Positions 1 to 64,000 of a stretch of 64,000 bases of DNA are shown piece after piece. Position 1 is the first letter of the stretch; each line of letters opens with the position of its first letter. The notes below the pieces were generated by a model that was not told where the DNA came from, did no database searches, and worked only from the letters and a program-made list of their open reading frames with translations. The stretch is from Demequina lignilytica (GTDB lineage Bacteria > Actinomycetota > Actinomycetes > Actinomycetales > Demequinaceae). The position numbers were made by a program, and so were the translations under genes. The stretch lies in contig NZ_JAUHPX010000007.1 in NCBI RefSeq assembly GCF_030418305.1, positions 1 to 64,000 of the forward strand, given 5' to 3'.

Positions 1-21
1 GCGCCTGCCGTCCAGGCCTCG

Positions 22-53
22 CGGGGCCCGGCACCGTGCGGTGCCGGGCCCCT
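22..53. terminator. Strong hairpin, probable terminator at the window edge
   Basis: A 14-bp perfect stem (23-36 with 39-52) is followed by tcgtcgtc rather than a T-run, as is common in high-GC actinobacteria. It lies between whatever is transcribed from the left of the window and the leftward DUF4386 gene, so it could stop transcription from both sides. No gene is visible in bases 1-77. Confidence 0.6.
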
Positions 54-77
54 CGTCGTCGGGTGGACGATGCGCGG

Positions 78-770
78 TCACGCCGCGGCGGCGACCGCCG
101 TCTTCTCCGGAGCGCCGGTCCGGGCGGGCAGGCGCAGGCCGCGGACGATGAGCGTGATCGCGAGCGAGATCTCCCACAGGAAGATCGGGATCGCGGCGAG
201 CGACCGTGCCGTGGTGACCTCGTCCGCCAGCCCGAACATGACGGTGAGGTTCGACGCCGTCACCAGCGCGGAGCCGACCACGCCGAGCACCGGGATCCAG
301 CGCGGCACGGCGCGCAGGCGCCACAGGACCACCGCGAGCACCACCGTGTGCACGCCGACCACCAGCCCCGCGCCGACCAGGAAGGTGGCGGAGTAGAGCT
401 CGCGCAGCGCGACCCCCGCGCCGCCGTCGGCGAGGCCGGCGTCGCGCAGGCTCACGAGCGCGGCCACCGAGGCGGCGCCGACCACGATCACGGCCGCCTC
501 GAGGACGCGCAGCACCAGGTATGCGGGGCCGCCGAGCGGTGCGTGCGCGCGCAGGAGCGGGAGGAGGCACAGCGCGGTGCCGACGACGGCGACCGCGAGC
601 ACGATGTCGAGCAGCGCGCCGAGCAGCTGCGGCCCGCCCCCGTCGGAGCCCGCGAGCCAGGCGTCGTCGGCGACCATCGGTCCGTAGAGGATCACGGCGG
701 CGACCGACGTGAGGTGGGTGAGCAGGTAGAAGGCGCCGGCGAGGGCGGCGGTGCGGCGAGGGCGAGACAT
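78..770 (-). CDS. DUF4386-type integral membrane protein
   Basis: This 230-residue protein is almost entirely hydrophobic, with about six membrane helices and an N-terminal segment typical of the DUF4386 family (RTAALAGAFYLLTHLTSV). The function of the family is unknown. The ATG at 770 follows a GA-rich stretch. It is transcribed divergently from the TetR gene at 863, and the 90-bp gap holds two copies of a palindromic operator. It is therefore the likely repression target of that regulator. The family assignment is from sequence character; the regulation is inferred. Confidence 0.8.
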   Translation of the reverse strand: MSRPRRTAALAGAFYLLTHLTSVAAVILYGPMVADDAWLAGSDGGGPQLLGALLDIVLAVAVVGTALCLLPLLRAHAPLGGPAYLVLRVLEAAVIVVGAASVAALVSLRDAGLADGGAGVALRELYSATFLVGAGLVVGVHTVVLAVVLWRLRAVPRWIPVLGVVGSALVTASNLTVMFGLADEVTTARSLAAIPIFLWEISLAITLIVRGLRLPARTGAPEKTAVAAAA

Positions 771-792
771 CGAGGGCTCCGATCGGACACGA

Positions 793-844
793 GGTGTACG
801 GTGTACACCTTCGAGCCACGACTGTAGGGTGTATGGCGTACACC
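793..844. promoter_or_regulatory. Tandem palindromic operators for the divergent TetR/DUF4386 pair
   Basis: Two near-identical 17-bp inverted repeats occur here: GGTGTACGGTGTACACC at 793-809 (perfect 7-3-7 dyad) and GGTGTATGGCGTACACC at 828-844 (one mismatch between arms). Their start-to-start distance is 35 bp. They fill the gap between the DUF4386 start (770) and the TetR start (863). This is the classic arrangement for a TetR repressor controlling itself and a divergent membrane protein. Confidence 0.8.
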
Positions 845-862
845 GTCAAGAGCGGAGGATCG

Positions 863-1582
863 ATGGCGACCACGGCCACCGGAGGCGCGCGCACTCCGCT
901 GTCGCGGGCACGCGTGCTCGACGAGGCGATCGGGTATGCCGACACCCACGGGCTCGACGCCCTGAGCATGCGGACGCTCGCCGAGCTGCTCGACGTGGTG
1001 CCCATGGCGCTCTACAAGCACGTGCGGTCCAAGGAGGCGCTGATCGACGGCATGGTCGAGACGGTGCTCGCGACCCTTCCGGCCGCCGATCTCGCCGGGG
1101 TCGGGCCGGAGAGCTGGCGCGCGGTCGCGCGGTCGCGCATCCTCGCCGCCCGCTCCGCCCTCCAGCGGCATCCGTGGATGTGGAGGGCGCTCGAGACGCG
1201 CGCGGCGCCGACGCCGGCGATGCTCGACCACATGGAGGCGATGATCCAGATCCTGCGGCGCGGCGGGCTGGGACCGGTTCTGACCCATCACGCGATGCAC
1301 GCGCTGGGCGGCCGGATCTGGGGCTTCACCCCCGAGGTGGCGTCGTCGGGTCCGGCTCCCGCGGATCCCGCGGAGATCGCCGCGGCGATGGCGGCGATGC
1401 GCGAGCGCTGGCCCGGCGTCCTCGAGTCGGCGATGTCGGCCCGGCACGAGGCGGGGAGCGCCGTCGGGCCGGGCTGCGACGACGACGCGGAGTTCGCGTT
1501 CGCCCTCGACCTGCTCCTCGAGGGTGTCGAGTCGCGCCACTTCGCGGGGTGGCCCTCCCCGGCGCGGGCCACGTCCCACTAG
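863..1582 (+). CDS. TetR/AcrR-family transcriptional repressor
   Basis: The N-terminus carries a TetR-type helix-turn-helix (residues about 20-60, with MRTLAELLDVVPMALYKHV as the recognition region). The roughly 170-residue C-terminal part resembles the TetR_C ligand-binding domain. The start at 863 is chosen because a GGAGG sequence lies 4 bp upstream. An upstream in-frame ATG (794) would read through both operators. The gene probably represses itself and the divergent DUF4386 gene. The ligand cannot be told from the sequence. Confidence 0.87.
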   Translation: MATTATGGARTPLSRARVLDEAIGYADTHGLDALSMRTLAELLDVVPMALYKHVRSKEALIDGMVETVLATLPAADLAGVGPESWRAVARSRILAARSALQRHPWMWRALETRAAPTPAMLDHMEAMIQILRRGGLGPVLTHHAMHALGGRIWGFTPEVASSGPAPADPAEIAAAMAAMRERWPGVLESAMSARHEAGSAVGPGCDDDAEFAFALDLLLEGVESRHFAGWPSPARATSH

Positions 1583-1591
1583 GCTGGCGCC

Positions 1592-2197
1592 GTGACCACC
1601 GATCCTCGCTTCGCGCGGAGCGCCGACGCCCTGGCCCGAGCGGTGCTCGAGCTCGCCGCGGAGACCCCGATCGAGGACATCGCGGTCACCGACATCGCGC
1701 GCCGCGCCGGCGTGACCCGCGCGACCTTCTACAACCACGCCAACGGACCCGAGGAGCTCCTCGCCCGGGTGCTCGGCGCGGAGCTCGACCAGGTGCGCCA
1801 GGAGTTCCTCGACTCGGTGAGCTCGCACCTCGACGACGTGGAGGGCGCCTGGCGCGAGACCGCCGGGCTGCTCATGGATCACATCGACTCGCACGCGGAC
1901 GTCTACCGGACCGGGCTCTCCCAGACCGAGGCGGGGCGCGGCTCGATGCTCGCGCTGCTGCTCGCGAACCACATCGAGGGCACGCTCGAGCGGTACCGCC
2001 AGGTGATCGGCGCCCCTGAGCCGAAGGACGACGCGGAGCGCGCCCGCGCGCGCATCGCGGCCGCCTACCTGAGCCACGGCGTGGTCGGCGGCTACCGCGC
2101 CTTCCTCACCGGACCCGAGCCCCGCGACCGGGACCTCGCGCTCGACGTGATCGTCGGCGCCACCCCGCGCGAGTGGTTCGCCACCCCGACGCCCTGA
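1592..2197 (+). CDS. TetR/AcrR-family transcriptional regulator
   Basis: This 201-residue protein starts with GTG only 9 bp after the preceding TetR gene. Residues about 8-55 form a TetR helix-turn-helix (VTDIARRAGVTRATFYNH). The rest is a helical ligand domain unlike that of its neighbour. It probably shares a transcript with the upstream regulator and could act on the old yellow enzyme that follows at 2296. No separate palindrome was found in the 98-bp gap before that gene, so the target is a guess. Confidence 0.85.
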   Translation: MTTDPRFARSADALARAVLELAAETPIEDIAVTDIARRAGVTRATFYNHANGPEELLARVLGAELDQVRQEFLDSVSSHLDDVEGAWRETAGLLMDHIDSHADVYRTGLSQTEAGRGSMLALLLANHIEGTLERYRQVIGAPEPKDDAERARARIAAAYLSHGVVGGYRAFLTGPEPRDRDLALDVIVGATPREWFATPTP

Positions 2198-2295
2198 GGA
2201 CCGCGCCCGGCCGAGGAATCGACCGGGACGTCCGCGCGTTCTGATCGACCTGAGGCCCCCGACGCCGGGGTCCGCACCCGAGCCCGAGGAGATCC

Positions 2296-3402
2296 ATGCC
2301 GTCCGCATTGTTCAGCCCGATCGACCTGCGCGGTGCGACCGCACGCAACCGGCTCTGGGTCAGCCCCCTGTGCCAGTACTCGTGCGAGCACCAGGACGGC
2401 GTGCCGGACGACTGGCACCTGGTCCACCTGGGGTCCTTCGCGCGCGGCGGGGCCGGCCTGGTCATGAGCGAGGCGACGGCGGTGACGGCCGACGGGCGCA
2501 TCTCTCCGTGGGACACCGGGATCTGGAACGACGAGCAGCGCGACGCCTGGGCGCGCATCGTCGCCTTCATCCACGGCCAGGGGGCGCTCGCGGCGATCCA
2601 GCTCGCCCACGCCGGCCGCAAGGCCTCGACCTACCGCGAGTGGAGCGGCACCGGCAGCGTGCCCGCCGCGGAGGGCGGCTGGACCACCGTCGCGCCGTCC
2701 GCCATCGCGTTCCCCGGCTACGAGCCACCCGTGGCCCTCACGGACGAGCAGATCCTCGAGGTGGTCGACGCCTTCGGCGCGGCCGCGCGACGCTCGCTCG
2801 ACGCCGGCTTCGACGTCCTCGAGGTGCATGCCGCGCACGGCTACCTGCTCCACCAGTTCCTCTCGCCCCTCAGCAACACCCGCGACGACCGCTGGGGAGG
2901 CGCGCTCGTGGGGCGCGCCCGCCTGCTGCTGCACGTGGTGCGTCGCGTCCGCGAGGTCGCCGGCCCGAGCGTGCCGGTGCTGGTGCGCATCTCCGCCACC
3001 GACTGGAAGGAGCCCGAGGGCTGGACGCTCGACGACTCGGTGACGGTCGCGCGATGGCTGCGCGAGGCGGGCGCCGACCTGGTCGACACCTCGACGGGCG
3101 GCCTCGTGCCCGCCGAGATCCCGGTCGGGCCCGGCTACCAGGTGCCGCACGCGGCCGCCGTGCGTGACCGCGGCGGGATCGCCGCTGCGGCCGTCGGGCT
3201 GATCGTCGACGCCCGCCAGGCCGACGAGCTGGTTGCATCGGGGCGCGCCGACGCGGTCTTCGCGGGACGCGAGTTCATGCGTGATCCGCACTTCCCGCTG
3301 CGGGCGGCGCACGAGCTCGGGGAGACCCTCGACTACTGGCCGCCGCAGTACACGCGCGCCGGGTTCCGCTCCCGGCCGGAGGTCACCAGCGCCGAGGACT
3401 GA
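2296..3402 (+). CDS. NADH:flavin oxidoreductase, old yellow enzyme family (YqjM type)
   Basis: This is a 368-residue FMN-dependent TIM-barrel ene-reductase. The class is shown by PLCQYS near residue 26, where YqjM has its redox-tuning Cys26 and Tyr28, by QLAHAGRK for FMN/substrate binding, and by the C-terminal phosphate-binding region ADAVFAGREFMRDP. Members reduce activated C=C bonds in enones, nitro compounds and other electrophiles using NADPH. The ATG has GAGGAGA 4-10 bp upstream. The neighbouring TetR genes suggest control by a toxic electrophile (inference). Confidence 0.92.
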   Translation: MPSALFSPIDLRGATARNRLWVSPLCQYSCEHQDGVPDDWHLVHLGSFARGGAGLVMSEATAVTADGRISPWDTGIWNDEQRDAWARIVAFIHGQGALAAIQLAHAGRKASTYREWSGTGSVPAAEGGWTTVAPSAIAFPGYEPPVALTDEQILEVVDAFGAAARRSLDAGFDVLEVHAAHGYLLHQFLSPLSNTRDDRWGGALVGRARLLLHVVRRVREVAGPSVPVLVRISATDWKEPEGWTLDDSVTVARWLREAGADLVDTSTGGLVPAEIPVGPGYQVPHAAAVRDRGGIAAAAVGLIVDARQADELVASGRADAVFAGREFMRDPHFPLRAAHELGETLDYWPPQYTRAGFRSRPEVTSAED

Positions 3403-3511
3403 GCTCGCGTTCGGCGGGGCGCGTGCCGCGCGTGGGGCTCGCGCGGCGGACGTGCCGACGACCGCTGCCGGGGGCCTCATACTTGAGCCACCGGACCCGA
3501 GGAAGTGACCC

Positions 3512-5506
3512 GTGCCCCGTCCTGTCGGCGCCTCCCGCGACTACCTGCCCGGCCTCGACGGCCTGCGCGCGGTCGCGGTGGTGGCCGTGCTCGCGTACCA
3601 CCTGGGCGCGCCGTGGCTGCCGGGCGGGCTCCTCGGCGTCGGCGTCTTCTTCACGCTGTCCGGCTTCCTCATCACCAGCCTGCTGCTGACCGCGGTCGAG
3701 CGCCACGGACGGATCGACCTCAAGGACTTCTGGCTGCGTCGCGCGCGCCGGCTCCTGCCCGCCCTCGCCGCGATGCTCGCGGCCGTGCTCGTGGCGACCG
3801 CACTCGTCTACCCCGACGACCTCCCGCGGGAGCTGCGGGAGTCGCTCGCGGCCGTGCTCTATGTCAACAACTGGACCGACATCGTCCAGGGAGACTCCTA
3901 CTTCGACCGCTTCTCTCCCCCGGCGCCGCTCGACCACCTGTGGTCCCTGGCGGTCGAGGAGCAGTTCTACCTGCTCTGGCCGCCGCTGCTGATCGGCATC
4001 CTCGCGCTCGTCCGCGGCCACCGGAAGGCCGCCGCGGCGATCACCGCGCTGCTCGCCGCCGGCAGCTTCTGGCTGATGGCGACCCTCGCCACGCCGGGCT
4101 TCGACAACACGCGCGCGTACGAGGGCACGGACACCCGCGCCGGGGGCCTGCTGGTCGGCGCCGTCCTCGCGCTGGCCTGGACGCGGCGCCGGGTCGATCC
4201 CGGTGGGCCCGCGCCCCGCCTCCTCACGCCGCTCGGGATCGTCGGCCTCGCCGCGATGGTGACGCTGATGGCGACCATGGACGACTACGCGATCGCCCTG
4301 TACCGCTGGGGATTCGTCGCGCTGTCGCTCGCGACGCTCGCCGTGGTGGCCTCCGTCGCGCACCCGGCGACCGCGATGAGCCGCATCCTCGGCGCCGCGC
4401 CGCTGCGATGGATCGGAGAGCGCTCGTACGGGATCTACCTCTGGCACCTCCCGGTGATCGCCCTCCTCCCCTCCGGCTTCCTCGCGGAGCACCCGCTCCA
4501 TCGGAGCCTGGTCGCGCTCGCGATGACCGTCGCGATCGCCGCGCTCAGCTGGGCCATGGTCGAGGATCCGATCAGGCGCCACGGGCTGCGTCGCGCGCTT
4601 CTGCCGCGACGCTCGCGCCGGAGCGCCTCGCCAGCGCGCCGCCACGCCCCCGTCCTGCTGGGCGTCGCCGTGGTGATCGCGGTCGGCGCCGGGTCGATCG
4701 CGGGGGCGGCGACCGTCCACGACCGTCGAGCGGAGGCCGCCACCCTGCCGTCGGCCACCCCGTCGACCGTGGCCGCCTCGCCGACGCCCACCGCGGCGTC
4801 CACCCCGACGCCCACCCCGGCATCGTCGCCGTCCGCCACCCCCGCGCCGTCGCCGACCGCGACCCTGGTCGCCGGCATGACCTCCTGCGCCTCCGTGGTC
4901 CACGTGGGCGACTCGACGTCCGTCGGGCTCACGAGCGACCAGGTGCTCCCCGTCGAGGAGCAGATCGTCGCGCAGTACGAGCGCGTCGGCATCGAGGACG
5001 TCCGCACCGACATCTCGGGCGCACGTTCGATCGTCGAGCGCGTCAACGGCCAGCCGAACGCCCGCGAGGCCGTCGCCGCGCAGATCGACGCCGGGTACGA
5101 GGGGTGCTGGGTGATCGCGCAGGGCACCAACGAGGTCGCCAACCAGTACGTCGGCGGCGTCCACCCCCTCGACGAGCGCATCGACACCATCATGTCGACC
5201 ATCGGCACCGAGGAGCCGGTGCTGTGGCTCACGGTCACGACGCTGCGGACTCAGGGCCCGTACCGGGACGCCGAGATGAAGAAGTGGAACGCGGCCGTCG
5301 CCGACGCCTGCGACCGGTGGCCCAACATCCGCGTCTACGACTGGCGGTCCGAGGTGAAGGACGCCTGGTTCCTGTCCGACGGGATCCACTTCACCACCGC
5401 GGGGTACCGCGAGCGCGGCGCCCGCATCGCTGACGCCCTCGCGGTCGCCTTCCCTCGCGGCGGCCAGCCGTCGACCGGCTGCGTGGTCGGCTCGGCAGCG
5501 GGCTGA
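3512..5506 (+). CDS. Membrane acyltransferase (OafA/YrhL, acyl_transf_3) fused to an SGNH hydrolase domain
   Basis: This 664-residue protein has three parts. Residues 1-360 form a multi-span acyltransferase-3 domain (YLPGLDGLRAVAVVAVLAYH near the start). About 35 residues of Pro/Thr/Ser-rich linker follow. The C-terminal extracellular SGNH domain has the GDS block VVHVGDSTS and the distal catalytic pair DGIHFTTAGY. Such fusions O-acetylate cell-envelope polysaccharides: the membrane part passes acetyl groups out and the SGNH part transfers them. It starts with GTG and runs convergent to the next gene with an 11-bp gap. Confidence 0.9.
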   Translation: MPRPVGASRDYLPGLDGLRAVAVVAVLAYHLGAPWLPGGLLGVGVFFTLSGFLITSLLLTAVERHGRIDLKDFWLRRARRLLPALAAMLAAVLVATALVYPDDLPRELRESLAAVLYVNNWTDIVQGDSYFDRFSPPAPLDHLWSLAVEEQFYLLWPPLLIGILALVRGHRKAAAAITALLAAGSFWLMATLATPGFDNTRAYEGTDTRAGGLLVGAVLALAWTRRRVDPGGPAPRLLTPLGIVGLAAMVTLMATMDDYAIALYRWGFVALSLATLAVVASVAHPATAMSRILGAAPLRWIGERSYGIYLWHLPVIALLPSGFLAEHPLHRSLVALAMTVAIAALSWAMVEDPIRRHGLRRALLPRRSRRSASPARRHAPVLLGVAVVIAVGAGSIAGAATVHDRRAEAATLPSATPSTVAASPTPTAASTPTPTPASSPSATPAPSPTATLVAGMTSCASVVHVGDSTSVGLTSDQVLPVEEQIVAQYERVGIEDVRTDISGARSIVERVNGQPNAREAVAAQIDAGYEGCWVIAQGTNEVANQYVGGVHPLDERIDTIMSTIGTEEPVLWLTVTTLRTQGPYRDAEMKKWNAAVADACDRWPNIRVYDWRSEVKDAWFLSDGIHFTTAGYRERGARIADALAVAFPRGGQPSTGCVVGSAAG

Positions 5507-5517
5507 GACGCCGCCCC

Positions 5518-6267
5518 TCAGGCGCGGACGGCGGCCCGCCGCAGCAGCAGGAACGCAAGCCCGCCGAGGAGGGCAGTGACCGGCAGCGTCCACGCGACGA
5601 GCGCGGCGACCGACGTGCCGCCGAGGAGCTCCCCCACCGTCCCCCAAGCATCGGCCCAGGTGATCAGGAAGACCGCGCCGACGATCGCCGCCGCGAGGGC
5701 GAGCAGGAGCGTCACCAGGCCCGTCGCGCGCCACCGGAGGAAGATCGCGCCCGCGACCGCGCCGAAGAACAGCATGAGCAGCATCAGCCCCACGAAGGAC
5801 CACATCACCACCCACAGCGGCGCGTCGTAGAGGAATGCCGGGGCGAAGAAGGCACCTCCCATCCCCCACCCTCCGGTGGCCCGCTCGACCGCCGCGAGCA
5901 CGGTGATGCCCGCGCCGTAGATCAGCGCCATGCCCCCGAAGTAGGCGGCCGTGCCAAGGAAGTAGTCGCGGCGGGTCTGCGACAGCCCGACCGCGAACCG
6001 GAAGGTCTGGTTCATGGCCTGCGCCGCGACGGCGATCATGTAGAAGATGATCCAGCTCACGCCGCCCGCGTAGCGGAACGCGTCGTCGTCGAGGCCGCCG
6101 CCCGACGACGCAGCCCATGCGATGATGCGCCAGATCGCGTAGGTGAGCGCGAACACGGCCGCGAGGATGAGCCACGGCAGCCCGAGCGTCGTGAACGGGT
6201 TCGCGGCGTGCACGCGCGCGCCGTTGAGGATGCGCCGGCCCGGCGCGACGGGAGCGATGGCGGTCAT
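5518..6267 (-). CDS. ABC transporter permease, ABC-2-like, of a YtrA-controlled operon
   Basis: The 249 residues are mostly hydrophobic, with six predicted membrane helices and no extracytoplasmic domain. It is the last gene of a leftward operon. Its start overlaps the stop of the ATPase gene by 4 bp (ATGA), so translation is probably coupled. It should form the channel part of the exporter whose ATPase is at 6264-7151. The substrate is unknown. Related GntR-ABC operons respond to cell-wall-active antibiotics or envelope stress (family knowledge). Confidence 0.75.
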   Translation of the reverse strand: MTAIAPVAPGRRILNGARVHAANPFTTLGLPWLILAAVFALTYAIWRIIAWAASSGGGLDDDAFRYAGGVSWIIFYMIAVAAQAMNQTFRFAVGLSQTRRDYFLGTAAYFGGMALIYGAGITVLAAVERATGGWGMGGAFFAPAFLYDAPLWVVMWSFVGLMLLMLFFGAVAGAIFLRWRATGLVTLLLALAAAIVGAVFLITWADAWGTVGELLGGTSVAALVAWTLPVTALLGGLAFLLLRRAAVRA

Positions 6268-7151
6268 GAGGGGTCCTTCCTTCCGCGTGCACCGCCCGTG
6301 CGGGCGACCACCAGCTCCTGCAGCGAGACCGGCGCGAGCTCCAGGCCCGCGGCCGTCGCGGCGGCGCGCGCCGCATGATCGACATCGGCGACCGTGGCCG
6401 AGGAGATTCCGCCGATGCGGTCCCGCCGGAGGACGTCGCGGCCCGAGACGAACGCGTCGACGTCCTGGGCACGGCCCACGACGGTGACCGCGGTTCCCCG
6501 CAGGGCGTCCGCCTCGGCGTCGATCACGATCCTGCCCTCGTCGATCACGACCACGCGATCGAGCAGGGGTGACGCCTCATCGATCAGGTGCGTCGACATC
6601 ACGACCGTGCGAGGGTGCTCGGCGAGGTCCGCCAGCAGCGCGTCGTAGAACACCTGGCGGGCGACGGCGTCGAGCCCGGCGTAGGGCTCGTCGAACAGCG
6701 TGAGCTCGGCGCGCGAGGCGAGTCCGACGATCGCGCCGACGGCCGATCGCTGGCCGCGGGACATCTTCTTGACGCGGCGGCCGAGAGGGACGCGCAGATC
6801 GTCGGCCAGGCGGATCGCGTAGTCCTGATCCCAGTGCGCGTAGCTCCAGGAGGCGGCCCTCAGCACGTGGTGACCGCGGACGTTGTCGGGGTACGACTGC
6901 GACTCCTTGACCAGGCAGGTGCGCCCCAGCACCCGGGGGTTCTCGAGCGAGCGCTCGCCGAACAGCCGCGCCTCGCCCGAGGTGGCGAACTCCTGTCCCG
7001 TGAGGAGCTGGAGCAGCGTGGTCTTGCCGGCGCCGTTGCGGCCGAGCAGGCCGTACACGCTGCCCTCCTCGACCCGGAGCGTGACGTCCTCGACCGCGTG
7101 CACGTCGCCGTACCGGCGGGTGAGACCCTCGGTCTCGATGATGGCGGTCAT
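6264..7151 (-). CDS. ABC transporter ATP-binding protein
   Basis: This 295-residue ATPase has Walker A GRNGAGKTT near residue 40, the signature MSRGQRSAVGAI, Walker B LTLFDEPYAGLD and the H-loop STHL. A C-terminal extension of about 80 residues replaces the second half of longer ATPases. The ATG at 7151 overlaps the stop of the GntR gene, so the three genes GntR-ATPase-permease form one unit. Members of this group export peptides or protect the envelope. The exact cargo is not evident. Confidence 0.88.
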   Translation of the reverse strand: MTAIIETEGLTRRYGDVHAVEDVTLRVEEGSVYGLLGRNGAGKTTLLQLLTGQEFATSGEARLFGERSLENPRVLGRTCLVKESQSYPDNVRGHHVLRAASWSYAHWDQDYAIRLADDLRVPLGRRVKKMSRGQRSAVGAIVGLASRAELTLFDEPYAGLDAVARQVFYDALLADLAEHPRTVVMSTHLIDEASPLLDRVVVIDEGRIVIDAEADALRGTAVTVVGRAQDVDAFVSGRDVLRRDRIGGISSATVADVDHAARAAATAAGLELAPVSLQELVVARTGGARGRKDPS

Positions 7152-7510
7152 GCGTCCGCCTCCTTCCTGATCATCTCCGCGAGCTGGGCGGAGTCGAGTC
7201 CCAGGGCGGCGGCCTGCTCGAGCAGCGGCCTGACGTACGTGTCCCGGAACGCCTCGCGACGCTCGCTGACGAGCCGGTCGCGGGCACCCGCGGCGACGAA
7301 CATCCCGATGCCCCGCCGCTTGTAGAGCACCCCCGCGTCGACCAGCAGGGTGACCCCTTTGAGCGCGGTCGCCGGGTTGATGCGGTGGAACGCCGCGAGC
7401 TCGTTGATCGAGGGCACCTGGGTCTCCTCGGGCATCGAGCCGTCGATGATCCGGGCCTCCAGCGTGGAGGCGATCTGCTGGAAGATCGGCCGCCCGTCGT
7501 CCACGCCCAC
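7148..7510 (-). CDS. GntR-family regulator, YtrA subfamily
   Basis: This 120-residue protein starts with GTG. It has the winged helix-turn-helix of GntR proteins (IFQQIASTLEARIIDGSMPE through INPATALKGVTLLVDAGV) and only the short helical tail of the YtrA subgroup, which lacks a large effector domain. YtrA proteins nearly always repress a downstream ABC transporter, which fits here because the ATPase gene overlaps it by 4 bp. A perfect palindrome starts 14 bp upstream of the start codon. Confidence 0.9.
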   Translation of the reverse strand: MGVDDGRPIFQQIASTLEARIIDGSMPEETQVPSINELAAFHRINPATALKGVTLLVDAGVLYKRRGIGMFVAAGARDRLVSERREAFRDTYVRPLLEQAAALGLDSAQLAEMIRKEADA

Positions 7511-7524
7511 CTCCGGTCACCTGG

Positions 7525-7548
7525 TTGGTTAGTTCACTAACTAACCAA
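7525..7548. promoter_or_regulatory. Perfect palindromic operator upstream of the GntR-ABC operon
   Basis: The 10-bp arms TTGGTTAGTT and AACTAACCAA are separated by CACT. The site is AT-rich in a very GC-rich region, lies 14 bp before the GTG of the GntR gene, and probably overlaps the promoter. Autorepression is the standard mode for YtrA regulators. Confidence 0.8.
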
Positions 7549-7626
7549 TCATGTGCGGACCCGGCTGTCAAGCGGACGCCTCACCGGTCGCACCCGGTGC
7601 CAGCGCACCCGGTTAGAGTGGACCGC

Positions 7627-8247
7627 ATGAGCGACACCCCCCTCGTCTGGATCGACTGCGAGATGACGGGGCTCGACGTCGGCACCGACGCCCTGATCGA
7701 GGTCGCATGCCTGGTCACCGACGCCGAGCTCAACGTGCTCGGCGACGGCGTCTCCGTGGTGATCGCGCCCTCGCCCGAGGCCGTCGCCGGCATGAGCGAC
7801 TTCGTGCGCGAGATGCACGTCACGTCGGGCCTGCTGCCCGAGCTCGAGCACGGCACCACCATGGCGGACGCCCAGGAGCGCGTGCTCGCCTACATCCGCG
7901 CGCACGTCCCGACCGCGGGCAAGGCGCACCTGGCGGGCAACACCGTCGGCATGGACCGGCTCTTCCTCGAGCGGGACATGCCCGAGCTGATCGGCCACCT
8001 GCACTATCGCGTGGTCGACGTGAGCTCCCTCAAGGAGCTGGTCCGCCGCTGGTACCCGCGCGTGTTCTTCAACGCCCCGGCGAAGACCGGAGGTCACCGC
8101 GCGCTCGGCGACATCCGCGACTCGATCACCGAGCTCCGCTACTACCGCGAGACGGTGCTGGTCCCGCTGCCGGGCCCCGACTCGGACCAGGCGAAGGCCG
8201 CCGCGGCATCCGTCACCGGGTCGGAGGCGTCCTCCGTCGACGCGTAG
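7627..8247 (+). CDS. orn: Oligoribonuclease
   Basis: This 206-residue DEDDh exonuclease degrades 2-5-nt RNA fragments and pGpG to mononucleotides. The acidic residues are visible in WIDCEMTGLD at the start and in GHRALGDIRDSI near residue 160. The length matches the family (about 180-215 residues), with a short Ala/Ser-rich tail that varies between species. The ATG at 7627 is the family start; in-frame upstream sequence is non-homologous. It is single-copy and housekeeping in actinobacteria, often next to tRNA-His as here. Confidence 0.95.
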   Translation: MSDTPLVWIDCEMTGLDVGTDALIEVACLVTDAELNVLGDGVSVVIAPSPEAVAGMSDFVREMHVTSGLLPELEHGTTMADAQERVLAYIRAHVPTAGKAHLAGNTVGMDRLFLERDMPELIGHLHYRVVDVSSLKELVRRWYPRVFFNAPAKTGGHRALGDIRDSITELRYYRETVLVPLPGPDSDQAKAAAASVTGSEASSVDA

Positions 8248-8290
8248 GTCCGCTACACTACTTCTGGTCCGCGCGTGAGCGGGGACGATG

Positions 8291-8363
8291 GTGGCTATAG
8301 CTCAGTTGGTAGAGCATCGCGTTGTGGTCGCGAGGGCCGCGGGTTCAAGTCCCGTTAGCCACC
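8291..8363 (+). tRNA. tRNA-His (GTG anticodon)
   Basis: Acceptor arms GTGGCTA and TAGCCAC pair. The anticodon loop reads TTGTGGT with GTG, and the T-loop is TTCAAGT. The G at 8290 would be the extra G-1 required by histidyl-tRNA synthetase, opposite the C discriminator. CCA is not encoded. Confidence 0.95.
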
Positions 8364-8371
8364 CGGATGCG

Positions 8372-8401
8372 AAGGCCCCGGCTCGATCGAGCCGGGGCCT
8401 T
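8372..8401. terminator. Terminator hairpin after tRNA-His
   Basis: A perfect 30-bp inverted repeat (AAGGCCCCGGCTCGA and its complement) starts 9 bp after the tRNA and ends in TTCGTCG. It also lies just downstream of the leftward GlsB-like gene, so it is probably bidirectional. Confidence 0.85.
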
Positions 8402-8418
8402 CGTCGTGTCCGCGGGAG

Positions 8419-8679
8419 TCAGCGCTTCTTCGAGAAGATCGCTCCCCAGATGCCGATCAGGATCGCCGCGGCGGCGATGCTCATGAACAGCTGGATCCAG
8501 TTGATGCCGGCGGTGTCCTCCCGGTTCAGCACCGTGTACCAGAGCCAATGGCCGATGGCCGCGCCACCTATCCCCAACAGGATCGTGACGATGATCCCGA
8601 AGTTCTGCCGGCCTCGCACGAAGATGCGCGCGAGCACCCCGATCAGCAGTCCTCCGAGGATGGTCCACAACCAATCCAT
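8419..8679 (-). CDS. GlsB/YeaQ/YmgE family small membrane protein
   Basis: The 86 residues contain three membrane helices with the glycine-rich pattern of this family (WTILGGLLIGVLARIF, then ILLGIGGAAIGHWL). Members are associated with general stress response in many bacteria; the biochemical role is unknown. It is convergent with tRNA-His and shares its terminator. The ATG at 8679 has a GGGAGAGGGAGG-like purine run upstream. Confidence 0.85.
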   Translation of the reverse strand: MDWLWTILGGLLIGVLARIFVRGRQNFGIIVTILLGIGGAAIGHWLWYTVLNREDTAGINWIQLFMSIAAAAILIGIWGAIFSKKR

Positions 8680-8775
8680 GCCTGCCTCCCTCTCCCTTGG
8701 CGCCGGACGGGCGCCGGCTCTCGCACACTATCCTTGAGTGCGCGCCGCCGCTCGGCGGCGCCGGAGGAGGTTTCG

Positions 8776-9441
8776 ATGTTCGCAGCGCTCACGGGAGCGG
8801 GGCTGTCCGCCGCGGCGGGCCTCAACGCGTTCATCCCGCTGGTGATGGTGGGTCTGTTCGCGCGCTTCACCGACTTCATCGTGCTGCCCGAGAACCTCGC
8901 CTGGCTCGAGTCCTGGCCCGCGATCATCATCGGCCTGCTGCTGCTCGCCACCGAGCTGGTGCTCGACAAGATCCCCGGTGTCGACCACATCAACGATCTT
9001 CTCCAGTCGCTCATCCGCCCGCTCGTCGGCGGCGTGATCTTCGCCGCCACCGCGGCGGCGCAGGTGATCGACGAGTCGAACTTCTGGCAGGACAACCCGC
9101 TGATCGCGGGGATCGTCGGAGCGATCGTCGCCGCCGGTGTCCACGCGGCGAAGTCCGCCTCCCGGCCCGCGGTGAACGCCGCCACCGCCGGCACGGGCGC
9201 CCCCGTGGCGTCCTTCGCGGAGGATGCCACGTCGGTCGCACTGAGCCTCATCGCCATCTTCGTGCCGGTCCTGGTGATCGTCGTGCTCATCGCGATGGCG
9301 GCGGTGTTCTACCGCGTGGTGACCACGGGCAGGCGGCGCCGCCGCCGCCGCGCGATGCTTGAGGCCGAGGAGCGAGCCGAGCGCGAGGAACGGGCCGCCG
9401 CCGGCATCAAGACGCCATGGTGGCGCGGCCGCTGGCGATGA
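8776..9441 (+). CDS. DUF4126-family membrane protein
   Basis: This 221-residue protein starts GAGLSAAAGLNAFIPL, a typical DUF4126 N-terminus. It has about four membrane helices and a basic tail containing a run of arginines (RRRRRRR near residue 190) and WWRGRWR at the end. GGAGGAGG lies 5 bp before the ATG. The function of the family is unknown. The region up to the convergent ABC gene holds a GGACGATGC hairpin. Confidence 0.8.
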   Translation: MFAALTGAGLSAAAGLNAFIPLVMVGLFARFTDFIVLPENLAWLESWPAIIIGLLLLATELVLDKIPGVDHINDLLQSLIRPLVGGVIFAATAAAQVIDESNFWQDNPLIAGIVGAIVAAGVHAAKSASRPAVNAATAGTGAPVASFAEDATSVALSLIAIFVPVLVIVVLIAMAAVFYRVVTTGRRRRRRRAMLEAEERAEREERAAAGIKTPWWRGRWR

Positions 9442-9458
9442 CCGCCCTGGCCGCCCGC

Positions 9459-9486
9459 GCATCGTCCCGCCACTGAGGGACGATGC
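9459..9486. repeat. GGACGATGC inverted pair between convergent genes (possible terminator)
   Basis: GCATCGTCCC (9459-9468) and GGGACGATGC (9477-9486) form a 10-bp stem with an 8-nt loop. The pair lies between the ends of the DUF4126 gene and the leftward ABC ATPase gene. It belongs to the window-wide 9-mer family described in the findings. Confidence 0.75.
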
Positions 9487-9492
9487 TGAGGC

Positions 9493-10248
9493 TCAGGCCG
9501 CGCGCTCCTCGCCGAAGTCGGCGAGGAAGTCCGCGACGAAGTCGTTCGCGGGCGAGCCGGTGACCTGGTCGGGCGTGCCGAGCTGCTCGAGCACGCCGCC
9601 GCGCGACAGCACCGCGATGCGGTCAGCGAGCAGGACGGCCTCGCGCATGTCGTGGGTCACCATCACCACCGTGGTCCCCAGGTCGCGCTGAAGCGCCTGG
9701 AACTCGCGCTGCAGCCGCCGGCGGCCCTGCGGGTCGACCGCCCCGAAGGGCTCATCCATGAGCAGCACGGGCGGGCGCACCGCGAGGGCGCGGGCGACGC
9801 CGACGCGCTGGCGCTCGCCGCCGGACAGCTCGTGCGGGTAGCGCCGGCCGTAGTCGGACTCGGGAAGGCCCACCAGGTCGAGCAGCTCCGCGACCCGCTC
9901 GCTCGTCCGCGCGCGGTCCCACTTGAGAAGCCGCGGCACGGTCGCGACGTTCTGCGCCACCGTGCGGTGCGGGAACAGCCCGACGTGCTGGATGACGTAG
10001 CCGATCCCGCGGCGCAGCTCGACCGGGTCGCGGGTGAGCACATCGTCGCCGCCGAGCAGGATCCGGCCCGCGGACGGCTCGATGAGCCGGTTGATCATCC
10101 GCAGGGTGGTCGACTTGCCGCAGCCCGACGGACCCACCAGCGCGAGCACCTCGCCACCGTGCACCTCCAGGTCGAGCGAGTCGACCGCGACGGTGCCGTC
10201 GGGGTACTCCTTACGCACGGACTCGAGGACGATGCCGGTGGACTCCAT
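9493..10248 (-). CDS. Osmoprotectant-type ABC transporter ATP-binding protein (OpuCA/ProV-like)
   Basis: The 251 residues contain Walker A GPSGCGKST, the signature LSGGERQRVGVARAL, Walker B LLMDEPFGAVDP and the H-loop VTHDMREA. VIQHVGLFPHRTVAQNV is characteristic of the glycine betaine/choline class. It lacks the C-terminal CBS domains of full-length OpuCA. It is divergent from the two permease genes, with about 61 bp between starts, whereas this ATPase is usually first in the same operon. The ATG at 10248 is preceded by GGTGGCGGG. Confidence 0.88.
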   Translation of the reverse strand: MESTGIVLESVRKEYPDGTVAVDSLDLEVHGGEVLALVGPSGCGKSTTLRMINRLIEPSAGRILLGGDDVLTRDPVELRRGIGYVIQHVGLFPHRTVAQNVATVPRLLKWDRARTSERVAELLDLVGLPESDYGRRYPHELSGGERQRVGVARALAVRPPVLLMDEPFGAVDPQGRRRLQREFQALQRDLGTTVVMVTHDMREAVLLADRIAVLSRGGVLEQLGTPDQVTGSPANDFVADFLADFGEERAA

Positions 10249-10309
10249 CCCGCCACCGTAGCGCGCCCCACCCCTGCCGGGTCCAGGCATGACCCTGTAC
10301 GGTCGGGGG

Positions 10310-10987
10310 GTGGACAATCCCTGGCTGTCGCTCGACTACCTCAGGCGCAGCGGGGACGAGGTCTGGGAGCACCTGGTGATCCACGCCTCGCTCACGGTGC
10401 AGGCGCTGGCCATCGCGATCGCGGTGGCGTTCCCGCTCGCCGTGCTCGCGCGCCGGGTGCCTCGCCTCGCCGGACCGATCCTGGGGACCGCGGGCGTCCT
10501 GTACACGGTGCCCTCGCTCGCCCTGTTCGCGCTGCTCGCCCCCTACACCGGCATCGGCCGCACCACGGTGCTCATCGGGCTGGTGATCTACGCGCTGCTG
10601 GTGCTGGTCCGCAACATGATCGTGGGCCTCGAGGGCGTGGACCCCGACGTGGTCGACGCCGCGCGGGGCCAGGGGTACTCCCGCACTCGGCTGCTCCTCA
10701 CGGTCGAGCTGCCCAACGCGCTGCCCAGCATCGTCGCGGGGCTGCGCATCGCGGCCGTCACGACCGTCGCCCTGGTGACGGTGGGCGTCGTGGTGGGCTA
10801 CGGCGGCCTGGGCCAGCTCATGTTCCGCGGACTCCAGTCCAACTATCACGCGCAGATCATGACGGCCACGCTCCTGTGCCTGGCGCTCGCGCTGGTGATG
10901 GACCTCGCGATCGTGCTGCTGGCGCGCTGGGCGATGCCGTGGGCGCGCAGCGGCCGCCGGGCCCGGGGACGGAGGGCCGCGGCGTGA
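10310..10987 (+). CDS. Osmoprotectant ABC transporter permease (OpuCB/ProW-like)
   Basis: The 225-residue permease has about six helices and the conserved EAA-type cytoplasmic loop (GLEGVDPDVVDAARGQGYSRTR). That segment contacts the ATPase and is characteristic of the quaternary-amine uptake group. The start is uncertain: GTG at 10310 gives the better N-terminus, but an ATG at 10289 is in frame. The 3' end overlaps the next permease by 4 bp (GTGA). With the ATPase and lipoprotein it should import glycine betaine, choline, carnitine or proline for osmotic protection. Confidence 0.87.
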   Translation: MDNPWLSLDYLRRSGDEVWEHLVIHASLTVQALAIAIAVAFPLAVLARRVPRLAGPILGTAGVLYTVPSLALFALLAPYTGIGRTTVLIGLVIYALLVLVRNMIVGLEGVDPDVVDAARGQGYSRTRLLLTVELPNALPSIVAGLRIAAVTTVALVTVGVVVGYGGLGQLMFRGLQSNYHAQIMTATLLCLALALVMDLAIVLLARWAMPWARSGRRARGRRAAA

Positions 10988-11715
10988 GCACCGTGTCCGA
11001 CGCCTGGGACTACCTCACCACCGCCGAGTCGTGGACGGGCGCGAACGGGATCTTCGGCACCAACTTCGACGGGTCGCTGCGCTTCCAGCGCGACTCGATC
11101 ATCGCGCTCACCCTTGAGCACCTGTGGATGTCGTTCGCGGCCGTCACCATCGCCGCCGCGATCGCGCTGCCGCTCGGGCTGTGGCTCGGCCACCTCGGGC
11201 GCGGGGGCGGCGTCGCGACCGTCATCTCGAACGTGTCCCGTGCGATGCCCACGCTGGCGCTGCTCACGCTGTTCGCGGCGTCAGCGATCGGCTTCGGCAA
11301 CCGTGCGGTCATCATCGCCGCGGCGATCTTCGCGTTCCCCCCGATCCTCACCAACGCCTACACCGGCATGTCCGGGGTGGACCGGGACGTGCGCGAGGCC
11401 GCCTTCGGCCAGGGCATGACGCGCTGGCAGGTCGCGCTGCGCGTCGAGCTGCCCCTGGCGGTGCCGCTGCTCGCCGCGGGGATGCGGACCTCCACCACGC
11501 AGACGGTCGCGACCGTGCCGCTGGCGGCCCTGGTCGCGGGAGGCGGGCTCGGCGTGATCATCAACACGGGCCTGGCGACCCAGCGCTACGGTCAGGTGCT
11601 CGCCGGGGGCCTGCTGGTGGCGGCGCTGTGCCTCGGGATCGACGCGCTGATGGCGCGCCTCGAACGCCGCGCGACCCCCGCGCCGCTGCGGAACCGCGCG
11701 ACGGCCGCCGCCTGA
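10984..11715 (+). CDS. Osmoprotectant ABC transporter permease (OpuCD-like)
   Basis: This is the second permease of the pair, 243 residues with about six helices. The EAA loop is GMSGVDRDVREAAFGQGMTRWQ. It is translationally coupled to the first permease through a GTGA overlap. Having two different permeases plus one soluble binding protein is the OpuC/OsmU arrangement rather than the ProVWX one. The substrate range cannot be fixed from the sequence. Confidence 0.87.
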   Translation: MSTVSDAWDYLTTAESWTGANGIFGTNFDGSLRFQRDSIIALTLEHLWMSFAAVTIAAAIALPLGLWLGHLGRGGGVATVISNVSRAMPTLALLTLFAASAIGFGNRAVIIAAAIFAFPPILTNAYTGMSGVDRDVREAAFGQGMTRWQVALRVELPLAVPLLAAGMRTSTTQTVATVPLAALVAGGGLGVIINTGLATQRYGQVLAGGLLVAALCLGIDALMARLERRATPAPLRNRATAAA

Positions 11716-11849
11716 CCGGTCACGATCCCGCATCGTTCACCCGTCCGCCCGGGCGACCGCGCCGAAGCGTGAATACCCTGGAAACCGACCCGACGGGAAC
11801 AGACCGCCGTCCGGCGGGGTTGCCCGACGCACCGACCCGAAGGAGTGAC

Positions 11850-12845
11850 ATGCGAATCCGAACCGGAATGCTCGCCGCGGCCACGGCCGCGACGCTCGTG
11901 CTGGCGGGATGCTCGAGCGGATCCGACTCCCCCGAGCCCGCGGGCTCGACGTCGAGCACGGCGGGAGGCGAGTCGATGGCGCAGGAGTGCCAGCCCGTCC
12001 CCGGCGACACCTTCATGGTGCTCGATGACGACAAGATGCTGCAGAACTCCGACAACCTGATCCCGGCGGTGAACGCCGACGCCGCCTCGGACGAGGTGCT
12101 CGGGGCGCTCGACGCCGTCTCGGCCGTCCTCACCACGGACGACCTGATCCAGCTCAACAAGGCGGTCGACATCGACCGCCAGACCTCGGCGGAGGCCGCC
12201 GCGGCCTACGTCGCGGACAACGGCATCGCCGCGCCCGCGACGGGTTCCGGCTCGATCGTGGTGGGCGCCGCGAACTTCTCGGAGAACATCACCGTCGCGG
12301 AGATCTACGCGGCCGTGCTGGCCGATGCCGGCTTCGACACCGAGGTCCGCACCATCGGCAACCGCGAGACCTACCTCCCGGCGCTCCAGTCCGGGGAGAT
12401 CCAGGTGGTGCCGGAGTACGCCGCCACGGTGACCGAGTACCTCAACCGCGACCAGAACGGCGCGGAGGCCGCGGCCGTGGCGTCGGGCGACATCGACGCG
12501 ACCGTCGCCGCCCTCGAGCCGCTGGCGACCGCCGCCGGCCTGGTGTTCGGCGAGGCCTCGGCCGCGCAGGACCAGAACGCGTTCGCGGTGACCACCGCCT
12601 TCTCCGACGAGTACGGCGTGACGTCGCTGAGCGAGCTCGCCGAGACCTGCGGCACCATCTCGCTGGGCGGACCGCCGGAGTGCCCGGAGCGCCCGTTCTG
12701 CCAGATCGGCCTCGAGGAGCAGTACGGCATCGAGGTCGCGCAGTTCGAGTCGCTCGACCCGGGCGGCCCGCTGACCAAGACCGCGATCCAGCAGGGTCAG
12801 GTCATGGTCGGCCTCGTGTTCAGCTCCGACGGCGCGCTGGGCTGA
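11850..12845 (+). CDS. Osmoprotectant-binding lipoprotein (OpuCC/OsmX-like)
   Basis: This 331-residue protein starts with a lipoprotein signal peptide (lipobox LAGC at about residues 17-20). The OpuAC-type domain begins near SGSIVVGAANFSENITVAE and includes LPALQSGEIQVVPEYAATVTEYL. It anchors in the outer face of the membrane and delivers substrate to the two upstream permeases. AGGAG lies 5 bp before the ATG. The first 110 residues after the lipobox include an extra segment (ECQPVPGDTFMVLDDDKMLQ) that is duplicated in spirit by the C-terminal half, as seen in some actinobacterial homologues. Confidence 0.88.
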   Translation: MRIRTGMLAAATAATLVLAGCSSGSDSPEPAGSTSSTAGGESMAQECQPVPGDTFMVLDDDKMLQNSDNLIPAVNADAASDEVLGALDAVSAVLTTDDLIQLNKAVDIDRQTSAEAAAAYVADNGIAAPATGSGSIVVGAANFSENITVAEIYAAVLADAGFDTEVRTIGNRETYLPALQSGEIQVVPEYAATVTEYLNRDQNGAEAAAVASGDIDATVAALEPLATAAGLVFGEASAAQDQNAFAVTTAFSDEYGVTSLSELAETCGTISLGGPPECPERPFCQIGLEEQYGIEVAQFESLDPGGPLTKTAIQQGQVMVGLVFSSDGALG

Positions 12846-12863
12846 CCACCCCGACGCCCTCGA

Positions 12864-13154
12864 TCACGCGGCGGCCTGCTCCCTCGGGAGCGGGCCGTCG
12901 TCGTGTCGGGACGATGCGGTGCCACGAGCGAGGCGCCACAGCGCCGTGATGCCACGCACGATCAGCCAGCCCAGGCCCCAGCCGACGGCGGCGTTCACGG
13001 CCGCGAGCGCGGCGCTGGCGGGAAGCGTGTACCAGGCGTTGTCGGTGGTGAAGGCGAGCTCGGCCGCGAACAACGCTCCCACCAGCAGGATCCCCCACCA
13101 GCGCGCCCTCGCGAGGCTCATGATGAAGCCGATCACCAGCGCCGGGATGATCAT
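12864..13154 (-). CDS. Small membrane protein, unknown function
   Basis: The 96 residues contain about three membrane helices (MIIPALVIGFIMSLARARWW, then WGILLVGALFAAELAF, then VNAAVGWGLGWLIV) followed by a polar tail. Start ATG at 13154 has GGGGGAGG upstream. The gene is convergent with the osmoprotectant operon, and the end of its coding region can fold as a hairpin that might terminate it. No family was recognised. Its 3' part contains one GGACGATGC copy. Confidence 0.65.
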   Translation of the reverse strand: MIIPALVIGFIMSLARARWWGILLVGALFAAELAFTTDNAWYTLPASAALAAVNAAVGWGLGWLIVRGITALWRLARGTASSRHDDGPLPREQAAA

Positions 13155-13224
13155 GACGGCCCTCCCCCGAAGGCGGCGGGCCCCGTCGCCCGCCCCTCCA
13201 GTGCACACCCGAAGGGCGCTCGGG

Positions 13225-13680
13225 TCAACGGGGGTCGGCGGGCAGGAGCGGCCGGTTCTCGTAGAACGTCTGGAGCACCACGGTGGTGCGCGTGGTCACC
13301 CGCACCGCACGCCGGATCTCGCTGATGAGGGACTCGAGGTCGCGCGGCGTCCCGACCCGCACGAACAGCATGTAGCTCGCGTCGCCGGCGATCGAATGGC
13401 AGGCCTCGACCGCCGTGAGGTGCTCGACCAGCGCCGGGACGTCGTCCGCCTGCTCCGGGTCGAGGGGCGTGAGCTCGATGAACGCCGAGAGCGGTCGCCC
13501 CGCGGCCTCGGGGTCGACGAGCGCGCGGTAGCCGGCGATCACCCCGTCCGCCTCGAGCCGGCGCAGCCGCGCCTGCACGGCGGAGGTCGACAGCCCGACC
13601 TCGGAGGCGAGCTGCGCGAGGGTGGCGCGGGCGTCGTGGGAGACGGCCGCGACCAGGCGGGCGTCGACGGGATCCTGCAT
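13225..13680 (-). CDS. Lrp/AsnC-family transcriptional regulator
   Basis: The 151 residues comprise an AsnC helix-turn-helix (residues about 5-50; LASEVGLSTSAVQARLRRLE) and a C-terminal RAM/AsnC ligand domain (FIELTPLDPEQ through VRVTTRTTVVLQTFYEN). Such proteins form octamers that sense amino acids. It is divergent from the DUF6421-SDR pair at 13837, a common partnership in actinobacteria, and probably regulates it. The 156-bp gap holds an AT-rich promoter region. Confidence 0.9.
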   Translation of the reverse strand: MQDPVDARLVAAVSHDARATLAQLASEVGLSTSAVQARLRRLEADGVIAGYRALVDPEAAGRPLSAFIELTPLDPEQADDVPALVEHLTAVEACHSIAGDASYMLFVRVGTPRDLESLISEIRRAVRVTTRTTVVLQTFYENRPLLPADPR

Positions 13681-13748
13681 GACACGGACGCTACCGCATC
13701 CCGCCCGGTGGGCCCGGCGGCACGGCGGCCGGCGGGCGGAGGAATCCT

Positions 13749-13777
13749 TGACTGTGACACTTCTGGATGAAATGCTT
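13749..13777 (+). promoter_or_regulatory. Candidate promoter for the DUF6421-SDR operon
   Basis: TTGACT (13749-13754) is a good -35 box. Seventeen bases on, AATGCT (13772-13777) is a weak -10 box. The stretch 13745-13830 is much more AT-rich than its surroundings. The -35 lies inside an imperfect dyad with ATCC and GGAT at the ends, which could be an Lrp-type site. This is a candidate only. Confidence 0.4.
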
Positions 13778-13836
13778 CCCGTAGAGACACGTTTTCACCG
13801 GAATTCTTCCACTTCCGCACTCAGAGGGAGTCCCCC

Positions 13837-15240
13837 ATGACCGTCTCCGTCACCCCCGCCCACCTGGACGTGCGCACCGTCGAGTCCAGCGCCGCCTGGC
13901 GCCGCCTCAAGGAGGCCGTGACGGCCCTGCAGCCGCTGCAGGCGCGCGACGGATCGATCCCCGAGTCCGCGGCGCACGGCTCCGCCCGGGGACTGGTCGA
14001 CACCATCGTCAGCGCGATCCGCGAGCTCGCGCCGCTCTTCCCCCATGACGCCGACTACCTCGCGGCGCTCCCGGGCGACTTCGAGCGCTGGGCCGACGGC
14101 GGCTTCGGCGAGCCCGACTTCCTCGACTCCCTGGTGGCGTTCCAGCCGCAGCGCCGTCGGGTCGACGGGCTCCGTCACCTGGTGGTGTTCCCGATGTACA
14201 CGCAGAACGGCTCGCGGGACCGCCACGTGGAGGCGCTGCTGGCTGAGGCGATCTGGCCGGAGTTCGTCGCCGAGCTCGAGGCCGGCGACTACGGGAACGC
14301 GCTGTTCGTCTCGCTGCGCCTGATCGACTTCACCGCGGGATACGACACCAACTCGGCCGTGCTGTTCCCGGAGACCGTGGCGATGCGGGAGATCCCCACG
14401 TTCACCTGGGGCGCGATCTTCCAGGACCGCGAGGCGGCGCGCTACCGGCGCGTGGTCGCGGCGGCCGCCGAGCTGACCCGGCTCGATCTTCCCGTCGAGA
14501 CCGCGGAGATGCTGGCCGACCAGGGCCTGGCGGAGCGCACCTTCGTCATGTGGGACCTGATCCACGACCGCACCCACATGCGCGGCGACCTGCCGTTCGA
14601 CCCGTTCATGATCAAGCAGCGCATGCCTTTCTTCCTGTACACGCTCGAGGAGCTCCGCTGCGACCTCACCGCGTTCCGCGAGGCGGTCGCGATCCAGCGC
14701 GCGCTCGACGCCCGCACCGCCGCGGGCGAGGAGCTCACCGGGACGGAGACCGACACCCGCAGGCATGCGGCGCTGGTCCAGCAGGCGATCCTCTTCGACC
14801 GCATCTTCCGCTTCCCCATCACCGGCACGCGCGTGCGGAACTACGACGGGCTCGGCGGCCAGCTCCTCTTCGCCTGGCTGCACCAGCGGCACGTGCTCGA
14901 GTGGCGCGACGTCGAGCTGAGCATCGACTGGGACGCCGTCCCCGACGCCGTGGTGGCGCTGAGCGACGCGATCAACGCGCTCTACTGGGAGTCGATCGAC
15001 CGCCCCAAGACCGTGCACTGGCTCAAGGCCTACGAACTGATCGCCGGAGTGCTCGCCCCGCATCCCGCCTCGGCCTGGGCGGCCGGCCTGCCGCGCGAGG
15101 TGCTCGCCGGCCCGCCGAAGGGCATGACCGACCTGGTGCTGGACGACGAGTTCCCCCTGTCGATGTTCTTCGAGGCGCTCGACCGGAAGATGCGGCCCGT
15201 GATCGAGTCCACGGCGGGCATCCGCGCGGACGCGGCGTGA
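13837..15240 (+). CDS. DUF6421-family protein
   Basis: The 467 residues show no signal peptide or membrane segment. The family is recognised by FLYTLEELRCDLTAFREAV and the motif HDRTHMRGDLPFDPFMIKQ near residue 245. Clustered His, Asp and Glu residues there suggest a metal site, but no activity is established. It is translationally coupled to a short-chain dehydrogenase (4-bp overlap) and lies opposite an Lrp regulator. The three genes probably act together in an uncharacterised, amino-acid-responsive pathway. Confidence 0.8.
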   Translation: MTVSVTPAHLDVRTVESSAAWRRLKEAVTALQPLQARDGSIPESAAHGSARGLVDTIVSAIRELAPLFPHDADYLAALPGDFERWADGGFGEPDFLDSLVAFQPQRRRVDGLRHLVVFPMYTQNGSRDRHVEALLAEAIWPEFVAELEAGDYGNALFVSLRLIDFTAGYDTNSAVLFPETVAMREIPTFTWGAIFQDREAARYRRVVAAAAELTRLDLPVETAEMLADQGLAERTFVMWDLIHDRTHMRGDLPFDPFMIKQRMPFFLYTLEELRCDLTAFREAVAIQRALDARTAAGEELTGTETDTRRHAALVQQAILFDRIFRFPITGTRVRNYDGLGGQLLFAWLHQRHVLEWRDVELSIDWDAVPDAVVALSDAINALYWESIDRPKTVHWLKAYELIAGVLAPHPASAWAAGLPREVLAGPPKGMTDLVLDDEFPLSMFFEALDRKMRPVIESTAGIRADAA

Positions 15241-15917
15241 CGATGCGCGGTGCGGCCGAGCGCACGGTGCTGATCGGCGGTGCGACCAGCGCCGCGGGCG
15301 TCGCCGCGGTCGGGGCGCTGGTCGCCGCCGGCGCCACGGTGGTCGCCACCGGACGCGATCGGGATCGGCTCGCCCCGCTCGCCGCGATGGGAGCCCGCAT
15401 CGAGGCGGTCGACCTGGTGGACGAGGTCGAGGTCTCCGCCCTCGCGTCGCGGCTCCACGCGGATGGCATCGCCGTCGACGGCGTGCTGCACCTGGTGGGC
15501 GGCTGGCGCGGCGGCGGCGGGATCGCCGGCCAGACGGAGGCGGACTACCGCGTGCTCGAGGCCTCCTTCACCGCGCTGCGTCACGTCTCGCGCGCCTTCG
15601 ACGAGGACCTGAGGCGCTCCCCCGCCGGTCGCCTCGCCATCGTCTCGTCGACGACGGTCGATCACCCGGCTGCCGGCGGCGCGAACTACGCCGCCGTCAA
15701 GGCGGCGAGCGAGGCGTGGGTGCGCGCGGTCGGGCAGGGCTACCGGAAGGCCGCGCGCGACGCCGGGGAGCCCCAGCGCGCGGCGGCGGTGATCTTCCGC
15801 GTCGCCAGCCTCGCCGGACTGGAGAGTGCGCTGGCGGACGCCTTCGTGGACCTGTGGGACGCGGATGCGGCGGCGGTCGACGGGGCCGTGATCGAGCTTC
15901 GCGACGACGTCGACTGA
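15237..15917 (+). CDS. Short-chain dehydrogenase/reductase (SDR)
   Basis: This 226-residue Rossmann protein starts with a variant glycine motif, GGATSAAGVAAV, instead of TGxxxGxG. The active site reads VSSTTVDHP...NYAAVKAA, with the YxxxK pair present. GTG at 15237 overlaps the DUF6421 stop by 4 bp; ATG at 15243 is the alternative. It should be a soluble NAD(P)-dependent oxidoreductase working with the DUF6421 protein. The substrate is unknown. Confidence 0.82.
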   Translation: MTMRGAAERTVLIGGATSAAGVAAVGALVAAGATVVATGRDRDRLAPLAAMGARIEAVDLVDEVEVSALASRLHADGIAVDGVLHLVGGWRGGGGIAGQTEADYRVLEASFTALRHVSRAFDEDLRRSPAGRLAIVSSTTVDHPAAGGANYAAVKAASEAWVRAVGQGYRKAARDAGEPQRAAAVIFRVASLAGLESALADAFVDLWDADAAAVDGAVIELRDDVD

Positions 15918-15944
15918 CCCTGCCGAGCCTCCCGCGGAACGCCG

Positions 15945-15972
15945 AAGGCCCGGTCCTCGCGGACCGGGCCTT
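15945..15972. terminator. Bidirectional terminator between the SDR gene and tRNA-Lys
   Basis: The inverted repeat AAGGCCCGGTCC-TCGC-GGACCGGGCCTT ends in TTCGTG. It follows the SDR stop by about 28 bp and lies directly downstream of the leftward tRNA-Lys. Confidence 0.85.
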
Positions 15973-15978
15973 CGTGTC

Positions 15979-16054
<76 letters not shown>

Positions 16055-16165
16055 ATCGCTCCGCAACGCGGTGCGAGAGACAACTTTAGCAGGCCGCGGG
16101 CGAACTTCAAAAACGACGAACGTCCCGGGAATGGCCTCGTCGGGCTCGCGCGTTAGGTTGTCATC

Positions 16166-16636
16166 ATGAGCGAGAACCGACTGAGCGTGGGCGACACCGC
16201 CCCGGACTTCACCGCCCCCACCGACGACGCGACCTTCACGCTCGCAGACCTCCGCGGCACGAAGGTGATCCTGTACTTCTACCCCGCCGCGATGACGCCC
16301 GGCTGCACCACGCAGGCGTGCGACTTCCGCGACTCGCTGGACGTCCTGCACGCCTCCGGTTACGAGGTCGTCGGCATCTCGAAGGACTCGCCCGCGAAGC
16401 TCGCACAGTTCCGCGAGCAGGAGGGCCTCACCTTCACGCTGGTCTCCGACGAGGACCGCGCGATCCAGGAGGCCTACGGCGCCTGGGGCATGAAGAAGCT
16501 GTACGGCAAGGAGGTCGAGGGCTCGATCCGCTCGACCGTCGTGCTCGACGAGGAGGGCAAGGTCGCCGTCGCCCAGTACAACGTCAAGGCCACCGGCCAC
16601 GTCGCCAAGCTGCGCCGCGACCTCGGTCTCGACTGA
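16166..16636 (+). CDS. bcp: Thioredoxin-dependent thiol peroxidase (peroxiredoxin Q/BCP)
   Basis: The 156-residue peroxiredoxin reduces peroxides with electrons from thioredoxin. The peroxidatic Cys47 lies in YPAAMTPGCTTQACDF and the resolving Cys52 five residues on, the atypical two-Cys BCP pattern. The length is exactly that of the family. TAGGTT 12 bp upstream may be a -10 box, implying a very short leader. Its electron donor, thioredoxin, is encoded nearby at 16948-17319. Confidence 0.95.
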   Translation: MSENRLSVGDTAPDFTAPTDDATFTLADLRGTKVILYFYPAAMTPGCTTQACDFRDSLDVLHASGYEVVGISKDSPAKLAQFREQEGLTFTLVSDEDRAIQEAYGAWGMKKLYGKEVEGSIRSTVVLDEEGKVAVAQYNVKATGHVAKLRRDLGLD

Positions 16637-16690
16637 CGCAGCGGCCGCCCGCGCATCGTCCCGCCGGCCGCCCCGTATCCTGGGTGCCGC

Positions 16691-16775
<85 letters not shown>

Positions 16776-16798
16776 CCGGAGCGGGTCACCCTGCTCGA

Positions 16799-16848
16799 AT
16801 GGCGGATCGGTGTACGCAACCGCGCGGTTGCGTACACCGATCCGCCAT
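16799..16848. repeat. Perfect 50-bp palindrome behind tRNA-Leu
   Basis: Two 25-bp arms meet with no spacer. The left arm starts ATGGCGGATCGGTGTACGCA and the centre is ACCGCGCGGT. It is flanked by the two copies of the tRNA 3' end (16763-16774 and 16865-16876). No coding role is apparent. A diverged half-arm (GGATGGCGGACCATACGCAC) is found at about 17410. Confidence 0.9.
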
Positions 16849-16894
16849 GTCGCGTCCAGCAGCACCCTCGCGCACCGAGACGCACCTGGACGGA

Positions 16895-16935
16895 CCGCAG
16901 GCCCGGCCCCCTCGCATCGGGGTCCGGGCCTGCGG
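16895..16935 (-). terminator. Terminator of trxA
   Basis: CCGCAGGCCCGG pairs with CCGGGCCTGCGG across a 17-nt loop, 13 bp after the trxA stop on the minus strand. Confidence 0.75.
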
Positions 16936-16947
16936 CGTCCAAGAAGA

Positions 16948-17319
16948 CTAGTGCTGAGCGGCCTCGTGCTCGGCGATCTTCTCGCGGACCTCGTCCATGT
17001 CCAGGCCCTCGACGGCGTCGATGAGCTGCTGGAGGGCGGGACCGGGAAGCGCGCCGGCCTGGTTGAAGACCATGATGCCGTCGCGGAACGCCATGAGGGT
17101 CGGGATCGCGGTGACGCCGAACTTGGCGCCCAGCTCCTGCTGGTCCTCGGTGTCGACCTTCGCGTGGACGATCTCGGTCTTGGCCTCGGAGGACTGCTCG
17201 AAGATCGGCGCGAAGCGCTTGCACGGGCCGCACCACTCGGCCCAGAAGTCGACGAGGACGATGCCGTCCTTGCCGACGGTCTCGTCGAAGGTCTCTGCGG
17301 TCAGATCGATCGTTGCCAT
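16948..17319 (-). CDS. trxA: Thioredoxin
   Basis: The 123-residue thioredoxin has the active site WAEWCGPCKRF (Cys30, Cys33) and the cis-proline loop VTAIPTLMAF. The C-terminus is about 15 residues longer than the E. coli protein and helical (VREKIAEHEAAQH). The ATG at 17319 is the family start, with GGAGAGGA upstream. An ATACCCCC/GGGGGGTAT palindrome lies 21-37 bp upstream of the start. This suggests control by a CsoR/CstR-type repressor and a role in copper or persulfide stress as well as general thiol reduction. Confidence 0.94.
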   Translation of the reverse strand: MATIDLTAETFDETVGKDGIVLVDFWAEWCGPCKRFAPIFEQSSEAKTEIVHAKVDTEDQQELGAKFGVTAIPTLMAFRDGIMVFNQAGALPGPALQQLIDAVEGLDMDEVREKIAEHEAAQH

Positions 17320-17339
17320 GTATTCCTCTCCTGCGGTGT

Positions 17340-17356
17340 ATACCCCCGGGGGGTAT
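17340..17356. promoter_or_regulatory. CsoR/CstR-type operator upstream of trxA
   Basis: The site ATACCCCCGGGGGGTAT is 17 bp long and almost fully palindromic. It is one of four copies in the window; the others are at 44668, 46529 and 48112. This G-tract dyad with AT ends is what CsoR-family (DUF156) repressors recognise. Confidence 0.7.
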
Positions 17357-17451
17357 CTTACCACCGCTCGAGCTGCTGCGCCTGCGTGTTCAGATTGTCA
17401 TGTCCCGGCGCGGATGGCGGACCATACGCACCGACGCGGTAGAAATGACTC

Positions 17452-17994
17452 ATGACCGAGATGGCCGAGCTTCCCGACGAGCCCACCGGCTGGCTGTCCG
17501 ACCGTGAGTTGGACCATGTCCGCAGCGAGCTCCCGCTGGTGTACGTCAACGTCGTGCCGGTGCGGATCAATTCCATGGGCGAGGTGACGCAGGTGGGACT
17601 CCTGCTGCGCGCGTTCGACGGGTCGATCTCCCGCGCGATCGTGGCGGGCCGCGTGCTCTATCACGAGCGCATCCGCGACGCGATCGTGCGCAACCTCGAG
17701 AAGGACCTCGGGCTGGCGGCCATGCCGCAGGTGCCGCTGTCCCCGACACCGTTCGCCGTCGCCGAGTACTTCCCCTCCAAGGGGGTCTCGCCGTTCCACG
17801 ACTCGCGCCAGCACGCCGTCGCTCTCGCCTACGTGGTGCCGGTCGAGGGGCACTGCGAGCCGCAGCAGGACGCACTCGACCTCACCTGGCTCTCGCCCGA
17901 GGAGGCCGCGTCGGACGAGGTCGCGGGCGACATGGCCGGCGGCCAGCACGTGCTGCTGCGCCAGGCGCTGGCGCACTGCGGCGCGCTGCAGTAG
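17452..17994 (+). CDS. NUDIX-like family protein (DUF4916)
   Basis: The 180 residues have a NUDIX fold pattern, but the NUDIX box is damaged. GRVLYHERIRDAIVRNLEKDLGL keeps G, the first E, R and the final G. It replaces the key REUxEExGU glutamates with Asn, Lys and Asp. The family (DUF4916) is common in actinobacteria and has no known substrate. It may bind rather than hydrolyse nucleotide derivatives. It is divergent from trxA. Confidence 0.8.
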   Translation: MTEMAELPDEPTGWLSDRELDHVRSELPLVYVNVVPVRINSMGEVTQVGLLLRAFDGSISRAIVAGRVLYHERIRDAIVRNLEKDLGLAAMPQVPLSPTPFAVAEYFPSKGVSPFHDSRQHAVALAYVVPVEGHCEPQQDALDLTWLSPEEAASDEVAGDMAGGQHVLLRQALAHCGALQ

Positions 17995-17997
17995 GCC

Positions 17998-18516
17998 CTA
18001 GCCGAGCAGCCGGCCCAGCTCCGACCACCACGCGAGGCGCGTCGCCCGCCCGTCGTAGGCGGCGCGTCCCTGGTTGCGTCCGCTCGGGCTGGGCAGCACG
18101 AACACCCGTGCGCCCTCGAACGTCCAGCCCTGCTCCCCGAGGCCCGGGCGCGGGCGGCCGAGCCACCGCGCGGCCTGCATGCCCGCCTCCTTCGAGGTGA
18201 AGGCGATCCAGGCGGGACGATGCGCGGCCACCTTCGCGGCCAGCGCCGGGACGTCGTAGGGCAGGCCGCGGTCGTGGCTCTGCGCCAGGGTCTTCACCAG
18301 GTCGGTGAGGCCGATGCCGTGCGCGAGCACCCGCGAGTCGTCCTCGGGCCCCAGCGGCTCGGGGACGATCCCGGCCTCGTGAAGGAACGGCCAGAAGCGG
18401 TTGCCCGGTCCGGCGTAGTAGTGGCCACGCGCGGCCGAGGCCAGCCCGGGCGCGGTGCCGCAGAAGACGGCGCGCAGCCCGGGCGCCAGGAGGTCCGGGA
18501 GCACCGGCGCACCCAC
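17998..18516 (-). CDS. mug: G/U (T) mismatch-specific uracil-DNA glycosylase
   Basis: The 172 residues contain the Mug motif set: FCGTAPGLASAARGHYYAGPGNRFWPFLHEAG near the N-terminus and VLPSPSGRN near residue 140. The enzyme removes uracil and alkylated cytosines mispaired with G. The Asn of the GLNPG-like motif is replaced in GTAPGLAS, as in several actinobacterial homologues. The GTG start at 18516 comes 1 bp after the rdgB stop, so it is co-transcribed with rdgB and rph. Confidence 0.87.
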   Translation of the reverse strand: MGAPVLPDLLAPGLRAVFCGTAPGLASAARGHYYAGPGNRFWPFLHEAGIVPEPLGPEDDSRVLAHGIGLTDLVKTLAQSHDRGLPYDVPALAAKVAAHRPAWIAFTSKEAGMQAARWLGRPRPGLGEQGWTFEGARVFVLPSPSGRNQGRAAYDGRATRLAWWSELGRLLG

Positions 18517-18517
18517 G

Positions 18518-19129
18518 TCAGGCCCCGAGGACCTCGGCGACGTGCGGCGCGAGCATCCGGAACGCCCGGCCGCGGTGCGAGATCTCGTTCTTGCGCTCGG
18601 GGGTGAGCTCCGCGTTCGAGACGGCCTCGCCGTGCGCGCGGAAGATCGGGTCGTAGCCGAAGCCGCCCTCACCCGCGGGGGCGCGCAGCAGCTCGCCCTC
18701 CTGATGCGCCACGCACGTGTGCTCGACGCCGTCGGGGGTCACCAGCACGGCGGCGCACACGAACCGCGCGCCGCGGTGCTCGTCGGGGATGTCCGCCATC
18801 TGCGCGAGCAGCAGCTCGAGGTTCTCGCGGTCGGCGCCGTGGCGGCCCGACCACAGCGCCGAGAAGATGCCCGGCGCGCCGCCCATGACGTCGACGGCGA
18901 TGCCGGAGTCGTCCGCGATCGCCGGCAGCCCCGTCGAGGCTGCGAGCGCGCGCGCCTTGATGAGCGCGTTCTCGGCGAACGTCACGCCGTCCTCCACTGG
19001 TGAGGGCGCACCCAGCTCCCGGGCGGACGCCACATCGTCCCTGCTCAGCCCCGGTACGAGGGGCGCGAGGATGCCCCAGATCTCTCCCACCTTGTGGGAG
19101 TTGTGGGTCGCGATGGCGAGCCGCGGCAT
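18518..19129 (-). CDS. rdgB: RdgB/HAM1 non-canonical purine NTP pyrophosphatase
   Basis: This 203-residue enzyme hydrolyses dITP, XTP and dHAPTP to monophosphates. It begins with the family sequence LAIATHNSHKVGEI and contains FAENALIKARA, IADDSGIAVDVMGGAPGIFSA and GGFGYDPIF. ATG 19129 is the family start; a GTG at 19135 overlaps the rph stop by 4 bp and is also possible. rph-rdgB-mug is a conserved actinobacterial order. Confidence 0.95.
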   Translation of the reverse strand: MPRLAIATHNSHKVGEIWGILAPLVPGLSRDDVASARELGAPSPVEDGVTFAENALIKARALAASTGLPAIADDSGIAVDVMGGAPGIFSALWSGRHGADRENLELLLAQMADIPDEHRGARFVCAAVLVTPDGVEHTCVAHQEGELLRAPAGEGGFGYDPIFRAHGEAVSNAELTPERKNEISHRGRAFRMLAPHVAEVLGA

Positions 19130-19131
19130 CG

Positions 19132-19863
19132 TCACCCCTCGAGCGCGAGGCGCTGCAGCTCGGCGAGGCGCGCGTTGCCCGCGGTCGCGAGGTCGAGGAG
19201 CGCGTCGAGCTCCGCCTTCGAGAAGGGGGTCTTCTCGGCGGTGCCCTGCACCTCGACGAAGCCGCCGTCGCCCGTCATCACCACGTTCATGTCGGTCTCG
19301 GCGCGCACGTCCTCGACGTAGGGCAGGTCCAGCATCGGGGTGCCGTCGATGATGCCCACGGAGATCGCGGAGACCGAGCCGGTGAGCGGTCGCGCGCCGG
19401 GCTTGATCGCACCCTTGGCCTTGCCCCACTCGATCGCGTCGGCGAGGGCGACGTAGGCGCCGGTGATCGCGGCGGTGCGGGTGCCGCCGTCGGCGTCGAG
19501 CACGTCGCAGTCGAGGACGATCGTGTTCTCGCCGAGCGCCTTGACGTCGACCACGGCGCGCAGGGAGCGGCCGATGAGCCTGCTGATCTCCATGGTGCGG
19601 CCGCCGATCTTGCCGCGCACGGACTCGCGGTCGTTGCGGGTGTTGGTCGCGCGCGGCAGCATCGCGTACTCGGCGGTGACCCAGCCCGCGCCGGAGCCCT
19701 TCTTCCAGCGCGGCACGCCCTCGGTGAAGGACGCGGAGCACAGCACGCGGGTCCCGCCGAACGTCACCAGGCAGGACCCCTCGGCGGAGCGCTGGAAGCC
19801 GCGCTCGAAGAGCACGGGGCGGAGCTGGTCGGGAAGGCGGCCGTCGGCACGGGTAGCAGTCAT
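19132..19863 (-). CDS. rph: Ribonuclease PH
   Basis: The 243-residue phosphorolytic exoribonuclease trims tRNA 3' ends. Typical segments are [45 protein letters not shown] and [21 protein letters not shown]. The phosphate-binding region (TRNDRE) is intact. A 102-bp inverted-repeat element lies 37 bp upstream of its start. Confidence 0.95.
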
Positions 19864-19899
19864 GGGCACGAGCCTAACGGCGCCCCTTCCCCTGCTCCT

Positions 19900-20001
19900 C
19901 CGGACAGTACGCACGGATCTCGAGACGACACTCCGGCGAACGGCCCCGCACGATGCCCGACACGCCGCACACCCGGGACCAGCTCCGTGCGGAGTGTCCG
20001 G
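19900..20001. repeat. 102-bp element with terminal inverted repeats, copy 1
   Basis: The left end CCGGACAGTACGCACGGA and right end TCCGTGCGGAGTGTCCGG are imperfect 18-bp inverted repeats. A second copy of identical length is at 40129-40230. Interior blocks GGATCT, CGACAC and ACCCGGGACC are shared. No ORF or target-site duplication was seen. It sits between two leftward genes, just before rph. Confidence 0.85.
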
Positions 20002-20051
20002 TGAGCGGGGGCGGGCGGCGTGGGTCGGGGACCGGGGAGGTGCGCCCGGCG

Positions 20052-20831
20052 TCAGATGACGTAGACCTCGCCCGGCGTCGCGAGCGCCGCCGGGGCGCCG
20101 TAGGCCGCGGTCGCGAGCTCGAGCGCGCCGGTCGGGTCGACCCAGGAGGCGACGTGGGTCAGCACCAGCTCGCCCACCGCGGCGTCGCGCGCGAGCGTGC
20201 CGGCCTGCGTGCCGTTCATGTGGATGCCCTCGGGGTTGACGCGCTGGTGCGCCCAGCCGGCCTCGGCCAGCAGCAGGTCGGCGTCGCGCGCGAGCTCGAG
20301 CACGGGCTCGCAGACGTCCGTGTCGCCCGTGAACACCAGCGAGCCCGTCTCCGTCACCACCGACGGACCCGTCACCCGCACGGCGACCGCCGGGATCGGG
20401 TGCCATGCGTCGGCGAAGTCCAGCACGAACGGGCCGACCTCCACGCGGTCGCCCCCGGCGACGGGCGTGTAGGAGAAGGGGTCGAGGTCGTGGTCGTCAT
20501 GGGAGCCCGCGATCTGGACGATGCGCTGGTCCAGCCCGGGCGGGCCGTACAGCGGGATCGGGGCGAGGGCGCCGTCCTTGCGCGGGCCGTACCGGCGCAG
20601 CACCGACAGCGCCGCCAGGTCCGCGCAGTGGTCCGGGTGGCCGTGCGAGACGACGACGGCGTCCACGGTGGCCGGGTCGCAGAACCGCTGCAGGGGTCCG
20701 ATCGCACCCGATCCCAGGTCGAGGACGACCCGCCAGGTACGTCCCTCGACCTCGGTCTCGACCAGGTAGCACGAGGCGGCGGAGTCGGGGCCGGCCGTCG
20801 AGCCGGCGCAGCCGACCACCGTGAGCCTCAT
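20052..20831 (-). CDS. MBL-fold metallo-hydrolase
   Basis: The 259-residue protein has the metallo-beta-lactamase fold with metal ligands in [12 protein letters not shown] (HxHxDH), [15 protein letters not shown] and VLTHVAS. This is close to the RNase Z/ElaC-like and PhnP-like groups. Its substrate is not established. It overlaps murI by 4 bp in the clpS-DUF2017-murI-MBL-rph block, a conserved actinobacterial order. Confidence 0.87.
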
Positions 20832-21649
20832 GACAGCGCCTCCACCACGGGAAGCGACTCGACCTCGGTGACCACCGGGCCGAGGAAGCGCTGGGCGAGC
20901 GCCTCGAAGCGGTCGCGAGGCCCGGTCGCGTAGAAGCGGTGGCGCGGCGGCACCTCCCCCGAGGCCTCGAGCCCGTTCTTCGCGAGCGCCCGGTACACGT
21001 CGCGTGCGGTCTCCGTCGCGGAGTCCACCAGGGTCACCTCCTCGCCCATCACGTAGCCGATCGCGCCGGCGAGCAGCGGGTAGTGCGTGCAGCCGAGGAT
21101 CACGGTGTCGACCTCCGCCTCCCGCAGCGGGGCGAGGTAGTCGCGCGCGACGTCCACCACGCGGGGCCCCGACGTGACGCCGGACTCGACGAGCTCGACG
21201 AACCGCGGGCAGGCCTGGCTCACGACCTCGATCTCCGGGGCGGCGGCCAGCGCGTCGCTGTACGCGCCCGAGGTCACCGTGGCGACGGTGCCGATCACGC
21301 CCACGCGACGGTTGCGCGACAGCGCCGCCGCGCGCCTGGCGGCCGGGACGATCACCTCGACCACCGGCACGCCCCGCTCCTGGGAGAAGCGCTCGCGCGC
21401 GTCGCGAAGCACCGCCGCGGACGCGGTGTTGCAGGCGATGACCAGCATCTTCACGCCGTCCTCGACCAGCGCGTCCATGATGTGGAGCGCGTGACGGCGG
21501 ACCTCGGCGATCGGCAGCGGCCCGTAGGGGCCGTGCTCGGTGTCGCCCACGTAGTGCACGGACTCTCCCGGCATCGTGTCCATGATGGCGCGTGCGACGG
21601 TGAGGCCGCCCACGCCCGAGTCGAACACGCCGATGGGCGCGTCATTCAT
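20828..21649 (-). CDS. murI: Glutamate racemase
   Basis: The 273-residue enzyme interconverts L- and D-glutamate for peptidoglycan. The N-terminus [18 protein letters not shown] is diagnostic. The two catalytic cysteines are in VIACNTASA (about residue 74) and [10 protein letters not shown] (about residue 184). It overlaps both the DUF2017 gene (8 bp) and the MBL gene (4 bp). Confidence 0.96.
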
Positions 21650-22274
21650 CGGATCCTCCGATCCTGAGGGAGACGAGCGACTCCTGCAGCCAGGTGAGCG
21701 CGTCGTAGAGCATGCCGAGCCACAACCGCTCGGGGTCGAGGCCGAGGTCCTCGGGATCCGCGGTCCGCAGGCCCGCGGACGCCTCGGCGATGTCGCGGTG
21801 CAGCGCCTCCGCGTCCTCGTCGGACTCGATGCCGAGGCGCGACGCGACCACGAGCCGGACGTCGGTGAGCGCGGCGGCTGTCGCCATCACCTCGTCGCTC
21901 GGGACCGCCCACTCGTCGCCGGGCGCGCTGAGCTGCTCCCAGACCCGCCGCAGGCGGTCGATCTTGCCGTCGCGGATGTCCTGGTGCGTGAGGCGGCGGA
22001 ACTCGTCGGCGACCTCGCGGTCGTCGGGCGCGGCGTTGGGCAGCAGCCTCAGCAGCGCCGGGTCGTCCGGCTCGACCGCCGCATCGTCCAACCGCTCGAG
22101 GAAGCGCATGACGGAGGCGAGGTCGTCCCGCTCGGGGGTGCGCGCCTCCCCGTGGCCGAAGCTCTCGGCACCCAGCAGCAGGCCTACGTCGGCGACGATC
22201 CGCGCGATCACCAGGCGCTCGTCCTCGTCGAGACCCGCGACCGCCTCGTGGTCGCGCACGACGAAGGCCCTCAC
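21642..22274 (-). CDS. DUF2017-family protein
   Basis: This 210-residue, largely alpha-helical cytosolic protein has many acidic residues. The family is restricted to actinobacteria and almost always lies between clpS and murI, as here; its function is unknown. GTG at 22274 overlaps the clpS stop by 4 bp (GTGA), which fixes the start. The location next to clpS suggests a possible role with the ClpS-ClpCP protease, but that is inference from position only. Confidence 0.85.
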
Positions 22275-22558
22275 TCGCCGCTCCTCTGGAGGGTCGCCCA
22301 CAGGCCGTACGAGTGCATCGCCTGCACGTCGACCTCCATCTGCTCGCGGCTGCCCGTGCTGAGCACGCTGCGGCCCTGCTCGTGCACCTCGCGCATGCGG
22401 GCCTCCGCCTCGGAGCGGGGCAGCGCGAAGTACTCCTGGAACACGCGCGTGACGTAGCTCATGAGGTTCACCGGGTCGTTCCAGACGATCGTGACCCACG
22501 AGTCGGCGAGGCGCGTGCCGGACTGGCTGGCGACCTCGGTCTGCTCCTGCGTTCCCAC
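22271..22558 (-). CDS. clpS: ATP-dependent Clp protease adaptor ClpS
   Basis: The 95-residue N-recognin delivers proteins with bulky N-terminal residues to ClpCP. WVTIVWNDPVNLMSYVTRVF holds the N-degron pocket (Asn-Asp pair). HEQGRSVLSTGSREQMEV is the usual second half. It starts with GTG at 22558. It is the first gene of the leftward clpS-DUF2017-murI-MBL run. Confidence 0.95.
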   Translation of the reverse strand: MGTQEQTEVASQSGTRLADSWVTIVWNDPVNLMSYVTRVFQEYFALPRSEAEARMREVHEQGRSVLSTGSREQMEVDVQAMHSYGLWATLQRSGE

Positions 22559-22593
22559 GGGCTCAGCCTACGGCCGGGACCGCGCGCAGCCCG

Positions 22594-22872
22594 TTATTCG
22601 CCGCCGTCGTCCGACCCGAACGCGGCCTCCATGATCTCCTTGCACGCCGGGCACACCGGGAAGCGGTTCGGATCGCGGCCGGGCACCCACACCTTGCCGC
22701 ACAGCGCGATCACGGGCTCGCCCGACAGCGCCGACTCGAGGATCTTGTCCTTCTTGACGTAGTGCGCGAACCGCTCGGCGTCACCGGGCTCGACCAGCTC
22801 GCGGGTCTCGGTGCGCTCGATGGTCGCGGTGCCGCCCTGGGGCGAGGTCTGGGGCTCGAGGGTCTCGCTCAT
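22594..22872 (-). CDS. DUF3039-family protein
   Basis: The 92-residue protein ends in a small zinc-finger-like module: ALCGKVWVPGRDPNRFPVCPACKEIM, with Cys at three positions in CG, VCPAC spacing. The family is actinobacterial and uncharacterised. Start ATG 22872 is chosen; an in-frame ATG 9 bp upstream is possible. It is separated from clpS by 35 bp and may be part of the same leftward transcript. Confidence 0.8.
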   Translation of the reverse strand: MSETLEPQTSPQGGTATIERTETRELVEPGDAERFAHYVKKDKILESALSGEPVIALCGKVWVPGRDPNRFPVCPACKEIMEAAFGSDDGGE

Positions 22873-22915
22873 GGCGCCCATGGTACGCGCGGCCCGCCCG
22901 ATCGCGCGGGCGGCG

Positions 22916-24505
22916 TCAGGCGACGGCGGCGAGCAGGCGGCCCGCCCGCTTGTCGTACAGGACGCCCGCGAGCGTGACGCCGCCCAGGTAGGCGGCCCCT
23001 CCCACGGCCAGTCCGGCGACCGCCGCGCCCCAGCCCCAGCGGGGGTCGACCACGAGGCCCAGCACGAACGGCGCGACCACGACCGGCAGCACCACCATCG
23101 CGACGGCGGACGAGACCAGCTGGGCCGCGAGCCCCGCGCCGACGGAGCCGACCTCCGCACCGAACGGGTTCTGTCCGGGGGCGGGGGTCCGGTACGGGGT
23201 GGCGACGGCGAACACAGCCGCGATCCCGAGGCTCACACCGAGCACGCCGACGGTGGTGCCGAGCAGGCTGCCCGCGTCCTCCCAGCGACCGGTCCACGCG
23301 ACCGTCGCGAGCGCGACCAGCACGGTCACGGGGAGCCCCCAGGCGACCGTCGCGGACATGCGTCCGCGCATGACGGCGGAGCCGAGCCGACCCGACACCA
23401 CGTCGAGCCACAGCCCGGTCGAGTCGAACGCGACGTCGTTGTGGCGGCCCCAGCCCACCGATGCGGCGAGCATGAGCGGGACGGCGTACGCCCAGCGGCC
23501 GTCGAGGTCGAAGACCGGCACGACCAGGATGAAGAACGATGCGGGCAGCAGCAGGACGCCCGCGAGCGACGCGAGGTAGCGGGGGTCGGACAGCCACGCG
23601 CGGCGCAGCCGGGCGTGGACGGCGGCGGCGGGGGCGTCGGTGGGGGCCGCGAGCGTCGGCGGCGCGTCGAGGACGCGGTCCTGTCGGCGGCGCGCACCCG
23701 AGCCGCGCGACAGCGGCCGCACCAGCGCCCTGGCGATGTTCGCATGCCACGCGCCGATCAGCAGCAGCGCCCAGCCGGCCTGCAGGCCGAGCCGCCACGC
23801 CGCACCCCACCAGTCGCCGTACGCGGCGGACCGCCCGACGGCGGCCCCCGCCCCGAGCGGGGTGAGCGCGAGCTGTGCGAGCAGGGTGTCGAGATCCGTC
23901 TCGACCAGGCCGCTGAGGCCCTCGATGAACAGCGACCGGGCGATCACGGCGCCGATGGCGAGGCCCACGAGCATGGTGGCGGCCGTGACGAGCTTGGCGC
24001 GCCGCGATGCCAGGAGGCGGGTGCCCCACAGCGCGGTCACGCGGGCGCCCACGATCATGCACAGGAGCGTCGCCGCGAGGCCCGCGTAGGCGACCGCCTG
24101 CACCGCCCAGCCCTCGTCCGCCCACACGGAGCCGATCACCGCGAAGGCGAGCGCGAAGAACACCGCGGGCAGGGTGAGGAGCGCCGCGACGAGCAGGCCC
24201 GGCAGGATCGCGCGGGCCGGCACGCCGACGATCCTGAAGCGGGCGGGGTCGAGCGTGTCGTCGAGGCTCGCGACCACCAGGGGCACCACCACCCAGCCGA
24301 GCCCGGCGAGCGCGGCGATCGCCACCAGCCCGTCGCCCCGGATCTGGGCGTCCTGGGTCGCGAGCGCGGCGCGGATCCAGACCAGCGACGGCAGCATCAT
24401 GACCACCCAGAGCACGCCGAAGCCCGTGAGCAGGGCGCGCCACCACTCGCGCCGCAGCAGGTGGGCCGCGGTGCGGAAGCGGATGCCTAGGACCGCTGCA
24501 ACCAT
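22916..24505 (-). CDS. ABC exporter membrane subunit
   Basis: The 529 residues contain about 12 membrane helices arranged as two similar halves separated by a charged loop (RPLSRGSGARRRQDRVLDAP near residue 275). This suggests a fused dimeric permease. It overlaps the upstream ATPase gene by 19 bp. No extracellular domain or catalytic motif is seen. It is probably an exporter or ABC-2-like transporter of unknown cargo. Confidence 0.7.
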   Translation of the reverse strand: MVAAVLGIRFRTAAHLLRREWWRALLTGFGVLWVVMMLPSLVWIRAALATQDAQIRGDGLVAIAALAGLGWVVVPLVVASLDDTLDPARFRIVGVPARAILPGLLVAALLTLPAVFFALAFAVIGSVWADEGWAVQAVAYAGLAATLLCMIVGARVTALWGTRLLASRRAKLVTAATMLVGLAIGAVIARSLFIEGLSGLVETDLDTLLAQLALTPLGAGAAVGRSAAYGDWWGAAWRLGLQAGWALLLIGAWHANIARALVRPLSRGSGARRRQDRVLDAPPTLAAPTDAPAAAVHARLRRAWLSDPRYLASLAGVLLLPASFFILVVPVFDLDGRWAYAVPLMLAASVGWGRHNDVAFDSTGLWLDVVSGRLGSAVMRGRMSATVAWGLPVTVLVALATVAWTGRWEDAGSLLGTTVGVLGVSLGIAAVFAVATPYRTPAPGQNPFGAEVGSVGAGLAAQLVSSAVAMVVLPVVVAPFVLGLVVDPRWGWGAAVAGLAVGGAAYLGGVTLAGVLYDKRAGRLLAAVA

Positions 24506-25245
24506 GTGAGGTCCCGCTGGTCCTGCACGTCGCCCACGAGCTCGACGAACCGGCGCTCGAGGTCGGATCCGCCGCTGACGTGGGCGAGGGGCCCCGACGC
24601 GAGGATGCGGCCGTCGCCGACGATCGCGACGTGGTCGCACAGCCGCTCGACCAGTGCCATCACGTGGGAGGACATGATCACCGTCCCGCCGCCGGCGACG
24701 AAGGCCGCGAGGATCCGGCGGATCGCGCCGGCGGACACCGGGTCGACCGCCTCGAACGGCTCGTCGAGCACCAGCACGCGCGGCGCGTGCACCAGCGCGC
24801 AGGCCAGCCCGATCTTCTTGGTCATGCCCGCCGAGTAGTCCATCACCAGGGTGCTGCCCGCCTCCGCGAGGTCGAGCGCCGCGAGGAGGTCGTCGCGACG
24901 GGCGCGCACGGTCTCGCGGTCGAGCCCGCGCAGCCGGGCGGCGTACGAGATGAGCTCGGCGCCGGTGAGCCGGTCGAAGGTGTGGAGCCCGTCGGGCAGC
25001 ACCCCGAGCAGCGGCTTGGCCTGCGCCGGATGCCCCCACAGGTCCACGCCGAGCACGGACACCGTCCCGTGGTCGGGCTCGAGCAGGCCCGTCGCCATCG
25101 ACAGCATGGTGGTCTTGCCGGCGCCGTTGGGTCCGACGACGCCGTAGAACGAGCCCGCCGGGATGTCGAGATCGACGCCCGCGACCGCGGTGGTCTCGCC
25201 GAATCGCTTGACGAGCGCACGGATGGACAGGGCGGGGACGGTCAC
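24487..25245 (-). CDS. ABC transporter ATP-binding protein
   Basis: The 252 residues carry Walker A GPNGAGKTT, Walker B VLVLDEPFEAVDP and the H-loop MSSHVMALVERL. The signature is YSAGMTKKIGLACAL, a variant of LSGGQ found in ABC-2-type exporters. GTG start at 25245. The GTG is followed by the family pattern LSIRALVKRFGETTAVAGVD. It pairs with the overlapping membrane subunit at 22916-24505. Confidence 0.87.
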   Translation of the reverse strand: MTVPALSIRALVKRFGETTAVAGVDLDIPAGSFYGVVGPNGAGKTTMLSMATGLLEPDHGTVSVLGVDLWGHPAQAKPLLGVLPDGLHTFDRLTGAELISYAARLRGLDRETVRARRDDLLAALDLAEAGSTLVMDYSAGMTKKIGLACALVHAPRVLVLDEPFEAVDPVSAGAIRRILAAFVAGGGTVIMSSHVMALVERLCDHVAIVGDGRILASGPLAHVSGGSDLERRFVELVGDVQDQRDLTWLQRS

Positions 25246-25297
25246 GCCGTCAGGCTACCGCCGCATCGTCGCCGCGCGGCATCCGTCACCCACTTAC

Positions 25298-25309
25298 TTG
25301 TATCTACAA
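25298..25309. promoter_or_regulatory. Short palindrome upstream of the VOC gene
   Basis: TTGTATCTACAA is a 5-2-5 dyad in a short AT-rich stretch, 24 bp before the VOC start codon. It resembles operators of MarR/HxlR regulators of catechol dioxygenase-like genes. No such regulator lies next to it. Confidence 0.45.
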
Positions 25310-25333
25310 CCAATGTGGGATACGGTGGCCTCC

Positions 25334-26215
25334 ATGACCGCATCCCCGCACCTCTCCGACCGCATCGCGGCGGGTACCCGGATGGGCCCCGTCGAGCTCC
25401 ACGTCCGCGACCTCGATGCGATGCTCGCGTACTACCGCGACGTGCTCGCGCTGGACCACCTCGCGAGCCACGGCGACACGCACGTGCTGGGCCGCCACGG
25501 CGTCGCGACCGTCACGCTGACGCGCTCCCCCGACCTGCCCGTGTTCGACCGCTCCGGGGCGGGCCTGTTCCACACCGCGGTGCTCTTCGACACCGCGCCG
25601 GGGCTCGCCGCCGGCGTCGCCCGCGTCGCGCAGTCCGGGCTCGGGCGCTACACCGGAAGCGCGGACCACCTGGTGTCGGAGGCCTTCTACTTCGACGACC
25701 CCGAGGGCAACGGCGTCGAGCTCTACCTCGACCGGCCGCGCGAAGCGTGGAAGCGCGACGCGGCCGGGCGCCCCCTCATGGACACGCTCTACCTCGACCC
25801 GAACGCGTTCCTCACGGCGCACCTGGGCGAGGACGAGCTCGCCGCTCCGACCGCGGTGGCCAAGGTGGGCCACGTCCACCTGCAGGTGGGCGACATCCCG
25901 TCGGCCAAGGACTTCTACGTGGGCGTGCTCGGTTTCGACGAGGTGCTCGACATGGGCTCCGCGCTGTTCGTCTCCGCCGGCGGCTACCACCACCACATCG
26001 GGCTCAACACGTGGAACTCGCGCGGCGCGGGACCGCGAGCCGCGTCGCTGGGCCTCGGCACCATGGACGTGGTGCTCCCGGCGGAGGATGACCTGGCCGC
26101 GCTGCGGGATCGCGTCGCGCACCGCGGCGGCACGGTCGACGACGACGGACGCACGGTGCGGATCCGCGACCCGTGGGGGTCCGAGCTGCGGTTCACCGTC
26201 GACGGCCGCGGCTGA
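25334..26215 (+). CDS. VOC-family ring-cleavage dioxygenase-like protein (CatE type)
   Basis: The 293 residues contain two glyoxalase/bleomycin-resistance modules (residues about 17-135 and 170-290). Putative metal ligands are in VELHVRDLDAMLAYYRD, NGVELYLDRP, VGHVHLQVGDI and GYHHHIGLNTW. This arrangement matches CatE-like catechol 2,3-dioxygenases involved in quinone detoxification. Start ATG 25334 is preceded by GATACGGTGG; an ATG at 25313 is in frame. It is convergent with the formate/nitrite-family gene. Confidence 0.85.
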   Translation: MTASPHLSDRIAAGTRMGPVELHVRDLDAMLAYYRDVLALDHLASHGDTHVLGRHGVATVTLTRSPDLPVFDRSGAGLFHTAVLFDTAPGLAAGVARVAQSGLGRYTGSADHLVSEAFYFDDPEGNGVELYLDRPREAWKRDAAGRPLMDTLYLDPNAFLTAHLGEDELAAPTAVAKVGHVHLQVGDIPSAKDFYVGVLGFDEVLDMGSALFVSAGGYHHHIGLNTWNSRGAGPRAASLGLGTMDVVLPAEDDLAALRDRVAHRGGTVDDDGRTVRIRDPWGSELRFTVDGRG

Positions 26216-26247
26216 GCCACGCCCTCCGGGCGGGACGATGCGCGGGC

Positions 26248-27108
26248 TCAGCCCTTGCTGAGGGCGTCCGTCTCGTCGGTCGACTCCCCGCGCGCCGGGG
26301 CGATGTAGGACGCCTCGAGCGAGTCCTCGCGGCGCGCCTTGCCCGCGACGAACGCGTACGCGACGCCGATCACCAGGCCACCGCCGACCAGGTTGCCCAG
26401 GCCGACGAAGACCATGTTCGTGCCGAAGTCGAGCCACGTGACGTCCACGGCCCCGCCCAGGAGGCCGAGCGCGAAGGTGGTCATGTTGGCGACCACGTGC
26501 TCGAAGCCGGCCGCGATGAACGCCAGCACGGCCCAGAAGATGATGACGGCCTTGGCGACCTCGTTCGTGAGACGGGCCGCCGCCCAGATCGCGACGCACA
26601 CGAGCACGTTGCACATGACGCCGCGCCAGAACAGCTCCGAGGGCGTGTGGTCGATCTTGCCCTCGAGGTAGGTGGCGAAGAACTCCCCCGCCGGGCCGTG
26701 CGCGAGCACGCCAGTCTGGAGCAGCACCCACGCGAGCGCGAACGCCCCGACCATGTTCGAGAAGACGATCGCGAGCAGCACGCGCGCGCCCTGCCACCAC
26801 GTGATGGTGCCGCGAAGGGCCCCGATCGGCAGGATCATCATGGCGGAGGTCGCGAGCTCCGAGCCGGCGAAGACCACGATCGTCAGCGCGGCGGCGAACA
26901 CCGCCCCGGCGACCAGCTTGGCGGCGGGATCGCCCGCGACCGCGAAGGGGCCGGCGGCCGCCCACATCAGCGTGTCGCCGACGCCGATCCACATGCCCGC
27001 GAGCATCGCGGACACCAGCAGTCGCAGCGGGGTCCGGGCGAGCGTCACCTTCGCGGCGGCGGCGCGGGCGTGGACGTCGACGGTGTCGGGGAGAGTCAGC
27101 ACTCCCAC
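26248..27108 (-). CDS. Formate/nitrite transporter (FNT) family protein
   Basis: The 286-residue protein has six membrane helices and the FNT repeats (AGMWIGVGDTL and VGLGNLVGGGLVIG). SSNMVGAFALAW-like and FEHVVANM segments match the channel constrictions. It should conduct formate, nitrite or hydrosulfide. Given pflB/pflA in the window, formate is the likely cargo, although those genes are 34 kb away. The start is uncertain (GTG at 27108 or 27102, no clear ribosome-binding site). Confidence 0.87.
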   Translation of the reverse strand: MGVLTLPDTVDVHARAAAAKVTLARTPLRLLVSAMLAGMWIGVGDTLMWAAAGPFAVAGDPAAKLVAGAVFAAALTIVVFAGSELATSAMMILPIGALRGTITWWQGARVLLAIVFSNMVGAFALAWVLLQTGVLAHGPAGEFFATYLEGKIDHTPSELFWRGVMCNVLVCVAIWAAARLTNEVAKAVIIFWAVLAFIAAGFEHVVANMTTFALGLLGGAVDVTWLDFGTNMVFVGLGNLVGGGLVIGVAYAFVAGKARREDSLEASYIAPARGESTDETDALSKG

Positions 27109-27170
27109 ACGGTACGAGGCACGATCCGCCCGGGCGCGGGGCGAAGGTCCCCGGGGCGAGAGTCCCGGGA

Positions 27171-28148
27171 TCAGCTCGCGGTCGTCAGCAGCAGCACCGT
27201 GTAGCCGATCCACGCGGCGAGCAGCACCGCGCCCTCGACGCGGTTGATGCGCCCGTCGCGATGGCGGTGATAGCCCATCACCACCAGCGCCAGCGTCATG
27301 CCCACCAGCACGGGGATGTCGCGGGTGAGCGCGGACGGGTCGTTCACGGACGGCGCGATCAGCCCCGCGAGGCCGACCACCGCGAGCGTGTTGAAGATGT
27401 TCGAGCCGATCACGTTGCCGAGCACCAGCTCGGTCGCGCCCTTGCGGGCCGCGACCACGGCGGCGGCGAGCTCGGGCGCGGACGTGCCGATCGCGACCAC
27501 GGTGAGCCCGATCACCAGGTCCGACCAGCCGAGGCGCTCGGCGATGCCCACGGCGCCCCACACCAGCACGCGGGACGAGGCGACCAGGAGGAGGATGCCG
27601 CCCAGGGTCCATCCCCAGGCGGCCCGCCGGCTCATCGCCCTCTCCAGCTCGCGCTCCTCGATCTCGACGGCCAGCTCGTCGGCGGGGACGGTGACCGCCT
27701 CCCGCCTGCCCGTCCGGATGGACCACGCCAGCTGCGCGACCAGGACCAGCAGCAGCACCGCCGCGTCGAGGCGCGAGGTCTCGCCGTCGAGCATCGTGCC
27801 GACCAGCACCAGGGTGACCAGCAGGAGCACGGGCAGCTCGCGGCGCAGGACGCCGCGATGGACGACGATCGGCACCAGCAGCGCGGTGACGCCCAGGATG
27901 AGGCCGATGTTGGCGATGTTCGACCCGAGCGCGTTGCCCAGCGCGATCTCGGGATTGCCGCCCGCGGCGGCGAACGCGGAGACCACCAGCTCCGGGGCGG
28001 AGGTGCCGAAGCCGACCACCAGCATGCCCACCAGCAGCGGCGCCATGCCGAGGTGGGAGGCGACGGCGGACGCCCCTGCGACGAACTTGTCCGCGCTCCA
28101 GCCGAGCGCGACGAGCCCGAGGAGCGTCACGAGGATCGCCAGGGCCAT
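27171..28148 (-). CDS. Calcium/sodium antiporter (CaCA family, YrbG-like)
   Basis: The 325 residues have about ten helices and two inverted alpha-repeats. GFGTSAPELVVSAFAA and AIGTSAPELAAAVVAA are the ion-binding motifs, and each is followed by LGNALGSNIANI or LGNVIGSNIFNT. It exchanges Ca2+ (or K+) for Na+ or H+. Of typical length for the family. It is the chromosomal gene immediately flanking the ssrA-associated island. Confidence 0.93.
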   Translation of the reverse strand: MALAILVTLLGLVALGWSADKFVAGASAVASHLGMAPLLVGMLVVGFGTSAPELVVSAFAAAGGNPEIALGNALGSNIANIGLILGVTALLVPIVVHRGVLRRELPVLLLVTLVLVGTMLDGETSRLDAAVLLLVLVAQLAWSIRTGRREAVTVPADELAVEIEERELERAMSRRAAWGWTLGGILLLVASSRVLVWGAVGIAERLGWSDLVIGLTVVAIGTSAPELAAAVVAARKGATELVLGNVIGSNIFNTLAVVGLAGLIAPSVNDPSALTRDIPVLVGMTLALVVMGYHRHRDGRINRVEGAVLLAAWIGYTVLLLTTAS

Positions 28149-28186
28149 GAGCCGAGCCTAGCGAGGAGGGCGGATCGGACGATGCG

Positions 28187-28259
28187 CGGGCACGCGAACG
28201 GCCGCCTCACCCGGGTGGGTGGGCGGCCGCTGACGAACCGCAAGGGACGAATGGAGATG
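28187..28259. repeat. Left 73-bp direct repeat of the ssrA island (attL-like)
   Basis: This segment matches 29447-29519 at 68 of 73 positions. It contains a terminator stem (CGGCCGCC/GGCGGCCG) and ends exactly with TGGAGATG, the complement of the tmRNA 3' acceptor strand. It therefore looks like the original end of ssrA, left behind when DNA inserted. Confidence 0.88.
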
Positions 28260-28366
28260 ACCGTCACGTTCACGGAGTTCTCCCGACTTGGGGCTCTTCC
28301 GTTGAGGGTCAGCCAGCGCGAGCCTCAAGCGGCGATGCGTCGTCCGGCAAGCGGCTGCCCCTGGGA

Positions 28367-28969
28367 CTAGATACCGAATGCGCGCACGATTGCCCACCCG
28401 TACAACGCGATCAGCGCGACAGCGTGCCAAGAGGCACCAGTCCACTCGCGGGCCACCACGACCGGGCCGTCGACAGGTGAGACGTCAGCGAGGGCCGTGC
28501 GGAGCTCGCCTGCGACCTTGTCCACGCGTGTGGCTCGTCCCAGCATCAGCATGAGGTTCGTCGCCTGGATGGCCCAGCACTTGAGCTCCCTGCCGTCGAC
28601 GAGTTCGATCACCAGGCGCGCCTCGCCCTGGGAACGGACCGCGCGCACGGCTCCCGCAGCGCACCGGTGCGACACGAACACGTTCCGAACGACGAGCTCA
28701 TCCCCTTCGAGAACAACCCGTGCGCGGAACCCCATCGCCGAACCCCACACGACGAGGAACATGGCCGCGAGCCCGAACACCAGGGCGTCCGACATGTCGC
28801 CGTCACCCGCGCTCTCATGCGCACCCACCAGCGCTGCCGCGGTCGCAACGGGGTACAGAAGCAGCGCCACGACCATCCGCAGCTGCCACGATGCACGCCA
28901 GATGCGGGGTGGCGGCGTCCGCGCAACCGTCGCGACTCCGCGTCGGGTGCGGGTCCCGCGCGGGGTCAT
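28367..28969 (-). CDS. Island protein: membrane-anchored, PH-like domain, unknown function
   Basis: The 200 residues have two membrane helices (MVVALLLYPVATAAALVGAH and ALVFGLAAMFLVVWGSAMGF). They are followed by a roughly 90-residue beta-rich segment resembling bacterial PH domains (RARVVLEGDELVVRNVFVSH through VIELVDGRELKCW) and a final C-terminal helix. Similar small membrane/PH proteins are common in actinobacteria with no known job. Its start overlaps the stop of the upstream island gene by 3-4 bp (ATGA). Confidence 0.65.
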   Translation of the reverse strand: MTPRGTRTRRGVATVARTPPPRIWRASWQLRMVVALLLYPVATAAALVGAHESAGDGDMSDALVFGLAAMFLVVWGSAMGFRARVVLEGDELVVRNVFVSHRCAAGAVRAVRSQGEARLVIELVDGRELKCWAIQATNLMLMLGRATRVDKVAGELRTALADVSPVDGPVVVAREWTGASWHAVALIALYGWAIVRAFGI

Positions 28970-29250
28970 GGGTTGTTCTGCTCGCTGCGCGCCGGCTCAT
29001 TTCGCCCACCGCGCGCCCGGGGCGTCACCGAAGCGGTCGCCACGCCGGGGTCACGCGCCTCGACAGCGCCCTGGCTCTCGCGCCGCATCTGAGTCCACGA
29101 CACCAGCACTGCCGCACCCGAGAATCCGAGCTCCGGCCAGAGCAGCGCAGAGTTGAAGTAGACGCCCGCGCCACAGAGACCGCCCGCCGCGACGAGACCG
29201 GGGAACGCGGCCGCGAGCAGCTTGTCGATTCGCTTCGTCTGCGCCACCAC
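28966..29250 (-). CDS. Island protein: small membrane protein, unknown
   Basis: The 94 residues have one or two membrane helices (AAAFPGLVAAGGLCGAGVYF and LGFSGAAVLVSWTQM) and a polar, Arg/Asn-rich tail. GTG at 29250 is chosen because AGAAGG lies 5 bp upstream; an ATG at 29343 is also in frame. The gene is translationally coupled to the PH-like protein downstream. No homologue was recognised. Confidence 0.55.
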   Translation of the reverse strand: MVAQTKRIDKLLAAAFPGLVAAGGLCGAGVYFNSALLWPELGFSGAAVLVSWTQMRRESQGAVEARDPGVATASVTPRARGGRNEPARSEQNNP

Positions 29251-29446
29251 GCACCCTTCTCGGACGATCCCGCGTACCCGATCGTAGCCACGCGAGCAAA
29301 GCACGCTTCGGCTCTGACAAGCGCGTTTCGTTTCGTCCATCACTCGCGCAGGATTGGCGTGCGGCCCACCATGTCAGGTCGGCCAGGCCGGCCGCGATTG
29401 ACAAGGCACAGTCTTGTCGCGCCTCCACGCTTGGGAGGAACACACC

Positions 29447-29519
29447 CGGGCACGCGAACGGCCGCCTCACCCTGGTGGGTGGGCGGCCGCTGACGAACCG
29501 TACGGGATGAGTGGAGATG
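29447..29519. repeat. Right 73-bp direct repeat of the ssrA island (attR-like), overlapping ssrA
   Basis: This copy supplies the present terminator and last bases of ssrA. The five mismatches to the left copy cluster near the tRNA-like end and in the hairpin loop. The stem CGGCCGCC/GGCGGCCG is conserved in both. Confidence 0.88.
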
Positions 29520-29877
29520 CCGGGAATCGAACCCGGGTCCGCATGTCCAAACCGAAGTCTTCTCCGGGCGCAGCCTGAAGAAGGTTTTCTCGGCCCCTCA
29601 CCCACCATCAGGCAGGTGGTGAGCGGGCTCAGTCATCTAAGAGTCCCGCAGCCCCCGATGACGTGAGGCTGAAGCAAGTTCCCTAGTCGACGCCAGGATC
29701 CGGGTCGGGAACACCCCCGGGCTGACGGACTTCATGGCGCTCGCTTAGGCAGCGAGGGCGAAGTCGGTGCGCTTGGAATCGGCACCTATTGGTTTGCAGG
29801 GGTCGTTAACGAGATAACCCTGCGTTCTCGGCCCGCTTCCCTTCGGAAGTAAACACACGTCGAAACCGATCATCCCC
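29512..29877 (-). ncRNA. ssrA: Transfer-messenger RNA (tmRNA)
   Basis: The 366-nt RNA releases stalled ribosomes with SmpB (36518-36988). The 5' end GGGGATG pairs with 3' CATCTCC to form the acceptor stem. GGTTTCGAC near the 5' end and the T-arm CGGGTTCGAATCCCGG are present. The tag reading frame (29745-29783) encodes ADSKRTDFALAA followed by TAA. CCA is not encoded (the 3' end continues ACT). The 3' end overlaps the right island repeat. Confidence 0.95.
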
Positions 29878-29894
29878 TGTGCAGTTGTGACTTC

Positions 29895-29923
29895 ATTCTA
29901 CCGGGAGGTCCGACACCGCCCAA
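29895..29923 (-). promoter_or_regulatory. ssrA promoter
   Basis: On the minus strand TTGGGC and TAGAAT are separated by 17 bp. Transcription would start about 10 bp before the mature tmRNA 5' end at 29877, leaving a short leader for RNase P to remove. Confidence 0.7.
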
Positions 29924-30018
29924 GCCCCCTCCGGGGCCCGCGGCGCCGCAGCGCCCGCCCCCGGCCGAGCATCGTCCCTCCTTCCTGCACGACTCGCCCG
30001 CGCCCTCTCGCCAGCGAA

Positions 30019-30034
30019 CCTACGGTCCCGTAGG
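30019..30034. promoter_or_regulatory. Palindromic operator upstream of the desaturase
   Basis: CCTACGGTCCCGTAGG is a perfect 7-2-7 dyad, extended by AA/TT-like flanks, about 75 bp before the desaturase start. Dyads of this form are used by TetR regulators of fatty-acid desaturases in several actinobacteria. The TetR gene at 31193-31756 is the nearest candidate regulator. Confidence 0.65.
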
Positions 30035-30109
30035 GTTGCGGTCATCCGCACGACGAGCCCTCGCTCAGCCCCCGACCGGGAGGTCACCCCCACACCCCCC
30101 AGGAGAGGC

Positions 30110-31183
30110 ATGCCCACCTCGCAGCCCGCCGCGCCCTCGTTCCCCCTCAACCCCGTCACGCAGTCGTTCGCCCCACTGGCCGCGACCGTGCGCGAGATGG
30201 GCCTGCTGCGCCGCAGCTACGGGTTCTACTCCGGATTCGGCGCCGCGCTCGTGCTGGCGCTCGGGGGCGTGATCACGGGGTTCGTCCTGCTGGGCGACTC
30301 CTGGCTCCAGCTGCTGATGGCCGCGGCGCTCGGCGTGGTCCTCACACAGGTGGCGTTCCTGGCCCACGAGGCGTCGCACCGCACGGTGCTCGGCTCCGGC
30401 CCGGCCAACGACCGGCTGGGGCGTGTGCTCAGCACGGTCATCGTGGGCGTGAGCCACCAGTGGTGGATGACCAAGCACACCCGCCACCACGGCAACCCGA
30501 ACACGGTGGGCAAGGACCCCGACATCGAGAAGGACACCATCTCCTTCCTCGAGGACGATGCGCGGGAGTCGCGCGTCCTGATCCGCGCCATCACCCGCCG
30601 CCAGGGCTGGCTGTTCTTCCCGCTGCTCACGCTCGAGGGGCTCAACCTCCACTACCGCTCGATCGCGTCGCTGATCACGTCCGGCACCCGTCGCCAGCGG
30701 TGGATCGAGCTGCCCTCGATCGCGCTGCACTTCGGGCTGTACCTGGTGCCGGTGTTCTGGTTCCTGCCGCTGGGCATGGCCTTCGCGTTCGTCGGCGTCC
30801 AGATGGCAGTGTTCGGCGTGTACATGGGCGCGTCGTTCGCGCCCAACCACAAGGGCATGGCGATCATCCCGGCGGGCACCCGTGTCGACTTCCTGTCCAA
30901 GCAGGTGCTCACCAGCCGGAACATCCGCGGCGGCTGGGCGATGTCGATCCTCATGGGCGGCCTCAACTACCAGATCGAGCACCACCTGTTCCCGTCGATG
31001 GCGCGGCCGCACCTGGCACGCGCCCGGGAGATCGTCCGCGAGCACTGCGCCACCGTCGGCCTGCCGTACACCGAGACGTCGCTGCTCCGCTCCTACGGCA
31101 TCGTGGTCGCGTACCTCAACCGCGTGGGCCTCGCGGCCCGCGACCCGTTCGACTGCCCGGAGCGGGTCGCGCTCGGGCGCTGA
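30110..31183 (+). CDS. Membrane fatty acid desaturase
   Basis: The 357-residue integral membrane di-iron desaturase has all three His boxes: HEASH (residues 86-90), HTRHH (123-127) and QIEHH (about 290). It belongs to the acyl-lipid delta-9/delta-12 group (FA_desaturase), with four membrane helices. It introduces double bonds into membrane lipids, usually in response to cold. AGGAGAGGC precedes the ATG. It is convergent with the TetR gene; the operator upstream suggests regulation by fatty-acid status. Confidence 0.93.
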   Translation: MPTSQPAAPSFPLNPVTQSFAPLAATVREMGLLRRSYGFYSGFGAALVLALGGVITGFVLLGDSWLQLLMAAALGVVLTQVAFLAHEASHRTVLGSGPANDRLGRVLSTVIVGVSHQWWMTKHTRHHGNPNTVGKDPDIEKDTISFLEDDARESRVLIRAITRRQGWLFFPLLTLEGLNLHYRSIASLITSGTRRQRWIELPSIALHFGLYLVPVFWFLPLGMAFAFVGVQMAVFGVYMGASFAPNHKGMAIIPAGTRVDFLSKQVLTSRNIRGGWAMSILMGGLNYQIEHHLFPSMARPHLARAREIVREHCATVGLPYTETSLLRSYGIVVAYLNRVGLAARDPFDCPERVALGR

Positions 31184-31192
31184 CCCCCGGGC

Positions 31193-31756
31193 TCAGCGCT
31201 CGGGCGAGAGCCCGGGGAGCCCGAGCACGATCCGCCAGATCCACCGGCCGGCCTCGTCGGCTCCGGGCCGGTCCTCCTGGGCGAGCCATTCCCCGATCAC
31301 CCCGAGCACCAGCCCCGTGATCCCCGCCGCGACCACGTCGACGGGCACCTGGCGCGGCATGATCGGCTCCGCCTCCGGCGCGAGGCCGCGGATCGCGTCC
31401 CGCGCGTTCGCGCGCAGCCGTGCGAGCACCGCGCCGTAGCCGGGCTCGCTGAACACCCGCGCATAGAGGGCGGCGTGCGCCTCGATGTGCGCGAGGAAGC
31501 CCAGGAGCGCCTGCGGCGGGTCGGGCGAGGCGAAGTCGATCTCGCCCAGCTGCGCCCCGGCCTCGTCGGCGATCAGGTCGAGCGCGTCGGCGAGCAGCGT
31601 CTCCTTGTCGGAGTAGTGCTGGTAGAAGGTCGACCGGTTGACACCCGCCCGGGCGGCGATGTCGCTCACCGAGATCTCGTCGACGCCGCGCTCGCGGGCG
31701 AGCGCGAAGAGCGCCTCCTGCAGGCTGCGGCGGGTTCGGACGATGCGGGCATCCAC
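31193..31756 (-). CDS. TetR/AcrR-family regulator
   Basis: The 187 residues start (GTG) with a TetR helix-turn-helix: ISVSDIAARAGVNRSTFYQHYSDKETLL. The C-terminal ligand domain includes LGFLAHIEAHAALYARVFSE. It is divergent from the MMPL exporter at 31945 and convergent with the desaturase. It could therefore control the exporter, whose upstream region has its own dyad, the desaturase, or both. Confidence 0.88.
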   Translation of the reverse strand: MDARIVRTRRSLQEALFALARERGVDEISVSDIAARAGVNRSTFYQHYSDKETLLADALDLIADEAGAQLGEIDFASPDPPQALLGFLAHIEAHAALYARVFSEPGYGAVLARLRANARDAIRGLAPEAEPIMPRQVPVDVVAAGITGLVLGVIGEWLAQEDRPGADEAGRWIWRIVLGLPGLSPER

Positions 31757-31795
31757 GGGGAGATTGTGGCATCACTTCCTGGGCCTTGGCCACAT

Positions 31796-31828
31796 GAAAA
31801 CCAACAGTTGTCGCAGAACTGGGTTTTC
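31796..31828. promoter_or_regulatory. Candidate operator between TetR and MMPL genes
   Basis: Nested inverted repeats GAAAACC...GGTTTTC and CAGTT...AACTG occupy a short AT-rich stretch about 117 bp before the MMPL start. The position between divergent TetR and exporter genes supports an operator role. Confidence 0.55.
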
Positions 31829-31944
31829 TGACCTAGACTGACCGCAGGCCCAGGCCACGCCCGACCGCCCGGTCGAGGCGCCCGCCGGCCAGGCAGCGTC
31901 GCCGCCCTCACCTGCTCCGTCCCCACCCTGAGAAAGGCACACCT

Positions 31945-34509
31945 GTGGCCCACCTCCTCTACCGCATCGGCCGCGCGGCCGCGCTGCGCCCGATCGTGGC
32001 GATCGTCGCGTGGCTGCTCGCGCTCGGCGTCGCCGGCGGCTCGTTCGTCGCGTTCGGCGGCACGCTCACCGACAGCTTCTCCATCCCCGGGCTCGAGACC
32101 GAGAAGGTCACCGAGCAGCTCACCGAGGAGATCCCGGAGCTCGCCGGCGGGTCCTCGCGCGCGGTCTTCCAGACCGTCGACGGCGAGCCGTTCACCGCCG
32201 AGCAGGAGCAGGCCGTCACCGAGGCGCTCGCAGCCGCGGAGACCGTGGACTCGGTGACCGGCGTGGTCGACCCGTTCGCCACCCAGGCCCAGCTCGAGGC
32301 GCAGGCGGCGCAGCTCGCGGACGCCCCGCAGCAGATCGCCGACGCCCAGGCCCAGCTCGACGCCGGCCAGGAGCAGCTCGACGCCGGCCAGGCCCAGCTC
32401 GACGCCGCGCGTGCCGAGCTCGAGGCGGGCCAGGCGCAGCTCGACGCCGCGATCCAGCAGGCCCAGGACGCCGGCACCTACGAGCTCGCGAAGGAGCAGC
32501 TCGATGCGCAGCAGGCGCAGCTCGACGCGGGCCTCGCCCAGCTCGACGAGCAGCAGGCGACCATCGACGCCCAGCAGCAGCAGATCGACGACGGGCTCGC
32601 GGAGCTCCAGGCCCAGACCGAGCAGCTCGACCTCGGCGCCCAGCTCGCCGAGGCCGCCTCGGGCATCACCACCGTCTCGGAGGACGGCACCACCGCGCTC
32701 GGCATCATCCAGTTCGACGCGAGCGTCTACGAGGTGGTCCAGGAGGACAAGGACGCCGTCATCGAGGCCGTCCGCGAGGCGACCCCGGAGGACGTCACCG
32801 TCAACTTCTCCGCCGACATCGCCACCTCCGTCGAGGGTGTGATGGGCGCCGGCGAGATCGTCGGCGTGCTCCTCGCCTTCGTGGTGCTGATGGTGATGAT
32901 GCGCGCCATCTGGCCCGCGCTGCTGCCGATCGTCACCTCGGTGCTGGGCGTGGGCGTCGGCGTCGCCACCGCGCTCGCCTTCTCCGGCGTGGTCGAGATG
33001 TCCTCCGTCAGCCCGATCCTGGGCGTGATGCTCGCGCTCGCGGTGGGCATCGACTACTCGCTGTTCATCGTCAACCGCCACCGCCAGCAGTACAAGCGCG
33101 GCATGGATCTCCACGAGTCGATCGGGCTCGCGAACGGCACCTCGGGCAACGCGGTGGTCTTTGCGGGCTCCACCGTGATCGTCGCGCTGCTCGCGCTGAA
33201 CATCACCGGGATCCCCTTCCTCGGGATCATGGGCTCGGTCGGCGCGTTCTGCGTGGGCATCGCCGTCCTGATCGCGGTGACGCTCACGCCGGCGGCGCTC
33301 GGCCTGATCGGGCACCGCGTGCTCGGCAGGAAGGCGCGCGCGACCATCGGCGCACCCGAGCACGCCGAGGCCCCCGTGAAGCCGATGCGCACCGGCCGCG
33401 CGCTGCTCCGGTTCACCGCCGCTGTGGTGGGGCTCGCCGTGATCGCCATCCCCGCGATGTCGATGCGCCTGGGTCTGCCGGACGGCACGCAGGAGCCCCA
33501 GGACTCGACCCAGTACATCGCGTACAAGACCGTCGACCAGAAGTTCGGCGAGGGCCTCAACGGCACGCTCCTGGTGACCGCCGACCTCCCCGAGGCGGTC
33601 GCGGACGAGGACCTGCTCGCGGCCCAGGTCGCCGTGGTGAACGCGCTCATGGCCGACGAGGACGTGGCCGCGGTCGCGCCCGCCGGATCGTCCGCGGACA
33701 ACAGCTTCCTCGCGTTCCAGGTGATCCCGCAGGAGGGACCGTCGAGCGAGACCACCGTCCAGCTGGTCTCGGACCTGCGTGAGCTGTCACCGCTCGACGA
33801 CGGCACCGTGATCGGCGTCGCCGGCGAGGCGTCGGGCAACATCGACGTCTCCGAGAAGCTCGACGCGGCGCTGCCGGTCTACCTCGCGATCGTGGTCGGG
33901 CTGTCGATCATCATCCTGATCGTGGTGTTCCGCTCGCTGATCGTGCCGCTCATCGCGACGCTCGGGTTCGTGCTGTCGCTGTTCGCCGCGTTCGGCATGG
34001 TCACCGCGGTGTTCCAGTGGGGCTGGCTGGGCTCGCTGTTCGGCGTGCACGACCCGGGTCCGATCCTGAGCTTCCTCCCCATCCTGCTCACGGGCATCCT
34101 GTTCGGCCTCGCCATGGACTACCAGCTGTTCCTCACCACCGGCATGCGCGAGGCGTACGTTCACGGCCTCGACGCGCGCCGCTCGGTGGTGGCGGGCCTG
34201 CGCCACGGCCGCGCGGTGGTGACGGCCGCCGCGATCATCATGGTGTCGGTGTTCGGCGGCTTCATCTTCTCCCACATCGCGATGATCCGGCCCATGGGCT
34301 TCGGCCTCGCGATGGGTGTGCTGTTCGACGCCTTCGTGGTCCGCATGGTGATCGTGCCGTCGCTCATGCACCTCGTCGGCGAGAAGGCGTGGTGGCTCCC
34401 GGCCTGGCTCGACCGCATCCTGCCGAACGTGGACGTCGAAGGCTCCGCGCTCGAGCGCGAGCACCCGGTGCCGCACGCCGAGGAGGAGTCGGAGGCCGCG
34501 ACCGCCTGA
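31945..34509 (+). CDS. MMPL-family transporter with a Gln/Leu/Asp-rich extracytoplasmic coiled coil
   Basis: The 854-residue RND-type exporter has two six-helix halves (GIDYSLFIVNRHRQQYKRG and LLTGILFGLAMDYQLFLTTG mark the proton-relay helices). The first extracytoplasmic domain contains a long repetitive segment at about residues 113-235, built on QAQLDAGQ/EQLDAGQ units, that should form a coiled coil. Such exporters move lipids, siderophores or toxic compounds. GTG start with GAAAGG upstream. Regulation by the divergent TetR gene is likely. Confidence 0.9.
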   Translation: MAHLLYRIGRAAALRPIVAIVAWLLALGVAGGSFVAFGGTLTDSFSIPGLETEKVTEQLTEEIPELAGGSSRAVFQTVDGEPFTAEQEQAVTEALAAAETVDSVTGVVDPFATQAQLEAQAAQLADAPQQIADAQAQLDAGQEQLDAGQAQLDAARAELEAGQAQLDAAIQQAQDAGTYELAKEQLDAQQAQLDAGLAQLDEQQATIDAQQQQIDDGLAELQAQTEQLDLGAQLAEAASGITTVSEDGTTALGIIQFDASVYEVVQEDKDAVIEAVREATPEDVTVNFSADIATSVEGVMGAGEIVGVLLAFVVLMVMMRAIWPALLPIVTSVLGVGVGVATALAFSGVVEMSSVSPILGVMLALAVGIDYSLFIVNRHRQQYKRGMDLHESIGLANGTSGNAVVFAGSTVIVALLALNITGIPFLGIMGSVGAFCVGIAVLIAVTLTPAALGLIGHRVLGRKARATIGAPEHAEAPVKPMRTGRALLRFTAAVVGLAVIAIPAMSMRLGLPDGTQEPQDSTQYIAYKTVDQKFGEGLNGTLLVTADLPEAVADEDLLAAQVAVVNALMADEDVAAVAPAGSSADNSFLAFQVIPQEGPSSETTVQLVSDLRELSPLDDGTVIGVAGEASGNIDVSEKLDAALPVYLAIVVGLSIIILIVVFRSLIVPLIATLGFVLSLFAAFGMVTAVFQWGWLGSLFGVHDPGPILSFLPILLTGILFGLAMDYQLFLTTGMREAYVHGLDARRSVVAGLRHGRAVVTAAAIIMVSVFGGFIFSHIAMIRPMGFGLAMGVLFDAFVVRMVIVPSLMHLVGEKAWWLPAWLDRILPNVDVEGSALEREHPVPHAEEESEAATA

Positions 34510-34525
34510 CGGCCCGGCTCAGCAC

Positions 34526-34568
34526 GCGAGACGGCCCGCACCCCTGCCCGGGGAGCGGGCCGTCTCGC
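34526..34568 (+). terminator. Terminator after the MMPL gene
   Basis: A perfect 14-bp stem (GCGAGACGGCCCGC and complement) with a 15-nt loop starts 17 bp after the stop. It also faces the end of the leftward DUF2207 gene. Confidence 0.85.
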
Positions 34569-34596
34569 ATCTGCGGTGAGCGGGCGCGGGGCGTGA

Positions 34597-36444
34597 TCAC
34601 CAGCCTCCGCCGCCGCCACCGCCGCCGCCACCACCGGAGAAGCCTCCGCCGCCGCTGAAGCCCGAGCCCCCGCTCGAGCCCGGGGTCGGCGCGCTCATGG
34701 CGGCGTCGGCGAGCGTCGCGAACTCGTTCATCCGGGTGCCGAAGCCCGCGGCGTGGGCCCAGAAGAACCCGTAGGCCGCGCCTCGGTACCAGGTCGGCTC
34801 GGCCAGCCGCACGCCCTGAGCGGCGAGCGCCTCGAACTTCTTGGACCACTGCTCGGCGACGCCGAACGCGATCGCGAACGGCAGATAGCGCCCGAAGACG
34901 TCGTGACCCTCCTCGAACCGCAGCTGGTTCGCCTCGGCCGTCTTCAGGTACAGCTCGAAGCCGCGCGTCTCGGCCAGCACGCGGGTCCCCTCGGCGGTCC
35001 GTGCGGGCGCCGCCATGGTGGTCGCGAGCATCATGATGCCGAGCACCACCAGCGGCACGCCCAGCAGCGCGAGCGTGGTGGTCGCGGCGAGCAGGATGGT
35101 CAGCAGCACTCCGCCGACGAGCAGCGCGACGCCGATGCCCGCCCACTGGTTCCTCGCGTGCGAGGGGTTCCGGTTGAACCAGCCCTGCGCGGTGACGTTG
35201 CGGTACAGCTGCGCCTGGACCTTCGCCATGTCGGCATGGAACGTGGTCTTCAGCTCCGACAGCGTCACCCGCTGCCGGCCCTCGAAGACCGCGTCGATCA
35301 GCATCTGCTCGTACGGGAAGAGACCGGCGTCGGCGTCGCGCAGGCGCACCAGCGCGTAGTCACGGTCCCCGCGTCCGTCCGCCGGCGCGACCTCCTCGAT
35401 GACCAGGTAGCCACGCACGGCGAGGTCGACCACCGTCGCGGTCACGTCCCGCGGGTCCGCCTTCTCGTCGATCAGGGTGCCCAGCTGCCCGGGCCTGAGG
35501 CCCGGCGGCGGCTGGAAGGCGACCGCCACGGCCGCCCGCTTGTCGCGCCGCTCGGTCGGCGCCTCCGCCCCGAGCGCGGGCGAGGTCCCGGGCACGATCC
35601 CCGCGTACTGCTGGTCCGCTCCCACGTGGAGGAGCCTCCGCGCCAGCACCCAGAGCCCGCCGATGAGGATCGCCGCCGCGCCTCCCACGGTCCACGGGGT
35701 GAGCCGGAAGGCGTGCGCCAGGTCGTTGCTCTCGATCAGCGCCGGCTCGGTGGAGAACGTCCCGGTCGGGTACAGCACATCCACGGTGAAGGGCTGGCCC
35801 GGGTCCAGGGCGTCCTGCGTGAAGGTGGCGCGACCCCCGCTCCCGGCGGCCGACGTGCACGGGTCGGCGACGCCGGGGCGCCCCGCCCAGCACTGCTGCG
35901 CCTGCACGTCGGCGGCCCCGTTGACGGTGACGGTGATGTCGCGGATCGGGGTGGTCCAGCCGTCGCCGATCACGTTCCAGTACAGCTCGTCGCCGGCGAT
36001 CCCCGTCGAGGTCTCGTCGGCGGTGGTCTCGTTCATCACGTCGTGCACGGTGTACGTCAGCACATACGTCTGCACGCCCGAGACGTCGTCGATCGACTCG
36101 TCGCCCACCCTCACCGACGTGTAGCTCCGCCCCTCGTCGAGGTAGACCCTCGCCGGCGCCCCTGTCGGCGACTCCGCGGCCACGTCCGTGACCGCGTAGA
36201 GCCGGTCGAACGTCTCGTCGTACCCCTGCCGCGTCACGAAGGTCCAGTAGGGACCGTGACCCGGGTCGTTCCCGAAGTCGAAGTCGATCTCGACGCGGAC
36301 CCGCGCCGAACCGTCGGGCTGCAGGTCGTAGGTCGCGTCCCAGCGCTCCACGCTGCGGCCGCCGTCGGGCGCCTCCGCGTGGGCCGCGGCGGGGATGAGC
36401 ACGGCGGCGAGGGCGGCCAGGAGCGCCAGGGCGGCTCTTCTCAT
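34597..36444 (-). CDS. DUF2207-domain membrane protein with Gly-rich C-terminus
   Basis: The roughly 615-residue protein has a signal peptide (LLAALAAVLIPAAAHAEA). An extracytoplasmic beta-rich DUF2207 domain follows (YDLQPDGSARVRVEIDFDFG through about residue 230), then a membrane helix, a cytosolic DUF2207 segment, two more helices and a tail made almost entirely of Gly and Ser ending GGGGGW. This architecture is typical of the family, whose function is unknown. The start is ambiguous between 36444 and 36456. Confidence 0.87.
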   Translation of the reverse strand: MRRAALALLAALAAVLIPAAAHAEAPDGGRSVERWDATYDLQPDGSARVRVEIDFDFGNDPGHGPYWTFVTRQGYDETFDRLYAVTDVAAESPTGAPARVYLDEGRSYTSVRVGDESIDDVSGVQTYVLTYTVHDVMNETTADETSTGIAGDELYWNVIGDGWTTPIRDITVTVNGAADVQAQQCWAGRPGVADPCTSAAGSGGRATFTQDALDPGQPFTVDVLYPTGTFSTEPALIESNDLAHAFRLTPWTVGGAAAILIGGLWVLARRLLHVGADQQYAGIVPGTSPALGAEAPTERRDKRAAVAVAFQPPPGLRPGQLGTLIDEKADPRDVTATVVDLAVRGYLVIEEVAPADGRGDRDYALVRLRDADAGLFPYEQMLIDAVFEGRQRVTLSELKTTFHADMAKVQAQLYRNVTAQGWFNRNPSHARNQWAGIGVALLVGGVLLTILLAATTTLALLGVPLVVLGIMMLATTMAAPARTAEGTRVLAETRGFELYLKTAEANQLRFEEGHDVFGRYLPFAIAFGVAEQWSKKFEALAAQGVRLAEPTWYRGAAYGFFWAHAAGFGTRMNEFATLADAAMSAPTPGSSGGSGFSGGGGFSGGGGGGGGGGGW

Positions 36445-36467
36445 GGCCCCCATCATGCCGGACAGGA

Positions 36468-36500
36468 GGGACGATGCGGTGGTCTCCCGCGCATCGTCCC
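36468..36500. repeat. GGACGATGC inverted pair upstream of the DUF2207 gene
   Basis: GGGACGATGCG (36468-36478) and CGCATCGTCCC (36490-36500) form an 11-bp stem with an 11-nt loop. It sits between the smpB stop and the DUF2207 start, both leftward, and could end the smpB transcript. Confidence 0.75.
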
Positions 36501-36517
36501 GCGCCCGGGCGACGGCG

Positions 36518-36988
36518 TCAGGTGTTGATGCGCCGCTGCGTGCCGAAGGCCCGCTCCGCCTCGCGCTTGTCCTGCTTCTCGCGCAGCGCCTGACGCTTGT
36601 CGTGCATCTTCTTGCCTCGGGCGATGCCGATCTCGAGCTTCGCGCGACCGTTCAGGAAGTACATCCGCAGCGGGATGATCGTGAAGCCCTTCTCGCGGGT
36701 CGCCTGCTGCAGCTCCTCGATCTCGTGGGTGTGCAGCAGCAGCTTGCGCTTGCGCCGCGGCGCGTGGTTGGTCCACGTGCCCTGCGCGTACTCGGGGATG
36801 TGGAGGTTGTCGGCCCACGCCTCGCCGCCGTCGACGTAGACGTAGCCGTCGCCGATGGTCGCGCGCCCCTGGCGCAACGACTTCACCTCGGTGCCGGTGA
36901 GGACGATCCCAGCCTCGAAGACGTCGTCGACGAAGTAGTCGTGGCGCGCGGCGCGGTTGGTCGCGATCACCTTCTCCGCCTCGACCAT
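36518..36988 (-). CDS. smpB: SsrA-binding protein SmpB
   Basis: The 156-residue oligonucleotide-binding-fold protein carries tmRNA to stalled ribosomes. Typical segments are VIATNRAARHDYFVDDVFEAG, GTEVKSLRQGRATIGDGYV, HIPEYAQGTWTNHAPRRKRKLL and the basic tail (KKMHDKRQALREKQDKREAE). Its RNA partner, ssrA, is at 29512-29877 in the same window. It ends the ftsE-ftsX-M23-smpB block typical of actinobacteria. Confidence 0.96.
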   Translation of the reverse strand: MVEAEKVIATNRAARHDYFVDDVFEAGIVLTGTEVKSLRQGRATIGDGYVYVDGGEAWADNLHIPEYAQGTWTNHAPRRKRKLLLHTHEIEELQQATREKGFTIIPLRMYFLNGRAKLEIGIARGKKMHDKRQALREKQDKREAERAFGTQRRINT

Positions 36989-37058
36989 GGCTCACCTCCT
37001 CGACTGCTGGTCCTGCTGATGCGGCCCTCCAGTCTAGCCGGGTCCGCGCCGCGCGGGG

Positions 37059-38390
37059 TCAGCCGCCGATGAGCGTCATCGGATCGACGGTGTCGCCGTT
37101 GACGTACACCTCGAAGTGCAGGTGGCAGGCCGTCGACGTGCCCGTGTTGCCGGAGTAGCCGAGCAGCTGGCCCTGGGTGACGTACTGACCCGAGCTCACC
37201 ACGGAGCGGGTGAGGTGGTTGTAGCTGGTCATGAGCGACTTGCCGTTGACGATCCCGTGGTCGACCATCACCTGGTTGCCGAACCCCGACATCCAGGTCG
37301 ACCACTGGACCCGGCCCTCGCGCGCGGCGTAGATGGGCGTGCCGCAGTACGCGCGGAAGTCGGTGCCGGCGTGGAGACGCCAGTAGTGGAGCACCGGGTG
37401 GTAGCGCATGCCGTAGGAGCTGGTGATGTACGGCACCGCGGTCGGGTAGGCGAGCACACCCTTGGCGATGGTGCCGGTGTTGTTCGCGGCCGCCTCGGCC
37501 GCCTTGCGCTTGGCCTCCTCCTCGGCGAGCTTCTTCTTGACCAGCTCCTTGATCTTGTCGCGCGTCGCGTCCTGCTGCGCCGCCAGCTCCTTCTGCTTGG
37601 CGATCGCCTGGGCCTTCTGCGCCTCCAGCTCCTTCTTGATCGCCGTCTGCTCCGCGATGATCGCGTCGAGCGCGGCCTTCTTCTCCTCGGCGATCGCCTG
37701 CAGGCGTTGGGTCTCCACCACCAGCGCGTCGGCCTCGGCCTTGAGCTCGACGATGTAGTCGCGGACGGCCTCCTGACGAGCGCCGCGGTTGCGGTTGACC
37801 GCCGCGATCTCCTCCATGTCGGCGAGCGCGTTCGACTGCACGCGGGAGGCGTTGTGTTCGGCGGCGAACGCGTCGATGAACTCCTGCGACGTGGTCGACC
37901 CGAACACCAGGCCGAGAGCCTCGTCGTCACCCACCCCCTGGTACTGGGCGCGGGCGAGCGCGGCGACGATGTCCTGGAGCTCGTCGATGCGGGCCTCGTC
38001 GGCGGTGATCTGGTCGGAGATGGCCTGGTCCTGCGCCTCGGCGGCCGCGAGCTTGTCCGCGACGAGCTTCTGCTGGACCAGGGCCTCGTCGACCTTGTCG
38101 TTCGCCTCGTCCAGCTCCGCCTGCGCGGCGGGCAGCTTGGCCTCGGTCTCGAGGAGCTTCTTCGCCGCCTCGACGATCGCGGCATCGGTGTCCTCGAGCT
38201 CCGCCTCGAGCGCCTCGATCTTCTTCTCCAGCGCCTCCTGCTGCGCCTTCGCATCGTCGATGTCGTCGTCGTAGCTGGACGCGGTCTGGAAGCCGCCCAT
38301 GGCGGACGCCCCGGACAGCGTGAAGCCCAGCAGCAGCGCGAGCGCGAACGTGCCGGCCGCGGCCACGAGTGCGATGCGAGAGCGGATCAT
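37059..38390 (-). CDS. Secreted coiled-coil M23 peptidase (FtsEX-linked murein hydrolase)
   Basis: This 443-residue protein has an N-terminal membrane/signal segment and a long coiled coil (residues about 38-310, heptads such as QQEALEKKIEALEAELEDTD). A C-terminal LytM/M23 domain has the zinc ligands in LHAGTDFRAYCG (HxxxD) and HLHFEVYVNG (HxH). Its ATG overlaps the ftsX stop by 4 bp. By analogy with EnvC, PcsB and RipC, it is likely to be activated by FtsX and to cleave septal peptidoglycan. Confidence 0.92.
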   Translation of the reverse strand: MIRSRIALVAAAGTFALALLLGFTLSGASAMGGFQTASSYDDDIDDAKAQQEALEKKIEALEAELEDTDAAIVEAAKKLLETEAKLPAAQAELDEANDKVDEALVQQKLVADKLAAAEAQDQAISDQITADEARIDELQDIVAALARAQYQGVGDDEALGLVFGSTTSQEFIDAFAAEHNASRVQSNALADMEEIAAVNRNRGARQEAVRDYIVELKAEADALVVETQRLQAIAEEKKAALDAIIAEQTAIKKELEAQKAQAIAKQKELAAQQDATRDKIKELVKKKLAEEEAKRKAAEAAANNTGTIAKGVLAYPTAVPYITSSYGMRYHPVLHYWRLHAGTDFRAYCGTPIYAAREGRVQWSTWMSGFGNQVMVDHGIVNGKSLMTSYNHLTRSVVSSGQYVTQGQLLGYSGNTGTSTACHLHFEVYVNGDTVDPMTLIGG

Positions 38391-39298
38391 GCGCGCGTGT
38401 ACCTCCCCAGCGTCACCACCGAGGCGACGGCGGCGAGGCCCACCGCCACCACCAGCAGCCACGGCGCGACGGTCCAGACGTCCGCGGTGCCGATGTACCG
38501 GACCCAGGTCACCGAGCCCTTCAGCCAGTCCTCGACCAGGTACGTCACCCCGAAGTACAGGCCGCCCACGGCGAGCAGCGCTCCGCCGGTCGCCGCGACG
38601 GCACCCTCGAGCATGAACGGCATCTGGATCAGCGAGCGGGACGAGCCGACCATGCGCATGATCTGGGTCTCGCGTCGACGGCTGAGCGCGCTGAGGCGGA
38701 TCGTCGTGGTGATCAGCAGCATCGCCGCGATCAGCATGACGCCCGCGAGCGCGGCGGCGACCACGGTGGCGGCGTTGAGGAACCGGAACAGCTCGGAGAA
38801 GATCTCCCGCTGGTCACGCACCACGTCGACCCCCGGCAGCCCCTCGGTCGCGTCCGCGACCACCTCGAACTGCTCGGGGTCCGCCAGCTTCACGCGGAAG
38901 CTCGGCTGCATCTGGTCCGGGGTGAGGCTCGACCAGATCCCCTCGGAGTCGTTGGCGACGAACTTGTCGTACGCCTCCTCGCGCGACTCGTAGTAGACGG
39001 TGTCGACCAGGTCGCTCAGCGCGCCCTCCTCGAGCACCGCGCGGATCGCGGCCTCCTGCTCGGGGGTGGCGGCACCCTCCGCGCACTGCTCGTTGGTGGA
39101 GTTCTCCGGGCACAGGAAGATCGAGATCTCGACCTTCCCGTACCAGTCGTCCTTGAGCTGGTCGATCTGCATCTGGGTGAGCGCGGCCGCGCCGACGAAC
39201 ATCAGCGAGACGAACGTCACCAGCACCACCGACAGCGCCATGGTGCCGTTCCGGCGGAGCCCGTTGACGACCTCGCCGAGGATGAAGCGCAGCCTCAT
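38387..39298 (-). CDS. ftsX: Cell-division protein FtsX
   Basis: The 303-residue ABC-type permease has four membrane helices and a large extracellular loop (residues about 45-165) that should contact the M23 hydrolase encoded next. The loop contains two cysteines ([12 protein letters not shown]). [22 protein letters not shown] is the conserved cytoplasmic loop. It overlaps ftsE and the hydrolase gene by 4 bp on either side. Confidence 0.95.
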
Positions 39299-39987
39299 AC
39301 GCGCTCCAGCCCGTAGACCCCGCGGTCCTGGTCGCGGACCAGCTGGCCGCCCCTGAGCTCGATGACGCGCTTGCGCATCTGGTCGACGATCTCGTCGTCG
39401 TGCGTGGCCATCAGCACCGTCGTGCCGGTGCGGTTGATGCGGTCGAGCAGGCGCATGATGCCCACCGAGGTGCCGGGATCGAGGTTTCCGGTCGGCTCGT
39501 CGCACAGCAGGATCGGCGGGTGGTTGACGAACGCGCGCGCGATCGCCACGCGCTGCTGCTCTCCGCCGGAGAGCTCGTGCGGCATGCGCCGCTCCTTGCC
39601 GGACAGGCCCACCAGCTCGAGCATCTCGGGCACGGTCGCCTGGATGTGGTGCTTGCTCTTGCCGATCACCTGCAGCGCGAACGCGACGTTCTGGTAGACG
39701 GTCTTGTTCGGCAGCAGGCGGAAGTCCTGGAACACCGCGCCGATCTCGCGACGCAGGTGCGGCACGCGCCAGGCGGAGAGCTTGTTGAGGTGGCGGCCCG
39801 CCACGTAGACGTCTCCGCCGGTGGGGCGCTCCTCGCGCAGGATCAGCTTGAGGAAGGTCGACTTGCCGGATCCCGAGGACCCGACCAGGAACACGAAGTC
39901 CCCTCGCTCGATCTCCACGGAGACAGAGTCGAGGGCGGGGCGTGCGCCCCGCTTGTAGACCTTGGTGACGTCATCGAGTCGAATCAT
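39295..39987 (-). CDS. ftsE: Cell-division ATP-binding protein FtsE
   Basis: The 230-residue ATPase contains Walker [11 protein letters not shown], signature [14 protein letters not shown], Walker [14 protein letters not shown] and H-loop [29 protein letters not shown] is distinctive for FtsE. With FtsX it links ATP use in the cytoplasm to peptidoglycan cleavage outside. A 102-bp TIR element lies 142 bp upstream. Confidence 0.96.
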
Positions 39988-40128
39988 GCGGTGATGGCGT
40001 GCGAGGGGTAGGACCCGCACCTCTCCAGCATCGTAGGAATGCGGCTCCGGCGCTCGGGGGAGGCGCGCCGCGACCCGCGTGCCCGATTGGTCACATGTCG
40101 ACCATCGGTGCTTCCTTGAGCTTCCCTC

Positions 40129-40230
40129 CCGGACGGTGCGCACGGATCTGGGCGCGACACGCCGAGCCGAACCGCGCATCGTCCCGCGACACACCGCCGA
40201 CCCGGGACCGGTTCCGTGCGGGCTGTCCGG
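40129..40230. repeat. 102-bp element with terminal inverted repeats, copy 2
   Basis: Ends CCGGACGGTGCGCACGGA and TCCGTGCGGGCTGTCCGG match copy 1 (19900-20001) in length and in most positions. The right end is 1 bp from the prfB stop codon. This copy includes a GCATCGTCC core (40176-40184); in copy 1 the matching region has diverged. Confidence 0.87.
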
Positions 40231-40231
40231 G

Positions 40232-41341
40232 TTACTCCGCGTTCTGGCCGGCGCGGCGCCAGCGGATGCCGGCGTCGATGAACCCGTCGAGGTCGCCGTC
40301 GAAGACCACCTGGGGGTTGCCGACCTCGTAGCCGGTGCGCAGGTCCTTGACCAGCTGCTGGCCGTAGAGGAAGTAGGAGCGCATCTGGTCGCCCCACGAC
40401 GCCTTGATGTCGCCCGCGAGCTCCTTCTTCTGCGCGGCCTCCTCCTCCTTCTTGAGCAGCAGCAGGCGCGACTGGAGCACGCGCATGGCGGCGGCGCGGT
40501 TCTGGATCTGCGACTTCTCGTCCTGCATCGACACGACGATGCCGGTCGGGAGGTGGGTGAGGCGCACCGCGGAGTCGGTGGTGTTGACCGACTGGCCGCC
40601 GGGGCCCGAGGAGCGGAACACGTCGACCTTGATCTCCGACTCGGGGACCTCGATGTGGTCGGTCGACTCGATCTGCGGGATCACCTCGACCGCGGCGAAC
40701 GAGGTCTGGCGCTTGTCGGCCGAGCCGAACGGGCTGATGCGCGCGAGCCGGTGGGTGCCCGCCTCGACGGACAGGGTGCCGTAGGCGTACGGGGCGTTGA
40801 GCTCGAAGGTCGCGGACTTGATGCCGGCGCCCTCGGCGTAGGAGGTGTCGAGCACCTTGGTGGAGTAACCGTGCCGCTCGGCCCAGCGCAGGTACATGCG
40901 CAGCAGCATCTCGGCGAAGTCGGTGGCGTCGTCGCCGCCGGCGCCGGAGCGGATCGTCACCACGGCGTTGCGCTCGTCCCACTCCCCCGTCATCAGGGTG
41001 CGGACCTCCATGGCGGCGAGGTCGGTCTTGAGCTTCGCGAGCTCGGCGTCGGCCTCGGCGAGGGTCTCCTCATCGTCGCCCTCGGTGCCCAGCTCGACCA
41101 GCACCTCCAGGTCGTCGATCCGGCTGCCCATGCGGGTGACGCGCTCGAGCTCCGCGTTCGCCTGGCTGAGCTGGCTGGTGACCGCCTGCGCGTTCTCCTG
41201 GTCGTCCCACAGGTCCGGGGCAGCCGCCTGCTCCTCGAGCTCGGCGATGCGCGCCTTCAACCGGGTCGGGTCCGTCACCGCCTCGATCTGGGAGAAGGTC
41301 GAGCGGAGTTCCTGGATCTCGGTCGCGAAGTCGGTGGCCAC
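40232..41341 (-). CDS. prfB: Peptide chain release factor 2
   Basis: The 369-residue class-I release factor recognises UGA/UAA: the SPF anticodon-mimic motif lies in [13 protein letters not shown] and the catalytic GGQ motif in [17 protein letters not shown]. The frame is continuous, with no programmed +1 frameshift near the start, unlike many RF2 genes. GTG at 41341 is chosen. A TTG at 41350 is in frame, and TAGACT lies close upstream, suggesting a leaderless or nearly leaderless mRNA. Confidence 0.94.
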
Positions 41342-41395
41342 GAGCGTCAAGTCTAGTGGCGGACGGGCGGCGCAGCGCCCGGACGTGGGGCCCGG

Positions 41396-41662
41396 TCAGC
41401 CCCCGGTGACGGAGTCGAGCGCGTCCTTGGCGCTGTCGACGGCGTCGTTCGCACTGTCGACGGCCTCGCCGACGCTGTCCTGGATCTCCTCGGCGCGCTC
41501 GCTCGCCTCCTCCGCCACCTCGTTGGCCTTCTCGATCGCGTCCTTGGCACCGGAGGTCGCGTCGGCGATCGACTGCTCGACGTCGCCGCAGCCGGTGAGC
41601 GACAGCGCGAGCGCGCCGGCCGCGAGGGCGACCACGATGCGACGGACGGACGGCAGGGCCAT
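41396..41662 (-). CDS. Small lipoprotein with an alanine-rich helical repeat
   Basis: The 88 residues begin with a lipoprotein signal (LAAGALALSLTGCGD, lipobox LTGC). The mature part is a single amphipathic helix of repeated VEQSIADATSGAKDAIEKAN-like 11-residue units rich in Ala, Glu, Asp and Ser. This resembles LEA-like or apolipoprotein-type repeats. No family was recognised. It probably sits on the outer face of the membrane. The gene is alone between prfB and adhE. Confidence 0.7.
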   Translation of the reverse strand: MALPSVRRIVVALAAGALALSLTGCGDVEQSIADATSGAKDAIEKANEVAEEASERAEEIQDSVGEAVDSANDAVDSAKDALDSVTGG

Positions 41663-41730
41663 GAGACGCCTCCAGAGGTAGGGAAGGGCTCCAGCGTAGG
41701 TCACCGACGCATCGTCCCCGGGCAGAGGGA

Positions 41731-41763
41731 AGGGCCCCCGATCCTTGTGGGATCGGGGGCCCT
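41731..41763 (-). terminator. Terminator of adhE
   Basis: The 14-bp stem AGGGCCCCCGATCC with loop TTGTG and its complement lies 47 bp after the adhE stop on the minus strand. Confidence 0.85.
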
Positions 41764-41809
41764 CCTGGAGAGGACTACCGGGGCGAGATCACCCCAGGAG
41801 CCAGATCTG

Positions 41810-44533
41810 TCAGGCCTTCTTCGCGGCGGCCTTCTTGGCGGGAGCCTTCTTGGCCTCCACCTTGGGCGAGGCCTCGGTCTTGCGGCCGGCCTTCACCTGG
41901 TCCCAGGTGGTGCCGTAGTACGCGGCCTCCATCATCACCTTCATGTCCTCGAGGATCGGAAGGCGCGGGTTGGCGGGGGCGCACTGGTCGGCGTAGGCGT
42001 TCATGGCCAGGGTGTCGAGGCCCGACATGAAGTCGGTCTCGTCGACGCCGACCTCCTGGAAGGACCGCTCGATGCCGACCTTGTCGCGCAGCTCCTCGAC
42101 GGCCTTCGCGTAGGACTCCACGCCCTCCTCGGGGGTCGAGGCCGGGAGACCCAGCATCTGGGCGATCTCCTGGTAGCGCTCGGGGGCGACGTAGGACTCC
42201 GCCTTGGGCCACGAGGTCGGCTTGGTCGGGACCTTGCCGTTGTAGCGGATCACGTGGGGCAGGTAGATCGCGTTGGTGCGACCGTGCGCCACGTGGTGGG
42301 TCGAGCCGGTGACGTGGGACATCGCGTGCACCAGGCCCAGGAAGGCGTTGGCGAAGGCCATGCCCGCGATGGTCGCGGCGTTGTGCATCTTCTCGCGCGC
42401 CTTGACCGCGCCGCCGCCGACCGTGACGGACTCCTCGATGTACTGGAAGACCATCTTGATGGCCTGCAGGGCGAGACCGTCGGTGTAGTCGTTCGCGTAC
42501 ACGGAGACGTAGGCCTCGGTGGCGTGGGTCAGGGCGTCGAAGCCGGAGTCGGCGGCCACGCGCGACGGGAGGTTCGCGGTGAGGACCGGGTCCACGATCG
42601 CGACGGTCGGCGTGAGCGCGTAGTCCGCGAGCGGGTACTTGCGGCCGTTCTCCGGGTCCGAGATGACCGCGAAGGGGGTGACCTCCGAGCCGGTGCCCGA
42701 GGTGGTCGGGATGCAGACCAGCTTGGCGAGCTCGCCCAGCTTCGGGAACTGGAAGGCGCGCTTGCGGACGTCGAAGAACTTCTCCTTCAGGTCCGCGAAG
42801 TCGACCTCGGGGTGCTCGTACAGCAGCCACATGACCTTGGCGGCGTCCATCGGCGAGCCGCCGCCGACCGCGATGATCGTGTCGGGCTTGAAGGCGCGGA
42901 GGGTCTCGGCGCCCTTGCGGACGGTGGAGACGCTCGGCTCCGGCTCGACGTTGTCCATGATCTGGACGGAGACCGGGTTGGTGCGGCGGTTGAGGACGTC
43001 GAGGACCTTGTCCACGACGCCGATGCGGGTCATGGTCGCGTCGGTGACGATCGTGACGCGCTCGACACCGTTCATGTCGTGGAGGTACTGGATCGCGTTC
43101 GGCTCGAAGTAGGTCTTGGCCGGAACCTTGAACCACTGCATGTTGTTGTTCCTCCGGCCGATCCGCTTGACGTTGATGAGGTTCACCGCGGTGACGTTCG
43201 CGGACACCGAGTTGCGGCCGTAGGAGCCGCAGCCGAGCGTGAGGGACGGCATGAAGGCGTTGTAGATGTCGCCGATGCCGCCGTGCGAGGACGGGGAGTT
43301 GACGATGATGCGGACGGCCTTGCAGCGCTTGCCGAACTCCTTGACGAGCTCGTCGTCGGTCGCGTGGATCGCGGCGGAGTGGCCCAGGCCGTGGAACTCG
43401 ACCATGCGCTGGGCGTACTCGAGGCCCTGCTCGGTCGACTCGGCCTTGAGGACGGCCAGCACCGGCGCGAGCTTCTCACGGGTGAGGGGCTCGGACTCGC
43501 CGACGGTGGACACCTCGGCCAGGATGATCGAGGTCTCCTCCGGGACGGAGAAGCCGGCCTGCTCGGCGATCCACTGCGGGGTCTTGCCCACCACGTTCGG
43601 GTTGAGCTTGGCGCCGGCGCAGTTCTCGCCGTTGGCCTGGACGCCGAAGATGAACTCCTCGAGCATCGCCTTCTCGGCGGGGGTGGCCATGTACGCGTGG
43701 AGCCGGTCGAACAGCGAGAGCGCCTCGTCGTAGATCTCGGCGTCGAGGATCACGGCCTGCTCCGACGCGCAGACCATGCCGTTGTCGAACGCCTTCGAGA
43801 TCACCAGGTCGTTGATCGAGCGCTTGAGGTTCGCCGACTTGTGCACGTAGGCGGGGACGTTGCCCGCGCCGACGCCCAGGGCGGGCTTGCCGCAGGAGTA
43901 CGCCGCCTTGACCATCGCGTTGCCGCCGGTCGCGAGGATCAGCGCGACGCCGTCGTGGTTCATGAGCGCGTTGGTCGCCTCGATCGAGGGGGTCTCGACC
44001 CACTGGATGCAGTGCTCGGGGGCACCGGCGGCGATGGCCGCGTCGCGCACGATCTTGGCCGCGGCGATCGACGACTTCTGGGCGCTCGGGTGGAACGCGA
44101 AGATGATCGGGTTGCGGGTCTTGAGCGCGATGAGCGACTTGAAGATCGCGGTCGAGGTGGGGTTGGTCACGGGGGTCACGCCGGCGACGACGCCGACGGG
44201 CTCCGCGATCTCGATGATGCCCTTGATCGGGTCCTCGTTGATGATGCCGACGGTCTTCATCGGCGCCATCGAGTGGGTCACGTGCTCGCAGGCGAAGATG
44301 TTCTTGACGGCCTTGTCCTCGAACACGCCGCGGCCGGTCTCCTCGACCGCGAGGACGGCGAGCTCGCCGTGCTGGTTCAGGGCGGCGACCGAGGCCTTCT
44401 TGACGAGCAGGTTGACGTCGTCCTGGGTGAACGCGCTGTAGGCGTCGAGCGCCTTCTTGCCGTTCTGGACGAGCTGGTCGATGGCGTCGGCGACGGAAAC
44501 CGTGGCCTTGCTCTCCGGGGCGGTGGTGGTCAT
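41810..44533 (-). CDS. adhE: Bifunctional acetaldehyde-CoA/alcohol dehydrogenase AdhE
   Basis: The 907-residue enzyme makes ethanol from acetyl-CoA in two NADH-consuming steps. Residues about 15-440 form a CoA-acylating aldehyde dehydrogenase (catalytic Cys in NGMVCASEQAVI). Residues about 475-880 form an iron-dependent alcohol dehydrogenase (iron ligands in GLVHAMSHVTGSTHHVAHG). The last 20 residues form an unusual Lys/Ala-rich tail (EAKKAPAKKAAAKKA). The start ATG is followed by MTTTAPESK. A CsoR/CstR-type operator lies 135 bp upstream. Confidence 0.96.
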   Translation of the reverse strand: MTTTAPESKATVSVADAIDQLVQNGKKALDAYSAFTQDDVNLLVKKASVAALNQHGELAVLAVEETGRGVFEDKAVKNIFACEHVTHSMAPMKTVGIINEDPIKGIIEIAEPVGVVAGVTPVTNPTSTAIFKSLIALKTRNPIIFAFHPSAQKSSIAAAKIVRDAAIAAGAPEHCIQWVETPSIEATNALMNHDGVALILATGGNAMVKAAYSCGKPALGVGAGNVPAYVHKSANLKRSINDLVISKAFDNGMVCASEQAVILDAEIYDEALSLFDRLHAYMATPAEKAMLEEFIFGVQANGENCAGAKLNPNVVGKTPQWIAEQAGFSVPEETSIILAEVSTVGESEPLTREKLAPVLAVLKAESTEQGLEYAQRMVEFHGLGHSAAIHATDDELVKEFGKRCKAVRIIVNSPSSHGGIGDIYNAFMPSLTLGCGSYGRNSVSANVTAVNLINVKRIGRRNNNMQWFKVPAKTYFEPNAIQYLHDMNGVERVTIVTDATMTRIGVVDKVLDVLNRRTNPVSVQIMDNVEPEPSVSTVRKGAETLRAFKPDTIIAVGGGSPMDAAKVMWLLYEHPEVDFADLKEKFFDVRKRAFQFPKLGELAKLVCIPTTSGTGSEVTPFAVISDPENGRKYPLADYALTPTVAIVDPVLTANLPSRVAADSGFDALTHATEAYVSVYANDYTDGLALQAIKMVFQYIEESVTVGGGAVKAREKMHNAATIAGMAFANAFLGLVHAMSHVTGSTHHVAHGRTNAIYLPHVIRYNGKVPTKPTSWPKAESYVAPERYQEIAQMLGLPASTPEEGVESYAKAVEELRDKVGIERSFQEVGVDETDFMSGLDTLAMNAYADQCAPANPRLPILEDMKVMMEAAYYGTTWDQVKAGRKTEASPKVEAKKAPAKKAAAKKA

Positions 44534-44667
44534 CTCTATCTGGCTCCTCTGTGCTGGGCTTCGACCCCCTCCGGGCCTCATCCCCATGTCCCTCAACGTA
44601 CGCCCGGGACCGGGACCTGTCTCGCGGCGAAGGTCCCGGGGACCATTGGCCTACTACCAGGGGTTTT

Positions 44668-44683
44668 ATACCCCACGGGGCAT
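44668..44683. promoter_or_regulatory. CsoR/CstR-type operator upstream of adhE
   Basis: ATACCCCACGGGGCAT matches the ATACCCC-NN-GGGGTAT pattern of the trxA, TDT and rhodanese sites except for one position in the right arm. It lies in a short AT-rich stretch 135 bp before the adhE start. Confidence 0.6.
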
Positions 44684-44746
44684 ATTTTCCAGGGAGGATG
44701 AAGGGACAAATCGGACACGCATCGTGCCGTGCACGACCGCCCATGA

Positions 44747-44796
44747 GGACGATGCGGGGGTTGCGTGGAGCGCCACGGGCGCCCCGGGCATCGTCC
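44747..44796. repeat. GGACGATGC inverted pair, adhE upstream region
   Basis: GGACGATGC (44747-44755) faces GCATCGTCC (44788-44796) across 32 bp. It sits in the gap between adhE and the small transporter gene. Confidence 0.65.
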
Positions 44797-44810
44797 CGTC
44801 CCGGCACGAC

Positions 44811-44844
44811 GCGGGGCCGGCATCCCGCAGGATGCCGGCCCCGC
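44811..44844 (-). terminator. Terminator of the OxlT-like transporter operon
   Basis: A perfect 15-bp stem (GCGGGGCCGGCATCC) with loop CGCA starts 14 bp after the 41-aa gene on the minus strand. Confidence 0.87.
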
Positions 44845-44858
44845 GCCACGGCCGGGCG

Positions 44859-44984
44859 TCAGCCCGTGAACAGCGCGAATGCCTTGACGGCGGTCTGGCT
44901 GATCCCGTAGATCAGCCCGGCCCCGACGAGCACCCAGAGCACGTACGCGAGGGGATTGGTCACCCCGGGGGTCCTCCGCTCCAT
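44859..44984 (-). CDS. MFS transporter small subunit, 41 aa
   Basis: This small gene encodes MERRTPGVTNPLAYVLWVLV followed by GAGLIYGISQTAVKAFALFTG: a short basic N-terminus and one membrane helix. It starts 3 bp after the stop of the OxlT-like carrier, with GGAGGG just upstream, and precedes that operon's terminator. Single-helix proteins of this kind accompany many OxlT-type carriers in actinobacteria and proteobacteria and are thought to associate with them. The biochemical role is unproven. Confidence 0.85.
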   Translation of the reverse strand: MERRTPGVTNPLAYVLWVLVGAGLIYGISQTAVKAFALFTG

Positions 44985-44987
44985 GGC

Positions 44988-46376
44988 TCAGCCCTCCTTT
45001 CCCGCGCCCGCGAGCGCGGGCTCCTCGATCTCGGCGGCGTGGTGCCGCTCGTGGTCAGGCACCGCGTCCGCCGCCTCGTGCCAGCGCGCGTGCACCGGCC
45101 GCACCAGCAGGTTCGCGATGAAGCCGATCGCCAGCACGCCCACCATCACGAGCATCGACGGGCGGTACAGGTCCGCACCCTCGAGCCCCTGACCCTCGAG
45201 GATGTCGAGCAGGCCGTTGATGATGAGCGGACCCGCGACGCCGGCGGCGGACCACGCGGTGAGCAGCCGCCCGTGGATGGCCCCCACCTCGAACTCGCCG
45301 AACACGTCCTTGAGGTACGCCGGGATGGTCGCGAAGCCGCCGCCGTAGAAGCTGATGATCAGCACCACCAGCGCCACGAACAGCGCCACGTTGACGGGCC
45401 CGAACAGCGCGACGCCCGTGTAGGCGAGCGCCCCGACCCCGAGGTAGATGACGTACATCGCCTTGCGCCCGATCACGTCGGAGAAGCTGGACCAGCCGAT
45501 CCGGCCACCCATGTTCGCGAGCGACAGCAGGCCGACGAAGCCGGCCGCCGCGGCCGCCGTGACGGCCGGGAAGTAGTCCTCGATCATGGGCTTGGCGTTC
45601 TCGAGGATGCCGATGCCCGCGGTCACGTTGGTGAACAGCACCAGCCACAGCATCCAGAACGGGAAGGTCTTGATCGCGTTCTTCGCGCTCACCTGTCCGC
45701 CGCTCGAGACCTTCGCAACGTGCTCGGTGGGCTCCCAGCCGTCCGGCTTGTAGCCCTTCGGGGGGACCCTGACCACCGCCGCGCCCATCAGCATCAGCGA
45801 GGCGTAGAGGCCGCCCAGCGTGAGGAACGTCGGCACCAGCGCGTCCGCCTCGGTGTCGCCGTAGGTCTTGAGCAGGAACTGGGTGAGGGGTGCGGCGAGC
45901 AGCGCGCCACCACCGAAGCCCATGATCGCGAGACCCGTCGCGAGGCCCGGCCGGTCCGGGAACCACTTGATGAGGGTCGACACCGGCGAGATGTACCCGA
46001 GCCCCAGGCCGATGCCGCCGATCACGCCGTAGCCGAGGTAGACCACCCACAGCTGGCCGATCGACACGCCCAGACCCGCGATCGCGAAGCCGCTCACCCA
46101 GGCGGCCGCGGAGATCACCATGGTCTTGCGCGGGCCGTTGCGCTCCATCCACCGGCCGCCGAACGCGGCCGACAATCCCAGCATGACGATCGAGATCGAG
46201 AAGATCACGCCGATCTGCGTGTGCGAGGCGTCGAACCTGTCGCGCAGGGCGTCCTTGAGGACGGAGTAGGCGTACACCTGGCCGATGCTGAGATGCACGG
46301 CGAGGGCGGCGGGCGGCACGAGCCACCGGTTGTACCCGGGTGGCGCGATCGTCCGTTCGCGGTCAAGGATGGACAT
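44988..46376 (-). CDS. OxlT-like MFS transporter (oxalate/formate antiporter family)
   Basis: The 462-residue carrier has 12 membrane helices. NRWLVPPAALAVHLSIGQVYAYSVL at the N-terminus, ASHTQIGVIFSISIVMLGLSAAFGGRWMERNG and the helix-11 region (IHGRLLTAWSAAGVAGP) mark the family. It exchanges small carboxylates such as oxalate, formate or lactate/pyruvate. It is followed by its 41-aa companion and diverges from the TDT channel; an operator lies between. With adhE and pflB nearby, a fermentation-product role is plausible (inference). Confidence 0.87.
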   Translation of the reverse strand: MSILDRERTIAPPGYNRWLVPPAALAVHLSIGQVYAYSVLKDALRDRFDASHTQIGVIFSISIVMLGLSAAFGGRWMERNGPRKTMVISAAAWVSGFAIAGLGVSIGQLWVVYLGYGVIGGIGLGLGYISPVSTLIKWFPDRPGLATGLAIMGFGGGALLAAPLTQFLLKTYGDTEADALVPTFLTLGGLYASLMLMGAAVVRVPPKGYKPDGWEPTEHVAKVSSGGQVSAKNAIKTFPFWMLWLVLFTNVTAGIGILENAKPMIEDYFPAVTAAAAAGFVGLLSLANMGGRIGWSSFSDVIGRKAMYVIYLGVGALAYTGVALFGPVNVALFVALVVLIISFYGGGFATIPAYLKDVFGEFEVGAIHGRLLTAWSAAGVAGPLIINGLLDILEGQGLEGADLYRPSMLVMVGVLAIGFIANLLVRPVHARWHEAADAVPDHERHHAAEIEEPALAGAGKEG

Positions 46377-46528
46377 CGTTGTTCTCCCTTCGAAAAACCC
46401 CGGCGACAGCGCCATTGCTTTTCGAAAGACGCCGGTGTCAAGCGGCATCCTCCCGGACTCGCGGACCCGATTCGGGGGACCTTGGTCACACGCCTGCGCG
46501 GCCGCGATCGGATGGACTCGGAGAAGCG

Positions 46529-46544
46529 GTACCCGCTGGGGTAT
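46529..46544. promoter_or_regulatory. CsoR/CstR-type operator between the MFS and TDT genes
   Basis: GTACCCGCTGGGGTAT shares the CCC-N-GGGG core and TAT end of the other three sites, with two left-arm changes. It lies 24 bp before the TDT start and could also affect the divergent MFS operon. Confidence 0.55.
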
Positions 46545-46567
46545 ATCGTGACCGCGAAGGAGGACCC

Positions 46568-47542
46568 ATGAGCGCACCCGTCGCCCCCGCATCGTCCCTG
46601 GCTCACCTGCCGGTGGGCGTGTTCGCCATCGCGATGGGCGTCGGCGGCACGGCCGTCGGGTGGCACCGCGCCGTCGAGACGTTCGACCTCGGCGTCGCGG
46701 TCGGGCAGGCGCTCGCCTGGGCCGGGCTCGCGGTGCTCGCGGTCGCGCTCGCCGCCTACGGCGCCAAGGTGATCCGCCACCCGCGCGCGGCGCTCGCGGA
46801 GTGGACCCACCCGGTCAAGGCGGCCTTCGTCGCGACCATCCCGATCTCGATGATGGTCCTCGCGATCGCGTTCCTGCCGATGAGCGAGCCGCTCTCCGCG
46901 GGACTGTGGTGGACCGGCGCGGGGCTCCAGGCGATCGCGACCGTGCTGATCATGCGCACGTGGATCGCCGACGCGCGGATCGAGACCATCCACGTGCATC
47001 CCGCCTGGTTCATCCCCGTGGTGGGCAACCTGGTGGCGCCGCTCGCCGGCGTGGCCCACGCGCCCGCGGAGATCAACTGGTACTTCTTCGGGATCGGCTC
47101 CGTGTTCTGGCTGGGGCTGCTGCCGATCGTGCTCCAGCGGCTGTTCGTCGCGGGCGTGATCCCGCCGCGGCTCGCACCGACGCTCGCGATCCTGGTCGCG
47201 CCTCCCGCGGTGGCGGCGCTGTCATGGGTGCGGCTCGGCGGCGCCTGGACCGACCCGCTCGCGATGATGCTGCTGGGCGTGGTGATCTTCCAGCTCGCCC
47301 TGCTCGCGGCGCAGGCCAACGCGCTGCGGCGGGTCCCGTTCGCGGTCAGCGCGTGGGCCTACACGTTCCCGCTCGCGGCGGCGGCGTCGGCGCTGCTCGC
47401 GGCCTACGGGGCGGGCGCGACCGCGTTCGCGGCCTGGGTGGGCGCGCTCGCGCTCACCGCGGCGACCCTGCTCGTGCTGGGGCTCGGGTGGCGCACCGGC
47501 GTGGCCGTGGCGCGAGGGGAGCTGGTCAAGCCCGAGGGGTGA
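46568..47542 (+). CDS. TDT/SLAC1-family anion transporter (TehA-like)
   Basis: The 324 residues have ten membrane helices. LPVGVFAIAMGVGGTAVGWHRA, LVAPLAGVAHAPAEINWYFFGIG and the SLAC1-type helix VPFAVSAWAYTFPLAAAASA mark the family. Members conduct nitrate, chloride, malate, tellurite or sulfite (SSU1). The operator upstream and the rhodanese gene downstream suggest sulfur anions such as sulfite (inference). AAGGAGG lies 6 bp before the ATG. Confidence 0.88.
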   Translation: MSAPVAPASSLAHLPVGVFAIAMGVGGTAVGWHRAVETFDLGVAVGQALAWAGLAVLAVALAAYGAKVIRHPRAALAEWTHPVKAAFVATIPISMMVLAIAFLPMSEPLSAGLWWTGAGLQAIATVLIMRTWIADARIETIHVHPAWFIPVVGNLVAPLAGVAHAPAEINWYFFGIGSVFWLGLLPIVLQRLFVAGVIPPRLAPTLAILVAPPAVAALSWVRLGGAWTDPLAMMLLGVVIFQLALLAAQANALRRVPFAVSAWAYTFPLAAAASALLAAYGAGATAFAAWVGALALTAATLLVLGLGWRTGVAVARGELVKPEG

Positions 47543-47558
47543 GGCTCAGGGCCGAGAT

Positions 47559-47617
47559 CGGCACGATTCTCTTCGGGAGATCGATCCGCGCCCCGCGAAC
47601 GACACGATCGTCTTCAC
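47559..47617. repeat. 41-bp-pitch repeat array 1 (two units)
   Basis: CGGCACGATTCTCTTCGG (47559-47576) and CGACACGATCGTCTTCAC (47600-47617) are reverse-orientation copies of the GTGAAGCGAATCGTGTCG family. They start exactly 41 bp apart. The array lies between the convergent ends of the TDT and rhodanese genes. Confidence 0.85.
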
Positions 47618-47627
47618 GAGGCGGTCG

Positions 47628-47661
47628 GGGTGCGGATCGGGCGCGGGTGCGGATCGGGCGC
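47628..47661. repeat. Tandem duplication of a 17-bp unit
   Basis: GGGTGCGGATCGGGCGC occurs twice in tandem with no mismatch, 10 bp after the 41-bp-pitch array. It is probably a slippage duplication. Bases 47662-47687 can form a weak hairpin next to the rhodanese stop. Confidence 0.85.
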
Positions 47662-47687
47662 GGGTGGGGCTGGAGGGAGAGCCCCCG

Positions 47688-48101
47688 TCAGCCCGCGACG
47701 ATGTCGCCCGTCCAGGCGCCGATGCCGCCCTCCAGGCCCACGGTGCCCTCGACGCCGTCGGCGGCCATCCCCTCGATCGCGGCGCGCGAGCGGTTGCCGG
47801 AGCGGCAGTACACGGCGTACTCGCCCTCGGGGTCGAGCGCGGCGATCTGCGCGTCGAAGTCGGCGCCCTGGACGTCGATGTTCACGGCCTCGGGCAGGTG
47901 GCCCTCGGCGTACTCGGCGGGCGTGCGGACGTCGATGACGACCACGCCGTCGGTGGCGACGGCCTCGGCGAACCGCTCGGCGCTGACGTGGCCTCCGTCG
48001 AAGGCGAGGGGGGCGTCCTCGCCGCCCGAGCAGGCGGACAGCGTGACGGCGGCGAGCATGGCGGCACCGAGCATGGCGGCGCGGGTCTTGATGCGGGTCA
48101 T
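47688..48101 (-). CDS. Rhodanese-domain lipoprotein
   Basis: The 137-residue precursor has a lipoprotein signal peptide (LAAVTLSACSGG, lipobox LSAC). A single rhodanese domain has the active-site loop VYCRSGNRSRAA; its Cys would carry the persulfide. It transfers sulfane sulfur outside the membrane. A near-perfect CsoR/CstR-type operator lies 11 bp upstream of the start, and rhodaneses are classical members of CstR regulons that answer to persulfides. It is convergent with the TDT gene. Confidence 0.93.
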   Translation of the reverse strand: MTRIKTRAAMLGAAMLAAVTLSACSGGEDAPLAFDGGHVSAERFAEAVATDGVVVIDVRTPAEYAEGHLPEAVNIDVQGADFDAQIAALDPEGEYAVYCRSGNRSRAAIEGMAADGVEGTVGLEGGIGAWTGDIVAG

Positions 48102-48111
48102 GGGGAGAACT

Positions 48112-48127
48112 ATACCCCAGGGGGTAT
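48112..48127. promoter_or_regulatory. CsoR/CstR-type operator upstream of the rhodanese gene
   Basis: ATACCCCAGGGGGTAT is a near-perfect dyad 11 bp from the start codon, the clearest of the four copies. Binding would cover the ribosome-binding and promoter region and block expression. Confidence 0.72.
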
Positions 48128-48207
48128 GCATCCGGTGAGCGCGATGCGCCTCGCCCCCGACCCCGCCCCCACTCGCGACCCTCTCCCCCGACCCCCTTCC
48201 CTCGCTC

Positions 48208-48266
48208 ATGAAGGGAATCGTGTCGACCTCGAGCGCGGATCGCCCCCCGTGAAGCGATCCGTGCCG
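48208..48266. repeat. 41-bp-pitch repeat array 2 (two units)
   Basis: ATGAAGGGAATCGTGTCG (48208-48225) and GTGAAGCGATCCGTGCCG (48249-48266) are forward-orientation copies of the same 18-bp motif. They start exactly 41 bp apart, between the rhodanese start and the terminator of the next gene. Confidence 0.85.
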
Positions 48267-48274
48267 GACACGAC

Positions 48275-48321
48275 GGCGCCCGGCGCGCATCGCGGAGAGA
48301 CAGGCGATGCGGCCGGGCGCC
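48275..48321 (-). terminator. Terminator of the first aldehyde dehydrogenase gene
   Basis: GGCGCCCGGC pairs with GCCGGGCGCC, continued by GCGCATCGC with GCGATGCG, 17 bp after the dehydrogenase stop. Confidence 0.8.
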
Positions 48322-48337
48322 GGGTCGGCGAGCGGGC

Positions 48338-49699
48338 TCAGGCCACGCGGATGAGCTTCTTGTTGACGAACTCGTCCGCGGCCAGCAGGCCCATCTCCCG
48401 CGAGGTGCCGGAGCGCTTCACACCGCCGAACGGCAGCTCGGGGCTGTCGGCCAGCACGCAGTTGACGTAGACCATGCCGGCCTCGATCGCGTCGGCCACG
48501 CGCTGCGCCTGCGCCTCGTCCGTCGTGTAGACGTAGGAGCCCAGGCCGAACGCGGTGTCGTTCGCCAGCGCGATCGCCTCCTCCTCGCTCGTGACCTTGT
48601 ACACGGCGGCCGCGGGCCCGAACAGCTCCTCGCGGTACACGTCCATCTCGGGGGTGACCCCGGTCAGCACCGTCGGCGCGTAGAAGGCTCCGTCGCGGGT
48701 CCCGCCCGCGACCAGGGTCGCGCCCTGCGCGACCGCCGTCGCGACCTGGCCCTCGAGCCGCTCGGCCGCGGCGAGGGAGGACAGCGGTCCGATCACCGAG
48801 TCCTCCTCGAAGCCGTCGCCGGCCTTGCACGCGACCATGGCGGCGGTGAACTTCTCGAGGAACTCGTCGTACAGCGAGTCGATCACGATGAACCGCTTGG
48901 GGGCGTTGCAGGACTGCCCGCTGTTGTCCATGCGGGCCTCGACGGCGCCCTCGACCACGGCGTCCATGTCCTCGGTCGACAGCAGGATGAACGGGTCCGA
49001 CCCGCCCAGCTCGAGCGCGACCTTCTTGAGGTGCTGGCCCGCGAGCGCGGCCACGGCGGAGCCCGCCCGCTCGGAGCCCGTCACCGAGACGCCGTGGATG
49101 CGCGGGTCCGCGATGATCTGCGCGGCCTGCTCGTTCGACGCGTACACGTTGACGTAGACGCCCTCGGGGGCGCCTGCGTCGCGGTACATCTGCTCGATCG
49201 CGGCGGCCGACTCGGGGCACTGCGGGGCGTGCTTGAGGACGATGCTGTTGCCCACCACGATGTTCGGCGCGGCGAAGCGTGCCACCTGGTAGTAGGGGAA
49301 GTTCCACGGCATGATGCCGAGCAGCGGGCCGAGCGCCGAGCGGCGGATCACCGCGGTGCCCTCGCCCAGGATGTCGATCGGGGTGTCGCCCGTGATCGCC
49401 TCGGCGTTGTCGGCGTAGTACTCGGTGATGTCCGCGGCGAAGTCGACCTCGCCCAGGGCGTGCGACATCGGCTTGCCCATCTCGCGCACGATGATCGCGG
49501 CGAGCTCCTCGCGGCGCTCCCGGTGGAGCTCCGCCACGCGACGGATGACGGCGGCGCGCTCGGCGGGCGTCGAGCTCCGCAGCCAGCCGCGGTAGGCGGC
49601 GTCGGCGGCGGCGGCGGCCGCGGGGACCTCGGCGTCGGTCATGGTGGGGTACTCGGCGAGCGTCTCTCCGGTCGCGGGGTTGACCACTGCGTAGTTCAT
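48338..49699 (-). CDS. Aldehyde dehydrogenase, succinate-semialdehyde type (GabD1/YneI-like)
   Basis: The 453-residue NAD(P)-dependent dehydrogenase has catalytic Cys in DNSGQSCNAPKRF, glutamate in ALELGGSDPFIL and the Rossmann region GPLLGIMPWNFPYYQ. The short length (about 455) and these motifs match Sad/GabD1-type succinate-semialdehyde dehydrogenases, which complete GABA breakdown to succinate. It is the last of five leftward catabolic genes but is separated from gabD-like 49731 by 31 bp. Confidence 0.88.
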   Translation of the reverse strand: MNYAVVNPATGETLAEYPTMTDAEVPAAAAAADAAYRGWLRSSTPAERAAVIRRVAELHRERREELAAIIVREMGKPMSHALGEVDFAADITEYYADNAEAITGDTPIDILGEGTAVIRRSALGPLLGIMPWNFPYYQVARFAAPNIVVGNSIVLKHAPQCPESAAAIEQMYRDAGAPEGVYVNVYASNEQAAQIIADPRIHGVSVTGSERAGSAVAALAGQHLKKVALELGGSDPFILLSTEDMDAVVEGAVEARMDNSGQSCNAPKRFIVIDSLYDEFLEKFTAAMVACKAGDGFEEDSVIGPLSSLAAAERLEGQVATAVAQGATLVAGGTRDGAFYAPTVLTGVTPEMDVYREELFGPAAAVYKVTSEEEAIALANDTAFGLGSYVYTTDEAQAQRVADAIEAGMVYVNCVLADSPELPFGGVKRSGTSREMGLLAADEFVNKKLIRVA

Positions 49700-49730
49700 C
49701 TCTCTCCTCTTCCTTGAAGCTCGGTCGGTC

Positions 49731-51197
49731 TCAGTCGACGGGGATCAGGGTGTACTTGGTGGACAGGTACTCGTCGATGCCCTCGAGGCCGCCCTCGCGC
49801 CCGATGCCCGACTGCTTGACGCCGCCGAACGGTGCGGCGGCGTTGGACACCACGCCCGCGTTCAGACCCATCATGCCGGTGGCGAGCGAGTCGATCAGGC
49901 GATGGCCGCGCGCGAGATCCTGCGTGTACGCGTACGAGACCAGGCCGTACTCGGTGGCGTTCGCGAGCGCGACGCCCTCCTCCTCGGTCTCGAAGGTCGC
50001 GATCGCCAGCACCGGCCCGAAGATCTCCGTCGAGAGGATCTCGGAGCCGGGCTGCACGTCGGTGAGGACCGTGGGCTGGAGGAACGTGCCGGGGCCGTCC
50101 ACCGCCGCGCCGCCGGTCGCCAGGGAGGCGCCCCTGGTCACCGCATCGTCCACCAGGGCGAGGGACGATGCGACGGCCCGGTCGTCGATGAGCGGCCCGA
50201 TCTGGACGCCGTTCTCGGTACCGCGGCCGACCCGCATGGCGGTGACGCGCTCGGTGACGCGACGCGCGAACTCGTCGGCGACCGACGCGTGGACGATGAA
50301 GCGGTTGGCGGCGGTGCACGCCTGGCCGATGTTGCGGAACTTGGCCATGAGCGCGCCCTCGACGGCCTTGTCCAGGTCCGCATCCTCGAAGACGAGGAAC
50401 GGCGCGTTGCCGCCCAGCTCCATGGACACCCGGAGCACGCCGTCGGCGGCCTGCTTGATCAGCGCGCGCCCCACCTCGGTGGAGCCGGTGAAGGACAGCT
50501 TGCGCAGGCGCGGGTCCGCGAGGATCGGAGCGGTGACGCCGCGCGAGTCCGTCGAGGTGATGACGTTGACCACGCCCGCCGGCACGCCGACCTCCTCGAG
50601 GATCCCGACGAACGCCAGCGTGGTCAGCGGCGTGAGGGCCGCGGGCTTGACCACCACGGTGCAGCCCGCCGCGAGCGCCGGCGCGATCTTCCTGGTCGCC
50701 ATCGCGAGGGGGAAGTTCCAGGGCGTGATCAGGTACGACGGTCCGACCGGCCGCCGCGAGACCACCATGCGACCCGTGCCCTCCGGGTTGAGCCCGTAGC
50801 GGCCGGTGATGCGGACCGCCTCCTCGGAGAACCAGCGCAGGAACTCGTTGCCGTAGGCGACCTCTCCGCGCGCCTCCGCGAGCGGCTTGCCCATCTCGAG
50901 CGTCATGAGCAGCGCGAGGTCCTCGGCGCGCTCGCGCACCTTCTCGAAAGCGGCTCGCAGCAGCTCGCCGCGCACGCGCGGCGCCGTCGCTGCCCAGGCG
51001 TCCTGCGCGGCGACAGCGGCGTCGAGGGCCCGCTGCGCATCGTCCGGCGACGCGTCGGCGATCGACCGGATCACGTCGCCCGTCGACGGGTCGCGGACGT
51101 CGAACGTCGCGCCGGTGGACGATGCGGTCCACTCTCCCCCGATGTACAGCCCGGTGGGCACGGCGTTGAGGACGGCGCCCTCCCGCTCCGCGGTCAT
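49731..51197 (-). CDS. gabD: Succinate-semialdehyde dehydrogenase (GabD type)
   Basis: The 488-residue dehydrogenase has catalytic Cys in NIGQACTAANRF and glutamate in SMELGGNAPFLVFEDADLDKA, the usual SSADH signature; GPSYLITPWNFPLAMATRKI is also typical. It oxidises succinic semialdehyde to succinate. It overlaps gabT by 4 bp. The coding region contains four GGACGATGC/GCATCGTCC copies, two of them as an inverted pair (50143-50171). Confidence 0.92.
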   Translation of the reverse strand: MTAEREGAVLNAVPTGLYIGGEWTASSTGATFDVRDPSTGDVIRSIADASPDDAQRALDAAVAAQDAWAATAPRVRGELLRAAFEKVRERAEDLALLMTLEMGKPLAEARGEVAYGNEFLRWFSEEAVRITGRYGLNPEGTGRMVVSRRPVGPSYLITPWNFPLAMATRKIAPALAAGCTVVVKPAALTPLTTLAFVGILEEVGVPAGVVNVITSTDSRGVTAPILADPRLRKLSFTGSTEVGRALIKQAADGVLRVSMELGGNAPFLVFEDADLDKAVEGALMAKFRNIGQACTAANRFIVHASVADEFARRVTERVTAMRVGRGTENGVQIGPLIDDRAVASSLALVDDAVTRGASLATGGAAVDGPGTFLQPTVLTDVQPGSEILSTEIFGPVLAIATFETEEEGVALANATEYGLVSYAYTQDLARGHRLIDSLATGMMGLNAGVVSNAAAPFGGVKQSGIGREGGLEGIDEYLSTKYTLIPVD

Positions 51198-52555
51198 GCC
51201 GACGCCCCGGCGAACTGCGCCGCGATCACGTCGAGCCCCTCCGCGAGGAGAGCATCCGAGATGGACAGCGGCGGCAGGAATCGGATGACGTTGCCGTGGG
51301 TGCCGCAGGTGAGCACGATCACCCCCTCGGCGATCGCTCCCTTGGCGACCCTGCCCGCGAGCGCCGCGTCCGGGGCGCCCGTGGTCGGGTCGACGAACTC
51401 GACCGCGACCATCGCGCCGCGCCCGCGGACCTCGGCGATGCGCGGGTCGGACTCGCGCATCGTGTCCAGGCGGGAGGTGAGCAGCGTGCCGATCTCCGTC
51501 GCACGGTCCACCAGGCCGCCGTGCTCGAACGCGTCGATCGAGGCGAGCGCGGCCGCGCACGCGATGGGGTTGCCCCCGTACGTGCCGCCCAGGCCGCCGG
51601 CGTGCGACGCGTCCATGATGTCCGCGCGGCCGGTGACCGCGGCGAGCGGCAGGCCGCCCGCGATGCCCTTCGCCAGGGTCATGAGGTCGGGCTCGACACC
51701 GAACAGCTCGGACGCGAACATCGCGCCGGTGCGGCCGAAGCCGGTCTGGACCTCGTCGGCGATGAAGACCACGCCGTTGTCGCGGCACCAGTCCGCGACG
51801 GCGGGCAGGAAGCCCTCGGCCGGGACGATGAAGCCGCCCTCGCCCTGGATCGGCTCGATGATCACGGCCGCGAGGTTCGCCGCACCCACCTGCTTCTCGA
51901 TGAGGTCGATGGAGCGCGCCGCTGCCTCCGCACCGGACAGGCCGTCGCGCAGCGGGTAGGACGCGGGCGCGCGGTACACCTCGGACGCGAAGGGCCCGAA
52001 GCCGCTCTTGTAGGGCATCGACTTCGCCGTCAGCGCCATGGTGAGGTTGGTCCGCCCGTGGTAGGCGTGATCGAAGGCGACCACGGCCTGCCGGCCGGTG
52101 AACTTGCGCGCGATCTTGACGGCGTTCTCGACCGCCTCTGCGCCGGAGTTGAACAGCGCGGACTTCTTGGCGAAGGCGCCCGGCACGAGGCGGTTGAGGG
52201 CCTCGCACACCTCGACGTAGCCCTCGTAGGGCGACACCATGAAGCAGGTGTGCGTGAACTGCGCCGCCTGACGCTGGACGGCCTCGACCACGCCGGGGTG
52301 GGCGTTGCCCACGGACGTGACCGCGATCCCGGAGCCCAGGTCGATCAGCGAGTTGCCGTCGGCGTCGACCACGACGCCGCCTCCCGCGGCGACCGCCGAG
52401 ATGGGCGCGGTGTGACCGACGCCCGCCGCCACGGCGGCCGCCTTCCGGTCGAGGAGCTCCTGCGAGCGGGGCCCCGGGATCGCCGTGACCAGGCGGCGCT
52501 CCTGCGGCAGGCCGGGTCCGCCGATCAGCGGGCCCGCCTCGGGGGTGAGGGTCAT
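51194..52555 (-). CDS. gabT: 4-aminobutyrate aminotransferase
   Basis: The 453-residue PLP enzyme (class III) moves the amino group of GABA to 2-oxoglutarate, giving succinic semialdehyde. The PLP lysine is in PDLMTLAKGIAGGLPLAAV. FNSGAEAVENAVKIAR, AYHGRTNLTMALTAKSMPYK and FIADEVQTGFGRTG are typical of GabT. Its position between gabD and another aminotransferase, with 4-bp overlaps on both sides, confirms a GABA catabolic operon. Confidence 0.95.
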   Translation of the reverse strand: MTLTPEAGPLIGGPGLPQERRLVTAIPGPRSQELLDRKAAAVAAGVGHTAPISAVAAGGGVVVDADGNSLIDLGSGIAVTSVGNAHPGVVEAVQRQAAQFTHTCFMVSPYEGYVEVCEALNRLVPGAFAKKSALFNSGAEAVENAVKIARKFTGRQAVVAFDHAYHGRTNLTMALTAKSMPYKSGFGPFASEVYRAPASYPLRDGLSGAEAAARSIDLIEKQVGAANLAAVIIEPIQGEGGFIVPAEGFLPAVADWCRDNGVVFIADEVQTGFGRTGAMFASELFGVEPDLMTLAKGIAGGLPLAAVTGRADIMDASHAGGLGGTYGGNPIACAAALASIDAFEHGGLVDRATEIGTLLTSRLDTMRESDPRIAEVRGRGAMVAVEFVDPTTGAPDAALAGRVAKGAIAEGVIVLTCGTHGNVIRFLPPLSISDALLAEGLDVIAAQFAGASA

Positions 52556-53907
52556 GCTGCTGCTCCGTCTGCGACCACGAGGGCCGCGTCGATGATGTCC
52601 AGGCCGCGGCGCAGCTCATCCTCGGTGATGACCAGCGGGGGCGCGACGTGGATGCGGTTGAAGTGGATGAAGGGCCACAGTCCGGCCTTCTTGCAGGCGG
52701 CCGCGAGGGCCGTCATCGGGGCGGCGTCCGCACCCGACGCGTTGAAGGGCACCAGGCCCTCGCGGGTGTCCCGATCCTTGACCAGCTCGATGGCCCAGAA
52801 CAGGCCCGTGCCGCGGATCTCGCCCACGCTGGGGTGGGTCTCGAGCCAGCCCTCGAGGGTGGGGCGCACCACGCGCTCGCCCAGGTCCTTGACCCGCGCG
52901 AGGATGCCGTCACGCTCGAACACCTCGAAGGTCGCGATGCCGGGGGCGCAGGCGAGCGGGTGGCCGGAGTAGGTCAGGCCGCCGGGGAACGCGCGGTCGT
53001 CGAAGACGCGGGCGATCGCGTCCGAGATCACCACGCCGCCCAGCGGAACGTAGCCGGAGTTGACGCCCTTGGCGAAGGTGATGAGGTCCGGCACCACGTC
53101 GTGGCCCTGGAACGCGAACCACTCGCCGGTGCGGCCGAAGCCGACCATCACCTCGTCCGCGATGTAGACGATCCCGTACTTGTCGCACAGCGCGCGCACG
53201 CCCTGGAGGTAGCCCGGCGGGGGCACCAGCACGCCGTTGGTGCCCACCACGGTCTCGATGATGATCGCCGCGATGGTCGCTGCGCCCTCAAGCACGATCT
53301 GCTGCTCGAGGTGCGCGAGCGCGCGCTCGGTCTCCTCCTCGGGGGTCTGGGAGTAGAACGGCGAGCGGTAGAGGTAGGGGCCGAAGAAGTGCACGACCGA
53401 GCCGTCGGCCGGCTCGTTGGGCCAGCGGCGCGGGTCGCCCGTGAGGGAGATCGCCGTGGTGGTGTTGCCGTGGTAGCTGCGGTACATCGCCATCACCTTG
53501 CGACGGCCGGTGCTCAGGCGCGCCATGCGCACCGCGTTCTCGTTCGCGTCGGCGCCGCCGTTGGTGAAGAACACCTTGGAGAAGGGCGCCCCCGCCACGT
53601 CGACGATGCGCCGGGCGAGCTCGCCGCGTACGTCGTTCGCGAACGACGGCTGGATGGTGGCCATGCGCCCCGCCTGGCGCTCGATCGCGGCGACCAGGTC
53701 CGGATGCTGGTGGCCCAGGTTGAGGTTGACCAGCTGCGACGCGAAGTCGAGGTAGCGGTTGCCCGCGTAGTCCCAGAACTCGGCGCCGGCGCCGCCGGCG
53801 ACGGGCAGCGGGTCGATCTGGGCCTGCGCGCTCCACGAGTGGAACACGTGCGCGCGGTCGTCCGCGCGGACGCGGGCCTCGTCTCCGGTCATCAGCTGCT
53901 CGGTCAT
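52552..53907 (-). CDS. Class-III aminotransferase (amine or omega-amino acid type)
   Basis: The 451-residue PLP enzyme has the lysine in PDLITFAKGVNSGYVPLGG, FFTNGGADANENAVRMAR for cofactor phosphate and IVYIADEVMVGFGRTGEWFA. Its closest look is to putrescine/cadaverine-, taurine- or beta-alanine-pyruvate aminotransferases. It precedes gabT and follows an mmsA-type dehydrogenase, so it could start breakdown of a diamine or beta-alanine. The substrate cannot be fixed. ATG at 53907 with AGGAGAGG upstream. Confidence 0.85.
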   Translation of the reverse strand: MTEQLMTGDEARVRADDRAHVFHSWSAQAQIDPLPVAGGAGAEFWDYAGNRYLDFASQLVNLNLGHQHPDLVAAIERQAGRMATIQPSFANDVRGELARRIVDVAGAPFSKVFFTNGGADANENAVRMARLSTGRRKVMAMYRSYHGNTTTAISLTGDPRRWPNEPADGSVVHFFGPYLYRSPFYSQTPEEETERALAHLEQQIVLEGAATIAAIIIETVVGTNGVLVPPPGYLQGVRALCDKYGIVYIADEVMVGFGRTGEWFAFQGHDVVPDLITFAKGVNSGYVPLGGVVISDAIARVFDDRAFPGGLTYSGHPLACAPGIATFEVFERDGILARVKDLGERVVRPTLEGWLETHPSVGEIRGTGLFWAIELVKDRDTREGLVPFNASGADAAPMTALAAACKKAGLWPFIHFNRIHVAPPLVITEDELRRGLDIIDAALVVADGAAA

Positions 53908-53926
53908 ACGGTTCCTCTCCTGCTGC

Positions 53927-55414
<1,488 letters not shown>

Positions 55415-55438
55415 GAACACTCCCTCTGACGACGGGCG

Positions 55439-55460
55439 CCGGACACTCTGCAGGGTCCGG
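55439..55460. promoter_or_regulatory. Candidate operator between mmsA and the PucR regulator
   Basis: A 22-bp dyad runs from CCGGAC to GTCCGG with CTCTGCAG in the middle. It is immediately followed by TACGAT, a plausible -10 box for the rightward regulator gene. Its position between divergent genes suits the PucR protein acting on itself and on the catabolic operon. Confidence 0.6.
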
Positions 55461-55502
55461 CTACGATGGCTGTCACCCAAGACTCACACAGAGGGCAGGC
55501 AC

Positions 55503-57113
55503 ATGGTGGTGGCCGATCGTCGCAATCTCGCGAGCACCCGAACACATCGTCCGGAGCGCCATGCGCTGTCCGCGCTGCCCTCCGTCGCTGAGCTGCTGAC
55601 GGAGCCCGCCTTCCTCGAGGGGGTGCCCGAGGTGATCGTCGGCGGCGCCGCTCTGGAGGCGCCGGTGAGGTGGGTGCACACCTCGGAGCGCGACGACATC
55701 GCGGTCCACCTCGACGGACGCGAGCTGCTGCTGTCGATGGGCACCGCGTGGCCCGACACCGACGCCGAGCTCGACTCGTTCATCACCTCGCTCGTGGACG
55801 CCGGCCTGTCCGCCCTGCTGCTCGAGCTGGGCACCCGGTACCTCGAGGTGCCCACCGCGGTCCGTGCCGCCGCGCAGCGCCACGGACTCGCGTTGGTGGT
55901 GCTGCACCGCGTGGTGCGCTTCGTCACGCTCACGGAGGCCGGCCACAGCCGGATCATCGCGGGCCAGATGGCGGCGCTGCGCGCCCGCGACGAGGTCCGG
56001 GAGCTGTTCACCGGTCTCGCCCTGCGCGGCTCCCCCGCGGACCACGTGGTGCGCGAGCTCGCCCGCACCCTGGGCGCCCCGGTGGTGCTGGAGAGCCTCG
56101 CGCACGAGATGCTGATCGCGGAGGTGCCGGCCGGGGCCGAGGCGGCGGCGCTGCACGACTGGGAGCGGCGCTCGCGCGGAGCGCACCGCGGCAACGCGCT
56201 CGAGGAGGGCTGGGTCGTGGTGCCCGTCGACGCGCGCGGCAAGCGCTGGGGCTCGCTGGTCGCGCTGCCGGGGCCCGCCCATCCCGCCGGCCGCCGGAAC
56301 GTGCTGCTGCAGGGCGCGATCGCCCTCGCGCTCGGCCGCCTCGCTGACGGCGGCGTCGACACCTGGTCCACCCTCGCGCGCCGCCACCTGCTCGAACCGC
56401 TCATGGCGGGCCGCTTCCAGAGCCCCGAGGCCGCGGCCGCGCGCCTCGAGGCCGCAGGCGTCCCGGTCGCGGGCCGGCTGCTGTACGGCCTGGTGCTCAG
56501 CGGCGCGGGTCGCACCCCGGCCGACGTCGAGGCGTGGGCGCTCGCGCTCGGCGCCCGCGCCCGCGCGCTGGCGATCACCAGCCGGACGGGCGCCCCGCTG
56601 ACGATGGTGCTGCTGTCGAACCCCCAGCATCGTCCCCTCGACGACGACCACCTGCGCACGCTGCTGCGCGCGGCCCCCGACGGGGGACGCGTGTGCGCCA
56701 CGATCGGCACCGCGGCCACCGACATCGAGGGCGCCCTGCTGTCGCTGCACGAGGCGCTCGACAACGCCCCCGACACCGCGGCCGAGCAGCAGGTCCACTG
56801 GGTCGAGCGACGCCCGCTGGCGCGCCTCATCAGCAGCCTGCGCGACGACCACCGCCTGCTCGACCACGGCGAGCGCATGCTCACCCCGCTCATCGAGCAC
56901 GACCAGCGCACGGGCGGGGACCTGCTCCAGGTGCTGGGCGCCGCGCTCGCGCATCCCGGCAACCGGACCGCGGCCGCGAAGGCGGCGCACCTGTCGCGAT
57001 CGGTGTTCTACCAGCGCCTCGACCTGATCTCGCGCCTGCTCGAGGTCGACCTCGAGGACGGCGAGACCCAGACGGCGCTGCACATCGCGCTGCTGTCCCG
57101 CCACCGCGCCTGA
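55503..57113 (+). CDS. PucR-family transcriptional regulator
   Basis: The 536-residue regulator has an N-terminal PucR sensor domain (residues about 24-140; SVAELLTEPAFLEGVPEVIV), a GGDEF-like middle part and a C-terminal PucR-type helix-turn-helix (LAHPGNRTAAAKAAHLSRSVFYQRLDLI). Family members activate nitrogen and purine or GABA catabolism. It is divergent from mmsA-AT-gabT-gabD and convergent with the cupin/oxidase pair, so it is probably the local activator of amine use. Confidence 0.92.
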   Translation: MVVADRRNLASTRTHRPERHALSALPSVAELLTEPAFLEGVPEVIVGGAALEAPVRWVHTSERDDIAVHLDGRELLLSMGTAWPDTDAELDSFITSLVDAGLSALLLELGTRYLEVPTAVRAAAQRHGLALVVLHRVVRFVTLTEAGHSRIIAGQMAALRARDEVRELFTGLALRGSPADHVVRELARTLGAPVVLESLAHEMLIAEVPAGAEAAALHDWERRSRGAHRGNALEEGWVVVPVDARGKRWGSLVALPGPAHPAGRRNVLLQGAIALALGRLADGGVDTWSTLARRHLLEPLMAGRFQSPEAAAARLEAAGVPVAGRLLYGLVLSGAGRTPADVEAWALALGARARALAITSRTGAPLTMVLLSNPQHRPLDDDHLRTLLRAAPDGGRVCATIGTAATDIEGALLSLHEALDNAPDTAAEQQVHWVERRPLARLISSLRDDHRLLDHGERMLTPLIEHDQRTGGDLLQVLGAALAHPGNRTAAAKAAHLSRSVFYQRLDLISRLLEVDLEDGETQTALHIALLSRHRA

Positions 57114-57118
57114 GGGCC

Positions 57119-57469
57119 TCAGGGTGCGACGTAGACCTTCCGCAGCGTCTCGGTGACCGTCCACCGCGTGCGCATGCCTGCCTGCAGCCACACGAGCGAG
57201 CCCGGGCCGACCTCCGCGGGCGGCAGCGCGGGTTCGAGGTACTCGATGCGCGCGCGACCCGCGAGCACGACGAACACCTCGTCCACCTCGACGTCCGTGG
57301 CGACGCCCGGCGTCATCTCCCAGACCCCGATCTCGACCGCGCCGATCTCGGCGAGCGCCGCCGCGCCGTGCACGGGCGCGCCGGCCTCCAGCGCATCGTC
57401 CGGCACCGGCTCGGTCTCGATCGGCAGCGCGGTGAGGTCGACGGCGGCGCCGGGAGCGATGTCGGTCAT
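57119..57469 (-). CDS. Cupin-domain protein
   Basis: The 116-residue cupin contains GAVEIGVWEMTPGVATDVEVDEVFVVLAGRARIEY. One conserved cupin His is replaced by Asp/Glu, as in the (S)-ureidoglycine-like and PuuR-associated cupins. Its start overlaps the stop of the DAO-type oxidase by 4 bp. It is likely to assist or sense the product of that oxidase. Ligand unknown. Confidence 0.82.
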   Translation of the reverse strand: MTDIAPGAAVDLTALPIETEPVPDDALEAGAPVHGAAALAEIGAVEIGVWEMTPGVATDVEVDEVFVVLAGRARIEYLEPALPPAEVGPGSLVWLQAGMRTRWTVTETLRKVYVAP

Positions 57470-58857
57470 GAGTCGAACCCCAATCCGAGGCGGTCGAGCG
57501 TGCGGAGCAGCAGGTTGCGGCGCCCCTCGTGGTGGTCCGCGCGATCGAGCGACCAGCGCGTGGCGTTGATGCCGATGCTCGCCAGCGGCTCGGGCGGGAA
57601 CGGCAGCGGACGCTCCCGGACCATGCGCAGGCGGGTGCGCTCCGTGTCCTCGCCGGTCAGCAGGTCGAGCATCACGTTCGCGCCGAACCGGGTCGCGCCG
57701 ACGCCGAGCCCGGTGAAGCCGACCGAGTACGCGACGTCGCCGCCGCGGGCCGAGCCGAAGAAGGCGCAGAACCGCGTGCTCGTGTCGATCGCGCCCGCCC
57801 AGCGATGGGTGGCCTCGATGCCCTCGAGCTGCGGGAAGGTGGTGAGCAGGTGGCTCGCGAGCCGCTCGTAGGACTCGGAGCGGTCCTGGTAGGCCGCCTT
57901 GAGACGACCGCCCGCGTGGTAGATGGCGTCGTAGCCGCCGAAAAGGAGGCGGTCGTCAGCCGTCAGCCGGTAGTAGTGGAACTGGTTGCCCAGGTCCGCG
58001 ACCCCCTGGCGCCCCTCCCACCCGATCGCCCCGAGCTGCGCTGCCGTGAGCGGCTCGGTCATCAGCGAGTAGTCGAAGACCGGCACCGTCATGAGCCGGT
58101 TGCGCTTGAGCAGGGACGGGAACACGTTGGTCGCGAGCGCGACCTTGCGCGCGGCGACCACGCCGTCCCCGGTGCGCACCGCCGGGCCGTCCTCGAGAGC
58201 GGTCACGGGCGAGCGCTCGAAGATGCGCACGCCGAGCTCCTCGGCCACCCGTGCGAGCTCCCGGGCGAGCTTCGCCGGATGCACCAGGGCGGTGTCGTCC
58301 GGGCTGAGGCTGCCGGCCAGGTAGGTGGGCGAGTCGACCAGCGCGCGGGTGCCGGCGGCGTCGAGGAAGCCCTCGTCGTCGCGGAGCCAGTCGACCTGGT
58401 GCGGCTCCACGGCCACGGCGAGGGCGCCCGTGCGCTGCCAGTCCACGTCCATGCCGTAGCGGGCGACGGTGGCCTCGATCTGGTCGAGGTTCTCGAGGCC
58501 CAGCTGGTCGAGCCGGTCGATCTCCTCGGGCCAGCGCGACTCTCCGTTCTCGCGCCCGTGCGTCAGCGAGGCCTCGCAGAAGCCGCCGTTGCGGCCCGAG
58601 GCCGCCCACCCGACGCGGCGCGCCTCGAGGATCACCACGTCGAGGTCGGGATCGCGCTCCTTCGCCATCACCGCGGTCCACAGGCCGCTGTAGCCGCCGC
58701 CGACCACCACCAGGTCGGCCCGATGGCTGCCCGCGAGGGCGGGGCGCTCCGGCCCCGGCGCATCGTCCGTCCAGAAGGGGGCGAGGCGCGACGACGCGAG
58801 CATCGCGCGCACGGCGTCGGCGGAGGGTCGGTCACGTTCGAAGACCGTGGTGCCCAC
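57466..58857 (-). CDS. FAD-dependent amine/amino acid oxidase (DAO family, PuuB-like)
   Basis: The 463-residue flavoprotein starts its FAD site with HRADLVVVGGGYSGLWTAVMAKE and has GWAASGRNGGFCEASLTHG, typical of gamma-glutamylputrescine oxidase (PuuB/OrdL) relatives. It would oxidise a secondary or primary amine to an aldehyde, giving NH3 and H2O2 or a reduced acceptor. GTG 58857 with GGAG 9 bp upstream is the best start; longer in-frame starts reach 58935. It pairs with the cupin gene. Confidence 0.9.
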   Translation of the reverse strand: MGTTVFERDRPSADAVRAMLASSRLAPFWTDDAPGPERPALAGSHRADLVVVGGGYSGLWTAVMAKERDPDLDVVILEARRVGWAASGRNGGFCEASLTHGRENGESRWPEEIDRLDQLGLENLDQIEATVARYGMDVDWQRTGALAVAVEPHQVDWLRDDEGFLDAAGTRALVDSPTYLAGSLSPDDTALVHPAKLARELARVAEELGVRIFERSPVTALEDGPAVRTGDGVVAARKVALATNVFPSLLKRNRLMTVPVFDYSLMTEPLTAAQLGAIGWEGRQGVADLGNQFHYYRLTADDRLLFGGYDAIYHAGGRLKAAYQDRSESYERLASHLLTTFPQLEGIEATHRWAGAIDTSTRFCAFFGSARGGDVAYSVGFTGLGVGATRFGANVMLDLLTGEDTERTRLRMVRERPLPFPPEPLASIGINATRWSLDRADHHEGRRNLLLRTLDRLGLGFDS

Positions 58858-58974
58858 GGATATCAGCTCCAGTCCTGTCCAGACGGTCCGGCCACGGGGA
58901 CGCCGCCTGAGGAGATCGAAGCCCACCCGTGCCATCGCGCGCAAGGGGCGAGGGACCCGGCCGGACGGACCGGC

Positions 58975-59005
58975 GGACGATGCGGCACCGCCTGACGCAT
59001 CGTCC
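58975..59005. repeat. GGACGATGC inverted pair upstream of the oxidase and aminotransferase genes
   Basis: GGACGATGCG (58975-58984) and CGCATCGTCC (58996-59005) form a 10-bp stem with an 11-nt loop, in the divergent promoter region between 58857 and 59160. Nothing else was recognised in that 300-bp gap except GTTGAC and TACCAT at about 59022-59046, a possible rightward promoter. Confidence 0.75.
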
Positions 59006-59159
59006 ACCCATGACCGTTGACGGGCGCCCGGGGCGCTCGGTTACCATCCTGTTCAGACGCCGTCGCGCGTCGCGATCGGGTCGCGCCAGGCCGGCGGCCG
59101 ATCGGTCCCCTCCGTTTCTCGGAGACACCCGACGCCAGGCCGGTCGGGTGGAGGGAACC

Positions 59160-60533
59160 ATGCCTGTCATTCTCGACCGCGCCCGCATCGCCCAGCTCAT
59201 CGAGGAGCAGACCGCGCTCCTCAACGAGCGCACCACGAAGTCCAAGGCGATGTACGCGCACGCCAGCGAGCACCTCTCGGGCGGCGTCGCGTCCAGCTAC
59301 CAGGGCCGCGACCCGTGGCCGATCTACATCGAGTCCGGCGCGGGCGACCGCATCACGGACGTCGACGGCAACGAGTACTTCGACTTCCACAACGGCTTCG
59401 GGTCGATGGTCCAGGGCCACGCGCACCCGGCGATCGGCGACGCGATCCAGAAGCGCTACCCGCTCGGCACGCACTTCGCCGCGGCCACCGAGGACGTCAT
59501 CGACGTCGCCGACGAGCTCGCCCGCCGCTGGGGCATCCCCAAGTGGCGCTTCACCAACTCGGGCTCCGAGTCCACCATGGATGCGATCCGCATCGCCCGC
59601 GCCTACACCGGCCGCGACACCGTCATGAAGATCTTCGGCTCGTACCACGGCCACCACGACACGGTCATGGTGTCGATCGGCGTCGAGTACGACAAGATCG
59701 GCGACCGCGAGAACCTCGCCTCGCTCCCCTACGGCGCGGGCATCCCGCAGGCGGTGGTCGACATGACCATCGCTGTGCCGTTCAACGACGCGGGCGCGAT
59801 GGAGCGCCGCATCGAGCGCCTCGACGCGGAGGGCCGGAAGCCGGCGTGCGTGATCATGGAGGCCGCCATGATGAACCTGGGCGTGGTGCTGCCCGAGCCG
59901 GGCTACCTCGAGGCCGTCCGCGAGATCACGCGCAGGCACGGGATCGTCCTGATCTTCGACGAGGTCAAGACGGGTCTCGCCATCGCCGCGGGCGGCGCGA
60001 CCGAGAAGTTCGGGGTCACCCCCGACATGGTGACGCTCGCGAAGGTGCTGGGCGGCGGCATGCCCTCGGGCGCCATCGGCGGCACCGAGGAGGTCATGAG
60101 CGTGGTCGAGGACCACTCCGTCTACCAGGTGGGCACCTACAACGGGAACCCGCTGTCGATGGCCGCGGCGAAGGCCTCGCTGCTCGAGGTGCTGACCCCC
60201 GAGGCGTACGTGCGGCTGGGCGAGCTCAACGATCGGATCGTCGCCGGCTGCCAGGCCGTGATCGACAAGTACGACCTCGCGGGGTACGCGATCGGCATCG
60301 GCTCCAAGGGCTGCGTGACGTTCTCCACCGAGAAGATCGTCGACTACGAGACCTTCAAGAACGCGCAGGACGTCGAGCTGTGCGATCTGGCGTGGCTGTG
60401 GAACATGAACCACGGGATCTTCATGACGCCCGGCCGTGAGGAGGAGTGGACCCTCTCCGTGGTGCACTCCGACGAGTCGGTGGATGCCTACATCGCCGCG
60501 TTCGACGCGCTCGCGGCGGCGCTGACGAGCTGA
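59160..60533 (+). CDS. Class-III aminotransferase, glutamate-1-semialdehyde aminomutase-like
   Basis: The 457-residue PLP enzyme carries the lysine in PDMVTLAKVLGGGMPSGAI and the segment LSGGVASSYQGRDPWPIYIE, which is closest to glutamate-1-semialdehyde 2,1-aminomutase-like aminotransferases. True HemL is about 430 residues and sits with heme genes. Here the amine catabolic neighbours argue for an aminotransferase acting on an amino acid or diamine. GGAGGG is 4 bp upstream of the ATG. Confidence 0.87.
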   Translation: MPVILDRARIAQLIEEQTALLNERTTKSKAMYAHASEHLSGGVASSYQGRDPWPIYIESGAGDRITDVDGNEYFDFHNGFGSMVQGHAHPAIGDAIQKRYPLGTHFAAATEDVIDVADELARRWGIPKWRFTNSGSESTMDAIRIARAYTGRDTVMKIFGSYHGHHDTVMVSIGVEYDKIGDRENLASLPYGAGIPQAVVDMTIAVPFNDAGAMERRIERLDAEGRKPACVIMEAAMMNLGVVLPEPGYLEAVREITRRHGIVLIFDEVKTGLAIAAGGATEKFGVTPDMVTLAKVLGGGMPSGAIGGTEEVMSVVEDHSVYQVGTYNGNPLSMAAAKASLLEVLTPEAYVRLGELNDRIVAGCQAVIDKYDLAGYAIGIGSKGCVTFSTEKIVDYETFKNAQDVELCDLAWLWNMNHGIFMTPGREEEWTLSVVHSDESVDAYIAAFDALAAALTS

Positions 60534-60539
60534 GGTTGG

Positions 60540-60568
60540 GGGTGGGGCGGGTCCGTCCCGCCCCACCC
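60540..60568 (+). terminator. Terminator after the aminotransferase gene
   Basis: GGGTGGGGCGGG and CCCGCCCCACCC form a 12-bp stem with loop TCCGT, 6 bp after the stop codon. Confidence 0.87.
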
Positions 60569-60606
60569 GCACTCGCATCCCCACCCCTCGCCCCGGTTCC
60601 CGCGTG

Positions 60607-60788
60607 GTGAAGCGAATCGTGTCGTTGAGCACATGCCCGACGCCCCGAAGAAGTGAATCGTGTCGCCGAGCGCCCGCGGCATGCTCCCGTGACCAGAATC
60701 GCGCCGGCCTGCGGTTCACCTCGCTGCGCCGGCACGATTCGCTTCACCGGAGCCCTGCGCCCGCGCGTGCCGACAGGAATCTCTTCAC
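60607..60788. repeat. 41-bp-pitch repeat array 3 (five units)
   Basis: Left edges lie at 60607, 60648, 60689, 60730 and 60771, each exactly 41 bp apart. The first three units are forward (GTGAAGCGAATCGTGTCG and variants) and the last two reverse (CGGCACGATTCGCTTCAC and a variant). The array fills the gap between the convergent aminotransferase and pflA genes. The spacers differ from one another. Confidence 0.9.
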
Positions 60789-60821
60789 AGGGCTCGACTA
60801 CGCGTCACTTTGCGCCCCGGC

Positions 60822-61643
60822 TCACATCACGTTGATGCCGCGCTTCGCGAACTGCCGCTTCACCCGCTCGATGAGCTCCTTGTCCGGCGGAGCGGTCTCC
60901 CCGAGCAGGTACGGCTCGCCGGTCGCGGCCCACTTGTCGCGCCCGAGCTGGTGGAACGGCAGCACCTCGAGCCGCTCGACGCCGTCCAGCGTGGCGACGA
61001 AGTCGGCGATCGCGTCGACGTTCTCCACCGCGTCCGTCAGCCCCGGCACCAGCACGAACCGGATCCACATGGTCTTGCCCAGGTCCGACAGCCGGCGAGC
61101 GAAGTCCAGCGTGGGCTGGAGCGGCCTGCCGGTCACGCGCTTGTAGGTCTCGGGGATGCCCGACTTGATGTCGAGCAGCACCAGGTCGACGTAGTTGAGG
61201 TCGTCGTCGCTCAGGCGCGCGCCCAGCAGCCCCGCCGTGTCCAGCGCGGTATGGATGTTGAGGTCCTTGCAGCGGCGGAAGATGTTCATCACGAACTTCG
61301 CCTGCAGCAGCGGCTCACCACCCGAGATGGTCAGCCCTCCCCCGGTGACCTTCATGATCGTGGCGTAGCGCGTGACGCGCTCCATCACCTCGTCGACCGA
61401 GTGGCGCACGCCGTCGCGCATGTGCCACGTGTCGGGGTTCTGGCAGAACTGGCAGCGCATCCCGCAGCCCGACAGGAACAGCGTCATCCGCGTGCCGGGT
61501 CCGTCGGCGCCCGTGACCAGATCCCACGAGTGCACGGAGCCGGTGGTGAAGTCGCGGATGCGCTCGCTGGCGGCGACCTCCTCGTCCGCGATCTCCATCG
61601 GCGGGGTCGGCAGCAGCTCGACGGGTACGGCGTTCTCGGTCAT
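60822..61643 (-). CDS. pflA: Pyruvate formate-lyase-activating enzyme
   Basis: The 273-residue radical-SAM enzyme makes the glycyl radical of PflB. The cluster-binding CxxxCxxC is LSGCGMRCQFCQNP (Cys60, Cys64, Cys67). TGGGLTISGGEPLLQ binds S-adenosylmethionine. The first 30 residues precede the core and include a TPPMEIADEEV segment not present in E. coli PflA. It is co-directional with pflB; a hairpin and a GGACGATGC pair lie between. Confidence 0.94.
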   Translation of the reverse strand: MTENAVPVELLPTPPMEIADEEVAASERIRDFTTGSVHSWDLVTGADGPGTRMTLFLSGCGMRCQFCQNPDTWHMRDGVRHSVDEVMERVTRYATIMKVTGGGLTISGGEPLLQAKFVMNIFRRCKDLNIHTALDTAGLLGARLSDDDLNYVDLVLLDIKSGIPETYKRVTGRPLQPTLDFARRLSDLGKTMWIRFVLVPGLTDAVENVDAIADFVATLDGVERLEVLPFHQLGRDKWAATGEPYLLGETAPPDKELIERVKRQFAKRGINVM

Positions 61644-61671
61644 GGGGGACCTCCTGGGGCAAGTCTAGGAA

Positions 61672-61715
61672 GGACGATGCGGTGTCGGGACGCCCGGGCG
61701 ACCCGCGCATCGTCC
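61672..61715. repeat. GGACGATGC inverted pair between pflB and pflA
   Basis: GGACGATGCG (61672-61681) and CGCATCGTCC (61706-61715) form a 10-bp stem with a 24-nt loop. The right copy has the full extended form GCGGGACGATGCGCGGG when read on the minus strand, minus one edge base. Confidence 0.75.
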
Positions 61716-61749
61716 CGCGAGGGGGCCGAGGCGCTCCTCGACGGAATGA

Positions 61750-61786
61750 CGAGGCGCCCCGCCCCACCAGGGGGCGAGGCGCCTCG
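61750..61786 (-). terminator. Hairpin after pflB
   Basis: CGAGGCGCCCCGCCCC and its near-complement, with loop ACCA, lie 20 bp after the pflB stop. It may end or attenuate transcription, giving less pflA than pflB mRNA. Confidence 0.8.
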
Positions 61787-61805
61787 ACGTCGAACGATGC
61801 GGACC

Positions 61806-64000
61806 TCAGAGGCCGGCGTGGAACGTGCGCGACAGCACGTCCATCTGCTGCTCCTTGGTGAGGCGGACGAAGTTCACCGCGTAGCCCGACACCCGGATGG
61901 TCAGCTGCGGGTAGTTCTCCGGGTGCTCCATGGCGTCCTCGAGGACTTCGCGGTTGAGGACGTTGATGTTCACGTGGAAGCCCTGCGACACGTTGTACGC
62001 GTCGAGGATGCCCACCAGGTTCTTCACCTGGTCCTCGCGGTTGCGGCCCAGGCCCGAGGGGACGATGGACGTGGTCAGCGAGATGCCGTCCTGCGCCTCG
62101 TCGTAGGGCAGCTTGGCGACCGAGAGGGCCGAGGCCATCACGCCGTGCACGTCGCGGCCGTTCATCGGGTTGGCACCCGGGGCGAAGGGCTCGCCCTTGC
62201 GGCGGCCGTCCGGGGTGTTGCCCGTGTGCTTGCCGTAGACGACGTTCGAGGTGATGGTCAGCACCGACTGGGTGTGCACCGCGTTGCGGTAGGTCGGCTG
62301 GTTGCGGACCTTCGCCATGAAGCGGCCCACGAGGTCCACGGCGATGTCGTCGACGCGGTCGTCGTCGTTGCCGTAGCAGGGGAAGTCGCCCTCGACGGTG
62401 TAGTCCACCACCAGGCCGGTCTCGTCGCGCACCGGGGTCACCTTGGCGTACTTGATGGCCGACAGCGAGTCCGCCGCGACCGAGAGGCCGGCGATGCCGC
62501 AGGCCAGGGTGCGGAGGATGGTGCGGTCGTGCAGCGCCATCTCGATGCGCTCGTAGGCGTACTTGTCGTGCATGTAGTGGATGCAGTTGAGCGCGTCGAC
62601 GTAGGTCTCGGCGAGCCAGTCGAGCAGCTTGTCGTAGGCCTCCATGACCTCGTCGAAGTCCAGGACCTCGCTGGTGATCGGGGCGGACACCGGGGCCACC
62701 TGCTTGCCCGAGATCTCGTCGCGGCCGCCGTTGATCGCGTACAGCATCGACTTGGCGAGGTTGACGCGGGCACCGAAGAACTGCATCTGCTTGCCGACCT
62801 CCATGGCGGAGACGCAGCAGGCGATCGCGGAGTCGTCACCGCAGACGGGGCGGATCAGCTCGTCCGACTCGTACTGGATGGCGGAGGTGTCGATCGAGAC
62901 CTTCGCGCAGAAGTCCTTGAAGCCCTGCGGCAGCTTGTCCGACCAGAACACCGTCAGGTTCGGCTCGGGGGCCGGGCCGAGGTTGTACAGCGTCTGGAGG
63001 TAGCGGAACGAGGTGCGGGTCACCAGCGGGCGACCGTCCTGGCCGATGCCGCCGATGGTCTCGGTGACCCAGGTCGGGTCGCCGGAGAACAGGGCGTCGT
63101 ACTCGGGGGTGCGGAGGAAGCGGACGATGCGCAGCTTGATGACGAAGTCGTCGATGATCTCCTGCGCGGTCTCCTCGGTGAGGGTGCCCTCGGCGAGGTC
63201 GCGCTCCATGAAGACGTCGATGAAGGTCGAGGTGCGGCCCAGCGACATCGCGGCGCCGTTCTGCTCCTTGACCGCGGCGAGGTAGCCGAAGTACAGCCAC
63301 TGGACGGCCTCGCGGGCGGTCGCGGCGGGCTTGGAGATGTCGTAGCCGTACTTGGCGGCCATCTCCTTGAGCTCCTTGAGCGCCTTGATCTGCTCGGAGT
63401 TCTCCTCGCGGTCGCGGATGATGTCCTCGGTCGAGCGCTCCATGTCGAGCTCCATGCGCTCGAGCTTCTTGCCCTCGATCAGGGCGTCCACGCCGTACAG
63501 CGCGACGCGGCGGTAGTCACCGATGATGCGGCCGCGGCCGTAGGCGTCGGGCAGGCCGGTGACGATGTGGGAGGAGCGGGCCGCGCGGACGTTCGGCGGG
63601 TACGCGTCGAAGACGCCGTCGTTGTGGGTCTTGCGGTACTTGGAGAAGATCTCCTCGAGCTCGGGCTTGACCGGGTAGCCGTAGGTCTCGAGCTCCTTGA
63701 CCACCATGCGCCAGCCGCCGAACGGCATGATCGCGCGCTTCAGCGGGGCGTCGGTCTGGAGGCCGACGATGATCTCGTTGTCCTGGTCGATGTAGCCGGC
63801 GTCGTGCGCGGTGATGAGCGCGGGGGTCTCCCAGTCGACGTCGTAGACGCCCTTCTCGCGCTCCTCGGGGAACATCGCGGAGAGCTTGTCCCAGATGCCG
63901 GTGGTCCGCTCGGTGGCGCCGGCGAGGAAGCTGTCGTCACCCTCGTACGGGGTGTAGTTCGCCTGGATGAAGTCGCGGACGTTGACCGCGTCGCACCAGT
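61806..64000 (-). CDS. pflB: Formate acetyltransferase (pyruvate formate-lyase), partial
   Basis: About 731 residues are present; the N-terminus lies beyond the right edge, shown by continuous frame up to [20 protein letters not shown] at the boundary. The enzyme cleaves pyruvate with CoA to acetyl-CoA and formate under anoxia. The catalytic Cys pair is in [14 protein letters not shown]. The glycyl-radical loop is [19 protein letters not shown] near the C-terminus. Full length is expected to be about 750 residues. Frame has no interruptions. Confidence 0.97.

What the first reader, a model, noticed from the sequence alone, without database searches (positions are those of the whole stretch)
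47559..60788. 18-bp motif repeated at an exact 41-bp pitch in three separate intergenic arrays
Nine copies of a motif near GTGAAGCGAATCGTGTCG occur in arrays at 47559-47617 (2), 48208-48266 (2) and 60607-60788 (5). Every neighbouring pair starts exactly 41 bp apart, even where the orientation flips within the third array. The spacers between units are not conserved. Forty-one bp is close to four turns of B-DNA, so the sites would face the same side. This argues for a cooperatively bound protein or an architectural element rather than neutral decay. I could not match it to a known operator, iteron or REP family.
Basis: seen in the sequence. Interest (0 to 1): 0.8.

Follow-up and report, generated by a model that had tools for sequence, protein, structure and literature searches.

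The report
Nuclease-linked dispersed paired DNA repeats
The odd 41-base-spaced repeats look like copies of the end sequences of a small one-gene element whose protein resembles a DNA-cutting enzyme, and related bacteria carry many versions with different end sequences, which suggests an undescribed class of bacterial mobile DNA.

Summary
In detail: nine 18-mers, start-to-start pitch exactly 41 bp. It is not local: the genome has 13 ordered A-B pairs (E<=4e-12; next hit 0.04), 12 at pitch 41, one at 42. Two of the pairs bracket, facing inward, one 302-aa gene on contig C2. Its protein is predicted as an AbiEi-like DNA-binding domain fused to a Vsr/homing-endonuclease-type nuclease (pLDDT 95). 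Homologues occur in 46 of 47 genomes of the family. Of 94 examined, 67 have 5'/3' inverted flank similarity (65 without two C-rich cases) against 2 of 85 control genes. Of 92 flanks with a clear internal direct repeat, 51 have offset 41 or 42. Models built only from gene-flanking arms find up to 40 (R2) or 54 (R3) hits per genome; of 150 listed R2 hits, close neighbours face inward in 19 of 19 cases. I read this as a REPIN/RAYT-like repeat system with an unrelated enzyme. The association is shown; mobilisation by the nuclease is inferred. No relative was found in plasmids, phages or viral contigs, nor a description in my searches.

The parts
47559..47617 (-). Array 1: one A-B pair (A at 47600-47617, B at 47559-47576, minus strand) between convergent SLAC1-family and rhodanese-like genes
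   Evidence: E=1.6e-13; not seen in the SLAC1-rhodanese gap of 10 relatives inspected by eye
48208..48266 (+). Array 2: one A-B pair (A 48208-48225, B 48249-48266) between the start of the rhodanese-like gene and the end of the aldehyde dehydrogenase gene
   Evidence: E=1.3e-15; not seen in the 7 of those 10 relatives that keep the aldehyde dehydrogenase gene next to it
60607..60665 (+). Array 3, left arm: A-B pair (A 60607-60624, B 60648-60665)
   Evidence: E=2.2e-12
60689..60706 (+). Array 3, weak fifth unit in the same register (5 mismatches); remnant or chance
60730..60788 (-). Array 3, right arm: A-B pair on the minus strand (A 60771-60788, B 60730-60747); with the left arm it forms an inward-facing doublet
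   Evidence: E=6.4e-13; compare the R2 doublets

Best explanation
The arrays are non-autonomous copies of the ends (arms) of a small single-gene element. The autonomous unit is arm, one ~300-aa gene, inverted arm. Shown: each arm of this dialect has two 18-bp subsites 41 bp apart (42 in one of 13); the gene (G000 C2:68358-69266, minus strand) lies between two inward-facing arms and its stop codon falls inside the 3' arm's B subsite; solo arms and one inward doublet are dispersed in the genome. Inferred: the N-terminal AbiEi-like domain binds the subsites, two protein units sit on one DNA face about four helical turns apart and synapse with the other arm, and the C-terminal Vsr/PD-(D/E)xK-type domain cuts or nicks at the ends, so that the gene unit or a gene-less doublet is copied or moved with help from host repair. 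Each paralog recognises its own dialect, so several families coexist in one genome.
For: 13 pairs in the genome with a clean gap to noise, two of them bracketing the gene. A model built only from G000 sequences found 13 near-full-length copies (E<=3e-4) in G017, two of which bracket that genome's 54%-identical homologue, facing inward. Among 94 homologues from 38 genomes (91 of the 199 family matches, chosen largely from the top, plus 3 from another family), 67 have a 5'-versus-3' inverted similarity >16 and 57 >20; cross-gene pairs with <35% protein identity reach >16 in 22 of 5,078 cases; control genes 2 of 85 >16 and 1 of 85 >20. Of 92 flanks (of 160) with a clear internal direct repeat, 39 have offset 41 and 12 have 42; no other offset exceeds 6. 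In control flanks free of known elements 49 of 122 have a repeat, with 7 at offset 39 and 1 at 41. R2 and R3, built only from gene-flanking arms, find many further copies. Of 150 listed R2 hits (of 175), 19 of 19 neighbours closer than 400 bp and 9 of 10 at 0.8-2.3 kb face inward. A different-dialect pair in the SLAC1-rhodanese gap of G013 matches best both arms of one G013 gene, among 94 genes. Dispersed copies match own-genome arms better than the other genome's in 10 of 10 (G000) and 10 of 11 (G017) cases. E198, D230, E241, D243, H248, R260, C286 are kept in 80 of 80 proteins.
Against: No movement has been observed. 27 of 94 homologues have no inverted score above 16, and two of the 67 that pass, among them the C2 gene itself, pass on C-rich sequence rather than on the arms. 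A first cross-genome control, not filtered for relatedness, had a 99% point of 43.3, exceeded by only 3 of 33 genes; restricting it to <42% protein identity gave 16.1, exceeded by 23 of 33, though its maximum was 55.5. In the window itself the neighbouring pairs 47559(-) and 48205(+) face outward around the rhodanese-like gene, against the inward rule. Some genomes carry R2 copies although the genes read there have other arms (G019 17 copies, both of its genes read; G014 12 copies, 4 of its 5 genes read). No consistent target-site duplication in 13 doublets. Five pairs of doublet loci are homologous between species, so much of the dispersal is old. Core subsites are far better kept than spacers in G000, which plain decay of mobile copies does not predict.
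Confidence: 0.66

Rival explanations
1. The AbiEi-nuclease protein is a regulator or defence protein; the pairs are its operators, and the dispersed pairs are a regulon or decoys.
For: The N domain resembles the AbiEi antitoxin (6y8q, Z 10.3); 20 of the 25 PADLOC families listed for the 77 members are named AbiEi, the top one matching 54 members; NCBIfam anti-phage models ProA and Hhe match 10 and 8 members. Some pairs lie upstream of genes.
Against: Arms also lie downstream of the gene as inverted copies; arrays 1 and 3 lie between convergent genes; neighbours share no evident function; 19 of 19 listed close R2 doublets face inward.
Confidence: 0.15
2. Homing-type spread: the nuclease cuts its site in an allele lacking the element, and recombination copies gene plus arms; solo arms are footprints.
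For: The closest solved relatives of the C domain include the homing endonuclease I-Bth0305I (Z 12.5); no consistent target duplication.
Against: A homing gene normally interrupts one site; here complete pairs stand on both sides. Dispersal to many unrelated sites is not explained.
Confidence: 0.12
3. Host-maintained architectural sites (nucleoid organisation or 3'-end processing), with the nuclease gene merely sharing them.
For: Mostly intergenic placement; cores conserved far above spacers in G000.
Against: Sequence differs by paralog and species, several dialects coexist in one genome, and elements differ between relatives at syntenic sites.
Confidence: 0.05
4. Chance or plain degenerate tandem repeat.
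For: Spacers are unconserved here, and the window alone has no 41-bp autocorrelation peak.
Against: 0 of 100 shuffles reach the count; 13 genome-wide pairs with a sharp gap to noise; arms taken from other genes recur in the genus.
Confidence: 0.02

Closest known systems
REP/REPIN elements with RAYT (TnpA-REP) transposases
   Same: Single partner gene flanked by inverted repeat copies; dispersed solo and inward-paired copies; sequence families differ between species; several families per genome
   Different: Partner is an AbiEi-like plus Vsr-like nuclease, not a HUH tyrosine transposase; this dialect's subsites are direct repeats 41 bp apart rather than one GTAG-tagged hairpin
CGTC-tagged REPs (PMC3733652; abstract and passages read)
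   Same: Dispersed short repeats, often in inverted dimers
   Different: That paper found no dedicated transposase for them; here a partner gene is identified. Whether the two are related was not tested
MITEs and insertion sequences
   Same: Inverted ends and gene-less derivatives
   Different: No DDE transposase among the Pfam matches, no consistent target-site duplication
Vsr / I-Bth0305I homing endonuclease
   Same: Fold of the catalytic domain (residues 193-302)
   Different: Fused to an AbiEi-like domain and bracketed by complete repeat arms
AbiE type IV toxin-antitoxin
   Same: Fold of residues 4-190 resembles the AbiEi antitoxin
   Different: No room for a toxin gene between the arms in the units measured; nuclease domain instead

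Membership tests
REP/RAYT system | Partner gene flanked by inverted copies of the repeat | tested here: met
   G000 C2 and G017 C11; 67 of 94 homologues by flank score, 65 without two C-rich cases
REP/RAYT system | Dispersed intergenic copies, often inward dimers | tested here: met
   11 of 13 G000 pairs lie outside the ORFs I picked, 2 overlap an ORF's 3' part; one G000 neighbour pair faces outward
REP/RAYT system | Partner is a HUH/Y1 tyrosine transposase | tested here: not met
   Pfam over 77 members: MTES_1575 76, DUF559 70, AbiEi_4 10; no Y1 transposase family among the six listed
REP/RAYT system | 20-40 bp palindrome tagged GTAG | tested here: not met
   This dialect has two direct subsites and no GTAG. 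Other paralogs have hairpin arms, and the R2 dialect happens to hold GGTAG
DDE insertion sequence / MITE | Terminal inverted repeats | tested here: met
DDE insertion sequence / MITE | Target-site duplication of fixed length | tested here: inconclusive
   13 of the 17 doublets read (4 with uncertain ends dropped; some orthologous), no clear excess at 2-9 bp; copies are old and GC-rich
DDE insertion sequence / MITE | DDE transposase partner | tested here: not met
   one search lists no transposase family; one search matches PD-(D/E)xK-type nucleases
Vsr/DUF559-type PD-(D/E)xK nuclease | Fold and catalytic residues | tested here: met
   3hrl Z 13.0, 3r3p Z 12.5, Vsr 1cw0 Z 9.9; invariant E, D, ExD, H, R in 80 of 80; activity untested
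AbiE type IV toxin-antitoxin | Adjacent AbiEii toxin gene | tested here: not met
   In the five gene-bearing R2 units the arms are 1,040-1,049 bp apart, room for the one gene only; genes outside the arms were not scanned
Plasmid iterons | Repeats beside a replication gene on a plasmid | tested here: not met
   Dispersed over seven contigs between genes that read as chromosomal
Homing endonuclease gene | Gene interrupts its own target site | not tested
   No empty gene-bearing site was resolved

The most novel reading that the evidence does not exclude
A new class of prokaryotic mobile repeat system in which an AbiEi-like DNA-binding domain fused to a Vsr-type nuclease mobilises its own paired-subsite arms. 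Paralogs diverge together with their arms into many private dialects, analogous to, but unrelated to, RAYT/REPIN. Some proteins now annotated as AbiEi antitoxins would be such enzymes.
Probability: 0.55. Interest if true: 0.92.

Novelty: categorically new. Interest (0 to 1): 0.85.

Why it matters
It gives dispersed intergenic repeats a non-RAYT partner gene, bearing on the open question of what spreads REP-like families that lack one (PMC3733652). Genomes of this genus offer several protein/arm pairs that differ in sequence, a natural series for learning how such a nuclease reads DNA. It also warns that genes matching AbiEi defence models may be selfish elements.

Tried and rejected
Operator/regulon: neighbours share no evident function. 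Plain tandem repeat: spacers and flanks do not repeat. Plasmid, phage or viral origin: no tblastn hit for the C2 protein in plasmids or phages; in viral contigs 15 stretches matched a peptide pattern and none was confirmed (close relatives only). Genus and family pattern searches at <=3 mismatches found only G000; I attribute this to other dialects. DUF559 genes in eight genomes reached by locus handles (five with hits): the three loci with an ORF short enough to test showed no convincing arms (L261 9.8, L264 14.0, L265 10.4); L262, L263 and L266 were not tested, so arms may be confined to this subfamily. Empty-site test of one G042 doublet: G006 shares it, G013 has a TetR-type gene there instead (G009, G014 and G019 show a similar gene start), so no clean empty site. 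Window autocorrelation: no 41-bp peak. Offset count in control genes: 41 led with 9 flanks, since those loci were chosen around the pairs; rerun: 8 of the 9 overlap known elements, and in the 122 flanks free of them 41 occurs once and 39 seven times. The first arm control was swamped by relatives sharing a dialect. The rise of arm similarity with protein identity may be partly inflated by conserved neighbourhoods. Literature: listings only, of which 41, 59 and 92 were cut (20 of 98, 15 of 3,177, 10 of 28); PMC3733652 abstract and passages.
Full report
The observation. At up to 3 mismatches the window has 7 copies against 0.17 expected; none of 100 shuffles reached 7. The copies form ordered pairs: A, a 23-nt spacer ending CCCC in 7 of 12, then B. 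Each 18-mer is an imperfect dyad, so the dyad-centre distance across the strand flip is 40. A blind autocorrelation of the window alone has no 41-bp peak; the pattern is carried by the motif, not by bulk repeats.

Genome-wide. G000 is 2.90 Mb in 18 contigs. A sequence-only model R1 from 12 pairs finds 13 pairs with E from 1.3e-15 to 3.7e-12 and then drops to 0.04. Twelve have pitch 41, one 42. Five lie on the window's contig, four inside the window. By a crude ORF picker and the window ORFs, 11 of 13 lie outside the genes I picked; one overlaps the stop of the C2 gene and one the last part of an ORF on C1 (691552-692517). Neighbours read as ndk/apt, gyrA/MFS, DEAD helicase, phosphoketolase/alcohol dehydrogenase, deoC and others (names are my reading of the translations). 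SLAC1, aldehyde dehydrogenase, class-III aminotransferase, radical SAM and PFL in the window come; the rhodanese name is my reading, as one search gave no Pfam hit there.

The partner gene. On contig C2 two pairs (68316 plus, 69328 minus) face inward around one gene (68358-69266, minus), whose stop codon lies within the 3' B subsite. Searching the genus with R1, which holds only G000 sequences, gave 13 near-full-length hits with E<=3e-4 in G017. Their dialect differs, the pitch does not. Two of those hits (C11:240816 plus, 241911 minus) bracket a 54%-identical homologue in the same manner.

A family with many dialects. The protein has homologues in 46 of 47 genomes of the family, 199 matches in all. 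With E<=1e-25, an order sample of 248 genomes adds only two genomes of one other family. I read the flanks of 80 genes and then 94 from 38 genomes, taken largely from the top of the lists. Inverted similarity between a gene's own 5' and 3' flank exceeds 16 in 67 of 94 genes (two of them, the C2 gene included, only on C-rich sequence); for cross-gene pairs with <35% protein identity it does so in 22 of 5,078, and in 2 of 85 control genes. An earlier cross-genome control not filtered for relatedness was exceeded at its 99% point by only 3 of 33 genes; after filtering to <42% identity by 23 of 33. Cross-gene similarity rises with protein identity, to 81 of 262 pairs at >=60%; conserved neighbourhoods may add to this. 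Of 92 flanks (of 160) with a clear internal direct repeat, 39 have offset 41 and 12 have 42; the next offset has 6. In 122 control flanks free of known elements, 49 have such a repeat and one of these is at 41. Other paralogs have arms with inverted subsites, that is hairpins.

Blind tests. R2 (10 arms of one direct-repeat group) and R3 (6 arms of one hairpin group) were built from gene-flanking arms alone. In 44 genomes R2 gave 175 hits (E<=1e-4, the 10 training arms included) in 13 genomes, led by G017 40, G006 36, G042 25; R3 hit 18 genomes, led by G008 54 and G017 40 (palindromic R3 sites are often counted on both strands). Neither hits G000 at that limit. Among the 150 listed R2 hits, neighbours closer than 400 bp face inward in 19 of 19 cases; at 0.8-2.3 kb in 9 of 10, five of them around the gene. 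The R1 pairs 47559 and 48205 in the window are an outward exception. In the SLAC1-rhodanese synteny of the window, array 1 was not seen in the gap of ten relatives inspected by eye, nor array 2 in the seven of them that keep the aldehyde dehydrogenase gene in place; G013 has a different pair with offset 41 in the first gap, and its two best matches among 94 genes are both arms of one G013 gene. A G035 pair (offset 41) beside the rhodanese gene start found no cognate among the genes read. A second G000 dialect (gene C12:149166) also has a plus-then-minus doublet, about 3.4 kb from the C1 pair.

The protein. A 77-sequence alignment (77 of the 80 proteins) gave a model with pLDDT 95, pTM 0.88. 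Residues 193-302 match an endonuclease-like protein (3hrl, Z 13.0, 1.9 A over 92), homing endonuclease I-Bth0305I (Z 12.5) and Vsr (Z 9.9); residues 4-190 match the AbiEi antitoxin (Z 10.3, rmsd 6.2 over 179). Seven residues are invariant in 80 of 80 proteins. Pfam sees MTES_1575 in 76 and DUF559 in 70 of 77; PADLOC and NCBIfam give AbiEi and anti-phage names.

Mechanism. Shown: architecture, bracketing, dispersal, mostly inward doublets, dialects. Inferred: AbiEi-like domain binds subsites, pairs of protein units span four turns, the nuclease acts at the ends, and gene-less doublets are mobilised in trans. Unexplained: G000 cores (0.79) are far better conserved than spacers (0.40), while in G017 spacers are at 0.59; selection on bound sites, or recurrent conversion, may act.

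Against. 27 of 94 genes lack clear arms; G019 and G014 have R2 copies without a cognate gene among those read; no consistent target duplication in 13 doublets; five pairs of doublet loci are homologous between species; no clean empty site was obtained.

Relation to known systems. It works like REP/RAYT but fails the defining enzyme test, so I do not file it there. PMC3733652 (abstract, passages; [quoted passage not shown] My searches of an open-licence library listed no paper linking DUF559 genes to flanking or dispersed repeats (some listings were cut); subscription literature was not covered.

Noticed in passing
L267 (G017:C8:299700-301400) and L268 (G017:C2:32250-34100): Inward R2 arms 0.8-1.0 kb apart bracket a lipoprotein-like gene and an acetyltransferase-like gene instead of the nuclease gene: possible passenger genes (names are my reading of the translations).
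   Followed up: partly
L269 (G017:C11:1031200-1033650): An ISL3-like transposase gene (my reading) lies between two inward R2 arms 1.7 kb apart.
   Followed up: no
L286 (G042:C17:91300-94000) against L308 (G013): A doublet shared by G042 and G006 stands where G013 has a TetR-type regulator gene (my reading).
   Followed up: partly
L231 (G034:C1:1515350-1518150): Flanks of a homologue show strong 41-bp autocorrelation (scores 30 and 57), a possible multi-unit array.
   Followed up: no
L189, L202, L211, L223, L225, L230 flanks: A second arm type: inverted subsites forming hairpins of about 57-64 bp, also in another family of the order (L202).
   Followed up: partly
L250 (G035), beside the rhodanese gene start: A pair of yet another dialect (offset 41) near the site corresponding to the window's array 2; no cognate gene found among the genes read.
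   Followed up: partly
window 47559-48266: Pairs of arrays 1 and 2 face outward around the rhodanese-like gene, unlike the inward doublets elsewhere.
   Followed up: no
window 41810-63875: Cluster of aldehyde dehydrogenases, class-III aminotransferases, and a pyruvate-formate-lyase-like enzyme with its radical SAM activase.
   Followed up: no
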